A model generated the notes under the pieces. It did not search any database and was not told the DNA's origin. It was given only the letters and a program-made list of their open reading frames with translations. 44,857 bases of DNA from Granulosicoccus sp. (lineage in GTDB: Bacteria > Pseudomonadota > Gammaproteobacteria > Granulosicoccales > Granulosicoccaceae): assembly GCA_023301795.1 (NCBI GenBank), contig JALZVU010000081.1, forward strand, positions 1 to 44,857. The letters are read 5' to 3'. The position numbers and the translations under genes are program-made. Position 1 is the stretch's first letter; the number at the start of each line of letters is the position of its first letter. Positions 1-44,857 of this stretch are shown here, in pieces.

Positions 1-924
1 CCAAGCAACATTCCAGAAGACCCAAGATTTGAAGGTCTGGAATTCATTAGCAGTGCTACAAATCGGTTTGAGGGACGCATGGTATTCATGATGGATGATC
101 GCTGGATACTCAAAAAGCCGCTTCATCTAGGAACAGGGGACATGTCAGAGGTGGAACGTCGTATGTATCTCCCCCAATGGCTGCAACATGAATATTTCCA
201 TCACCTTTTTCTTAGTGAGTTCCCTGAATTTGGGTTAGAAAGTAGTTCACATCAATGGTTTAATGGCGCAAACTGGCCACAAGACTTCCGCCGCCCACCA
301 GGTCGTGAGCCAGATTATTATGCCGAGGCGGTAAACAAACGCTTTTACGATGCCTCCCCCAGCGTTACAGAGAGATTGTCACACGCCAATTTCACCAATC
401 AACCTGTCAAGCTTTATGCGGGAAGCAACTACAGCGACCTAGCGTGGGGAGTCAACCAAGGGACGTTTAGCTTTGGTGTTGTAAGCGAGTCACCCGTGGG
501 CAACGATGCTATAACGTCAGTTGAAATAGCTGACGGCTATTTAGTGAAGCTCTGTGAGCATAGTGGAGGCAGAGGTACTTGTGAGACCTACTCAGAGTCC
601 ATACCACAGCTTGAACGGCCATTGAATAATGCAACCTCGCACATTGAGGTCACCTTGCGCTCCCAACTAAGTGTTGCCGGCAACTTTACCCGCTTCCCCA
701 CAACGAACAATTGGCACCGAGTCACTCTTGTGGATGACGCACAAGGGATATGGTGGACCAATCAGGCTGGCATTCGTTGCGAACTATCATGGAATGGAGG
801 CGCATTGATTGCCGATACATCTTGCCCTTATGGGCAGAGAGAAATTGGTGTCGCTGTGGGTACCGACGGGAATGTTGCGGCCATTAGAATTAACAACGAA
901 ACGTACGTGCGCACTGGAAACTAA
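1..924 (+). CDS. Partial secreted-type protein with HExxH motif and beta/gamma-crystallin-like domain (5' end missing)
   Basis: The frame is open from base 1, so the N-terminus lies outside the window; the first internal ATG is at 79 and is probably not the start. An HEYFH motif encoded at 187-201 fits the HExxH zinc site of metallopeptidases, set in a Trp/His/Tyr-rich segment. Further on, a stretch around 550-650 (YLVKLCEHSGGRGTCETY, then a Leu and an SHIEV strand) resembles a beta/gamma-crystallin or peptidase-inhibitor-I36 Greek-key motif. The last 90 residues are beta-rich with paired Cys. Seen: the motifs. Inferred: an exported, possibly zinc-dependent enzyme with a beta-sandwich module. 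The third zinc ligand is not identifiable, so peptidase activity is unproven. Confidence 0.6.
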   Translation, partial: PSNIPEDPRFEGLEFISSATNRFEGRMVFMMDDRWILKKPLHLGTGDMSEVERRMYLPQWLQHEYFHHLFLSEFPEFGLESSSHQWFNGANWPQDFRRPPGREPDYYAEAVNKRFYDASPSVTERLSHANFTNQPVKLYAGSNYSDLAWGVNQGTFSFGVVSESPVGNDAITSVEIADGYLVKLCEHSGGRGTCETYSESIPQLERPLNNATSHIEVTLRSQLSVAGNFTRFPTTNNWHRVTLVDDAQGIWWTNQAGIRCELSWNGGALIADTSCPYGQREIGVAVGTDGNVAAIRINNETYVRTGN

Positions 925-1359
925 TCTGCAGTGGTGTCTTTTAATGCAGACAGTAAATGTACGACATTGGGGCCGTGATTGCACTTGGAGACGCCAACAA
1001 CGGCTTGTCAGAAAAATCCGCGAGCGAAACGTGTTGTTGGCTACGAGTATCTAGAAGGGTAAAGTCGGCAACTGGTGCCGCCTTGGGCCAAGGTGGTCGA
1101 TTCTGTTAACATGATAGCGTAGGTGTTCTTGTTGATGCATCTATGGGGTACAGCGAACCACCCGATTCTTGATCTCCGTTGTATTTTTGTGTAAAGCCCA
1201 CATGCTCCGGTTGACTGCTTTACGCGGTAAATCTAACTTCTAAGCTACTCGTGTTGCACTACCGCTGAGTACATTACGAGTTGATACCGTTCAACACAAT
1301 GCCTGCGAGCAGGAAGTTAATTCTTGCATCGCAGGCTCTTGGCGTTCTCAATAAAATGC
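925..1359. other. Intergenic, no gene recognised
   Basis: 435 bases between convergent genes. Short open frames here have no recognisable composition or start signal. The only structure seen is the strong hairpin at 1301-1336, listed separately. Confidence 0.6.
1301..1336 (-). terminator. Hairpin downstream of the SASA esterase
   Basis: The arms GCCTGCGA and TCGCAGGC pair perfectly over 8 bp. An inner GCAGGAA/TTCTTGC stem continues after a one-base bulge, around a GTTAA loop. It lies 24 bases past the esterase stop. No clear T-run follows on either strand, so it may be a transcript-end or 3'-stabilising structure rather than a classical intrinsic terminator. Confidence 0.5.
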
Positions 1360-2199
1360 TTAATCAATAAACTGCTGCATTCGATTGGCATATCTACGGC
1401 CAAGCGTTCTCATTGACGACGCATCGAAATGAGTGTTATCAAAGGTGTCGAGACCTCTGCTACTAGCCCATTCAACATCATCAGTGCCGAAGTTTCCATC
1501 GTCTACAGTACGAATTGCCCTGTTAAAATCGCGATTTATAAATGAACGCCGAACCTCTCCCACAATAAATGGCACGTCACCAAACTCATCTCGGAAAGCC
1601 TCTATCAATGCTCGTAGTCTTGTGAAGTGCAAGCTAGGAAAATCTCCAGTAACTGAATTGATGTTGCCCTCACCTTGATGCCATAGTATTCCTGTTAGGC
1701 GGCAGTTACAGGCTGATTCAGCGTCGTTGACTCTATCTACGGCGCTTTCGAACAAATTGTCTCCAGCGACCCAATCTCGAATCGCGGTACCTCCTCTTGC
1801 GTTCACGACAAGATGTACTCTCCGACCGTTGTCTTCGTGCATTTCTTCAGCAAAAGATAGTCCGAGATTTACCCCTTGATCCTGATTTGTATTCCTGACG
1901 TTGGAAAACCGATTGAGGGGCTGAGTAGCTATCTCAAAAGTATTGCCGTCGGTAAATAACCGAATTTCGGAGTCAGGTGAATCCGCATTGTTTGGTCGGA
2001 TATTGGTGTCACGTCCAGCAGCGTTGGATTGGCCAATGATTAAATAGAGATCCTGTGCTACGACTGCCGAAGATGCTGTCAGGGCAAGGAACAGCGTAGC
2101 AATGGGCAACATACATTTAAATATTCCGGCAATTACTACAGAGCTTTGTGGCGCTGTGATCTGGCTAATATTCTGTCTAAAAATAGTAGATTTTTTCAT
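1360..2199 (-). CDS. SASA-family (sialate O-acetylesterase-like / CE6) carbohydrate esterase, exported
   Basis: 279 residues. After an N-terminal hydrophobic segment ending ...SSAVVAQ comes the family's nucleophile block IIGQSNAAGR (GQSN). A GGTAIRDW loop, the GILWHQGE block and a C-terminal DNTHFD element that can supply the catalytic Asp/His follow. These are hallmarks of the SASA (DUF303) family, which removes acetyl groups from sialic acids or xylan-type polysaccharides. A likely periplasmic or secreted enzyme. The start is uncertain: the ATG at 2199 has a distant GAGG upstream, while an ATG at 2112 (residue 30) would give a cleaner signal peptide. The substrate cannot be read from the sequence; the polysaccharide genes farther along make a glycan target plausible. 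Confidence 0.82.
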   Translation of the reverse strand: MKKSTIFRQNISQITAPQSSVVIAGIFKCMLPIATLFLALTASSAVVAQDLYLIIGQSNAAGRDTNIRPNNADSPDSEIRLFTDGNTFEIATQPLNRFSNVRNTNQDQGVNLGLSFAEEMHEDNGRRVHLVVNARGGTAIRDWVAGDNLFESAVDRVNDAESACNCRLTGILWHQGEGNINSVTGDFPSLHFTRLRALIEAFRDEFGDVPFIVGEVRRSFINRDFNRAIRTVDDGNFGTDDVEWASSRGLDTFDNTHFDASSMRTLGRRYANRMQQFID

Positions 2200-2551
2200 A
2201 TTGAAGATTTAACCTCTTTTGAAAATTTTGCTGCCTTTCGGATAATGTACCTGACTTGTATTACTACCAAACTCGATTTCGAACTTAGCATGAGTAATTA
2301 CATTGGATCAACAGGAAATGTTCACGAATTTTTAACATTTCATGTAATTGCTTTCACTTTTTTTTATTGCTCAACAGAATTTTTCAAATTAAGAAAATAT
2401 CGTGAAACAAAGTACACTAAGGAAGAATACTCTCACTCGTGTCGTAACTTTTTACTCTGCGTTTTCTTGCTTTTTTAGTGCAACTTAAATCGCAAGGTGC
2501 AACATAGATCGTTTTATCCTCCATGTGTTTTCACCTTAACAATTGCAGTAA
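2200..2551. other. AT-rich intergenic region, no gene recognised
   Basis: About 350 bases, visibly richer in A/T than the flanks, with several T-runs. It presumably holds the promoter of the esterase on the minus strand. A 110-codon plus-strand frame overlaps the start of the esterase antisense and has no ribosome-binding site or recognisable protein features, so it is not called. Confidence 0.5.
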
Positions 2552-3273
2552 CTACTCAGAAGAAATAGGCGGGTAGGAGATACGTTCGTTGTTTGTGTTT
2601 GCAAAATTTTTTTGCACGAAAGTACCGGTTGCATAGTCGTAGTCTAATAGGCCAGCTTCAAACTGCCGCAGACGCACTTGCTGTAACTCATTTAGCCGCT
2701 CTGAGTTAACGGTCTCATACGATTCCAGTTCATCGTCCGAATAATTTTTTGAATCTATGTTTGACGTATTCTCATAGTCTAGCTCTTCAGGATTTTCCTC
2801 ACTATCTCTTTCAACGTAAGTTTCGGCGTAAGCTCCAATGTACTTTCTGGTTTTGAGGTCGTAGACAAGCTGGCGCTCCTCATTGTATTACGCACGTTGT
2901 TCTTCCAATTCAATCGGGCGTGATTCGGCAGAGTCCTCCAATGTATCTTCGTCGTATTGAGCATTTGAACCGCCGAATTGCACTGGGGTTGTGGAACCAA
3001 CAGGTGTATTTACAAAGTTATAGATCACACGAGTTTCTGTTGGGGGCTCAGATTGAGAACGAAGCGCGACCACCTCTAGCTCTAACGCCAGCAACTCGCG
3101 GTATTGGTCAAGAGTTTCTGTCTTGAGGGCATTCAGCTCTCTCTCAAAGGCGCTATTCTGATTGTTCAGCCGATCAATCTACGAAGGGTATTCTTTCTCT
3201 TCAAGACGATAAGGTAGGTCAGGGTTGTAACGTCAACGGAGGCTGCGTTGAGTGGTATTCAGCGCCGTGGGCG
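2552..3273 (-). pseudogene. Degraded gene with three in-frame stops (Glu/Gln/Asn-rich, coiled-coil-like)
   Basis: Reading the minus strand in one frame gives a continuous, low-complexity-free protein of about 230 residues, interrupted by TGA (3233-3235), TAG (3179-3181) and TAA (2888-2890) and ending at a TAG at 2552-2554. The three stops are exactly in register (54 and 291 bases apart). Sequence on both sides of each stop has the same hydrophilic character: LEEKEYPS, stop, IDRLNNQNSAFERE; then IELEEQRA, stop, YNEERQLVYDLK. Each stop is one C-to-T change from CGA, CAG or CAA. The 5' end is unclear because the frame runs back to the nitrilase stop with no start codon. The ancestral function is unknown; the sequence suggests a charged helical protein. 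Confidence 0.65.
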
Positions 3274-4059
3274 TTATATTGTTTTTGGCAGCTTTAAACA
3301 GTCTTCATGATAAGGTAGGCGCTTTTGTGCCTTACGAACATGTGATAAATCCAGATGCACCAACATGCAGGTGCTGTCGCCTGCTGCACGTGCCAAGTCT
3401 TTACCATTCGGGGCAACGATGCAGCTTCCGCCAAAGTAGCTCATACCGTTTTCGTCACCGCTGTGATTCACGTAGCAAACATACACACCGTTTTCGAAAG
3501 CCCGAGTTGGCATCATGCTCTGAGATACCACACCCCATTGCGCACCCAATGCTGTGGGCACAATCACCAGATCAGCTCCCTGTTTTGCCACTGCACGAAA
3601 AGCTTCTGGAAATTCTGCGTCGTAGCAAATCAACGTAGCAATCTTGAACTCGCCTAATTCAAACTGCGAGTACGCATTACCTGCGGTGAAATAATCCGCC
3701 TCGAACCCCGGAGGCAATAGTAACTTTCGGTGATGGCCTATCATTGTGCCTGTGTTGTCGTAACAAACGGCTGAGTTATAGATCTGTTTGCTATCATTTT
3801 CAGCGTAACCAAAATGTATGGCAATCTGACTCTCGCCTGCCAGCTCTGCGATCTGTCGTGAAAAAGCACCATCACGCTTTTCGGCCCATTGCTGCACGTG
3901 TTCGCCTATGTTGTATCCCGTTAGGAATAACTCTGGCAGCACTACAAGATCTACATTTTCTAATCCATCAACGATGGTGGTTAACCAGTCTATTCTCGAC
4001 TTGGGGCCTACTAGAGACCCGGGTGCCTGCAATGCGGCTATCGTCAATACGTCATGCAT
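3274..4059 (-). CDS. Carbon-nitrogen hydrolase (nitrilase superfamily)
   Basis: 261 residues from the ATG at 4059. The catalytic triad of the family is visible: Glu43 in VVLPELFLTGYN, Lys112 in GHHRKLLLP and Cys145 in TLICYDAEFPEA. These enzymes hydrolyse or transfer at amide or nitrile C-N bonds (amidases, N-carbamoyl hydrolases, omega-amidases). I chose 4059 because it follows the upstream M24 gene's stop (4064) by 4 bases and has a TAAGG 9 bases ahead; a GTG at 4089 would overlap that gene. Tight spacing implies co-transcription and possibly consecutive steps on one amino or guanidino compound. The exact substrate is not readable. Confidence 0.88.
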   Translation of the reverse strand: MHDVLTIAALQAPGSLVGPKSRIDWLTTIVDGLENVDLVVLPELFLTGYNIGEHVQQWAEKRDGAFSRQIAELAGESQIAIHFGYAENDSKQIYNSAVCYDNTGTMIGHHRKLLLPPGFEADYFTAGNAYSQFELGEFKIATLICYDAEFPEAFRAVAKQGADLVIVPTALGAQWGVVSQSMMPTRAFENGVYVCYVNHSGDENGMSYFGGSCIVAPNGKDLARAAGDSTCMLVHLDLSHVRKAQKRLPYHEDCLKLPKTI

Positions 4060-4063
4060 GTAA

Positions 4064-5221
4064 TCAAACCTTACTGAGTAAGATTTCACGCGGATAATCA
4101 GTGATATATTCAGAACCTGTTGCGGTTACAACAACAGAATCACCAATGCGCCCTGCCACGGTCCCATCAATGGAAATACCGCCATCCACAGCAAACGTCA
4201 TTCCCTCTTGCAACACGGTTTTATCCCCTGCCTTTAATTCAGGCGCCTCCAGATACGCGATGCCAATTGAGCGCCCCACGCGATAGCCAGTTTCAAAGCC
4301 GCGTTCTTGGTACACCGCATCAGCGGCGGCGGCAACTTCTTCAGCGAGTACGCCCGGTTTGATACTGGCTATTGCAGCCTGTTGCGCCGCAATAGCAAGC
4401 TCTTGTATATCTCGTGCCTGATCAGTAACATCTTCAATATGGAACATACGATCAAAACCTAGCTTGTATTGTTTGAATTGAGCCATGTTACAAAAGCAAA
4501 AATACACCGGATCAAATTTTTCATAGGTGCGGACACCTGCACGCCTATGCACCATAGAAGTATCTGATCCACTTTGAAGAATCTGCAGGTTATGAATCAT
4601 GGGTGAAACAAAACGATCCCAGCCTTTATCCGTTAAAAACGACGCTGATTTTCTAGACCCTGCGTTTATCACCGCCAAAGCGGACTCATACTCCGGTACG
4701 CCCAGCTTTAAAGAATCATGTGCTGCTGCCATCATGGCCCCGGCAATATCTCCTGCCTGCTTCATCACTGAAATCTCAAACGCTGACTTGATCACGCGTA
4801 GCTCGGCCAACACTGGCGAGATATCGCTCAGTTTTGCACGGGGGTAGGTGTCCTCCAGAAAATTTCGGACAATGGCCGGAATATAATTGCGCTCTATCCA
4901 GATGTTGCCTGACACTTGCCCGATGATGTCGCCTAAAGCACGCCCCCAGCTACGCTGCCCGACATCCTCCCATACACGCACATCCTCAACCCAGGTCATC
5001 GTGCTAACCATCTCAGATTCCATGAGAGGCGTGACGACAATGGGAGCCTCGTTAGCATCAACGACCAACAAGGTCGGCCGCCCGAAGTCGATACCCAGAT
5101 ATCCCCAGAAACCGGCTAGATACGCTATGGAGCTTTCGTCGGTAAATACAGCTTTACTGATATTTTGCTGCCGCATGCGTTCTTGCAGCTTCAGGGTTCG
5201 TTGTTGAGCTTCTTCAAGCAC
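4064..5221 (-). CDS. M24-family creatinase / Xaa-Pro-peptidase-like protein lacking most metal ligands
   Basis: 385 residues with the creatinase-type N-terminal domain (about 1-135) and a pita-bread C-terminal domain. Comparison with the M24 metal site (Asp, Asp, His, Glu, Glu) shows only Asp237 plausibly kept. The GHGIG block reads GRSIG (His to Arg316), the EPG block reads AVDGG (Glu to Asp346) and the last ED reads GD (Gly360, Asp361). His225 in SMVHRR matches the catalytic-His position used by metal-free creatinase. This points to a non-peptidase hydrolase of the creatinase/ectoine-hydrolase type, but activity is inferred. It is the first gene of a two-gene unit with the nitrilase-superfamily hydrolase. 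Confidence 0.8.
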   Translation of the reverse strand: MLEEAQQRTLKLQERMRQQNISKAVFTDESSIAYLAGFWGYLGIDFGRPTLLVVDANEAPIVVTPLMESEMVSTMTWVEDVRVWEDVGQRSWGRALGDIIGQVSGNIWIERNYIPAIVRNFLEDTYPRAKLSDISPVLAELRVIKSAFEISVMKQAGDIAGAMMAAAHDSLKLGVPEYESALAVINAGSRKSASFLTDKGWDRFVSPMIHNLQILQSGSDTSMVHRRAGVRTYEKFDPVYFCFCNMAQFKQYKLGFDRMFHIEDVTDQARDIQELAIAAQQAAIASIKPGVLAEEVAAAADAVYQERGFETGYRVGRSIGIAYLEAPELKAGDKTVLQEGMTFAVDGGISIDGTVAGRIGDSVVVTATGSEYITDYPREILLSKV

Positions 5222-5461
5222 AGCCGTGCTCCAGTGTTAATCGTAGAGAAAGCTTACAGCAACAGCGCTTAGAGCATTTCCCACTGAGTGCATTGGCACC
5301 ATGGTTGTTGAAATATATTTTTCATCGCCCTGTCAATTCAGTGGCGTATCCATAGAGAAGCGCTTGGGAACAGAGATGCCAGGAGTTGATACGCTCGCTT
5401 GGCCTTGAGCCGCAGCCAAAACTAAAGTGTTATGGCGGCGAGGTAATTGCTATGCAGGGCT

Positions 5462-6148
5462 ATGACAATTATCAACGTTACAAACCTGCCTGACACATCG
5501 CGCCGCCTACACTCAGCCCTGCCCCTCTGCAAAGCCACCTGCAAACGCCAGTGGCTACTCCCCGTACTGGTCCTGATCATTACCCTGGCAGGCTGTGGAA
5601 AAGAGCAAACTCTTACCGCCTTACCCGCCGACGCCACCATTCTGGCGTTCGGCGACAGCCTGACCTTTGGAAAAGGTGTTTCGAAAAGCGACGCCTATCC
5701 CGCAGTCCTGCAAAAGCTGACATCACTCAGTGTGATCAATGCAGGCATTTCGGGTGAGACAACCAGCGAAGGACTTCTCAGACTGCCCGAGCTACTCACC
5801 AGTGAAGCGCCTGATTTGTTAATCCTCTTCGAGGGTGGCAACGACATCCTTCGTAAGCAGGATCTGACGATAACAAAAAGCAATCTGGATAAGATGATCC
5901 AACTTGCCAAGAAAATGGACGTTCCTGTCGTGCTGGTGGGCGTACCGACAAAATCCTTACTGGTCAAGACCGCCGGTTTTTACGCAGAACTTGCCGAGCA
6001 ACATGAGATCCCACTAGAGGGATCGATTGTCAGCAAGCTCATCAAAAAACCTTCCATGAAATCCGACTCAGTGCATTTCAACGTTGCAGGGTATAGAGCA
6101 TTGGCGGAGGCAATTTTTGAGCTTCTGAAGGACAATGGCGCTGTGTAA
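5462..6148 (+). CDS. SGNH/GDSL hydrolase lipoprotein, TesA-like esterase
   Basis: 228 residues from the ATG at 5462 (a TTG at 5447 is in frame but would add five residues before a long basic leader). A lipobox LAGC puts the lipidated Cys at about residue 45, so it is predicted to be a membrane-anchored periplasmic lipoprotein. The four SGNH blocks are present: GDSLTFG (Ser66), NAGISGETT, GGNDILR (Asn127) and DSVHFN (Asp202, His205). The family includes the multifunctional acyl-CoA thioesterase/arylesterase TesA. The ribosome-binding site is weak. It is divergent from the M24 gene with 240 bases between. Confidence 0.85.
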   Translation: MTIINVTNLPDTSRRLHSALPLCKATCKRQWLLPVLVLIITLAGCGKEQTLTALPADATILAFGDSLTFGKGVSKSDAYPAVLQKLTSLSVINAGISGETTSEGLLRLPELLTSEAPDLLILFEGGNDILRKQDLTITKSNLDKMIQLAKKMDVPVVLVGVPTKSLLVKTAGFYAELAEQHEIPLEGSIVSKLIKKPSMKSDSVHFNVAGYRALAEAIFELLKDNGAV

Positions 6149-6315
6149 AATATTCAGAAACTCAGAAGGTAAAATCAGACGGCAATATCAACTTGCGCCT
6201 TCATTATATTACTTCGCCGCAAGCCCGGATTACTGATAAATAGCGCGGGATAGACGTAGATTCTTTGGCACGTTCGTCTGACCACGCCGGAAAGATGCAG
6301 GTCTCTACGTTGCGA

Positions 6316-7875
6316 TTAAAACTTCGGTACTAGCACTACACTGGATTCAACCAGGGAAGACAACTCCTCACGCTCCCAGATAGCGTCGCTCAAAAACAGT
6401 CTCACCAGCGAGGCCGCAGTAGCGAGGCCAACTCCTAGGACAAGTAACAGCGCTAGCAAGAGCTTGCGACGAGGTGCTACTGGTTCCAGAGCGGCGAAAG
6501 GAGCATCGATAACAATAAGCTGGCCAAGCAAATCTGCTCCTCTCATGCTGGAACTTAGTTTTGCAGCAGTCAACTGTTGCTCCATTTCAGTGTAGCGTTG
6601 CTCTTCTGTACTGTGAGCACGTTCGAGCTCACCAAGGTTCAACTCAACATTTGGAATTTTTGCCAACAATTCTCTTTGCGCAACTTGCTGTTGTTCAAGT
6701 TGTCCGAGAAAGCGAAACTCTCTAGTCAACTCTGCTTCCAGTGCGGCAACTCGACCCTGTAGCCGGACGTATGCAGGATTAGAGGGTTGAGAGGAGCTCC
6801 GTGGTGTGCTGGTTATTGCAGCACTCTGGATTGCTGAATTCAAACGGCTCACGCTACGCCTTGCGACCAATACATCAGGATGCGTTTCAGAATAACGCTC
6901 TGATAATTCAGCAAGTTCAGCTTGCGCATCTGTCAACTCTACTTCGAGCAAACGTGTGTCCGAGCCACTTGCATGCTGCCTCAATGCAGAAATTTCCCGG
7001 TCGAGTCTGATGAATTCTGGATGATTTGAGGAATATCGTGAGGAGGCGAATGCAAACTCTACATTCAGCTGCTGCAACCTTTCTTCCACTGACTCTATTC
7101 GAGTTCCGTCGTCAGATACCAGTAATGCGTCAGGACTGGTTATGGCAAGGTCAGTAATCGTAGCGTCGATAGTTCGCTGTAAATCGGCAATATTATCCTT
7201 TTTTCTATCAATCTGATCGCTGATGTTTTGCAGCTCTCTGATGGTGGCTGGATAGAGCTCAGGCAAGCTAAAAGCGTTATTGTTTTTGTAGGCTGAAATT
7301 TCCTGTTCAATTTCTGTGAGCTTTTCTAATGTTATTTCTAGCTCTTGTGTCAGAAATTTCGCAGCTGTACTCTCTGAGCTTCCAGTAGTAAAACGTGAGC
7401 CTGACAGCACATCAGCCATCAATAAGTTCGCGCTTTGATAAGCGACGTCAGGGCTATTGTCCCTGTAGGCGATATTCAGACCTAGCCACAATAAACCTTG
7501 TCTTCCCGTATTACTGATAATTGTTGAAACGTTGTCAAATTCGATTCTTGCATTATCAAGAAAGGTGTCTACTGCTTCGGATATTTCCACCTCATTTGCG
7601 TTAGCTGAAACGACATTAGTTTCTTCCAGTATTCTATGAATATTCTCACGTCGTAAGACATTAGAAATTATCAAGTGCATTCTCTGACTCAATGCTTCAG
7701 CATCAGGCGAGTCGTCTCCGAATATAAACTCGTCCGCCCTTTCAATGACAAGTTTTGCACTACTTTCATAGGTGTCGTCAATAAGCTGAAGGGCAAAATA
7801 TCCAAAACCTATTACAAGTGTTGAAACCAATAAAAATATTCGCCAAGTACTGGCAAAGCGACTGAAATACTTCAT
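6316..7875 (-). CDS. Wzz/GumC-type polysaccharide co-polymerase (chain-length determinant)
   Basis: 519 residues with the layout of polysaccharide co-polymerases: an N-terminal membrane segment (about 12-30), a large periplasmic region with long coiled coils (about 175-460), and a C-terminal membrane helix (about 478-498) preceded by the Pro-containing LEPVAPRRK stretch typical of the family. The cytoplasmic tail is short and no Walker motifs or tyrosine tail of a BY-kinase are present, so a kinase partner would be separate. The role is control of polysaccharide chain length and export at the inner membrane. It lies downstream of the O-antigen ligase/polymerase gene on the same strand, 423 bases apart, supporting a joint surface-glycan role. 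Confidence 0.85.
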   Translation of the reverse strand: MKYFSRFASTWRIFLLVSTLVIGFGYFALQLIDDTYESSAKLVIERADEFIFGDDSPDAEALSQRMHLIISNVLRRENIHRILEETNVVSANANEVEISEAVDTFLDNARIEFDNVSTIISNTGRQGLLWLGLNIAYRDNSPDVAYQSANLLMADVLSGSRFTTGSSESTAAKFLTQELEITLEKLTEIEQEISAYKNNNAFSLPELYPATIRELQNISDQIDRKKDNIADLQRTIDATITDLAITSPDALLVSDDGTRIESVEERLQQLNVEFAFASSRYSSNHPEFIRLDREISALRQHASGSDTRLLEVELTDAQAELAELSERYSETHPDVLVARRSVSRLNSAIQSAAITSTPRSSSQPSNPAYVRLQGRVAALEAELTREFRFLGQLEQQQVAQRELLAKIPNVELNLGELERAHSTEEQRYTEMEQQLTAAKLSSSMRGADLLGQLIVIDAPFAALEPVAPRRKLLLALLLVLGVGLATAASLVRLFLSDAIWEREELSSLVESSVVLVPKF

Positions 7876-8298
7876 AGTTATTTTTCCGGATTTCCTGTAA
7901 CCATCAACACTGTTCTAACTCCATGTTTTACACACTGCGAAAGTGGTACTGTCTGGCTCGGATTATTCATGAAAAGTTCCCTTTACCTGTAGCGAATCCT
8001 GCTCAGAATGGGTCACCCGACTGCGCGTCCCAGTCGAAATACAGTCAGTGTTGCAGCGTCAGAAATGCGCGATTATTCCTTATAATTCAATAGCTAAACA
8101 GCAATTTTTAAAAAACACGTACCAAAACCGCTAATCCCTTGCGTGTGCATATTATATTCGCTGCCAGCACTACACATCTGAACCAACACGCATCTATCGA
8201 AAAAACTTCGATTGAGAAAGCTGGAAAAAACGAACTTGTTATTCTGTTTGCAGTCAGGTGGTGTGAATATACGTCTGGTGTCTGGTTTGACATAGTGA
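7876..8298. other. Intergenic, no gene recognised
   Basis: 423 bases between two minus-strand polysaccharide genes. A small stem (CGACTG/CAGTCG, 8018-8036) is seen. Two overlapping short minus-strand frames around 8094-8324 look non-coding. It likely contains the promoter of the co-polymerase gene, but no convincing -35/-10 pair was picked out. Confidence 0.5.
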
Positions 8299-9621
8299 TT
8301 AGAAATTCGTCCCATTAGATTCATCTATTCTTTTCGCGTTTCTGGTGCGGTTGGAATGGATAAGGGCTGAAACGAGCAAGGACGTTAACGCAACGCCTTC
8401 ACTTTGGTGTTGATAATATAAACTGACTTCCAGATTCGATCTGACTAGAACGAATCCGGCAAAGTAGATGCCTGCAATGACGAAAGGTGAGCCGTGTTCT
8501 CCAAACAGCCTAGGCAATAGTACGCAGAAGAGTGCAGCAGGGACCAAAGCCATTGCAACTGTACCCAACAGACCCAGACCAACCAAAGCTTCTAACCAAG
8601 CGTTGTGGAAGTGTGGGGCATCATCAAGAAAGCCGTAAACCGCATTGACCTCTGTGCTGAATTGCTCGGATGTCCAAAAGCTTTGATAGCCGACGCCCAA
8701 CCAGGGGTATTCAGAAAACGTTGCAAGCGCAATTGCCCATAGAGAGGTACGACCATTCAGGTCCCGACCTTTGCCTGCTAGCTCCAAACCTATATCAATT
8801 AATGACAGTTCAAATATCTCCAGTAACATCACCAGAAAAACGCCTACGCAAATAAGACTTATGCCTACGATCAACCGTAAATTTTGTTGCCGGCACAGCA
8901 GGTACACAAATGGCATCGATAGTATGCAAACGTACAGAACCAGTGAGGTGGTAGAACGTGCAAACAGCAAGATTGGCAGCACTGACAACAACAAAATGAC
9001 AAATGGCCAGCGCGGTGTTGATTTAAGGACCAGATACGAAAAACAAATCGAGGCCATACAGAGGACGCCGCCCAGTTTATTCTTGTGCGTGTAAATACCG
9101 GTAAAGTACTCGTTGCCTTGTAAGTACACCTCTTGCTGGAAAGCCGGAACAATCTGCAACCACAGATTGGCTACTGAGATAACGACTAAACCACCAAAAG
9201 CGACAGACATGGCCAGCATCAGCTGATGAGGTCGCAAAGCGCTTCCGATACTTGCGGCCAGCAATACAGTAAATATCAGCTGAACGGAGTGGCTGATAGA
9301 CACCTCCGGGCTGACCCCCCAAAAGGCAGAGGTAAATGCATAGACTGGGTACAACATCACGATTGCAAGAATCAGAGGTCTTGAAAAAAGCACTGGAGCT
9401 TTAAAGCCGATGAGCAACACACCACCCAGATACACGATCGCCGTTGAGGTAGCTGTAAGTTCGAACATCGCGAAGGCTGAGGTAAACGCAACAAATACTA
9501 GAACCACATACGCAAAAATAAATTTCTCGACGACTGCAGGCCAGTTTATCGACTCGCGTTTGTCAGGATAATTTGCACTATCAGCTGCTGTTTGTTTAGG
9601 GTGGATTGTAGTACCAGCCAT
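8299..9621 (-). CDS. O-antigen ligase / polymerase-like membrane protein (Wzy_C family)
   Basis: 440 residues with about ten to twelve hydrophobic helices covering nearly the whole chain. A long periplasmic loop before the last helices carries GVGYQSFWTSEQ and HFHNAWLEALVGLGLLG, the signature region of the O-antigen ligase/Wzy_C family. Such proteins polymerise repeat units or attach glycan to lipid A core at the periplasmic face. The family cannot be split into WaaL and Wzy by sequence alone; the nearby chain-length determinant favours a polymerase role, which is inference. The start ATG at 9621 has only a weak GTGAG upstream. Confidence 0.82.
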   Translation of the reverse strand: MAGTTIHPKQTAADSANYPDKRESINWPAVVEKFIFAYVVLVFVAFTSAFAMFELTATSTAIVYLGGVLLIGFKAPVLFSRPLILAIVMLYPVYAFTSAFWGVSPEVSISHSVQLIFTVLLAASIGSALRPHQLMLAMSVAFGGLVVISVANLWLQIVPAFQQEVYLQGNEYFTGIYTHKNKLGGVLCMASICFSYLVLKSTPRWPFVILLLSVLPILLFARSTTSLVLYVCILSMPFVYLLCRQQNLRLIVGISLICVGVFLVMLLEIFELSLIDIGLELAGKGRDLNGRTSLWAIALATFSEYPWLGVGYQSFWTSEQFSTEVNAVYGFLDDAPHFHNAWLEALVGLGLLGTVAMALVPAALFCVLLPRLFGEHGSPFVIAGIYFAGFVLVRSNLEVSLYYQHQSEGVALTSLLVSALIHSNRTRNAKRIDESNGTNF

Positions 9622-10008
9622 TGCTTTGAACTCACAATTTTCAAATTGCTATTTCTAGTATGGTCACACAGCTTGTGGCCGTTATTTTCGGTATTTATCA
9701 CTATTGAGAACAGTTAAACCGTAAGAACGTGATTATTGGCTGAAATCAGCGAATTGAGGCAGTTTCATGCGGTAGACAAGGTGAACAGATCGTCTGACCT
9801 GTTTGGACAAAGTCCTGTTCAACGAATATTAACGAATGACACACCTAGCGGAGCATGCGGCGGTTCGGCTGCCGCCGTACTTTCAAGCCGCACAAACTTA
9901 CCACACAGAGCGGACAAATGCCCGTTTGGGACGCAACCAAGGACGGGATGCAGCATCACTCTGACTGCGTGTGCGTCGCTCTATTCGGCACAAAACCACA
10001 ACAATCGG
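9622..10008. other. Intergenic with a GC-rich hairpin
   Basis: 387 bases between two minus-strand genes. A CGGCGG/CCGCCG stem (9858-9877) could end the upstream dehydrogenase transcript, though no T-run follows on the minus strand. A 95-codon plus-strand frame starting near 9736 has no ribosome-binding site and looks spurious. Confidence 0.5.
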
Positions 10009-12099
10009 TCAGGGTTTAAATGAACGCACGTAGTCTCTCAGTGCGATAATTTCGGCCTCAGATAGTATGTTCTCCCATGGCGGCATAGCAGGGCTTTGGC
10101 CAACACCTTGACCACCTGCCTTGATTGCGACAAGAATCTCATCATCACTACGCCATTTTTGAAATTCTGCACTTTGAAAATTTGGTACCCAGGCGCCAAG
10201 CTTCTGGGAATCCGGCCCATCAGCCGCTCCTGACGCACCGTGGCATCTTGCGCAGTTTGCGTTAAACAATACCCTAGCATCCTCTGAGCTTATCTTGGCT
10301 CCAGCATTTTCTGCGACTGTAATTGCAGAGGGTGAGAATTCTTCATCGCCACCCACCAAACGGTAAACTATACCGCTTGCTGTGTTGAATTTGCCCAGCG
10401 CGGTTACCACCAAATCTCCGTTGGGGGCAGTAACCAGTGAGGTAATGCCGGCTTGTGCAACGAGAGGACTGCGCGCAACACGCTCCACCTGATCAACTTT
10501 CTCTCCGGTAGCAGGTAGTGAAAAAATCTCACCGGAGTAGTTATCAGCGAACAGATACATCCCCTGCAATTCTGGAAACTCTGCGCCTCGGTAAACTGAC
10601 CCTCCTATCACAGCTCGCAGCAACGCCGTGTGTGCATAGGCGTAAACCGGGGCCTGCTCAACACCTACTATATTTTCTGGTTTAACACTTTCTGTTTCTA
10701 TGTTGCCGGCAATGAATGGGAACTGATAATTTCCACCTTTGACGATCTGATTGACCTCTTCCCAAACCGTTTCGCCAACATCACCGGCCCACAGGGCACC
10801 TGTTTGTTTATCAAAGGACATACGAAACGGATTGCGTAGTCCATGAGCCCAGAATTCTTCAAGCGCATCGGCCTGTCCGACGTAGGGATTATCGTTAGGA
10901 ATAAAGTAGCCGGTAGTTTTACCATCTCTGGGTTGACGTGTTGGAGGATGACTGACGTCACCCCCAGTCTCGTCAACATCCAGTCTTAGAACACCGCCGA
11001 CAAGTGAGCAATCGATGCGTTGATGACAATCTTCAATCTGAGCCTCACCGATAGACACGTAAAGGAAACCGTCTGGCCCAAATTCAACGCTACCGGCGTT
11101 GTGATATCCACGGTTATTGCGATTTTGCTCTATTAGTTTAACCTCGCTGCTAGCGCGAGACACCGGATCCGGCAGTGATAGATCAAAGCGACTCAAGAAG
11201 TTTATTTGCGAATCCTGTAGGAACGATGTGTAGTAAAGGTAAACGTAAGGTTTACTGCTATTGCTGGCATCAGAGAATTGCGGATGAAAATCGAAGCCCA
11301 AAGCGCCGTTTTCCATTTCTACATACCCGACCATGTCTGTCTGGTCAATTAGAAGCGTTTTGTTGGAACCACTTGGGTAGTCAGCACTGTAAAGACTACC
11401 TGATCGTTCCAATATGTAGATAGTGTCCTCATCATCAGGTGCAAACCTGGACATGATTGGTTGTAAAAATGTGGCTTCGGCAAGTATTGGCTTCAGCTGA
11501 TACGGAAAGTCATAAGAGATATTCGCAGAGACACGCTTTTCAGTTATCTTGCTTGCAAAATCCGGGTCTGCCTTAAACTGGAACGCCAGAACCAAGGGGC
11601 TAAGCGCAAAAACCAGTACTACCCATGCAGCAGGTTTTTTCAATAATCCAAACAGGTCTTTGACAAAGGTCAATAACCGAGCGCCGACACCAGTTTTTTC
11701 ATCAGCACCCAGTATCAGATACGCAATTGCAAAGAGCAAGATGGAAATAATGGTGGTATCGAGCAACAATTCTGCGCTGAAATTCACTGTAGTAAATACA
11801 AACAAATACAGTGACGAGGCCACTATGCCCACTATAAGTACATAGACCTCTTGCGCGGTGCGACGTGCCGTCGAAAACACATCCCACCCGAGAACCAGAC
11901 GGCCAATTAGAAACGCCCCACCACAAAACGCAAGGAATACCTTCGTATTAGTCAAGATATCAGTGACGTTGAAAGCTACCTTTGACAAATTAAGCAGCCA
12001 TAGAGGAATCAGCCGAAAATTTTGCGCAAAATAGCTGCCAAGCAGCACTGCGACCACAATTATCACCAATTGCAGCACCAGCTTAGATGCATGTAGCAT
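10009..12099 (-). CDS. Membrane-anchored glucose/sorbosone dehydrogenase-like protein with C-terminal cytochrome c
   Basis: 696 residues in three parts. Residues 1-180 hold about five membrane helices. Residues 200-580 form a PQQ-dependent aldose-dehydrogenase-like beta-propeller, with GALGFDFHP, NRGYHNAGSVEFGPDGFLYVS and HGLRNPFRMSFD blocks typical of the YliI/GSDH family. The C-terminus has one c-type heme site, C616-A-R-C-H620, with Met672 in SPAMPPW as likely distal ligand. Inferred role: oxidation of a sugar or alcohol in the periplasm with electrons passed through the fused heme to the respiratory chain. The membrane part with an attached cytochrome is less usual than the plain soluble enzyme. 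A TGGAAA lies before the ATG. Confidence 0.82.
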   Translation of the reverse strand: MLHASKLVLQLVIIVVAVLLGSYFAQNFRLIPLWLLNLSKVAFNVTDILTNTKVFLAFCGGAFLIGRLVLGWDVFSTARRTAQEVYVLIVGIVASSLYLFVFTTVNFSAELLLDTTIISILLFAIAYLILGADEKTGVGARLLTFVKDLFGLLKKPAAWVVLVFALSPLVLAFQFKADPDFASKITEKRVSANISYDFPYQLKPILAEATFLQPIMSRFAPDDEDTIYILERSGSLYSADYPSGSNKTLLIDQTDMVGYVEMENGALGFDFHPQFSDASNSSKPYVYLYYTSFLQDSQINFLSRFDLSLPDPVSRASSEVKLIEQNRNNRGYHNAGSVEFGPDGFLYVSIGEAQIEDCHQRIDCSLVGGVLRLDVDETGGDVSHPPTRQPRDGKTTGYFIPNDNPYVGQADALEEFWAHGLRNPFRMSFDKQTGALWAGDVGETVWEEVNQIVKGGNYQFPFIAGNIETESVKPENIVGVEQAPVYAYAHTALLRAVIGGSVYRGAEFPELQGMYLFADNYSGEIFSLPATGEKVDQVERVARSPLVAQAGITSLVTAPNGDLVVTALGKFNTASGIVYRLVGGDEEFSPSAITVAENAGAKISSEDARVLFNANCARCHGASGAADGPDSQKLGAWVPNFQSAEFQKWRSDDEILVAIKAGGQGVGQSPAMPPWENILSEAEIIALRDYVRSFKP

Positions 12100-12384
12100 T
12101 GAAATTTCCAGGTAATGTTCTATTGAACGATGAGTGATGTCGGGCTTGATTTTCCCAGCGTACTTTTTTGAGCCAGCTCTGAGTTATCAGCCGAAAATCT
12201 TAACACTTTTGAAAAGTAGTGGTGAGTACCTGCCCGCCATAGTGACAATGTTGTGACCTAAAAACAGGAAACTTCGATAAGCACCACAAAATGGCCGTGC
12301 GTAGTTCTCTTGGATACGATGGAGAGGATCGTCTCGATCTGAGAACACGCGTGAGAGCAAGAAGCAGGAACGTATTTGTCGGGG
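12100..12384. other. Intergenic, no gene recognised
   Basis: About 285 bases upstream of the dehydrogenase gene, which probably contains its promoter. A 71-codon minus-strand frame here has no recognisable features. Confidence 0.4.
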
Positions 12385-12546
12385 CGGCCCCGCCGGTATA
12401 ATTACCGCCCCGCACTATCGGAAGCGCACCTGGAGCTGACAGATCAGGGGATGGTCAGATATGCATTGAGGAGCGCGTATCGGGACGCGACCAAGGGGCG
12501 GCCTATCCGACACCTAGTGTTCGACCGCGACGCCTTCGCTGAGGAG
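12385..12546 (+). pseudogene. IS91-family transposase remnant
   Basis: The frame encodes RYNYRPALSEAHLELTDQG followed by MVRYALRSAYRDATK. This matches the conserved stretch of IS91-type (Y2, rolling-circle) transposases that reads roughly 'RPAxxxxRLxLTxxGxVRYxLKTPYRDGTTH'. Only about 50 codons remain: the zinc-binding N-terminus, the catalytic tyrosines and the C-terminus are absent, so it cannot be active. The continuation after 12546 does not match. Recognition is by memory of the family consensus, without alignment. Confidence 0.65.
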
Positions 12547-12564
12547 CGTTCAAGAGAAAAAAAC

Positions 12565-12620
12565 CGATCGAGCCTGCACTATTCATGGAACTACAAGAGT
12601 TTCATAAATAGTGCAGGACG
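12565..12620. repeat. Long inverted repeat next to the transposase remnant
   Basis: Left arm CCTGCACTATTCATGGAAC (12574-12592) pairs with right arm GTTTCATAAATAGTGCAGG with two mismatches over 19 bp around a short loop. The outer bases CGATCG occur on both sides, extending the symmetry. It lies just past the IS91 remnant and upstream, on the other strand, of the YceI stop, and could be an element end or a terminator. The core ACTATTCATGGA recurs in the hairpin at 13326-13343. Confidence 0.7.
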
Positions 12621-12652
12621 ATCGTTTAGATCACTTCAAATGATGAACAGAA

Positions 12653-13249
12653 TTATCCTTCAGCTTTCATTTCGGAGACGATGTTAATTGTGATTGCTCC
12701 TGTAGAGTAGCCACCCACGTCGAAGGCTTGGTGATCAATTACGGTCGTTGCCTCTATAGCAATCCACTCGCCTTTGTAGTAGTCGAACGAACCTCCCAGA
12801 GGGTGCGGTCCCTGATGAGTTATGTTGGCTTCCAGCGTAACTTCTTTGGTCACACCATGCATCGTTAGATCGCCAGTTACGTCCATAGTGGTATCACCGG
12901 TTTTCACAACCCCAGTACTTTTAAACGTGATTTCCGGGTATGTGGCTACCTCAAAGAAATCGGCGCTTTTCAGCTCATCGTCTAGTGCTTCGATTCCAGT
13001 GGAAACACTAGCGGGGTTGATGGTTACGTCCAAGGTTGATTTCTCAAGCTCATCAGCCAAAATTACTGTGCCTGATGCTTCTTCAAACTCACCGGTTTGA
13101 ATAGACACGCCCGCATGACTCCAGCTAAAACGGACTTCTGTGTGACCCTGGTCAGTCTGGTAGGTCACGTCAGCAAATGCTGATCCAGCGAGCAGCATTG
13201 AGGCTAAGGCTGCCAGTTTGAAAGAGGTAGGTGTTTTGAAACTATGCAT
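12653..13249 (-). CDS. YceI-family periplasmic lipocalin-like protein
   Basis: 198 residues with a Sec signal peptide ending at ...AGSAFA, then an all-beta domain with the family pattern (TEVRFSWSHAGVSIQTGEF, the DVTGDLTMHGVTKEV block, and NIVSEMKA at the end). YceI-family proteins bind polyisoprenoid or amphiphilic ligands in a lipocalin-like barrel; several are induced by base or osmotic stress. AAGGAAAA sits 8 bases before the ATG, a strong ribosome-binding site that fixes the start. It is monocistronic, with structured sequence on both sides (the inverted repeats near 12600 and 13330). Confidence 0.92.
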   Translation of the reverse strand: MHSFKTPTSFKLAALASMLLAGSAFADVTYQTDQGHTEVRFSWSHAGVSIQTGEFEEASGTVILADELEKSTLDVTINPASVSTGIEALDDELKSADFFEVATYPEITFKSTGVVKTGDTTMDVTGDLTMHGVTKEVTLEANITHQGPHPLGGSFDYYKGEWIAIEATTVIDHQAFDVGGYSTGAITINIVSEMKAEG

Positions 13250-13595
13250 GAGAAATTTTCCTTGTTTACTTAACTGTACGATGTCGGGAACTGTGGACTT
13301 ACTATAAGCAGTGACCCCCAGCCCAGACTATTCATGGATAGTCCGGACTAAACTCCGTTTAAAAATCATAGAGATTTCGTGTCATGGCATGACGGATGTC
13401 GCTGGTCAGACAACGTAACTGAAGCAAAATTCCCTTTTATACAAGGTCTTTCTCTACACAGGACAGAATCGACGGCTTGCATTATCGGGATTCCGCTTTC
13501 GCTACGATGAACCAGGCCCAAACCCCGTTACTAGTGAATAGAGAATAAGGCGAGGTAGAAAAATTGTGCAGTTAGGATCTGGATATCACCCTTTA
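13250..13595. other. Intergenic with a short hairpin
   Basis: 346 bases holding the probable promoter of the yceI-like gene and the 3' region of rnhA. GACTAT/ATAGTC pair around TCATGG at 13326-13343; the core matches the inverted repeat near 12580. Nothing else recognised. Confidence 0.5.
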
Positions 13596-14030
13596 TCAAG
13601 CCCCTTTCAATTCATCTATACCTCGATTAGCCAGTTGATCCACCAGCTCGTTCTCAGCGTGCCCACTGTGGCCTTTCACCCAGCGCCACTGAATGGTGTG
13701 CTTTGACGCTAGCGCGTCAATCTGCTTCCACAGCTCCACGTTCTTCACCGGTTGCTTGGCAGCGGTAAGCCACTTGCGCTTTTTCCATCCCTCTATCCAC
13801 TTAGTGGCACCTTCCAGCACGTATTTCGAATCTGTCGTCAACAGCACTTCGCTGGGCTTTTTTAATGCCTCAAGGGATTTGATGACAGCCGTCATCTCCA
13901 TCTGATTGTTGGTGGTGTGCTCAGCGCCGCCCCACAACTCTTTTTCATGCTTACCAGAGCGCATCAGAGCGCCCCAACCACCGGGGCCGGGGTTTCCGCG
14001 GCAAGCGCCGTCGGTGTAGATCTCGATCAT
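13596..14030 (-). CDS. rnhA: Ribonuclease HI
   Basis: 144 residues from the ATG at 14030, close to the 155 of the E. coli enzyme. The four acidic metal-binding residues are present: Asp7 ([15 protein letters not shown]), Glu45 (NNQMEMTAV), Asp67 (LLTTDSKYV) and Asp131 (NELVDQLAN), plus His121 in VKGHSGH. It degrades the RNA strand of RNA-DNA hybrids in the cytoplasm. A longer frame to 14159 was rejected because the family starts at the MIEIYTDG block. It follows the methyltransferase by 52 bases on the same strand, as rnhA follows yafS in E. coli. Confidence 0.97.
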
Positions 14031-14082
14031 GAAGGGTATGTAGGTGTTAAAGAATGTAGAAATGAGCTCTAGAGCGTCAGCA

Positions 14083-14907
14083 CTAGCGTGTTCGCGAATC
14101 AATACGAGCAACCGTGGCACGAGGTCGTCTGGTGCCAGTTTGCTCACCCGTACGAGCAAAACTACCAGCCGCCAGTGACTGACGTTTGCGACCAGCCCAA
14201 TGACGCACCGTGCTCATAGGTAAGGTCTGCTTTCGCGCTCGCATGATGTAGACACCACCGATACCACCGAGCCAGCGGTGCAGGCCCTCAAGCTTTGCCA
14301 GGCGCCTCATGACTCGATCGCTGTTGATAGGCGGCCGCATGAACACAGCGGCGCTGTCCAGTACTCGATAATCAAGAACCGACAGCCAATCGCTAACCCG
14401 ATGTCGGGCATAAAAACGCCCGTTCCAGGGTTCCTTGCGCCGCCACGCAGTGAGCGCATGCCGTGCACCGAACGCGCTGTAAGGGTTAAACCCGATGATA
14501 ATAAGCTGGCCGTCATCGGTGAGAACGCGGTTCGCCTCGCGTATAGCCTGATGCGGGTTATCGCAAAAATCCAGCGTGTGAAAGAAAGCCACCGCTTTCA
14601 TGGTCCCGCTAGCAACTGGAAGCGATAAAGCATCGCCCAGAATATCCGGCGCGACCGCAGAATTTGGAGCATCAAGCACCAGATGACGCTGTAATCCGGC
14701 ACCCGCGAGCAGGTGCATCCCAGGAACAAGATTGCCCACCTGCAGCCCTTGATAGCCGAACACATCACCTAATCGACTGCTTAGTTCACTTTCCAGGCGT
14801 TGGGCAATAGACTGCCCGAGGCCGGTTGCGTACCATTGAGCCAAAGGCGCCTGCGCCTCCAGCCAGACAGGACCAGGTCGAGATTCTCTGCGCGCGATAT
14901 TCAGCAT
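14083..14907 (-). CDS. Class I SAM-dependent methyltransferase, YafS-like
   Basis: 274 residues from the ATG at 14907 (an in-frame GTG at 14934 is possible). The Rossmann core shows LVLDAPNS, the [30 protein letters not shown] block and [14 protein letters not shown], a type-11 methyltransferase pattern; motif I is degenerate. The C-terminal tail is Arg-rich. Its position before rnhA and opposite mltD mirrors the E. coli mltD-gloB-yafS-rnhA order, so it is best seen as a YafS relative; the substrate is unknown. The gloB and dnaQ neighbours of E. coli are missing here. Confidence 0.85.
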
Positions 14908-15046
14908 TGATGATTTGCTCTTAGCCCGAACCAATAGCCCACTATCTTATACAGGCCGCAACGAAGTGTCATGACGTCAGTTGATCAAAGGTGCCGATCT
15001 TTCGACACAAACCCCAAAACACCTCGTGCGGCATCATTAAAAAGTT

Positions 15047-16516
15047 ATGCTTGTAACCGTTAGTACGCAGCTTTTGCCTCTGCGCAGAATGGCTCAGCAA
15101 AAGATTGCGAGTACAGCCTCGGCAATGCGTTCAAGGCCAACGCTCGCGGTTTGGCTGATTCTCCTGGTTGGCGTGTTCTCATTGCAGCCCGTTGTGGCAC
15201 TCGAAACACCGCAGCTACGCAATACACCACAGGGCGATCGCGTCTTGCTACTCGAAGTCAGTGACAGCTATATCCACGACACAGCGAAGAGCAAGCCCAC
15301 AGAGAGCCGTTCAGCTCCCGCACGCACCGCCAATAGCGGCAAACCACCCGCCGAACTATCAAGCTCAGTATGGAAATACGTGCAACACAGCACACGTTTG
15401 CAATTGGGCGATCATGAAAAAATCAGTAACTATCGAGAACAATATCGACAGGAAGCACCTTGGATAGGCCTGATACTGCAACGCGCCACCCCTTTTGTCG
15501 GCTACATTGTGGAGCAGCTTGATCAGCGATATCTGCCTGTGGAGCTAGCGTTGTTGCCAGCTATCGAGAGCGGTTTTCAGCCTGATGTACAGAGTCCGCA
15601 ACAGGCTGTCGGCATATGGCAAATTGTTCCAGCAACCGCCAAAGACATAGGACTCTCGAGCACTCCTTGGTACGACGGTCGATCTGATATTCGCGACGCC
15701 ACCATCGCAGCTGTAGATTACCTGAGTTACCTGAATGCTGAATTTCACGGTGACTGGCTGCTGACGTTAGCAGCCTACAATGGCGGGTTGGGCCGTGTTC
15801 GTAACGCCATTGCCCGAAATGAGGCTGCAGGTGCACCCACTGATTTCTGGTCGTTGAAATTGCCACAAGAAACCCGTGAATACGTGCCAAAATTTCTGGC
15901 TCTGGTGGCCATGTTGCGCTACGACCTGCCCAAGGGTCTGGTGGTCCCGGATATCGAGCGCGGGAGCGCTTTTGATATCGTTGATGTCCGCCAACGTGCC
16001 AGTATTGACAACGTGGCGACTCTGACAGGCATCTCCCTGCGTACCCTAGAGCGACTCAACGCCGGACTGACGCACGGGGTAACACCGCCAAATGGGCCTC
16101 ATTACATTTATGTCCCGCAAGGAATGGGTACATCCTTGATTAACTTGTTGATTACACAGGGTACATCGAAACTTTATACTCCCGTTGAGACGCATATTGT
16201 AGCGGCTGGAGACAATCTCAGCTCCATTGCGCTAAAGTACAAGATTTCGCAAAAAAGACTCTCAGAAATCAACGCACTTGAATCAGATCTGATTCGCATA
16301 GGTCAGCAACTTCTCGTGCTCGATATGGATGGCACTAGGCCGCAATTTGAGTATGTTGTAACCATTGGTGACACTCTGTCCGGCATTGCGCAACGTTTCT
16401 CTGTCAATATTGCAGACGTTCGTGACGCAAAAGGTCGTCCGTTGCAAAGCGATATCATTCATCCCGGAGAGCGTTTGTCCTTGTCGACAGCCGTTCAAGC
16501 CTCGCCTACACAATAA
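15047..16516 (+). CDS. mltD: Membrane-bound lytic murein transglycosylase D with two LysM domains
   Basis: 489 residues from 15047; an ATG at 15125 (residue 27) gives a cleaner signal peptide (MRSRPTLAVWLILLVGVFS...) and may be the true start. The SLT goose-lysozyme-like domain carries catalytic Glu174 in LPAIESGFQPD, followed by AVGIWQIVPATA and the AAYNGG element, all diagnostic. Two LysM peptidoglycan-binding modules follow (about 383-425 and 435-480). No lipobox Cys is seen, unlike the E. coli lipoprotein. It cleaves glycan strands with formation of 1,6-anhydroMurNAc in the periplasm. Confidence 0.94.
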   Translation: MLVTVSTQLLPLRRMAQQKIASTASAMRSRPTLAVWLILLVGVFSLQPVVALETPQLRNTPQGDRVLLLEVSDSYIHDTAKSKPTESRSAPARTANSGKPPAELSSSVWKYVQHSTRLQLGDHEKISNYREQYRQEAPWIGLILQRATPFVGYIVEQLDQRYLPVELALLPAIESGFQPDVQSPQQAVGIWQIVPATAKDIGLSSTPWYDGRSDIRDATIAAVDYLSYLNAEFHGDWLLTLAAYNGGLGRVRNAIARNEAAGAPTDFWSLKLPQETREYVPKFLALVAMLRYDLPKGLVVPDIERGSAFDIVDVRQRASIDNVATLTGISLRTLERLNAGLTHGVTPPNGPHYIYVPQGMGTSLINLLITQGTSKLYTPVETHIVAAGDNLSSIALKYKISQKRLSEINALESDLIRIGQQLLVLDMDGTRPQFEYVVTIGDTLSGIAQRFSVNIADVRDAKGRPLQSDIIHPGERLSLSTAVQASPTQ

Positions 16517-16648
16517 AGTTGACGGCTCCATCACGATTGCCAATATAATCGAGTCATCGGCAGTTTGGCATCTGGTAGGTCAAACCTACTGCTCTGAACA
16601 AACCTTGGAACCCATCCCAAGGCACGCTACGCATTCGAAGGAATCTAA

Positions 16649-17647
16649 ATGACAACCATCATCGTCACCCACGAAGACAATGAAGTAGACGAATTTCAGT
16701 TCGATGCAGCGCAGCGCACCATCACACTGGGACGCCGTTCATCCAATGATGTCTGCATTCCCGACCTGTCTGTCAGTGGCAATCATGCAACCATCACCAT
16801 CGAAAATCACAGGGTGGTGCTGCAGGATCTGAATAGCACCAACGGCTCCTACGTCAACGGCCAGGTCATTAAGAACACCACGCTGAATGCTGACGACGAA
16901 ATCATTCTAGGCAAAATCCTGTTGAGTATTAGCTCAGACACATTACCCACGCACAGCGATCACGAGGCGCATAGCGCCACTCATTCATCCGATGCCTCTT
17001 ACGAGACAGCGTCACAAGAATCTCTGTCGCCTAGCCGTACGCCGAGCGAATCTGCACTCGAAGTCAATGGAGCATCAAGGCAACAATCTGGCAACGCCAA
17101 CTCGGGCTCGTCTATGGATGCCCAAGCGGATCTGCTTGCCAGTGCTAATGAGCTTGACCTCGAGCCACACAACACCTCGAATGCTATTAGCAATGGCACG
17201 CATAGGCCACCAACAGCACCCGACACAGCAGCCCCGCAGCTTGTCACTGAACATACCAGTCAACGCAGCAATACTGCTGAAGCTCATCCTCTTGAAGGCA
17301 TAGAACATCTGGTGGTGCCGGCTACGAAAGCCACGGCCACCCCTATGCACGAACTCGATTCACCGGCCGGCAGCTCCAGAGGCGCTGTTATCGAAATTAA
17401 AAACGGCGCAAAATCCGGGCAAATCCTACCGATTGACAAGCCAGTGACCACTCTGGGCCGTCCTGGAATTCAGATTGCGGCCATCATGAGAAAACCAGAT
17501 GGCTATTTTCTGATGCATATCGAAAGCGATGGCGATGTAGACAAACCAACGCTTAATGGCGACGACGTAGGTGATGAACGCGTACCACTCAACAGCGGTG
17601 ACAAACTGACAGTTGCAGGGATTGCCGTGGAATTCATGTTGTCCTGA
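16649..17647 (+). CDS. Protein with two FHA domains
   Basis: 332 residues. The N-terminal FHA domain (about 25-95) has the phosphothreonine-binding elements: LGRRSSNDVCIPD, SVSGNHATI and LQDLNSTNGSYVNG. A Ser/Thr/Ala-rich linker (about 100-235) leads to a second, more divergent FHA-like domain (about 245-332: TLGRPGIQIAAIMRKPDGYF, then LNG and LNSGD). FHA domains recognise phosphothreonine, so a partner of Ser/Thr kinase signalling or type VI-like machinery is possible, but no kinase lies nearby. AAGGA precedes the ATG. It follows mltD by 132 bases on the same strand, which may or may not mean co-transcription. Confidence 0.88.
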   Translation: MTTIIVTHEDNEVDEFQFDAAQRTITLGRRSSNDVCIPDLSVSGNHATITIENHRVVLQDLNSTNGSYVNGQVIKNTTLNADDEIILGKILLSISSDTLPTHSDHEAHSATHSSDASYETASQESLSPSRTPSESALEVNGASRQQSGNANSGSSMDAQADLLASANELDLEPHNTSNAISNGTHRPPTAPDTAAPQLVTEHTSQRSNTAEAHPLEGIEHLVVPATKATATPMHELDSPAGSSRGAVIEIKNGAKSGQILPIDKPVTTLGRPGIQIAAIMRKPDGYFLMHIESDGDVDKPTLNGDDVGDERVPLNSGDKLTVAGIAVEFMLS

Positions 17648-17659
17648 GGCACTTGCGTT

Positions 17660-17691
17660 TTCCGAACCCTCAGGCAGAGAGGGCCTCGGAA
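17660..17691. terminator. Hairpin between the convergent FHA and cysM genes
   Basis: TTCCGA/TCGGAA and, inside it, CCCTC/GAGGG form a two-part stem with small internal asymmetry around AGGCAGA. It lies between two convergent stop codons and could serve both strands, but lacks a long T-run. Confidence 0.55.
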
Positions 17692-17738
17692 GAATCTGAA
17701 TTGGGCACCCCTACGGACTCATGAGGGATTTGGGCTTG

Positions 17739-18653
17739 CTACGCCGGAAACAGGCCGCTGGATAAATACCGATCCCCTCGATCGCAAACGATACTGACAA
17801 TAACTGCATCATGAGCATCGGGCAGTAGTCGTAAAGCTGCGGTCAGCGCCCCACCTGACGAGACTCCCGACAGAATGCCCTCTTCCTTTGCCAACCGTCT
17901 TGCCATGTTCTCAGCATCGGTCTGATTAACATCCATAATCTGATCAACTCGCTCTGGCTCATAGATCTTGGGCAGATAGGCCTGTGGCCAGCGACGAATA
18001 CCAGGAATACTGGAACCGTCCTCAGGTTGCACCCCAATGATCCGAATAGCGGGGTTTTTCTCCTTCAAATAACGTGACACACCCATGATCGTACCGGTGG
18101 TGCCCATCGAACTCACAAAGTGTGTGACTCGCCCTTGGGTGGCTTCCCAGATCTCCGGCCCAGTAGTGCGATAGTGGGCATCCCAATTATCAGGATTGGC
18201 GAACTGGTCTAGGACCAGCCCTTCACCACGCGACGCCATCGCCGCCGCTGTATCGCGGGCGTATTCCATGCCCTGCTCCTGAGTCACCAGTATCAGTTCA
18301 GCACCATAGGCCGTCATCAGTGATTTGCGCTCGGCAGTCATGTTGTCTGGCATCAACAGCTTGAGCTTATACCCTAGCGTTGCGGCCACCATGGCCAACG
18401 CGATACCCGTGTTACCACTGGTGGCTTCCAGCAGCGTGTCGCCAGGTTTGATTGTTCCACGCTCCTGAGCGCGCAGAATCATATTAGAAGCAGGCCTGTC
18501 TTTAACAGAACCCGCCGGGTTATCCCCTTCCAGCTTGCCAAAAATTTTGTTACCACGCTCACTACCGGCAATCCGCTGGATAGGCACCAGGCGCGTGTTG
18601 CCAATCTGGTTGACCATGGAAGGCAGGTTAAGTGGTTCGGCCGAGGTAGTCAT
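17739..18653 (-). CDS. cysM: Cysteine synthase B (O-acetylserine / thiosulfate)
   Basis: 304 residues from the ATG at 18653. The PLP lysine is Lys51 in NPAGSVKDRPA; TSGNTGIALA binds the substrate carboxylate and GTTGTIMGVSRYL the cofactor phosphate. The short C-terminus and the GIRRWPQAYLPKIY block fit CysM rather than CysK. It makes cysteine (or S-sulfocysteine) from O-acetylserine. A longer frame to 18821 was rejected because it overlaps miaA by over 150 bases. It starts 11 bases after the miaA stop, so the two are likely co-transcribed; in many gammaproteobacteria hfq stands at this place. Confidence 0.93.
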   Translation of the reverse strand: MTTSAEPLNLPSMVNQIGNTRLVPIQRIAGSERGNKIFGKLEGDNPAGSVKDRPASNMILRAQERGTIKPGDTLLEATSGNTGIALAMVAATLGYKLKLLMPDNMTAERKSLMTAYGAELILVTQEQGMEYARDTAAAMASRGEGLVLDQFANPDNWDAHYRTTGPEIWEATQGRVTHFVSSMGTTGTIMGVSRYLKEKNPAIRIIGVQPEDGSSIPGIRRWPQAYLPKIYEPERVDQIMDVNQTDAENMARRLAKEEGILSGVSSGGALTAALRLLPDAHDAVIVSIVCDRGDRYLSSGLFPA

Positions 18654-18664
18654 GTTGAACAGTT

Positions 18665-19684
18665 CTATGTTGAGATTAGGCTTTGTGTTGTTACGAGCGC
18701 GACTTGATCTTCGACGCACACAGTATTGCATTCGATAGTGGTCACGTTTGCCATGGAACGCAACCACGTCAGTTGCCGTTTGGCTAGCTGCCGAGTTGCT
18801 GCCACCGCCAAGGGCGTCCACTCTTGCGCACCAGCATCATTGGGCATCGAATCAGGCAATGGTTCATCCTGAGTATCCAGGTACTCCCAAACCTGACGGT
18901 ATCCAACACTTCGCATGGACGGCAGTGCCGCGTGAAGCCTGTCATCTGCACGCAGGCCGAGCACCTCACTGAGCAATCCTGCATCCACCATGGCAGCAAA
19001 GCGCTGCTCGATGCGCTGATGCAACCAGGCACGATCGCCGGGAATGAGTGCGTATTTCTCAGGTGCGGCCATAAGCTGCGATTTTGTGCGACGCTGCAGC
19101 TCGCTCAAGGCAACGCCTGTTAGCCGATACACTTCCAGCGCCCGTTGTAATCTTTGCGGATCGTTAGGATGGATTCGCTGGGCAGCAGCTGGATCGATAC
19201 CGCGTAGCTGCTCGTGCATCGAAGCCCAACCTTTCTCTGCTGCTTCCTGCACCAGCTGCGCGCGAACAATCGGGTCAGCTTCAGGCAGTTCTGCAAGCCC
19301 CTCCTCCAGAGCTTTAAAGTAAAGCATGGTGCCACCCACCAGCAATACTCGCTTGCCACGCGCGTGAATCTGGGCAATCAGCATGTTGGCATCGTTACAG
19401 AATTCTGCCGCTGAATAGCTTTCCCATGGATCACGAATGTCAATCAGATGATGGGGAATGCCCGCTTGTTCTGCCACAGTTGGTTTCGCTGTGCCAACAT
19501 TCATACCGCGATAGACAAGTGCAGAATCCACACTGATAATTTCAGCGTTTAGCGTGTCAGCAAGTGTTAACGACAAGGCGGTTTTACCGCAGGCCGTTGC
19601 ACCCATCAGAAATGTCACGGGTGTATTTTCAGGTAATGGAATCACGCGGGTAGTGTCATCGACCACGCAAAAACAACTTGTCAA
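18665..19684 (-). CDS. miaA: tRNA dimethylallyltransferase
   Basis: Up to 339 residues. The P-loop GATACGKT (28-35), DSALVYRGMNVGTAKP, HHLIDI and GGTMLYFKAL are the family's diagnostic blocks; the usual P-loop is GPTASGKT, so two positions differ. It transfers the dimethylallyl group to A37 of tRNAs reading UNN codons. The start is uncertain: the TTG at 19684 overlaps mutL by 29 bases, and GTG codons at 19666 and 19645 are alternatives without a clear ribosome-binding site. All fit translational coupling to mutL, the classic mutL-miaA order. The C-terminal tail is longer than usual. Confidence 0.94.
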   Translation of the reverse strand: MTSCFCVVDDTTRVIPLPENTPVTFLMGATACGKTALSLTLADTLNAEIISVDSALVYRGMNVGTAKPTVAEQAGIPHHLIDIRDPWESYSAAEFCNDANMLIAQIHARGKRVLLVGGTMLYFKALEEGLAELPEADPIVRAQLVQEAAEKGWASMHEQLRGIDPAAAQRIHPNDPQRLQRALEVYRLTGVALSELQRRTKSQLMAAPEKYALIPGDRAWLHQRIEQRFAAMVDAGLLSEVLGLRADDRLHAALPSMRSVGYRQVWEYLDTQDEPLPDSMPNDAGAQEWTPLAVAATRQLAKRQLTWLRSMANVTTIECNTVCVEDQVALVTTQSLIST

Positions 19685-21572
19685 GATCCTGCATACTCAA
19701 CGCTGTCCATGTGGGTCTGCCATGATTGCACTGCCCGCTATTGGGCGTTGATTCAATCTGACGCAGCAAGGCATTCATTTCAGGCACACTGAGCCCGCGG
19801 TTTGCACGCACCGAACCATGACAAGCCATCGAAGACAGTACATTGTCTACAGCGGCCCGTAGTCTTTCGCTAGACTCGACACTCATTAAATCTGACAGCA
19901 CATCACGCAACAAGGCCGCCACGTCGGTATGCCCCAGAATGGCAGGAACTTCGCGAATAACAAGCTGCTCTGGCGCAAGGCGATCCACACGCAGCCCCAC
20001 ACTGGCAAGCCAGGCCGCCTCGCTTTCACAGCGATCAGCTTCGCTCTCACTGACATCCACAGTGACTGGCACCAGCAATGCCTGAGTCTTCAGCGAACCC
20101 TGCGAATAGTCACTCTTGAGACGTTCATACGTAATGCGCTCGTGCGCAGCATGAGCGTCTACCAATATCAGACCCTCGGCATTTTCTGCTAATACATACA
20201 CCCCATGCAGATGGGCACGGGCAAAGCCCAGAGCAGGAATACCCTCACCGGTATCCGCATCGTTTTCGCTGGACTGTCCTGAGCCCTGTGAGTCAGGGTT
20301 CAGATGTTGTCGATCGGCGCCAACAGACGAGCGTGAATATGGGCTGATCGGCAGCGGTGCTCGAGGATTCGTATCAGCACCCAAACGTTGTAGCGCGTCC
20401 AGCTGCTCGCGCACTTGCAGAGGCATCGGTCGTTGCAGCGGAGCATGCGAGTTGTTATACGATGCAGGCCCACCGCCTGTCTGAGGCACCGCATTCCCCG
20501 ACGGCATCTGGTTCATTGCAGGATCTGCCAATGGTGTTCCATCTGCTGGGTGAGCGCTTGGTGAATCACCAGGCCTTATCGCAGCCAATAACTGCTTGAT
20601 AGAATGACGGATAAAGCCGTGTACTGATTGTGAATCCCGAAAGCGCACCTCCTGCTTACCAGGATGCACATTGACATCAACGGCTTGCGGGTCCATTTCC
20701 AGAAACAAGACAAACGCTGGAAAGCGTTGATGATAGATAAGATCGCTGTAAGCCTGTTTGACGGCGTGCGAGATAACCCGGTCTCTGACCATTCGGCGAT
20801 TTACATAGAAGTACTGCATATCTGCCTGTGAGCGAGAAAAAGAAGGATCCGCAATCCATCCTGACATGCCAAGACCGGCCCCCTCGATACTCACATGATG
20901 TGCAGTCTCACCAAAACCCTTGCCCAGTATTTTTGCCACCCGAATACTCTGAGCCTCAATGCTCTGTGCACTGGTGCAATCAAAAACACCCTTCCCGTTA
21001 TGAAGCAAAGAAAAAGCGGTGAGTGGATGCGCCATGGCAAGCGTTTTTACAACACTCTCACAGCGGGAAAATTCTGTTCGGGCTGTGCGCATAAACTTGC
21101 GCCTTGCAGGTACGTTATAGAACAAGCTTTGCACATCAACTGCAGTACCCACTGGGTGCGAAGCTGGCTCAACATCCAGCGAGCCAGAGCTGGTGTAATG
21201 AATACGGGCAGCGTGCTCAGAACCCTCGGTGGCCGACGTTATCGATAATCTTGAGACTGACGCAATACTGGGCAGCGCCTCCCCACGAAAACCCATGCTT
21301 GACACCTTCTGCAAATCGTCCATGGATTGGATTTTGCTGGTGGCATGACGACTCAGCGCCAGTGGTAATTGTTCTCGGTCGATGCCAAAGCCATCATCGC
21401 GCACGCGAATCCTGTCCAGACCACCTTGCTCGAGTTCCACGGTGATTTTGGTTGCGCCTGCATCCAGCGCATTCTCCACTAACTCTTTGACAATCGATGC
21501 AGGTCTTTCAACCACCTCTCCGGCCGCAATCTGGTTAATCAGATGGTCGGGGAGTTGCTGAATGAGAGCCAT
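19656..21572 (-). CDS. mutL: DNA mismatch repair protein MutL
   Basis: 638 residues. The GHKL ATPase core has LVENALDAGAT (Glu33, Asn34), VRDDGFGI and SMGFRGEALPSIASV. A Pro/Gln/Ser-rich linker (about 340-450) joins the C-terminal dimerisation domain. That domain carries DAHAAHERITYE, close to the DQHA(X)2E(X)4E endonuclease motif with Gln replaced by Ala, together with ACHGSVRAN and CNHGRPTW. This combination resembles the nicking MutL of Pseudomonas rather than E. coli MutL. It follows the amidase gene by 54 bases and precedes miaA. Confidence 0.96.
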   Translation of the reverse strand: MALIQQLPDHLINQIAAGEVVERPASIVKELVENALDAGATKITVELEQGGLDRIRVRDDGFGIDREQLPLALSRHATSKIQSMDDLQKVSSMGFRGEALPSIASVSRLSITSATEGSEHAARIHYTSSGSLDVEPASHPVGTAVDVQSLFYNVPARRKFMRTARTEFSRCESVVKTLAMAHPLTAFSLLHNGKGVFDCTSAQSIEAQSIRVAKILGKGFGETAHHVSIEGAGLGMSGWIADPSFSRSQADMQYFYVNRRMVRDRVISHAVKQAYSDLIYHQRFPAFVLFLEMDPQAVDVNVHPGKQEVRFRDSQSVHGFIRHSIKQLLAAIRPGDSPSAHPADGTPLADPAMNQMPSGNAVPQTGGGPASYNNSHAPLQRPMPLQVREQLDALQRLGADTNPRAPLPISPYSRSSVGADRQHLNPDSQGSGQSSENDADTGEGIPALGFARAHLHGVYVLAENAEGLILVDAHAAHERITYERLKSDYSQGSLKTQALLVPVTVDVSESEADRCESEAAWLASVGLRVDRLAPEQLVIREVPAILGHTDVAALLRDVLSDLMSVESSERLRAAVDNVLSSMACHGSVRANRGLSVPEMNALLRQIESTPNSGQCNHGRPTWTALSMQDLDKLFLRGR

Positions 21573-21626
21573 GGGAGCAGTTTGTCAGTGAGTGGATCGG
21601 TAAGCCGTTTAGTTATTTATGCATAG

Positions 21627-22907
21627 TTATTTACGCAACGATGCCAAGTATGTGCCTTCAGGCGCACGCTTGATCAAGTAATTGTACAGCCCCTGACCGA
21701 TAGCAACGGCAAGCTGCTCCTGATATTCCGAGTTGATCAGCTTTTTTTCTTCCTCGCGATTTGACAAAAATGCCGTTTCTACCAGAATCGACGGAATATC
21801 CGGGGATTTGAGTACCGCAAAAGCCTTCTGTTCCACGCTGGTCTTGTGAACTGGGCCAATGCGTGTGAGCTCTTCAAGCACGGAACTACCCACCTCCATA
21901 CTGCGCTCCATGGTGTCTCCTTGCGTCAAGCTGATCAGAGTCTGCGCCAAGCCATCATGCAGACCGTGCAATGACACATCACCGTGAAGCGAGACCGACT
22001 CGTCCTTGTTTTTGGCAAGCCAGGCTGCAGCTTCCGAACTGGCACCGTCCATGGATAGCGCATAAACAGAACCTCCTCTGGCGGCTGCATGAGTAGCGGC
22101 ATCAGCGTGAATAGAGACAAACATGTCGGCATTCGCCTTACGCGCCAGCTCCATCCGCTCACGCAAGGCGATGAAGACATCATCGCTGCGAATCAAGACA
22201 GGTTTGACGCCTTTTACCGCCATCAATTGGTTGTGCAGCCGAATAGCAACAGCCAGCACCACATCTTTTTCGTAGGTATTACCAGGACCGATAGCGCCGG
22301 GGTCCTTGCCGCCGTGCCCTGCATCAATAGCGATGACGACATCACGCGGCTCTGAGTTTTGCGGACCCAGGCGGGAGTTGTCTTGGTCTGGAGCTTGCCC
22401 CAGCTCTTGAGTTTGCCTTTCCGGCTGCTCTTGAGTGCGCGATATCAATCGCCCTCGATTGTCGAAAGTGCCGTTACCAGCCACGCCAGTATCAATAATT
22501 AAACGCTGTCCGCCTTGGCGCGAGACCATGCGAGAGGTAGGGGATACAGGCCCGCGCAAGTCCAGCACAACCCGGAGATAGTCTGTCCCATGCTGAGCAT
22601 AACGGACTGCCTTGACGATCCCCTCCTGAAAGGTTTGCGTTGGCAGCTGCGTGGCCAATGTGGCCTTTGGCAAATCAACAACTAGCCGATGCGGTTTCAC
22701 CAGCGTGAACATCTCAGAGCGAGCTTCCACATTATCCAGATCAAAATGCAGCATCACATTATCCTGCTGAACGATCGTGAATCCGTAAAGCTTGGGCGCA
22801 GCCTGGCTCACCGCCGCTGCCTGTGAGGCCAGTCCCATCAATAGCCCCATTAATAACCATTGAGTGATCGATGACAGCTGACGTAGCATTATGGCCAGCG
22901 GATCCAT
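21627..22907 (-). CDS. amiB: N-acetylmuramoyl-L-alanine amidase (AmiB/AmiC type) with AMIN domain
   Basis: About 426 residues. A signal sequence (QWLLMGLLMGLASQAAA) is followed by an AMIN domain (roughly 45-135) that targets the division septum. A Pro/Gln/Arg linker leads to the Amidase_3 domain: DAGHGGKDPGAIG (zinc His), YEKDVVL (Glu), FVSIHADAA (His) and VETAFLSNREEE (catalytic Glu). It cleaves the stem peptide from MurNAc during daughter-cell separation. There is no LysM domain, unlike some AmiB proteins. The start could be ATG 22907, ATG 22889 or GTG 22943; none has a good ribosome-binding site. The amidase-mutL-miaA order is conserved in gammaproteobacteria. Confidence 0.92.
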   Translation of the reverse strand: MDPLAIMLRQLSSITQWLLMGLLMGLASQAAAVSQAAPKLYGFTIVQQDNVMLHFDLDNVEARSEMFTLVKPHRLVVDLPKATLATQLPTQTFQEGIVKAVRYAQHGTDYLRVVLDLRGPVSPTSRMVSRQGGQRLIIDTGVAGNGTFDNRGRLISRTQEQPERQTQELGQAPDQDNSRLGPQNSEPRDVVIAIDAGHGGKDPGAIGPGNTYEKDVVLAVAIRLHNQLMAVKGVKPVLIRSDDVFIALRERMELARKANADMFVSIHADAATHAAARGGSVYALSMDGASSEAAAWLAKNKDESVSLHGDVSLHGLHDGLAQTLISLTQGDTMERSMEVGSSVLEELTRIGPVHKTSVEQKAFAVLKSPDIPSILVETAFLSNREEEKKLINSEYQEQLAVAIGQGLYNYLIKRAPEGTYLASLRK

Positions 22908-23085
22908 GCACGGCTGGTGTACACCCCTATCGCAAAATCTCACGTGTTATCTCATCTTTTAATAATCGACACGACCAAAAACTGCACACACATCAAAAAC
23001 GCAGATAGCTCCATCTATGGACACTAGTACGCAAAACGTTGATCAACAGGCGTTGTTGATAGTGCAAAAAACTCACTGAGCTCAT

Positions 23086-23108
23086 CACGATTTATCAAAA
23101 AAATCGTG
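23086..23108 (-). terminator. Hairpin with A/T loop downstream of the large lipoprotein gene
   Basis: CACGATTT and AAATCGTG form a perfect 8 bp stem around ATCAAAA, 90 bases past the lipoprotein stop and before the amidase gene. A second stem (ATCAACA/TGTTGAT, 23042-23060) lies next to it. The T-run on the minus strand lies in the loop rather than after the stem, so termination is uncertain. Confidence 0.45.
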
Positions 23109-23197
23109 TCAGCTGCGCCTCAGTAAAGCATAGTCGAGGAGTGTGAAAAGACAATTAAATCAGAGATTTTGTAACCTACTGCCGCTGTATCAGCCCT

Positions 23198-25579
23198 CTA
23201 TGGCGCGAGAAACAACAACACAGGACTGCCAAATTTTTGCTCTATATTGGCCCTTAGCAGCATCGCACCTGCGTTGTTCAGACGTACACCTTCAGTACCG
23301 GGACGGGCAATTTTCCCAGCCACCGATAGTGAGGCAATCGGCTTGTTTTCGCCAGCCACAACAACCTCGTCGCCTGAGCGGATAAGCTCGCGTAACACGC
23401 CTTGCGAATCGACATGCCAGATAGAATTGTACGGTCTGAACAACGGTGCAACTGTCGTTGCACTGCCAGGTACCGCGTTCTCCAATAACTCATTCTGCTC
23501 CGCTATGGCCGCATCAGATGGCTCCACTTCACCGTAAACGATGAAGCTTCCCGTATTGTCCAGATAAGGCGTACCCAACGCCCCGAGCACAGCGCCCACC
23601 GATTGGGTTGGCAACACAGAATTTTCAGTAAAGGCGTACGTCAGAGCCGAAGCCCCTGGCACCTCAATGGATGCATGTGGCTGACCGGAGTGACCCGTAC
23701 CGGTTAGAAACACCGGCTGCTCAGCATCTTCCAGTAGTACTTTCAATACAACCTGATTGCGCGAATTGACGTCCAGAGACAAACTGCGCGGTTCGCCTGA
23801 CAGGATGCTGACAGAAAGCCCAATCTGGACCTCCTCTCCCTCCAGGGCGATAAGTCGGGCAGCGCCTTGCGCTGGCATGATCCAGAACGACCATAGACCG
23901 TCCTCCACATCGCTTTCATCGACATCTGGCATGGCATCCAGTGTAGTCACAGGCGTTGCGGGCGTAGCGGTTGTGTCTGGCTCTGTGGTATCCGCCGATG
24001 AATCAGCTGTTTCATCAATTGCCGCATCGACAGGCGTTTCAGTGCCATCTTCGATGGCTGCATCAGCCGTTGTAAGTTCTGTATCGTCAACGGTTTCAAC
24101 AGGCGTTTCAGCAGGCGTTTCAACAGGCGGTTCATCAACCGTTTCAGCAGGGGTCTGGGCAGCTATCCGAGCGGCAAATTGTTCACTTGTCAGCAGATTG
24201 GCAAATACCACCACGGAACCATCTGCCGTAACATCGGCCAAGGACACATCGTTGAAAACATGCGTAGACGAACCTGGTACGGCGTCGCCATTTTTCACAA
24301 TTTCGCGTATGCCACCGCCCTCATACCGCAACACAGCACGCCCTTTGTCGCAACCACCATCACCACCCACTTGCGCCTGAAAAACCAGACTCTTGCTGCC
24401 AGTAATGGCCAGTCGTAAATTGTCGTCGTTGTTATCCGGGGCATAAATTCGGCAGCCGTTACCAAGCTGAGGAGTGCTCTGCGCGCTGCCAATCCAACTG
24501 TGCGCCACCGGCCTGGTCGAGGCCCCCTGCAGATACCACAGTGTGTACTGTGCGGTAACTTCTTCGTCGTATTCAATCTCGACCTCCTCGCCTTCGGGCA
24601 CCACAACGCCAGGAGCAGGCTCAATGGGCGTTTTGGTGACAATCTTCTCGATACTGACAACCGCATGGGTATCTACGTCGTGGTCAACGACCTCGATGGA
24701 GTTGATGGCCACTGGCCCGTTCAGACCTGGTAATGAGGTGCCTGAGCGCATAAGCACTGCATGCTGAGCACCACGGCTGCTCATGTAAGCCTGAGTTCGA
24801 GTGTCCAAGCCCTGAACTTCAACCAGCTGTGCCAGCGAACCATCATCGCCCAACCCCAACTTTAAGGTCTTGACGTACGTATGATCGATCTCCATTCCAG
24901 GCATGGGCGCACCCGTTTGAAATATCTGCTCAGGATTGCTGACATCTCCCATCCAGACGCCGAATAAATCCTCACTTGCTTGGCTGAAACGCCCGGTGAA
25001 CGCAACCTGATTGCCATCGTTAAGGTAGTACTCATCAATCTCTTGCATCACATCACGAGGGGATTGAATAATGGGAGCGCCGGCTGCGGCCAACGCATAC
25101 GAGCGCCTGCCATCGATGGTGTAAGTGGCAGCTGCTTCATCCCCAAACGGTTGGTAAACAGACCCCGAGCCCCCGAACTCTCCCTGCGCTAACGGCGGCT
25201 GGACACTGGGAATAACGCCCAGCTCGCCATCGGGTGATAACTCAGGCAATCCACCGGGTAGTATGGGATTTCCAGCAGCATCCAGAGAACCTTCTGCGGG
25301 CACCAGTAGCTCACCAGTGACTGGATCGAAATTACCTTGCGACAATGTGGGATCATCAATGAGGCCTGGCTCTAGGCCTTGGCCTAAGTCGCCGCCCTGA
25401 TCACTGCTCTGCTCACCATCGATGCCCACATCACTACCAGCCTGCGCATCGCTGCTTGCGTCGTCGGAGTAAACCACCGTGCTATAGGTACGTTTATCAC
25501 AGCCAGATAAAGTCAATAGTAAACACAGACCCATCAGGATAACTTGCGTCAATGAACGGGTAATAAGTCGAATCCGCAT
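23198..25579 (-). CDS. Large lipoprotein with NxxGxxAF-like tandem repeats
   Basis: 793 residues. The signal peptide ends in a lipobox LSGC (Cys27). An acidic Gly/Asp/Ser-rich spacer (about 30-130) follows, then repeated beta units of the type 'GDAVPG..HVFNDVSLADVTADGSVVVFAN' and 'GVRLNNAGAMLLRANI'. These resemble the 'choice-of-anchor' NxxGxxAF repeat found in surface proteins, likely a beta-propeller. A Pro/Glu/Thr/Asp-rich insert (about 475-550) interrupts the repeats and contains the PVET/PAET tandem repeat. AAGG before the ATG supports the start. The function is unknown; an outer-membrane or surface location is inferred. Confidence 0.75.
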   Translation of the reverse strand: MRIRLITRSLTQVILMGLCLLLTLSGCDKRTYSTVVYSDDASSDAQAGSDVGIDGEQSSDQGGDLGQGLEPGLIDDPTLSQGNFDPVTGELLVPAEGSLDAAGNPILPGGLPELSPDGELGVIPSVQPPLAQGEFGGSGSVYQPFGDEAAATYTIDGRRSYALAAAGAPIIQSPRDVMQEIDEYYLNDGNQVAFTGRFSQASEDLFGVWMGDVSNPEQIFQTGAPMPGMEIDHTYVKTLKLGLGDDGSLAQLVEVQGLDTRTQAYMSSRGAQHAVLMRSGTSLPGLNGPVAINSIEVVDHDVDTHAVVSIEKIVTKTPIEPAPGVVVPEGEEVEIEYDEEVTAQYTLWYLQGASTRPVAHSWIGSAQSTPQLGNGCRIYAPDNNDDNLRLAITGSKSLVFQAQVGGDGGCDKGRAVLRYEGGGIREIVKNGDAVPGSSTHVFNDVSLADVTADGSVVVFANLLTSEQFAARIAAQTPAETVDEPPVETPAETPVETVDDTELTTADAAIEDGTETPVDAAIDETADSSADTTEPDTTATPATPVTTLDAMPDVDESDVEDGLWSFWIMPAQGAARLIALEGEEVQIGLSVSILSGEPRSLSLDVNSRNQVVLKVLLEDAEQPVFLTGTGHSGQPHASIEVPGASALTYAFTENSVLPTQSVGAVLGALGTPYLDNTGSFIVYGEVEPSDAAIAEQNELLENAVPGSATTVAPLFRPYNSIWHVDSQGVLRELIRSGDEVVVAGENKPIASLSVAGKIARPGTEGVRLNNAGAMLLRANIEQKFGSPVLLFLAP
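24093..24152. repeat. Five 12-base tandem repeats inside the lipoprotein gene
   Basis: Units GTTTCAACAGGC, GTTTCAGCAGGC, GTTTCAACAGGC, GGTTCATCAACC and GTTTCAGCAGGG follow one another without spacer. On the coding strand they give Pro-Val/Ala-Glu-Thr units, so the array can grow or shrink in frame and change linker length. Confidence 0.85.
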
Positions 25580-25809
25580 ATTCTGCCTTTTTGCAACGCA
25601 TTATTAATTAAGCACCTGAGTGCGATTTCCATGCCGCGCTACATACCGTCAAGATTCTTACATCTCATGAGTAACGTGGTGCGGCGCAAAATTTCAATGA
25701 CTCGTGCGCGGCATAAGGGTATCTCAGGGTTACTAAAGGATTTGTCTGCCAGCGCATAGGCTGTTACCTTCAGGATCTCCATGAGGAAATCTAAAGGGAA
25801 GCAAGACTT

Positions 25810-27399
25810 ATGAGCGACTACATTTTCCACAGCCCTTTGGCACCTGTGGATATTCCGGAAGTGCACATCACCGAATTCGTTTTGCGTAAAAGCGTCGAGC
25901 ATCCTGATCAGCCAGCCATCATTGATGGATCCACAGGAGCCACCCTTTCATTCGCCGAACTTGCTAGTCAGATAAGAAGCACCGCTGGCGGATTACGATC
26001 CAAAGGCTTCGCTGCAGGAGACGTGCTGGCTTTAATGGCACCCAACAGTCCTGACTACGTTGTTGTGTTTCACGCCGCAGCACTGTGCGGCGGCACGATC
26101 ACCACAGTGAATCCGACCTACGGCATCGCTGAAGTACGTCAACAGCTGGTTGATTCGCATGCTCGTTGGCTTGTCTCAGATCTGGCCTGTATTAGTGTTG
26201 CAAAGCAGGCCATGCGCAGCACCAAAGTTGAAACCCTTTATTGCATTCAAGACGATGAACATGAAATGGGAATTAGCGCTTTACGCGCCAATGAAATCGA
26301 TCAAATCCATGTTGATCTGCATAACCATCCTGTAGTGCTGCCCTACTCCTCCGGTACAACAGGACTTCCCAAAGGCGTCATGCTCAGCCACTACAACATG
26401 GTTTCAAATCTGGTTCAGATGAACTCGGTGATTGGCTATGAAGAACACGAAGTTGGATTAGCAGTACTGCCGTTTTTTCATATTTTCGGTATGCAGGTTC
26501 CTATGGGAAGCCTATTGGCGGACGGACACACCATTGTCACCATGGCGCGTTTTGATATGGCAGAGGCGCTAAGCTTGATTGAACGCTATGAAATTACACA
26601 ATTTTATGTTGTCCCCCCAATTGTATTAGGCATGGCCAAGTCACCATTACTGGATAACTATAACGTTACAAGCTTAAGGAAAATGTTCTGTGGCGCCGCA
26701 CCACTTGGCGCGGAACTTTCTGATGAAGCACAGAAACGCATAGGCTGTGCTGTCGTTCAAGGCTACGGTATGACAGAACTCAGCCCTGTTAGTCACCTGA
26801 CCCCCGGTTTCGATTCAAAACCCGGTTCAAGCGGTGTCACAGTGCCTAACACTCAGTCACGCATAGTCGATGAAAACGGTAATGACTTGCCACTTGATAC
26901 CGAAGGTGAGCTGTGGGTAAAAGGCCCTCAGGTGATGATGGGCTACCTCAACAATAGCCGTGCCACAGCAGAAACACTGGATGATGACGGTTGGCTGCGC
27001 ACCGGCGATCTTGCGGTGATCGACGAAGACGGCTACATGACGATCGTTGATCGCGTAAAGGAGCTGATCAAATACAAAGGGTTTCAGGTTGCACCTGCCG
27101 AACTGGAGGCTTTAATAATTACCCACCCGAACGTGGCAGATGTTGCCGTCATCGGCATCGACGATGACGAGGCAGGAGAGATACCAAAAGCGTTCGTCGT
27201 GCTCAACGGTGAAGACGATGATAAAAGCAAGGAATCACTGGACAACATTGCTAACGATATCAAGGCGCTTGTCAGTGACAACCTAGCGCACTACAAGGCC
27301 GTAAGAATTATCGAATGGATAGACGTCATCCCTAAATCTGCCAGCGGGAAAATCCTGCGCCGAACCCTGCGCGATCTGCAGGCAAAAGAGCCTGCCTAA
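25810..27399 (+). CDS. AMP-binding acyl-CoA ligase (4-coumarate-CoA-ligase-like)
   Basis: 529 residues. Adenylate-forming motifs run in order: YSSGTTGLPKGVMLSH (P-loop), GYGMTELSP (A5), TGDLAVIDEDGYM (A7), DRVKELIKYKGFQVAP (A8) and the catalytic Lys514 in PKSASGKILRR (A10). The overall pattern is closest to plant-type 4-coumarate-CoA ligase and medium-chain acyl-CoA synthetases. It activates a carboxylic acid to its CoA ester with ATP in the cytoplasm. AAGGGA upstream of the ATG is a good ribosome-binding site. It stands alone, divergent from the lipoprotein, so the substrate cannot be guessed from context. Confidence 0.92.
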   Translation: MSDYIFHSPLAPVDIPEVHITEFVLRKSVEHPDQPAIIDGSTGATLSFAELASQIRSTAGGLRSKGFAAGDVLALMAPNSPDYVVVFHAAALCGGTITTVNPTYGIAEVRQQLVDSHARWLVSDLACISVAKQAMRSTKVETLYCIQDDEHEMGISALRANEIDQIHVDLHNHPVVLPYSSGTTGLPKGVMLSHYNMVSNLVQMNSVIGYEEHEVGLAVLPFFHIFGMQVPMGSLLADGHTIVTMARFDMAEALSLIERYEITQFYVVPPIVLGMAKSPLLDNYNVTSLRKMFCGAAPLGAELSDEAQKRIGCAVVQGYGMTELSPVSHLTPGFDSKPGSSGVTVPNTQSRIVDENGNDLPLDTEGELWVKGPQVMMGYLNNSRATAETLDDDGWLRTGDLAVIDEDGYMTIVDRVKELIKYKGFQVAPAELEALIITHPNVADVAVIGIDDDEAGEIPKAFVVLNGEDDDKSKESLDNIANDIKALVSDNLAHYKAVRIIEWIDVIPKSASGKILRRTLRDLQAKEPA

Positions 27400-27495
27400 T
27401 ACAGGCTCAACCGAGCTTTAATAATAAGAAGACTAACGCTAGTAGGTAGAGCCAGTCAAAGGCAATGAATCACATTCGATGGATCAAGGATGATC

Positions 27496-28194
27496 CTACT
27501 CCGTTGCCGCAACAACGCCGCCCGGTACAAGCTCGAACAAAGGATCGATAAATTTTCCGCGATGAATCAGTTCAAAGTGCAAATGCGGGCCGCTTGATTT
27601 ACCGGTGTCACCCACTTGGCCAATTATCTGACCACGCGCTACCTTATCGCCCTCCGCCAGATCATCTGCAAAAGCATTCATGTGGGCATAAGCGGTGTGA
27701 AAATTATTTTCATGCTTTATGCGAATATAATTACCATAGCTTTTGCTGACGTAAATTTTGTCAACAACACCAGTAGCGGCAGCATAAATTGCCGTGCCAC
27801 GTGGCGCTGCATAATCAATACCCTTGTGCTTTCTGGGTATTCGCACCCCTTTGGGGTTAAGGCGATAGCCAAACCCCGAAGAGAGTCGGCCCTCTGCAAC
27901 AGGCTTTCGCATCAGCGTATGCGGCAGCTGACCACGCGGATATAACCCAGCGACTTCAGCAGCATCACCGACATTACCCGATGAATTGCCAGGCGCAAAC
28001 GAGGTTAGTTTAGAGAAACCGCTCTTGGCACCGGATCCGATTTTTGACCCTATGTTGGATAGGTTATCCCCTATCTCCGCTTTTTCGACAGTGGCGCAAG
28101 CACTCAAAATCCCTACACTCAACGCAACAAACAACACTGCGCGCTTGTTCAATCTGGAGTACTGTCGAAGCGTGATCATTCTTACGGGCACCAT
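27496..28194 (-). CDS. M23 (LytM) peptidase-domain lipoprotein
   Basis: 232 residues. Lipobox LSAC gives lipidated Cys33 (from the ATG at 28194; an ATG at 28179 is an alternative). The C-terminal LytM domain keeps the zinc site: GFGYRLNP, KHKGIDYAAP (His and Asp), AYAHMN and SSGPHLHFEL (HxH). Keeping these residues suggests an active DD-endopeptidase rather than a degenerate NlpD/EnvC activator. No LysM domain precedes it, so it differs from classical NlpD. Predicted to sit in the envelope and act on peptidoglycan cross-links. Confidence 0.9.
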   Translation of the reverse strand: MVPVRMITLRQYSRLNKRAVLFVALSVGILSACATVEKAEIGDNLSNIGSKIGSGAKSGFSKLTSFAPGNSSGNVGDAAEVAGLYPRGQLPHTLMRKPVAEGRLSSGFGYRLNPKGVRIPRKHKGIDYAAPRGTAIYAAATGVVDKIYVSKSYGNYIRIKHENNFHTAYAHMNAFADDLAEGDKVARGQIIGQVGDTGKSSGPHLHFELIHRGKFIDPLFELVPGGVVAATE

Positions 28195-28373
28195 GGTTAT
28201 GTATCTGAATAGTGAACAAATCGAAAGGCATTAAACATCTGCACACCAGATACATACCCCGACCGCACCACCTTACAAAACAGCAATCTTACTGTCAAGC
28301 AACCATGAGGCTATTAGCACTCAGTAACACCAGATATTAATCGACCAATAGACAAACCTACTGGTAACTCCGG

Positions 28374-30227
28374 TCAGTTGATATGAGGCTCGCACTGCAT
28401 TGAATTCATGTTGTTTACACCTGACTCTGCAAGCGAGTAGACCAGCTTCGGCAATGGCCCCCACGCCACGGAGCTGGCAGACAAAACACCCTTCTTAGCC
28501 AGCTCGCTGGCGTTCAATGAAATAGAAGGGTTGGACAGCGATCCGCCAATTTCGGCATATTTCACAATGGACATAGCGCTCCAGTCGAACATACTCCGGC
28601 TTTTGCTCCGAAACGCGAAACCCAGCCTTTCACTCTGCAGATCGATATAGCCTGAACTGAACAGAACATTATCGGGAAACTCGATGATAGCGCCGTTACT
28701 CACCTCCACTCTGCCATCGTTGATATACAAACGCAGCGAAGCGCAGTCGACCCTGAGCGGATCACTCAAATTTGAGCTATTCCTTCGCGCGCTGCCTTCC
28801 TTGGACAGGAGTGACAATCTGTCGACCGCCCAGCTCACTACACCGACATCAATTAATGTCGAATATTTTTGCTTGATTCTGGCATCGTCTACAGCAGCGA
28901 TAACATAACCATCCAGAGTGGCCACGAGGTGACCCAGCGAAGGGCCAGAACCGCGTAACGCCAGAATAATATCCGCTTCACCACGATTAAAAATGGTGTC
29001 ACTACCATCAGCGGATCGAACTCTTTTCAGTTGTACATCGTCAATTTCCAGCTTCAGTTTTAACCCCAGCAATTGGGACAGGCTGTTGTCCAACTCTACC
29101 GAAAAGTCAGCTTCTCCACCCATCAGGAACAATTCGTCACTAGAGATATCCATCACCCCTTGCGCAACTTTTATCTGTAGCTCACCGTTAACGATAGGTT
29201 GCCCGTGCATGCGGATAGCACCTAGATGTAACTTAACGTCAGCGACAAGATTATCCGGTATCAGATTGCCGAACAGATCATACGAAAACAGCCGATCCGC
29301 CGACGATGACCGCGCGGATTCCGGAACACCTGATTGGCTGCTTGTAACGTCCCATCTACGAAGCTCAAGAGCCGAGTTGACAAAAATCTGTTCGGATTCG
29401 TACTGGATAGCTATGTCACCTTTGAGCTGGGCCTTATCGGATGTGTATTCCAGCGCCTCAAGGTTTACTACATTATCGAGAACCTCCCACCGGCTTTCAA
29501 ATGTGTGCGAATGAGCGTGATCTGCAACAGCATTTAGCGCCACAGCCAGTGTTCCGACAACAGGGCTATTCCCGGCTTGCGATACAGAGGACTCAATAAC
29601 AAGTTGTGCGTCGAGCACTTGCAGAACCTCGTCCTCGTCAAGCACATCAGCGCTTGCCGCAAACACTGAACCTGACTCGCTGCGCATGACGACCTCAGAT
29701 AAACGGTGAGTTCTATTACCCTGTTTTTCGTTGCGGCTAAGCACCGTAAATTCGCTGATGCTTAACGTTACATCCAGTCCGGAGAGCCTGCTTGTAGCAG
29801 CGTCAATCTGATCCGACAGAGCGCTTCCAACTTGAAAGCGGCTACTCCCACCAACTTCGAACTCCCCGGATCGAATGATCAACGTCATGCTCTGTGCTGT
29901 GAGATCAACACGGCCATTGCTGCCACCGCTGAACAGGAATTGAGGATTTAGCGAGACTTGTAGACCCTGTAATCGACCTCGCTGAATACCATTTGCCTGC
30001 TCTGATGCCCGCAGTTTCGCATTGGGCAAAGTCATCGTCACCGTTGGGTAGACTGAATCGATATTAAGTTCATTGCCTAGCTCGACTGATTCGCCAAGCA
30101 CGGCTGATAGTTTTTCAGCGATAGATGCAGTGAAACGATCTGAATGCAAATAGGCATAGGCTGACAATACGCCCCCCAAAAGCGCAAGCGCAGCTCCCGC
30201 TCCAACCTTACCCCAGATTTTTTTCAT
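28374..30227 (-). CDS. AsmA-like envelope protein
   Basis: 617 residues with one N-terminal membrane segment (about 8-28) and a long beta-rich periplasmic part. The start (YAYLHSDRFTASIAEKLSAVLG, then LPNAKLRASE) and the C-terminal block (IEFPDNVLFSSGYIDLQSERLGFAFRSKS) are typical of AsmA-type bridge proteins, which help move phospholipids or assemble outer-membrane proteins between the two membranes. No partner gene is adjacent. The ATG at 30227 has a weak ribosome-binding site. Confidence 0.8.
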   Translation of the reverse strand: MKKIWGKVGAGAALALLGGVLSAYAYLHSDRFTASIAEKLSAVLGESVELGNELNIDSVYPTVTMTLPNAKLRASEQANGIQRGRLQGLQVSLNPQFLFSGGSNGRVDLTAQSMTLIIRSGEFEVGGSSRFQVGSALSDQIDAATSRLSGLDVTLSISEFTVLSRNEKQGNRTHRLSEVVMRSESGSVFAASADVLDEDEVLQVLDAQLVIESSVSQAGNSPVVGTLAVALNAVADHAHSHTFESRWEVLDNVVNLEALEYTSDKAQLKGDIAIQYESEQIFVNSALELRRWDVTSSQSGVPESARSSSADRLFSYDLFGNLIPDNLVADVKLHLGAIRMHGQPIVNGELQIKVAQGVMDISSDELFLMGGEADFSVELDNSLSQLLGLKLKLEIDDVQLKRVRSADGSDTIFNRGEADIILALRGSGPSLGHLVATLDGYVIAAVDDARIKQKYSTLIDVGVVSWAVDRLSLLSKEGSARRNSSNLSDPLRVDCASLRLYINDGRVEVSNGAIIEFPDNVLFSSGYIDLQSERLGFAFRSKSRSMFDWSAMSIVKYAEIGGSLSNPSISLNASELAKKGVLSASSVAWGPLPKLVYSLAESGVNNMNSMQCEPHIN

Positions 30228-30312
30228 GGTATTGATCCGCGTGTCTGGCGATGGTCTGCCACTAGCGATTTACCGACGGTACACACGGACAGCTTAGCGC
30301 TAAATCGGTCTA

Positions 30313-30762
30313 TCAGATCAGGCTAGCCGCCTGGTCTATGGCATCAAGCAAAGCCTGAGTAGGACGCCCGTTAATTCTCAAATCGTTATCAAGCTGGAAG
30401 TCCTGAATGGCGGCTTCAGTGCGCGAGTCGAGGCGCCCGCTGATAGGGCCGGAGTAGTAGCCCAATACACGCAGCTTCTCCTGAATATCAACCAGCAAAG
30501 GCTTTTCGCGAACGACAGGCTTCTCAGTCTTTGCATCTTGCTCGCCAGCCGGCACCAGTTCGCTAGCCAGTTCGGGATCATCTTTTTTACCGAATTTTGT
30601 CGAAACACTTGAACTAACGGAGCCGTAGGTATCGCTAACCGTTGCACAACCACCCAACAAAACAACCATACATAAGCTTGAGAGCACTAACCAGAATGAT
30701 GGCTTGGCGCAGATGCCTGAGCGAGTGGATAAATGCATGTGCTCTGCAGGAAGTTTACGCAT
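30313..30762 (-). CDS. Small lipoprotein with peptidoglycan-binding (PG_binding_1) domain
   Basis: 149 residues from the ATG at 30762 (a TTG at 30771 and an ATG at 30738 are possible). A lipobox LGGC ends the leader. After a Lys/Glu-rich spacer the last 65 residues form a PG_binding_1 fold: LLVDIQEKLRVLGYYSGPI, then RLDSRTEAAIQDFQLDNDL. This suggests a lipoprotein tethering the outer membrane to murein. It lies 85 bases upstream of the AsmA-like gene on the same strand. Confidence 0.85.
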   Translation of the reverse strand: MRKLPAEHMHLSTRSGICAKPSFWLVLSSLCMVVLLGGCATVSDTYGSVSSSVSTKFGKKDDPELASELVPAGEQDAKTEKPVVREKPLLVDIQEKLRVLGYYSGPISGRLDSRTEAAIQDFQLDNDLRINGRPTQALLDAIDQAASLI

Positions 30763-30991
30763 GGCTACCAATTATTGTTAGACGATGTATGTCTCATTGA
30801 CTAAGGAGTGTGTCCGAGACTAGACGGATAAGACAAGCGCCTAGTACATCAGCACCTCTATGCTGTGATGAGTCTATCACCTGAACCCGAAAGGCTCACC
30901 CTTAGCGATCAGGCCAAGGGGGCAATTTTTTCACAAGCGAGACAAGCACATCACAAATCAGTAGTCGAGCTCAACAACAAAGCAAAAAAAC

Positions 30992-31651
30992 CTAAGGCAT
31001 TTCAGCCGCAATCTGACGCAACGCCTGCGCGAACACTTGAGCGGGCTGACCACCCGATATCAGATGCTTGTCATTGATGATGACAGCAGGAACTGACGAG
31101 ATACCTTGCTTTGAATAAAAGCTTAAGCGCTCGCGCACATCGGTTGTAAATTCATCGCTTGCCAGCACAGCTTTGACGCGTTCAGCATCCAGCCCGCTTT
31201 GAATGGCGCAATCGCTTAATACATCATGATCCCCCATACGCATTGATCGAGTATGGCAGGCACTCAACAGCGCTTTCTTTAATGTCTCTTGCTGGCCGGG
31301 CTCACCTTCCACTTCAGCCAGATGTAGCAAACGGTGGGCATCAAACGTGTTCCAGATACGCCCACGTCCATCAGGGTTAAATTCAAACCCTACCTCAGCT
31401 CCACGTTCGCAAATTGTGTTGCGAATTTCAGCCTGCTGCTCAGCGGTAGAACCGTACTTTTGCGTTAAATGTTCAATGATATCCTGACCTTCAGCGCCCA
31501 TCGCAGGATTCAGCTCAAACGGCTGGAATTGAATGTCTGCGCTGAGCTCAGACTGTGTTTGCTCCAGAGCTTGCTCAAGAGCTCCCAGCCCGACGGCACA
31601 CCATGGGCAGGAGACGTCAGAAACGAAATCAATTTTGAGGCGCTTGGTCAT
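30992..31651 (-). CDS. DsbA-family (FrnE-like) oxidoreductase, cytoplasmic
   Basis: 219 residues, no signal peptide. The active-site CPWC (Cys15-Cys18 in FVSDVSCPWCAVG) and the cis-Pro segment SSVPAVIINDKHLISGGQP define the DsbA/FrnE thioredoxin-fold group; FrnE relatives act as disulfide isomerase or 2-hydroxychromene isomerase-like proteins. The reducing cytoplasm and the Pro-Trp between the cysteines suggest oxidative-stress or disulfide-exchange roles. The gene is separated from its neighbours by about 180-220 bases. Confidence 0.88.
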   Translation of the reverse strand: MTKRLKIDFVSDVSCPWCAVGLGALEQALEQTQSELSADIQFQPFELNPAMGAEGQDIIEHLTQKYGSTAEQQAEIRNTICERGAEVGFEFNPDGRGRIWNTFDAHRLLHLAEVEGEPGQQETLKKALLSACHTRSMRMGDHDVLSDCAIQSGLDAERVKAVLASDEFTTDVRERLSFYSKQGISSVPAVIINDKHLISGGQPAQVFAQALRQIAAEMP

Positions 31652-31827
31652 AGTCTTGTCGCTAAAATGTTGAATCGAAGAAAGGCCTGATAACAGGATA
31701 TGAGGTCAGAAGTTCCAGACCACAAGAGCACGCATCAGTTCATGTCATTGTTCGAACGGCTGCCGTCGCCCGCCAAGCCCGTATGGATTTTAAAGGCTTC
31801 GATTAGCAATTTAAAGGTCGCGCTGCA

Positions 31828-32304
31828 CTAGAGTTCCTGATCGAGCCCTGCCAGTGGCAGTTTGGATACCACCGTAACCACCCGCCCCTGCTCGCTTTCA
31901 CCGTACTCAATACACACGCTAACCGCAACCTCAGGTAGCTGACGACCAGCACGCACGGGCCATTCGATCATTACCAGGTCATAGTTATCCAGAACGTCGT
32001 CAAAGCCCAGATAGTGCAACTCATCAGGATCAGCTAATCGATACAGATCCATATGAGCAATCTTATGGCATTGTGTTGTTGGCGCTTCGATATCGTATGT
32101 CTCTATAAGAGTGTAGGTAGGACTCTTGACGCGCCCGACATATCCTGCTGAGTGGATCATGGCTCGAGCCAGAAAACTTTTTCCAGCTCCCAGCTCACCC
32201 GCGAGCGTCAACACAGTGCCCGGAGACAAAGTGCTCACCAGCCGCGAGCCTAGTACTTGCATTGCCTGCTCATCGTCGCAGGAAATAGTAAATTCAACGC
32301 TCAT
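31828..32304 (-). CDS. tsaE: tRNA threonylcarbamoyladenosine biosynthesis ATPase TsaE
   Basis: 158 residues from the ATG at 32304. The Walker A motif GELGAGKS (36-43), the SPTYTLIETY block and HMDLYRLADPDEL are family hallmarks; a VMIEWPVRAG block matches the WPE-type motif. With TsaB and TsaD it makes the t6A37 modification on ANN-reading tRNAs. Its ATG overlaps the rluC stop by 4 bases (ATGA), so it is translationally coupled. In E. coli tsaE stands before amiB; here it has a different neighbour, about 9 kb away from the amidase gene. Confidence 0.95.
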   Translation of the reverse strand: MSVEFTISCDDEQAMQVLGSRLVSTLSPGTVLTLAGELGAGKSFLARAMIHSAGYVGRVKSPTYTLIETYDIEAPTTQCHKIAHMDLYRLADPDELHYLGFDDVLDNYDLVMIEWPVRAGRQLPEVAVSVCIEYGESEQGRVVTVVSKLPLAGLDQEL

Positions 32305-33278
32305 TCGTCCCTCAACCCCGAAAGTGACTGCGTCCATTGTGCATCCATAGGCGCCACGACTTCAATATCAACACCCTGCCATTTGAAAGCCAGCGCACTG
32401 GAATGCAAATACAACCTGGCTAGACCCAGGTTCTTGAAATACGCTGTGCGTTTGTTGTCCGCGTATCGTGTATCACCCACCACCGCATGCCCGGCATGCC
32501 TGGCATGCACGCGAATCTGATGCGTGCGCCCAGTATCAAGTTCAATATCCATCAGCGTTGCATCACGGAACCTGTGAGCGACACGGAAGTGGGTTAGCGC
32601 TGTCTGGCCTGCGGCATCCACCACGACGCGACGCTCTCCAGCATGCTCAACATTCTTCATCAACGGCGCATCCACCTTATGCAAATGATCAGGCCAATGA
32701 CCATTCACCAATGCAATATAATTTTTTTTTATTTCGCGCTGCCTGAACAAATCCTGCAATCGACGATTCGCTTTCATGCCACGCCCAACCAACAGGCATC
32801 CACTGGTGGCACGATCAAGCCGATGACTTAACTCCAGTCGTTTTTCGTTCCGATGCTGGCGAAGCGCATCGATAAGCCCAAAAGCTAACCCACTGCCGCC
32901 ATGCACAGCCACACCTGCCGGTTTATTGACAACAAGGAAATCCTCGTGCTCCAGTAGCACTGATGCACCAACAACGTTTGCAAGCCTTGTCGGCACATTG
33001 ACCTCACCGGCTGCCTTGATTTCAACCGGAGGAATTCTGACCTGCTCACCCAACACAAGCTTGCGTGTCTGCTTGATACGCTTACCGTTCACCAGAACCG
33101 CGCCTTTTCTTATCATCTGATAGATATGACTGCGCGGCACGCCGGGGCAATGCCTGATGAGAAAATTGTCCACACGTTGACCATCCTGATCCTCGCCCAC
33201 TCGCTCATGACGCGATCTGGACAGGGTCACGCCGTCAGCTAGTGGGCCATTTCCATCGTTAATTGACTTACTTGTCAT
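32301..33278 (-). CDS. rluC: 23S rRNA pseudouridine synthase, RluC-like
   Basis: 325 residues: an S4 RNA-binding domain (about 34-95, QRVDNFLIRHCPGVPRSHIY) followed by the RluA-type catalytic domain. The nucleophile is Asp155 in HRLDRATSGCLLVG. E. coli RluC modifies U955, U2504 and U2580 of 23S rRNA. The position directly opposite rne is the arrangement of rluC in gammaproteobacteria, which is why RluC is preferred to RluD or RluA. Confidence 0.92.
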   Translation of the reverse strand: MTSKSINDGNGPLADGVTLSRSRHERVGEDQDGQRVDNFLIRHCPGVPRSHIYQMIRKGAVLVNGKRIKQTRKLVLGEQVRIPPVEIKAAGEVNVPTRLANVVGASVLLEHEDFLVVNKPAGVAVHGGSGLAFGLIDALRQHRNEKRLELSHRLDRATSGCLLVGRGMKANRRLQDLFRQREIKKNYIALVNGHWPDHLHKVDAPLMKNVEHAGERRVVVDAAGQTALTHFRVAHRFRDATLMDIELDTGRTHQIRVHARHAGHAVVGDTRYADNKRTAYFKNLGLARLYLHSSALAFKWQGVDIEVVAPMDAQWTQSLSGLRDE

Positions 33279-33976
33279 AGTTTTGCGCGGTTTTGCATGC
33301 TTTTTGCGTGAGGTAGCACCTGATATGACGAAAAATGATACATTTTTAACACGGCAAGGTTAGTTTACTGAGAAGTAAGCCACATCTGCGATTGCCCAAA
33401 TCTGTTACCGCTGCTATATTAGTAATATCGGTGCAGAGATGGATTTGCGTCACCGACAGGTCTGACATTATCGTTGATTCTGGCAGTCTTGGCATTTATT
33501 GATCTGAGCAACAATCTCGGAAACATAAAATCATTTGTTTGATAGCCACTGCGACCAGTCATATTCGTTAAGTTTCGGGCGAAAGAGTAACCCGCCTTGC
33601 GGCGCAATTCTCCAGTGCTCAATGACCACGTCAGACATCCGACGGCTCTGATTGTCGGATATATACCGTTTTTCTTTTCCCCAAGCATCTTGCAAGGGGG
33701 GTTACAACAGGCCGGAAGCCGGTTGTAATGACAATTTCAACACACTAATGGTGAACATGTTTTGCGCAGGATTCTTATTGAATCTGGATGCGCAGGCTGT
33801 GTTCCCTACAAATAATAATACGGATTCCGCCTACTCGGCCAACAATATGCTGAGCGCACTTATAACGATTCGCCAGATCTTCCTTGCCTGGTTACAAACC
33901 GATGCAAGGTATGCGGCGCGCGCGAAACACAAGCAGCTACCGGCTTGGGCAGGGTCCGCAAAGGACCATACCTACA
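33279..33976. promoter_or_regulatory. Divergent rluC-rne intergenic region with 5'-leader hairpins
   Basis: 698 bases with no convincing gene. On the rne side several stems are seen: ATCCGAC/GTCGGAT (33637-33660) followed by a T-rich stretch, and TTACAAC/GTTGTAA with an inner GGC/GCC (33702-33728). A longer loop (TCGGTG/CACCGA) begins near 33428. In E. coli a long structured rne leader mediates autoregulation by RNase E cleavage; a similar role here is inference. Short open frames on both strands look spurious. Confidence 0.5.
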
Positions 33977-36900
33977 ATGAAAAGAATGCTGATCAACGCA
34001 ACTCACCCAGAGGAGTTGCGTGTTGCCATCGTCGATGGACAACGACTGGTCGACCTGGATATAGAACATAAATCTCGCGAACAACGTAAATCCAACATAT
34101 ACAAAGCCAAAATCACCCGTGTAGAGCCCAGTCTCGAAGCGGTTTTTGTCGACTATGGCGGCGAACGACATGGCTTTCTGCCCTTCAAGGAAATAGCCAA
34201 GGAGTACCACAAGGACGGTGGCAAAAAGAGTGATGGTGGCGGTCGCCCCAATATCCGCGACGTCATTAAAGAAGGCCAGGAAATTGTTGTTCAGATTGAG
34301 AAAGAGGAGCGCAGCAACAAAGGCGCAGCCCTGACTACATTCATCAGTCTGGCAGGACGATTTCTTGTCCTGATGCCTAATAACCCTCGCGCCGGTGGCG
34401 TGTCTCGCCGAATCGAAGGAGATGACCGCTCCGAACTCAAAGCGGCCATGTCTGATGTGGAAGTACCCGAAGGTATGGGTACGATTGTCAGAACGGCAGG
34501 TATTGGTCGTACCACCGAAGAGCTGCAGTGGGACATGGAATATCAGGCTGCCATCTGGAAAGCTATCCAGGAAGCTGCCGGCGAACGCAAAGCGCCCTTT
34601 TTGATCTATCAGGAGAGCAACATCATCGTGCGTGGCTTGCGCGATTACTTCCGCGGCGACATCGGCGAGATCATTGCTGACGAGGCGGGCACGCACCAGC
34701 AGGCAGCCGATTTCATCAAGCTGTACATGCCTCAAAACGAGCGAAAGCTCAAGCTGTATCAGGATGATGTGCCCCTGTTCAACCGTTATCAGGTTGAATC
34801 CCAGATTGAAACTGCTTTTCGCCGTGAAGTACGCCTGCCTTCAGGTGGCGCGCTGGTGATAGATCACACGGAAGCCTTGATCTCGATCGACATTAACTCG
34901 GCGCGGGCGACCAAAGGCAGTGATATTGAAGACACAGCCACAAGCACAAATCTGGAGGCTGCTGATGAGGTAGCTCGACAGTTACGCCTGCGAGATCTGG
35001 GCGGTCTGGTGGTCATCGATTTCATCGATATGATGGCCTCCAAGCACCAGCGGGCTGTTGAGAATCGTCTGCGCGAAGCGCTCAAGCAAGACCGCGCACG
35101 CGTGCAAATCGGGCGTATTTCCAAATTTGGTTTGCTTGAAATGTCACGTCAACGACTGCGCCCCTCTCTTGGCGAATCATCGGAAAATGTGTGCCCACGC
35201 TGTCACGGCCACGGCACTATCCGAGGCATTGAATCCACGGCACTGTCTATTTTGCGCCTTGTGGAAGAGGAGGCCATGAAAGACAACACCGGCCGCGTGC
35301 TGGCTGATGTGCCTGTCGATGTGGCTACCTACCTGCTCAATGAGAAACGCCAGAGCATTAACGAGATCGAAGCGCGCAACAAATGCACTTTGCTTATCGT
35401 GGCTAACCCTTCCATCGAGACACCCAACTACACTATCGAACGCATCCGCTCGACCGACGGTGAACACGACACTGCCAGCAAGAAAAGCTATGAAATGTCG
35501 GTAGACAATACTGAGAATTACACACCTCAGGCTGCCCACGACAAGAAACTCCCAGAAGCTGCGGCCGTGAGCACTGTTGCGCCAGTCGCACCTGCGCCAA
35601 CGCCTGCGCACCGGATGCCTCAAACAGAGACTGCAGCATCGGCCAAGGCACCGGGCGGATTTTTCAAGATTTTCGGCGCCGTCAGCTCGCTCTTTGGAGC
35701 AGGTGCTAACAGTGAGTCGGCAGCTGTCGTTGAAGATGCCGGCAAGAAGAAGCCAGCCGCAAAAGGTGGTAACAAGCAACATAAATCAGCGGACGGTGGC
35801 GATGAGACGTCTGGCCGACGACGCAACAACAAGCGAAGTGGAAATCGAGGTAGGGGTAAGGGCCGTGGAGATGGCGAAACAGCCAATGAGAACTCAGGTG
35901 AAGGTCGCACCAATACCCGCAACGCCAACAACCGTCGTGGTAAAGCTGATTCTAAAGAGAACGATAAGCCTGAAAACGAACGTGCTGCAAGCAACAAAAC
36001 AGCACAAGACAAGTCGACTGAAGAGCAATCATCAGGTGGCCGTAATCCCCGCTCACGCGGCCGTGGACGCGGGCGTAAAAATGAGCGTGTCGAGTCTGGT
36101 GAAACTGCCCCAGAGTCAGGTTCAACAACCGACACCACTGGTCAAGTGGAAGGCACCGATGCTGCACCCTTAGCGGATACGGATATAGCAAGTAATCCTG
36201 ACGGCACGGCTCAGGAGAATGCACGCACTCGAGGCCGACGTGGTGGACGTCGACGTGGTGGACGTGGTCGTGGACGCAATGCAGAAAGAGGCGAGACTGC
36301 AGAGTCCACAGAGACGCAGAACAATGGTGATGCAGCAGAATCTGCGGGGCCAAGGTCTGAGGCTTCACCGTCTCAAAACGACTCAGCTGGCACACCTGAC
36401 AAGGGCAGCAAAGCGTCGGCAGCTGTTGGTATGGCGGCACCCTCAAGCTCACAGACGGCACCGGCTGACGTGCCACCGTCAGACAAAGGCCAGAGCGACA
36501 GTGCGGCACCTAGGGAATCTGCCAACGAAGCACTCAACACTGATAAGTCTGGATCATCTGCGACTTCGAACAGCAAAGAGTCAAAGCCCCAGAAGCCAAC
36601 TGCCAAGGCTGACAATGCTGAAGCTGCAAAGCCAACTGCTACTGCTGCTGAAACTCAAACTGCTCCTGAAACCGACAAGCCTGCGGCTGCAAAAACAGCC
36701 AATAGCGAACCTGCGATAAGTTCTAACGCTAATCAGAAGCCTAGTGAATCAAGCACAGCTGAGCAGGTGACTGATTCTGCCAAGTCGGCAGTAGAGAAAA
36801 AACCCAGACCTCCTCGCAAGGCTCGCCTGGCCAAGAAGGTAGAGTCTGCTAACGCGAAAGCGGCTAACGACAGTGGTGAATCTACACCTCCACCTGCGCA

Positions 36901-37552
36901 AGCAGTGACGGCAGAGCAACCAGCACCGGCCACCGAAACTGCAGCACAGAAAGCACCCTCCTCTGCGCCAAAGTCTGCGAATGCATCCGCAGCGGTAAAT
37001 GCACCCGAAGCACCGGCAGCTTCAGATACGGTTGCGAAGTCAGCTGACAAGCCCGGCAAAGCAGATTCCTCCACAACGGATGATGAAGGAAACGCTGAGC
37101 CTGCAAAAAGTCGTCGACGTAGCCCTGCCAAACGTGGAGAAAAGAGTTCCAGCAAAAAGACGCCTGCACAAACAGACGCGGCGGCGGATAAGGCAGCTGC
37201 TGTAAACGCAAAACCTGCGGTGGCAGACAAACCTGTAGAGAAATCTGCGGATGCTAAACCCGCAGCTGCATCCAAGCCTTCAGAGTCATCTTCTTCCGCA
37301 GAGCCCAAGCCAGCCGCAACGCCCAAAGTTGCTGCCAGCCCAAAATCTGCAGCCGCTGCACCAGAGTCTTTGGGCGCTGATGCCAAGGTGTCTACGCGAC
37401 AACCAAGTCAGCTGAAGAGCACGGTTCGATCTCTGGCCAAAGAAGGCAGCGGACGATCGTCCTTCGCATCGAAAAAGGTGGCTGATGTAGATGTAGCTTC
37501 CTCTAGTGCACCTGCTGCTGCACCGAAGAAAGAGGGAGATGCTGCCGAGTAG
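33977..37552 (+). CDS. rne: Ribonuclease E with very long Ala/Lys/Arg-rich scaffold
   Basis: 1191 residues from the ATG at 33977, chosen because [21 protein letters not shown] matches the E. coli start. The catalytic half has the S1 domain (about 35-120), metal-binding Asp305 (ISIDINSA) and Asp348 (VVIDFIDM), and the zinc-link C406PRC409; all sit two residues after the E. coli positions. An amphipathic helix [15 protein letters not shown] (560-574) matches the membrane-targeting segment. The C-terminal 600 residues are disordered, with Arg-rich RNA-binding patches ([15 protein letters not shown]) and Ala/Pro/Ser/Lys repeats. It is the mRNA-decay and rRNA/tRNA-processing endonuclease and degradosome scaffold. 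Confidence 0.97.
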
Positions 37553-37627
37553 GTAGCTGATAAAAGGTGCTTGTCTGAACAGGTGAGCACCTGATTAACC
37601 GATGGTTCTGCCCCGTTGATGGGGAAG

Positions 37628-37675
37628 AATCCAGACCGGGTCAATCCAGACCGGGTCAATCCAGACCGGGTCAAT
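37628..37675. repeat. Three 15-base tandem repeats
   Basis: The unit AATCCAGACCGGGTC occurs three times without spacer (37628-37672) and is followed by a further AAT. It lies in the short non-coding gap between the convergent rne and dynamin-like genes. Confidence 0.95.
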
Positions 37676-37691
37676 ACCTGTATCTGAAAGC

Positions 37692-37721
37692 AGTATCGAG
37701 CGTTATAAGACGCTCGATACT
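37692..37721. terminator. Perfect 12 bp hairpin between convergent genes
   Basis: AGTATCGAGCGT and ACGCTCGATACT pair fully around TATAAG. ACCTGTA to the left and TACAGGT to the right extend the stem past a bulge. It sits 19 bases from the dynamin-like stop and 140 bases from the rne stop, and can act on either strand. No T-run. A weaker stem AGGTGCT/AGCACCT lies at 37565-37592. Confidence 0.65.
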
Positions 37722-37740
37722 ACAGGTAGATCGCTAGCTT

Positions 37741-39159
37741 CTAGACTTTGCCTGAAGGATTCGTGAACTGATCGTTCAACGACTCAACAAATTCTGAGGC
37801 GTGCTCGATAACCTCATCAACAGCCTTTTTCGACCGTCCATTCCAACCTGCGGGTTGCTTGGCAAAAACACTCCGAAAGAAGCGCGTATTGCTTCGAAAA
37901 GCGGTGATATACGGCTCATCTGAGGTGTCTTTCATTTTCTTGATCATGTATTTAGCAACACTTTTGCGGATCATGAAATGAACAATCAAAAATACGACAA
38001 CCAGAGCGACAATCGTCGCCAGCATGGATATTGGCTCGGCAATCAGACTGAGTATCAGCGCCATCAGGGCTCCGATGCTGCCTGTAGCCAGTGAAATCCC
38101 TACTACGACCAACGCAAGGGCGCCAAATATCAGCGCGTCGAATCGAAGCACACGTTGACTCCACAACTGCTTGAGACGCGTTATCGCCGGTATAGCCTGA
38201 TCCCTGATGGAATAAGCCTGCTTTTCCATCGCACCGACAATACGGTACGCACGTTCAACACTCACCTGGGCAATACGGCTTTCAATATCGGCCATATCCG
38301 CATCACGCTTGGACTCAAAGCGCGCTTTGCGGGTGTCGTCCTCAATCGGTATAGACACATCTTTATTATAAATTGTGTAAAAACGCCCTGCCGTAAGTCC
38401 GGCTTGCGATAAAGCACGTTGCCAGGCACCCACAATTTCCTCGGTGTTATCTTCCCTGGCTGCAGAATCAATCTGGTTCAGCACAAACAGGAACTTGTTA
38501 CTGTCGTTTCGGCCGATGGTATCTTCCACCAGATGCTTGAGCGTATCTTGCATCGAACCAGGCTCTGGGTGCCTTGCATCGAAAAACACCAGCACCAGAT
38601 CCGAGATATCCATGATGTGTTTGGTGAGCTTCAGCGTTGAGGTGCGCTGAGCATCAGCATCAAACCCCGGGGAATCGATGAGGATCTTGCCGCGTACTAC
38701 CTCAGAATCGGTCACTTTGAGCTGCAAATACGCATCAATACGCCGCCCCTCCCCTTCGGTGACTTTTTCGATTTCGTCACTGATGCGATAAAACGGAAAC
38801 CGCATGTCTGCATCCAGAGCTAGTCCCGGAAGTACTTGACCCGCGTTCTCCTCGCCGAAACACATCACGGTAAATTTATCATCAACCGCCTGATTGCCGG
38901 TCTTTTGTAGCGGTTGACCCAAGTAGCTGTTAATGAAAGATGATTTACCTGCAGAGAACACGCCCAGTACCGATACCAGCGGCCACCAGGAAATCTGCAT
39001 GGCGTAGGAGTCATCAGATTCAATCAAACCGGTTTTGTAACCGATATCGTCAAGCTTGCGAAAACCGCCGATAGCGTCAATGAGCACAGGGTTTTCGCGC
39101 TGCAGGTGAGCTTTTAAACTGTCAAAACGTTTGACAATGGATTTGTCGGGTCGGACCAT
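37741..39159 (-). CDS. Dynamin-like membrane GTPase
   Basis: 472 residues. GTPase motifs: GVFSAGKSS (G1, 66-74), a conserved Thr in DKFTVMCFG (G2), DSPGFDADAQ (G3) and FVLNQIDSA (G4). This set and the predicted helical stalk fit the bacterial dynamin-like family. Two long hydrophobic segments (about 335-395) make it an integral membrane protein, and the C-terminus is basic. Bacterial dynamins remodel or fuse membranes; the specific job here is unknown. It is divergent from the small Ala-rich membrane protein that starts at 39333. Confidence 0.82.
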   Translation of the reverse strand: MVRPDKSIVKRFDSLKAHLQRENPVLIDAIGGFRKLDDIGYKTGLIESDDSYAMQISWWPLVSVLGVFSAGKSSFINSYLGQPLQKTGNQAVDDKFTVMCFGEENAGQVLPGLALDADMRFPFYRISDEIEKVTEGEGRRIDAYLQLKVTDSEVVRGKILIDSPGFDADAQRTSTLKLTKHIMDISDLVLVFFDARHPEPGSMQDTLKHLVEDTIGRNDSNKFLFVLNQIDSAAREDNTEEIVGAWQRALSQAGLTAGRFYTIYNKDVSIPIEDDTRKARFESKRDADMADIESRIAQVSVERAYRIVGAMEKQAYSIRDQAIPAITRLKQLWSQRVLRFDALIFGALALVVVGISLATGSIGALMALILSLIAEPISMLATIVALVVVFLIVHFMIRKSVAKYMIKKMKDTSDEPYITAFRSNTRFFRSVFAKQPAGWNGRSKKAVDEVIEHASEFVESLNDQFTNPSGKV

Positions 39160-39332
39160 GACGTATAGACACTCCAGATTTTTAGTACGGAAAAAGCCAG
39201 TTTGTTTACACTTCTCCTAGAAAAAGGCGAGACTGGCCACATTGGTTGAGTTTATCAGCGTTGCCCTGTTACACCGAGACTCTGGTGTGGTTAACTGTGC
39301 ACAGGTTCGTGTCCTACGAGGAGAAAAACAAT

Positions 39333-39785
39333 ATGTGGTGGTTAGTTACCTTACTGATTGTGGCAGCTATAGCATTTTTTGCTGTTAAATCAATGAAAGC
39401 CAAGACCGAGCAGCAGCAGGCTGAACACGACGTTGTGCAACAAGCCAGACTGGATGCGTCAGCGGCCGCACAAAGCGCTCCGGCAGCACCTGCCCTCGCT
39501 CAAGCCACAGCAGATGGTGGCACATCAACGGTAGCGGCAGCAGCTTCAGTCGGCTTAGCCGCCACAGCAGCTGGCGCTGTATCCACCGCTGGCATCAGCA
39601 CAGACAATACGCTGTCTGATGTGCGCGAGATGATCAAAATACTGAATCTTGACGGACCTGACGCAGGCAGATTACAGATCAGCCGAGAGCAAATGACAGC
39701 TCTGAGAACAGGTGAGCAAGCAGGCCTACCAGATGCCGCGACCCTCGATGATGTGGCTAGCCGTTTGCGACAAATGCTTGCCTAA
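39333..39785 (+). CDS. Small Ala-rich membrane protein of unknown function
   Basis: 150 residues from the ATG at 39333, backed by a strong GAGGAG about 10 bases ahead. A membrane helix (MWWLVTLLIVAAIAFFAV) is followed by a Lys/Gln-rich segment, an Ala-rich stretch (about 45-95) and a folded-looking acidic C-terminus (LSDVREMIKILNLDGPDAG). Not recognised as any family. It precedes the rhomboid gene by 77 bases on the same strand. Confidence 0.7.
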   Translation: MWWLVTLLIVAAIAFFAVKSMKAKTEQQQAEHDVVQQARLDASAAAQSAPAAPALAQATADGGTSTVAAAASVGLAATAAGAVSTAGISTDNTLSDVREMIKILNLDGPDAGRLQISREQMTALRTGEQAGLPDAATLDDVASRLRQMLA

Positions 39786-39862
39786 GAGCCCGCCCGAGAT
39801 TATTCGTAAAGCTGCCAGACAGGCAGTCTTGTGTCATTCCATCTGTTGCGATACTCGATAAA

Positions 39863-40453
39863 ATGAACGCTCTCGTTGATTCCCGTAATGTTCATACTAT
39901 CAAACGCGATCTTGTCGGCGTGGCCGTCGTTCTGGCGATAGTCTGGATTGTTTTTGCGTTGGACTACTTTTTGCCGCTCGAACAACTTGGCCTTGTGCCC
40001 CGAAGTTTGCGAGGACTCGTGGGCATTGTGGCCATGCCGTTCTTGCATGGCGACTTAACGCATCTGCTGGGCAATTCAGTTCCATTGGCTGTTACCTTGT
40101 TACTGTTGGCGGGATCTCGAGCCAATAGCGGTGGCATTGTCGTACTGATTACGCTGCTGTGCGGGTCAGGCTTGTGGTTATTCGGGCGCGAAGCATTGCA
40201 CATCGGTGCCAGCGGTGTGGTCTTCGGGTTAATTGCCTTTCATATTTTTGCTGGTCTTTTTGAACGGCGCTTGCAGTCGTTCATCATCGCTGTGGTCGTT
40301 GGGCTGCTATATGCTTCCACCGTCGTGAAGGGGGTCATGCCGTTTCAGCAAGGTGTTTCCTGGGAAGGACACCTTATCGGCGCAATCTCTGGGGCCATTG
40401 TTGCCTTAATCACTGCGCGAATGCTGCGCGATAACACTCCTCAAACAACCTGA
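39863..40453 (+). CDS. Rhomboid-family intramembrane serine protease
   Basis: 196 residues with six hydrophobic helices. The catalytic Ser117 is in HIGASGVVFG, the partner His170 in SWEGHLIGA, and the FLHGDLTHLLGNS block forms the oxyanion and loop-1 region. It would cut membrane proteins within the bilayer. Substrates cannot be predicted; the adjoining small membrane protein (39333) is one candidate to test. The ribosome-binding site is weak. The stop is 7 bases before the aminotransferase start. Confidence 0.92.
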   Translation: MNALVDSRNVHTIKRDLVGVAVVLAIVWIVFALDYFLPLEQLGLVPRSLRGLVGIVAMPFLHGDLTHLLGNSVPLAVTLLLLAGSRANSGGIVVLITLLCGSGLWLFGREALHIGASGVVFGLIAFHIFAGLFERRLQSFIIAVVVGLLYASTVVKGVMPFQQGVSWEGHLIGAISGAIVALITARMLRDNTPQTT

Positions 40454-40460
40454 AAACCCG

Positions 40461-41666
40461 ATGACAGCACCTATTGCCAAAACCTTCCACGGGAACTTCA
40501 CGCAGCAAGAGGCTATCCCGGAAGATGCCATTGAGGCGGCGGTGGCCGTGATGCAAGGCGGCAGATTGCATCGTTACAACGTCGCCTCATCGGATGAAGT
40601 ATCACAGACCGCTGCACTGGAAATCGAATTTGCCAAGTATCAGAATCAGCAATACTGTCTAGCCTGTGCATCTGGTGGTTACGCCCTGCAGCTTGCCATG
40701 CGCTCTTTTGGCCTTGCTCAGGGAGAGCCTGTTCTGACAAACGGTTTTACATTGTCGCCCGTGCCTGGTGCTATCGAAGCGGTTGGTGGGCGCAGCGTGC
40801 TGGTGGAGTGCACTGCAGATCTGGTATTAGATCTCGACCATCTCGAGCAACAAATCGAGCATAGCGGCGCTCGCCTGCTTCTGCTGTCTCACATGCGCGG
40901 ACATCTGGTGGATATGGATGATCTTTGCAGTCGCCTGAAAAAACACAACGTTGCATTGATTGAGGACTGCGCACATACCATGGGGGCGAGTTTTAACGGT
41001 CGAAAGAGCGGTTCACACGGGCTAATGGCGTGTTTCAGCACGCAAACCTACAAACACATCAATTCAGGAGAAGGCGGACTACTAACCTCGGATGATGACG
41101 AGGTGATGGCACGTGCCATTGTGCTCTCGGGTTCCTACATGCTGTACGAACGTCACGCTGCAGCGCCTGCTGCACATGTGTTTGAGGCTATAAAACTTCA
41201 GACCCCCAATTGCAGTGGCCGAATGGACAACCTCAGAGCCGCCATTTTACGGCCTCAACTGGCGCGCCTCGACGAAGCGGGCAAACGGTGGAATGAGCGC
41301 TATGACGCGTTTGCTGAAGGACTCAAAACTGCCGGTAATTCAATCGTTCTTCCCAAACGTCACATGGCTGCCTATGAGGTCCCAAGCTCAATCCAGTTTA
41401 GTATTCATCGCTACAGTGATGAGCAGAATCTGGAATTTCTTGATACCTGCGTCAAGCGGGGCGTGGAGCTGAAATGGTTTGGCGCTGATGAGCCAAAAGC
41501 GTATACCAGCCGCTATGACAGCTGGCAGTATCTTGAGGCTAGCTCTCTACCCAACACCGATAGCATTCTCAAACGCCTTTATGATTGTCGCCTCCCCCTG
41601 ACATTCTCCGTTGACGACTGCCGGCTTATTGGCGAGGTTATTGCCGAGGTTGATGCCCACTTGTAG
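40461..41666 (+). CDS. DegT/DnrJ/EryC1/StrS-type PLP aminotransferase
   Basis: 401 residues. The PLP lysine is Lys198 in FSTQTYKHINSGEGG; ALIEDCAHTMGASFNG carries the cofactor-binding Asp, and YCLACASGGYALQLAM the phosphate loop. Members of this family aminate keto-sugars for surface glycans and antibiotics. It directly follows the rhomboid gene and its 3' end overlaps the convergent ArsR-fusion gene by 29 bases. No sugar-nucleotide biosynthesis genes lie next to it, so the sugar role is inference from the family. Confidence 0.88.
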   Translation: MTAPIAKTFHGNFTQQEAIPEDAIEAAVAVMQGGRLHRYNVASSDEVSQTAALEIEFAKYQNQQYCLACASGGYALQLAMRSFGLAQGEPVLTNGFTLSPVPGAIEAVGGRSVLVECTADLVLDLDHLEQQIEHSGARLLLLSHMRGHLVDMDDLCSRLKKHNVALIEDCAHTMGASFNGRKSGSHGLMACFSTQTYKHINSGEGGLLTSDDDEVMARAIVLSGSYMLYERHAAAPAAHVFEAIKLQTPNCSGRMDNLRAAILRPQLARLDEAGKRWNERYDAFAEGLKTAGNSIVLPKRHMAAYEVPSSIQFSIHRYSDEQNLEFLDTCVKRGVELKWFGADEPKAYTSRYDSWQYLEASSLPNTDSILKRLYDCRLPLTFSVDDCRLIGEVIAEVDAHL

Positions 41667-42609
41667 CCTGCTCTACAGAGGCTGCTAGTCGTGTTGCTTG
41701 CCATAGCTTTACCGTTAGTGGATCACCTACCAGAGCTAGCGTAGGCCCAGGCTCAAGACCTGCCTGACGCATACTGAGCTCAACTTCTTTGTCAGTAAAA
41801 CCCAGACGCTGATGCTGATGTTCTTCGCGTAATTGCTCTTCTTGATGAGCCGCGAAATCAACAATAATCAGACGCCCATCAACGCGCAGCGTTCTGGCGG
41901 CCTCCAAAACGACGGCGGAGGGTTCCATGCTGTAGTGAAGCACCAGATGAACAGTGGCGACATCAATACTGGCATCGTCGATAGGCATGTTGTACATATC
42001 ACCCTTGCGGATCTGGATGTGTTTGTGCTGATCTTTTTGCAACTGCATACGTGCAATTGCCAGCATCTCTGCGCTAGTGTCAATACCCACACCTCTGTCA
42101 ATCTGCTCAGCGAACAGTTCGAGCATTCGGCCTGTGCCTGTGCCGATATCGAGAAACGAAGCTATGCGCTCAGTACCTATGGCATCCAGAAGCATGGCCT
42201 CCACAGCAGCTTCAGCAACGTGCAGTGTGCGGACTTTGTTCCAATGAGCCGCGTTCTCTTTGAAGTAGTTGTCAGCAATAGCGGCGCGCTTATCCCGTGT
42301 TTTTTCAAGGCGTGCCAGATCGCGAGAGAGCTCTGCGTCGTCGGCAGGTAACAGGTCCACCAAGGTGCGCGCTAAATGCCCTGCCCTTTCCTTGTCAGCC
42401 AATCGGTAGAAAACCAGGGAGCCCTCGCGAAATCGAGATAACAGACCCGCCTCTACCAACAACTTTAGGTGTCGCGAGACGCGGGGTTGGCTCTGACCAA
42501 GGATTTGTGTGAGTTCAGTAACGCTGAGCTCCGCGTGAGCACACAGCGCGAGCAAACGCAGCCGGGTTGGCTCACCGGCCGCACGCAGACCCGCCAGTAA
42601 TGCTTCCAT
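41638..42609 (-). CDS. ArsR-family regulator fused to a SAM methyltransferase domain
   Basis: 323 residues from the ATG at 42609. The N-terminal winged helix (about 10-90) has the helix-turn-helix SVTELTQILGQSQPRVSRHL. From about 145 a class I methyltransferase follows: FLDIGTGTGRMLELF (motif I), DVATVHLVLHYSMEP and GRLIIVDFA. No metal-binding Cys cluster of classical ArsR is seen. In other proteobacteria such fusions occur near methionine/SAM-cycle genes, suggesting SAM or SAH sensing; no such gene is next to it here. The palindrome at 42613-42624 touches its start and may be its own operator. Confidence 0.88.
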   Translation of the reverse strand: MEALLAGLRAAGEPTRLRLLALCAHAELSVTELTQILGQSQPRVSRHLKLLVEAGLLSRFREGSLVFYRLADKERAGHLARTLVDLLPADDAELSRDLARLEKTRDKRAAIADNYFKENAAHWNKVRTLHVAEAAVEAMLLDAIGTERIASFLDIGTGTGRMLELFAEQIDRGVGIDTSAEMLAIARMQLQKDQHKHIQIRKGDMYNMPIDDASIDVATVHLVLHYSMEPSAVVLEAARTLRVDGRLIIVDFAAHQEEQLREEHQHQRLGFTDKEVELSMRQAGLEPGPTLALVGDPLTVKLWQATRLAASVEQATSGHQPRQ

Positions 42610-42612
42610 CAA

Positions 42613-42624
42613 ATATGTACATAT
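42613..42624 (-). promoter_or_regulatory. Palindrome ATATGTACATAT, candidate operator
   Basis: A perfect 12-base palindrome lies 3 bases upstream of the ArsR-fusion ATG; TCAA/TTGA extend it with a one-base bulge, and a second ATATC-rich partial copy follows. ArsR proteins commonly bind AT-rich palindromes overlapping their own promoter, so autorepression is plausible. Confidence 0.5.
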
Positions 42625-42693
42625 CTTGATATGATATCGGGAGTATGCCTTATTTCAGTGCGTGATGTACCTGTACTGAATGTCGCTGATGTT

Positions 42694-43377
42694 TTACTGA
42701 TCCCGCAGATAGCGTATCGCAGCTGGAAGCGTAAACAGTATGGCCGCCCCCAGTGCAAGGATGCTCTGTGACACCGTGAGAAAGGATTCTCCCTTGAAAG
42801 AACTGAACAAACCATCCAGCAATATCAACAGAAGTAAAAGAAGCGCTGGAACATAAAGACCCGCAACAAACTTTCCATCATCGGGTGCCTGCGTACTATC
42901 AAGCTCAGAAAACCCATCGTCGTCAACGGGAGCTGATGCTGCCGACGACATTTCTCTGGCAGTCGTGTTAACCACCAGTTTGCGGCTGACCTGCAATGAG
43001 CCCAAGTCAGGAAAGGACTTGGCTGACAAACTTTGAAGCGTGCTGTTAGGCCAGATTCGATAAAACTGTACCTGCTCCGCCTCAGTTCGACCGCCAGCAT
43101 CTACCCTGACCACGAATCCTTGAACAAACTTTCCTGCCAACCGACTGGCATATGCCCCGGTTTCTATTGCTGACTGCTTCAGCCCTTCAAGATCCACTGA
43201 ATCAACCACCTCAATCACGGCTAGTGGATCAGCTGTATCCGGGTCCACTATGACAAACGTGGGTGCGCTCATGCCACTATTCACTTGAGCCGTGGGTCCC
43301 AGCAGATCAACATCAAAAACAATCGATGCCCTGGGGAAACCGGATTGAAGAAGAAAACTGTAGATGAGGTCGTCCAA
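42694..43377 (-). CDS. Membrane protein with degenerate PD-(D/E)xK (HsdR-N-like) N-terminal domain
   Basis: 227 residues starting at a TTG (43377); the in-frame codon two before it is a stop, so the start cannot be farther out. Residues 5-60 (GFPRASIVFDVDLLG, then FVIVDPDTADPLAVIEVVDS) follow the pattern of the HsdR N-terminal nuclease fold, but the motif Lys is replaced by Val (EVV), implying loss of catalysis. A charged linker leads to two hydrophobic helices (about 168-190 and 203-220) at the C-terminus. Function unknown. Confidence 0.65.
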   Translation of the reverse strand: MDDLIYSFLLQSGFPRASIVFDVDLLGPTAQVNSGMSAPTFVIVDPDTADPLAVIEVVDSVDLEGLKQSAIETGAYASRLAGKFVQGFVVRVDAGGRTEAEQVQFYRIWPNSTLQSLSAKSFPDLGSLQVSRKLVVNTTAREMSSAASAPVDDDGFSELDSTQAPDDGKFVAGLYVPALLLLLLILLDGLFSSFKGESFLTVSQSILALGAAILFTLPAAIRYLRDQ

Positions 43378-43907
43378 GGTTCATTCACCAAAAATTGAGC
43401 TGCCAGAGTCGAGCAGGGTACTTAAGCCAAGTCTCAGCGTCAATATATCGCCGATTTATGAGAACTACCTCTCAAAAAGGTAGAGATCCACGCGCAACTA
43501 TAGAGTGTTCTCCCGCCGTTGCGGGCTTTAAGCACTATCCGTTGTGGGAGGAATTTACAAGACGTGACATTTTCGACCTGTTCTTGGCGTTTAGACTCTG
43601 TCCATCGGCTTTGGAGTAGCAGCGGGAGAAAACCGCGCAAGCTGCATGATCTGTCACTGCCATCAACTTGTGAACTATCGGGCTGACTAAATTGCATTAA
43701 ACAGGTGTTCAAACACTGGCTAACTACGTAATATTCCCGCAAGCAATTATGCTCGAGATTGGCGAATCGGATACACCATGCAACCGAGCAGCCCAAATTC
43801 ATCCCTTAAGATCAGAAATACTCTTTTTTGAGTGAACATCCGCGCAGGCTGTGTAGCTTTTACACAGTACCGGTGGACAACTTAGTAATGACGGAGGTCA
43901 TGACCCA
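43378..43907. other. Intergenic with a hairpin before the repeat-protein gene
   Basis: 530 bases, no gene recognised. CTGTGTA/TACACAG with a GCTTT loop (43849-43867) lies 40 bases before the ATG of the repeat protein; ACTC/GAGT around a T-run is seen at 43820-43835. GGAGG at about 43893 is the ribosome-binding site of that gene. It also precedes an overlapping ten-codon frame at 43900 (MTQCGKKLFQ), a possible leader peptide. Confidence 0.5.
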
Positions 43908-44857
43908 ATGTGGAAAAAAGCTCTTCCAATAGCAGCAGTGCTGGTATTAGGCTGGATCGTTCTTAACCTGTTCAACAGCAAAGATGGTGAACCAGGTACC
44001 CCAGAAGTTGCGCAAGTAGCTGACGACTCAGCTGGTGAAGTGGCTGAGACAGCCACCGACACAGTTGAAGCCGCCACTGGTGCGGTGGCTGATGCTACAA
44101 CTGATGCCGCTGATACTGCTACCGACGCAGCAGCTGACGTAGCTGACGCCGCTACCGAGACTGTAGACGCTGCAACTGATGCCGCTGATACTGCTACCGA
44201 CGCAGCAGCTGGCGTAGCTGACGCCGCTACCGAGACTGTAGACGCTGCCACTGATGCAGTTGCTGACGCTGCAACTGATGCCGCTGATACTGCTACCGAC
44301 GCAGCAGCTGGCGTAGCTGATGCCGCTACCGAAACAGTAGACGCTGCAACTGATGCCGTAGCTGACGCTGCAACTGATGCCGCTGATACTGCTACCGACG
44401 CAGCAGCTGACGTAGCTGATGCCGCTACCGAAACAGTAGACGCTGCCACTGATGCAGTTGCTGACGCTGCAACTGATGCCGCTGATACTGCTACCGACGC
44501 AGCAGCTGACGTAGCTGATGCAGCTACCGAGACTGTAGACGCTGCCACTGATGCAGTTGCTGATGCTGCCACTGAAACAGCTGATACTGCTACCGATGCA
44601 GCAGCAGACGCAACTGATGCGGCTACTGACGAAGCTACAGAAACAGTAGAAGCTGCCACTGAAGAAGTTGCCGATGCTGCAACTGAAACAGCTGATGCTG
44701 CTACCGATGCAGCAGCTGATGCAACTGATGCGGCTACTGAAGAAGCTACAGAAACAGCAGAAGCTGCCACTGAAGAAGTTGCCGATACTGCAACTGAAAC
44801 AGCTGATGCTGCTACCGATGCAGCAGCTGATGCAACTGATGCGGCTACTGACGAAGC
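43908..44857 (+). CDS. Membrane-anchored Ala/Thr/Asp repeat protein (3' end beyond the window)
   Basis: At least 316 codons with no stop before the window ends. An N-terminal helix (MWKKALPIAAVLVLGWIVLNLF) looks like a signal anchor, followed by a short hinge and then only repeats of Ala, Thr, Asp, Val and Glu with almost no other residues. The repeats are helical by composition and acidic, with 11-residue periodicity (DAADTATDAAA, DVADAATETVD, AATDAVADAAT), as in LEA- or apolipoprotein-like amphipathic helices. Ribosome-binding site GGAGG. Probably periplasmic; the role is unknown, and stabilising or spacing the envelope are only possibilities. Confidence 0.75.
   Translation, partial: MWKKALPIAAVLVLGWIVLNLFNSKDGEPGTPEVAQVADDSAGEVAETATDTVEAATGAVADATTDAADTATDAAADVADAATETVDAATDAADTATDAAAGVADAATETVDAATDAVADAATDAADTATDAAAGVADAATETVDAATDAVADAATDAADTATDAAADVADAATETVDAATDAVADAATDAADTATDAAADVADAATETVDAATDAVADAATETADTATDAAADATDAATDEATETVEAATEEVADAATETADAATDAAADATDAATEEATETAEAATEEVADTATETADAATDAAADATDAATDE
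44103..44857 (+). repeat. DNA repeats of 99 then 111 bases in the repeat-protein gene
   Basis: The marker GATGCCGCTGATACTGCTAC begins at 44103, 44178, 44277, 44376 and 44475 (spacings 75, 99, 99, 99). A diverged version (GAAACAGCTGATRCTGCTAC) begins at 44574, 44685 and 44796 (spacings 99, 111, 111). Units are therefore 25, 33 and 37 codons, all in frame. Near-identity of the 99-base copies suggests recent duplication. Confidence 0.9.

Follow-up and report, generated by a model that had tools for sequence, protein, structure and literature searches.

Gene layout and family assignment

The stretch of DNA analysed here (the window) comprises 44,857 nucleotides of a Granulosicoccus sp. genome (contig JALZVU010000081.1) and carries two adjacent genes on its minus strand. 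The upstream gene (4064..5221) encodes an M24-fold protein of 385 amino acids, assigned from the Pfam families PF00557 and PF01321, an AlphaFold2 (AF2) model and fold matching; it starts with GTG at 5221, with a GGAG motif 7 bases upstream, and ends with a TGA at 4064. The downstream gene (3274..4059), which starts with ATG at 4059 and ends at 3274, encodes a nitrilase-superfamily amidase/amidohydrolase of 261 amino acids, as judged from Pfam PF00795, an AF2 model and a conserved triad. The Peptidase_M24 and Creatinase_N domains of the first protein scored 92 and 60 bits, over the gathering cut-offs, and the CN_hydrolase domain of the second scored 164 bits. The nearest relatives of the M24 protein are found in two Granulosicoccus assemblies.

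Exactly 4 bases separate the stop codon of the M24 gene from the start of the nitrilase gene, as had been stated in the initial annotation. An AAGG at 4069..4072 (minus strand), within the 3' end of the M24 gene, is the likely ribosome-binding site of the nitrilase gene, and judging from the bases themselves such sites are plausible for both genes. A longer nitrilase reading frame beginning with GTG at 4089 was found to be unsupported; most homologues start 0-12 bases from the M24 stop. Directly 3' of the nitrilase gene lies an acidic frame (2540-3280, minus strand), which is interrupted by three in-frame stops (TGA, TAG and TAA) and looks like a pseudogene. In the window itself, the pair has no transporter, regulator or sox gene next to it.

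Metal site and fold of the M24 protein

An intact M24 paralogue from the same genome, with D222, D233, H297, E326 and E340, served as the reference for the metal ligands. On alignment, all five ligand positions (D, D, H, E, E) were found to be replaced in the M24 protein: Cys242 (4496..4498) and Gly255 (4457..4459) occupy the first and second metal-Asp positions, Arg317 (4271..4273) the metal-His position, and Asp346 (4184..4186; Glu in creatinase) and Gly360 (4142..4144) the first and second metal-Glu positions, all on the minus strand. The initial annotation had described a loss of the His and Glu ligands; this was borne out and extends to the whole site, and the intact two-metal site that it had named as contrary evidence does not appear in the alignments. 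The five replacement residues are invariant in 81 main-family and 6 sister-subfamily sequences (Cys242 in 87 of 87), and the signature CFC...KLGFDR is also kept in seven further plasmid-borne members. Since the replacement set is conserved, simple decay of the metal site is unlikely. The protein lacks the five ligands of M24 metallopeptidases and has the pita-bread fold together with Creatinase_N; the ligand loss rules it out as an intact peptidase. In plasmid records the family is labelled Xaa-Pro peptidase, a name that is misleading because the metal site is lost, and this widespread family is almost certainly not one.

His225 (4547..4549, minus strand) is invariant and falls at the position of creatinase's catalytic His in the profile alignment to 1chm. 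It had earlier been read as the mark of a C-N hydrolase; the residue is indeed kept, but EutD and an intact PepQ-like protein were both found to carry its equivalent, and hence it is no such mark when taken alone. The first metal-Asp position, Cys242 here, holds Glu in EutD and Asn in creatinase. EutD works through a covalent Glu intermediate, and Cys242 may be the nucleophile of the M24 protein.

The AF2 model of the M24 protein (pLDDT 91, pTM 0.90) was compared with solved structures at the level of alignments and overall fold, and its closest matches were creatinases (Z 41.6-41.9, the best being 1chm at 41.9), followed by a metal prolidase (Z 39.8) and EutD (39.4), with EutD/DoeA and prolidase at 39-40. 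A PDB search with the family profile likewise put the creatinase 1chm at the top (E 8.5e-84). As creatinase and ectoine hydrolase, both metal-free, are among the closest folds, the best reading of sequence and model is that the protein would be a metal-free C-N hydrolase of the creatinase/EutD type and not a peptidase, in agreement with the C-N hydrolase that had been proposed.

The likeness to creatinase (1chm/7yto) comprises the pita-bread fold, the absence of a metal site, the His at the catalytic position and an FGRP motif, and carboxylates occur at two further pocket positions, though these are Asp in the M24 protein and Glu in creatinase. The two differ in that they share only ~22-25% identity, that Arg and Cys stand in the M24 pocket where creatinase has His and Asn, and that the CFC loop of the M24 protein contains a two-residue insertion. 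A separate bona fide creatinase is encoded in the window's genome (locus L129, 9026-10252; 529 bits to 7yto). Its pocket set consists of H237, N254, E267, H329 and E363; in the M24 protein only the His is identical, with N254, E267, H329 and E363 corresponding to C242, D257, R317 and D346. Because the same genome holds this canonical creatinase, creatine is doubtful as the substrate.

The ectoine hydrolase models TIGR02993 and NF038259 gave the M24 protein 88.3 bits (cut-off 613) and 107.4 bits (cut-off 575), and the Glu at the first metal position that is a feature of EutD (E228 in the EutD of locus L099) is absent, being Cys242. These scores, far below cut-off, and the residue test ruled out an identity as ectoine hydrolase, and since the EutD/DoeA models are so far under cut-off, ectoine itself is an unlikely substrate. 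The M24 protein adds to the creatinase fold another metal-free type, distinct in sequence, and the pathway is apparently undescribed. At L028 (9202-10353) and L143 (726-1883) a second M24 protein without a metal site was observed; it lies closer to DoeA (189-190 bits, cut-off 575), has Glu at the first metal position and precedes an amidase in Roseibium and Mesorhizobium.

The nitrilase-family partner and its exchange

Both the fold and the Glu-Lys-Cys triad of the nitrilase superfamily were found in the second protein, with Glu43 (3931..3933) and Lys112 (3724..3726) as the catalytic Glu and Lys and Cys145 (3625..3627) as the catalytic nucleophile, all on the minus strand and conserved. Along with E120, these residues are invariant (66-67 of 67 homologues). 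The AF2 model (pLDDT 94.7) resembled amidases, formamidases and N-carbamoyl hydrolases to much the same degree (Z 32-36, maximum 36.2). When the protein was scored against family models no named equivalog family fitted, so that its exact substrate is unreadable from sequence.

A scan covered 84,980 species genomes, and its 80 best-scoring loci, with 66-84% identity, were retained. The nitrilase gene lies directly downstream of the M24 gene in 67 of these 80, mostly 0-6 bases apart, a count that applies to close relatives because the loci are the best-scoring ones in this range of identity. It rules out chance adjacency, and it agrees with the earlier expectation that the two genes would be neighbours in other species. 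Another 12 loci (Roseibium, some Ruegeria and two deeper lineages) carry no nitrilase gene and have instead an amidase-signature enzyme of the AtzE type, and neither partner adjoins the M24 gene in four main-family loci. The well-supported branches of the M24 tree force at least four changes between the nitrilase and the AtzE-type amidase. Since two unrelated amide hydrolases are exchanged, the product of the M24 protein is implied to carry an amide or ureido group, and this exchange is the strongest sign that it does. A comparable exchange has been described for N-carbamoylputrescine, where a nonhomologous, GatA-related amidohydrolase replaces the canonical enzyme (PMC12283126).

The best models for the alternative partner were those of AtzE (PRK09201/TIGR02715), with 323-355 bits, which do not reach the cut-offs of 426-461. 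A conserved open reading frame of 67-72 amino acids was found upstream of this amidase in all eight loci aligned, in the position that AtzG takes before AtzE (PMC6219798). Similarity to AtzG was sought in the small frame and not found, nor did it match any entry in Pfam, NCBIfam or the PDB. The arrangement is like that of AtzE/AtzG (1-carboxybiuret hydrolase) in having an AtzE-model amidase after a frame of ~70 residues, and unlike it in that the amidase loci are without a cyanuric acid context.

Gene neighbourhood in other genomes

A GntR/FCD regulator was found near the M24 gene in 51 of 92 loci, a gene for an EutA-like Asp/Glu racemase in 28 and TRAP transporter genes in 19-23 of the same 92. 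The EutA-like protein has both active-site Cys residues, a trait of racemases and maleate isomerases. Among the four nearest solved relatives of the TRAP solute-binding protein is the ectoine binder TeaA (PDB entries 2vpn and 3gyy).

Genes for sarcosine oxidase adjoin the pair or occur close to it in Roseibium (L028, L030 and L051), Aliiroseovarius (L057) and Notoacmeibacter (L068), adjoin a sister M24 gene in one genome from the family to which the window belongs (L109), and are adjacent or nearby also in Roseovarius, Aminobacter, Mesorhizobium and Rhizobium, rhizobial plasmids included. They are often accompanied by purU, folD or serine dehydratase. Plasmid records from Roseovarius pelagicus and Aminobacter contain EhuABCD-like genes, LysR, M24, EutA-like, SoxB and SoxD genes. 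The Mesorhizobium amorphae plasmid record holds M24, EhuABCD, a second M24, the small frame, the amidase, SoxBDAG, a lyase, serine dehydratase and purU; Rhizobium plasmid records have similar gene sets, and in Paraburkholderia phymatum M24, the small frame and the amidase occur with an ABC transporter. Co-location with sox genes was seen at least 11 times in at least 7 lineages, against ~1 expected by chance; this expectation is a rough, informal estimate from ~two SoxA genes per genome and about 105 windows of 20 kb. In the window's genome, two SoxA genes score over cut-off.

Around members of the sister M24 subfamily, sox genes and EutA occur but no nitrilase or amidase gene; therefore, the second hydrolysis is not universal. 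Another M24-like gene of the window's genome adjoins an EutA-like racemase gene (L130, 7489-9460), from which it follows that pairs of M24 and racemase genes recur in several M24 subfamilies.

Several further arrangements were observed. In Leucothrix pacifica (L097, 1-10869) the pair lies inside a ten-gene same-strand operon, together with genes for a HyuB/caprolactamase-like protein, a DAO-type oxidase, an HpaI aldolase, an aspartate transaminase-like protein, an SDR and an OYE-type reductase. In a Rhodobacterales assembly the pair is preceded, at a distance of 12 bp, by a urate oxidase gene of the PuuD type (L079, 5471-6691); a purine or urate route was considered and rejected, as this upstream urate oxidase is not repeated at any other locus. 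Three-subunit sets of the CO-dehydrogenase/xanthine-oxidase-like type, a type assigned from subunit lengths and order, were seen within 5 kb of the M24 gene at L052, L059, L086, L110 and L127. Molybdenum hydroxylase genes lie near 6-7 of the 92 loci, three of which form one Roseovarius clade, and this is not clearly above background. In Paracoccus thiocyanatus (L087, 3321-5867) an open frame of 849 residues, beginning in the upstream DctM region, shares its reading frame with the M24 gene; this is probably an overlapping frame and not a true fusion, since the upstream part is not membrane-protein-like in that frame.

The initial annotation had suggested a short catabolic route. Its catabolic nature is upheld by the neighbouring uptake, regulator and sarcosine oxidase genes; "short" may fit this genome only, as the two genes are not the whole route in other species.

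Proposed route and alternatives

By a small balance, we favour the reading that the pair forms a two-step hydrolase module acting on an imported small N-methylated guanidino, amidino or cyclic-amidine acid. By analogy, it would work like EutD and EutE on ectoine, or like agmatine deiminase and N-carbamoylputrescine amidase, on a different zwitterion. After uptake of this small zwitterion, the M24 protein would cleave a C-N bond of an N-methylated guanidino, amidino or cyclic-amidine carboxylate; the invariant His225, Asp257 and Asp346 would fill a creatinase-type pocket, Cys242 may act as the nucleophile, and the product would retain an amide or ureido group. The nitrilase-family enzyme, or elsewhere the AtzE-type amidase, would then remove that group, a step to which the gene exchange lends support. 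What is released, sarcosine or a closely related N-methyl amino acid, would finally be oxidised by SoxBDAG, with folate C1 recycling, from genes that lie elsewhere in the window's genome or are adjacent in other species. For the substrate class, which we infer along with the bond cut and the nucleophile, a guanidino compound is plausible, and an amidine, a cyclic amidine or another amide-forming substrate would be the alternatives. The neighbouring racemase points to a chiral intermediate; creatine or sarcosine would require none.

The agmatine route offers one parallel, in that a C-N hydrolase (AguA) is followed by a nitrilase-family ureido amidase (AguB) that can be replaced by an unrelated amidohydrolase (AguY). 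As a hypothesis, the M24 protein might deiminate a guanidine as agmatine deiminase does. The fold of AguA is unrelated to M24, and the window's nitrilase reaches 91.2 bits with the AguB model (TIGR03381) against a cut-off of 410.

The other parallel is with EutD/DoeA and EutE, where a metal-free M24 hydrolase also stands beside an amide hydrolase, with TRAP or Ehu uptake and an EutA-like gene. In the present family the partner is a nitrilase or an AtzE-type amidase, and sarcosine oxidase takes the place of the diaminobutyrate genes. A direct version of this parallel appears rather unlikely: its substrate would be an ectoine analogue, which might bear an N-methyl or hydroxyl group, the M24 protein would open the ring to give an N-acyl diamino acid, and the nitrilase would serve as deacylase. 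The EutA-like gene, the TeaA-related TRAP binder, the EhuABCD transporters, the DoeA-like second M24 protein in Roseibium and Mesorhizobium and the fold match to EutD all point towards such a cyclic-amidine substrate, and pairing with an amide hydrolase follows the logic of ectoine degradation (PMC8739950). Against this, the EutD/DoeA models stay at 88-107 bits with cut-offs of 575-613, EutD's Glu is Cys242 here, and the described ectoine gene cluster is without sarcosine oxidase (PMC8739950).

Less probable still is a second creatine or creatinine route, with the M24 protein acting as amidinohydrolase or deiminase of the creatine type and the nitrilase yielding sarcosine directly as an N-carbamoylsarcosine amidase. 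In its favour, fold and profile searches both rank creatinase first, sarcosine oxidase, purU and folD are neighbours, and the Leucothrix operon has a HyuB-like gene; however, a canonical creatinase is already present in the genome, H329, E267 and E363 of creatinase are R317, D257 and D346 in the M24 protein, and the adjacent racemase is left unexplained. A further reading is highly improbable, namely that the M24 protein is a peptidase of degenerate or atypical kind, or else no hydrolase at all but, for instance, a lyase, with the nitrilase as a separate housekeeping amidase. The fold is common to prolidases, the plasmid records annotate an Xaa-Pro peptidase and DddP is an M24 fold acting as a lyase, yet the metal ligands are all lost with replacements invariant over 81 sequences, and the protein is tightly paired with an amide hydrolase that comes from one or the other of two unrelated families.

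Within the favoured two-step reading, a more specific form is put forward tentatively, as a possibility that may well not hold: a metal-free guanidine or amidine hydrolase evolved in the creatinase fold, with Cys242, at a former metal-ligand position, as nucleophile, and served by exchangeable amide or ureido hydrolases in an undescribed pathway for an N-methylated solute that marine roseobacters, Granulosicoccus and legume-symbiont plasmids would have in common. Literature searches, whose coverage left out most subscription journals, found no paper on this gene pair, and none tying homarine or trigonelline to these genes.

Biological significance

An M24 protein of this kind with a nitrilase or another amide-cutting enzyme recurs in many marine and plant-associated bacteria, next to genes for uptake and for the removal of N-methyl groups, and the operons of the family point to an uncharacterised nutrient that is used both at sea and on the plasmids of legume symbionts. 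If the proposed route is true, it would add a pathway for dissolved organic nitrogen and a further type of metal-free enzyme in the creatinase fold.
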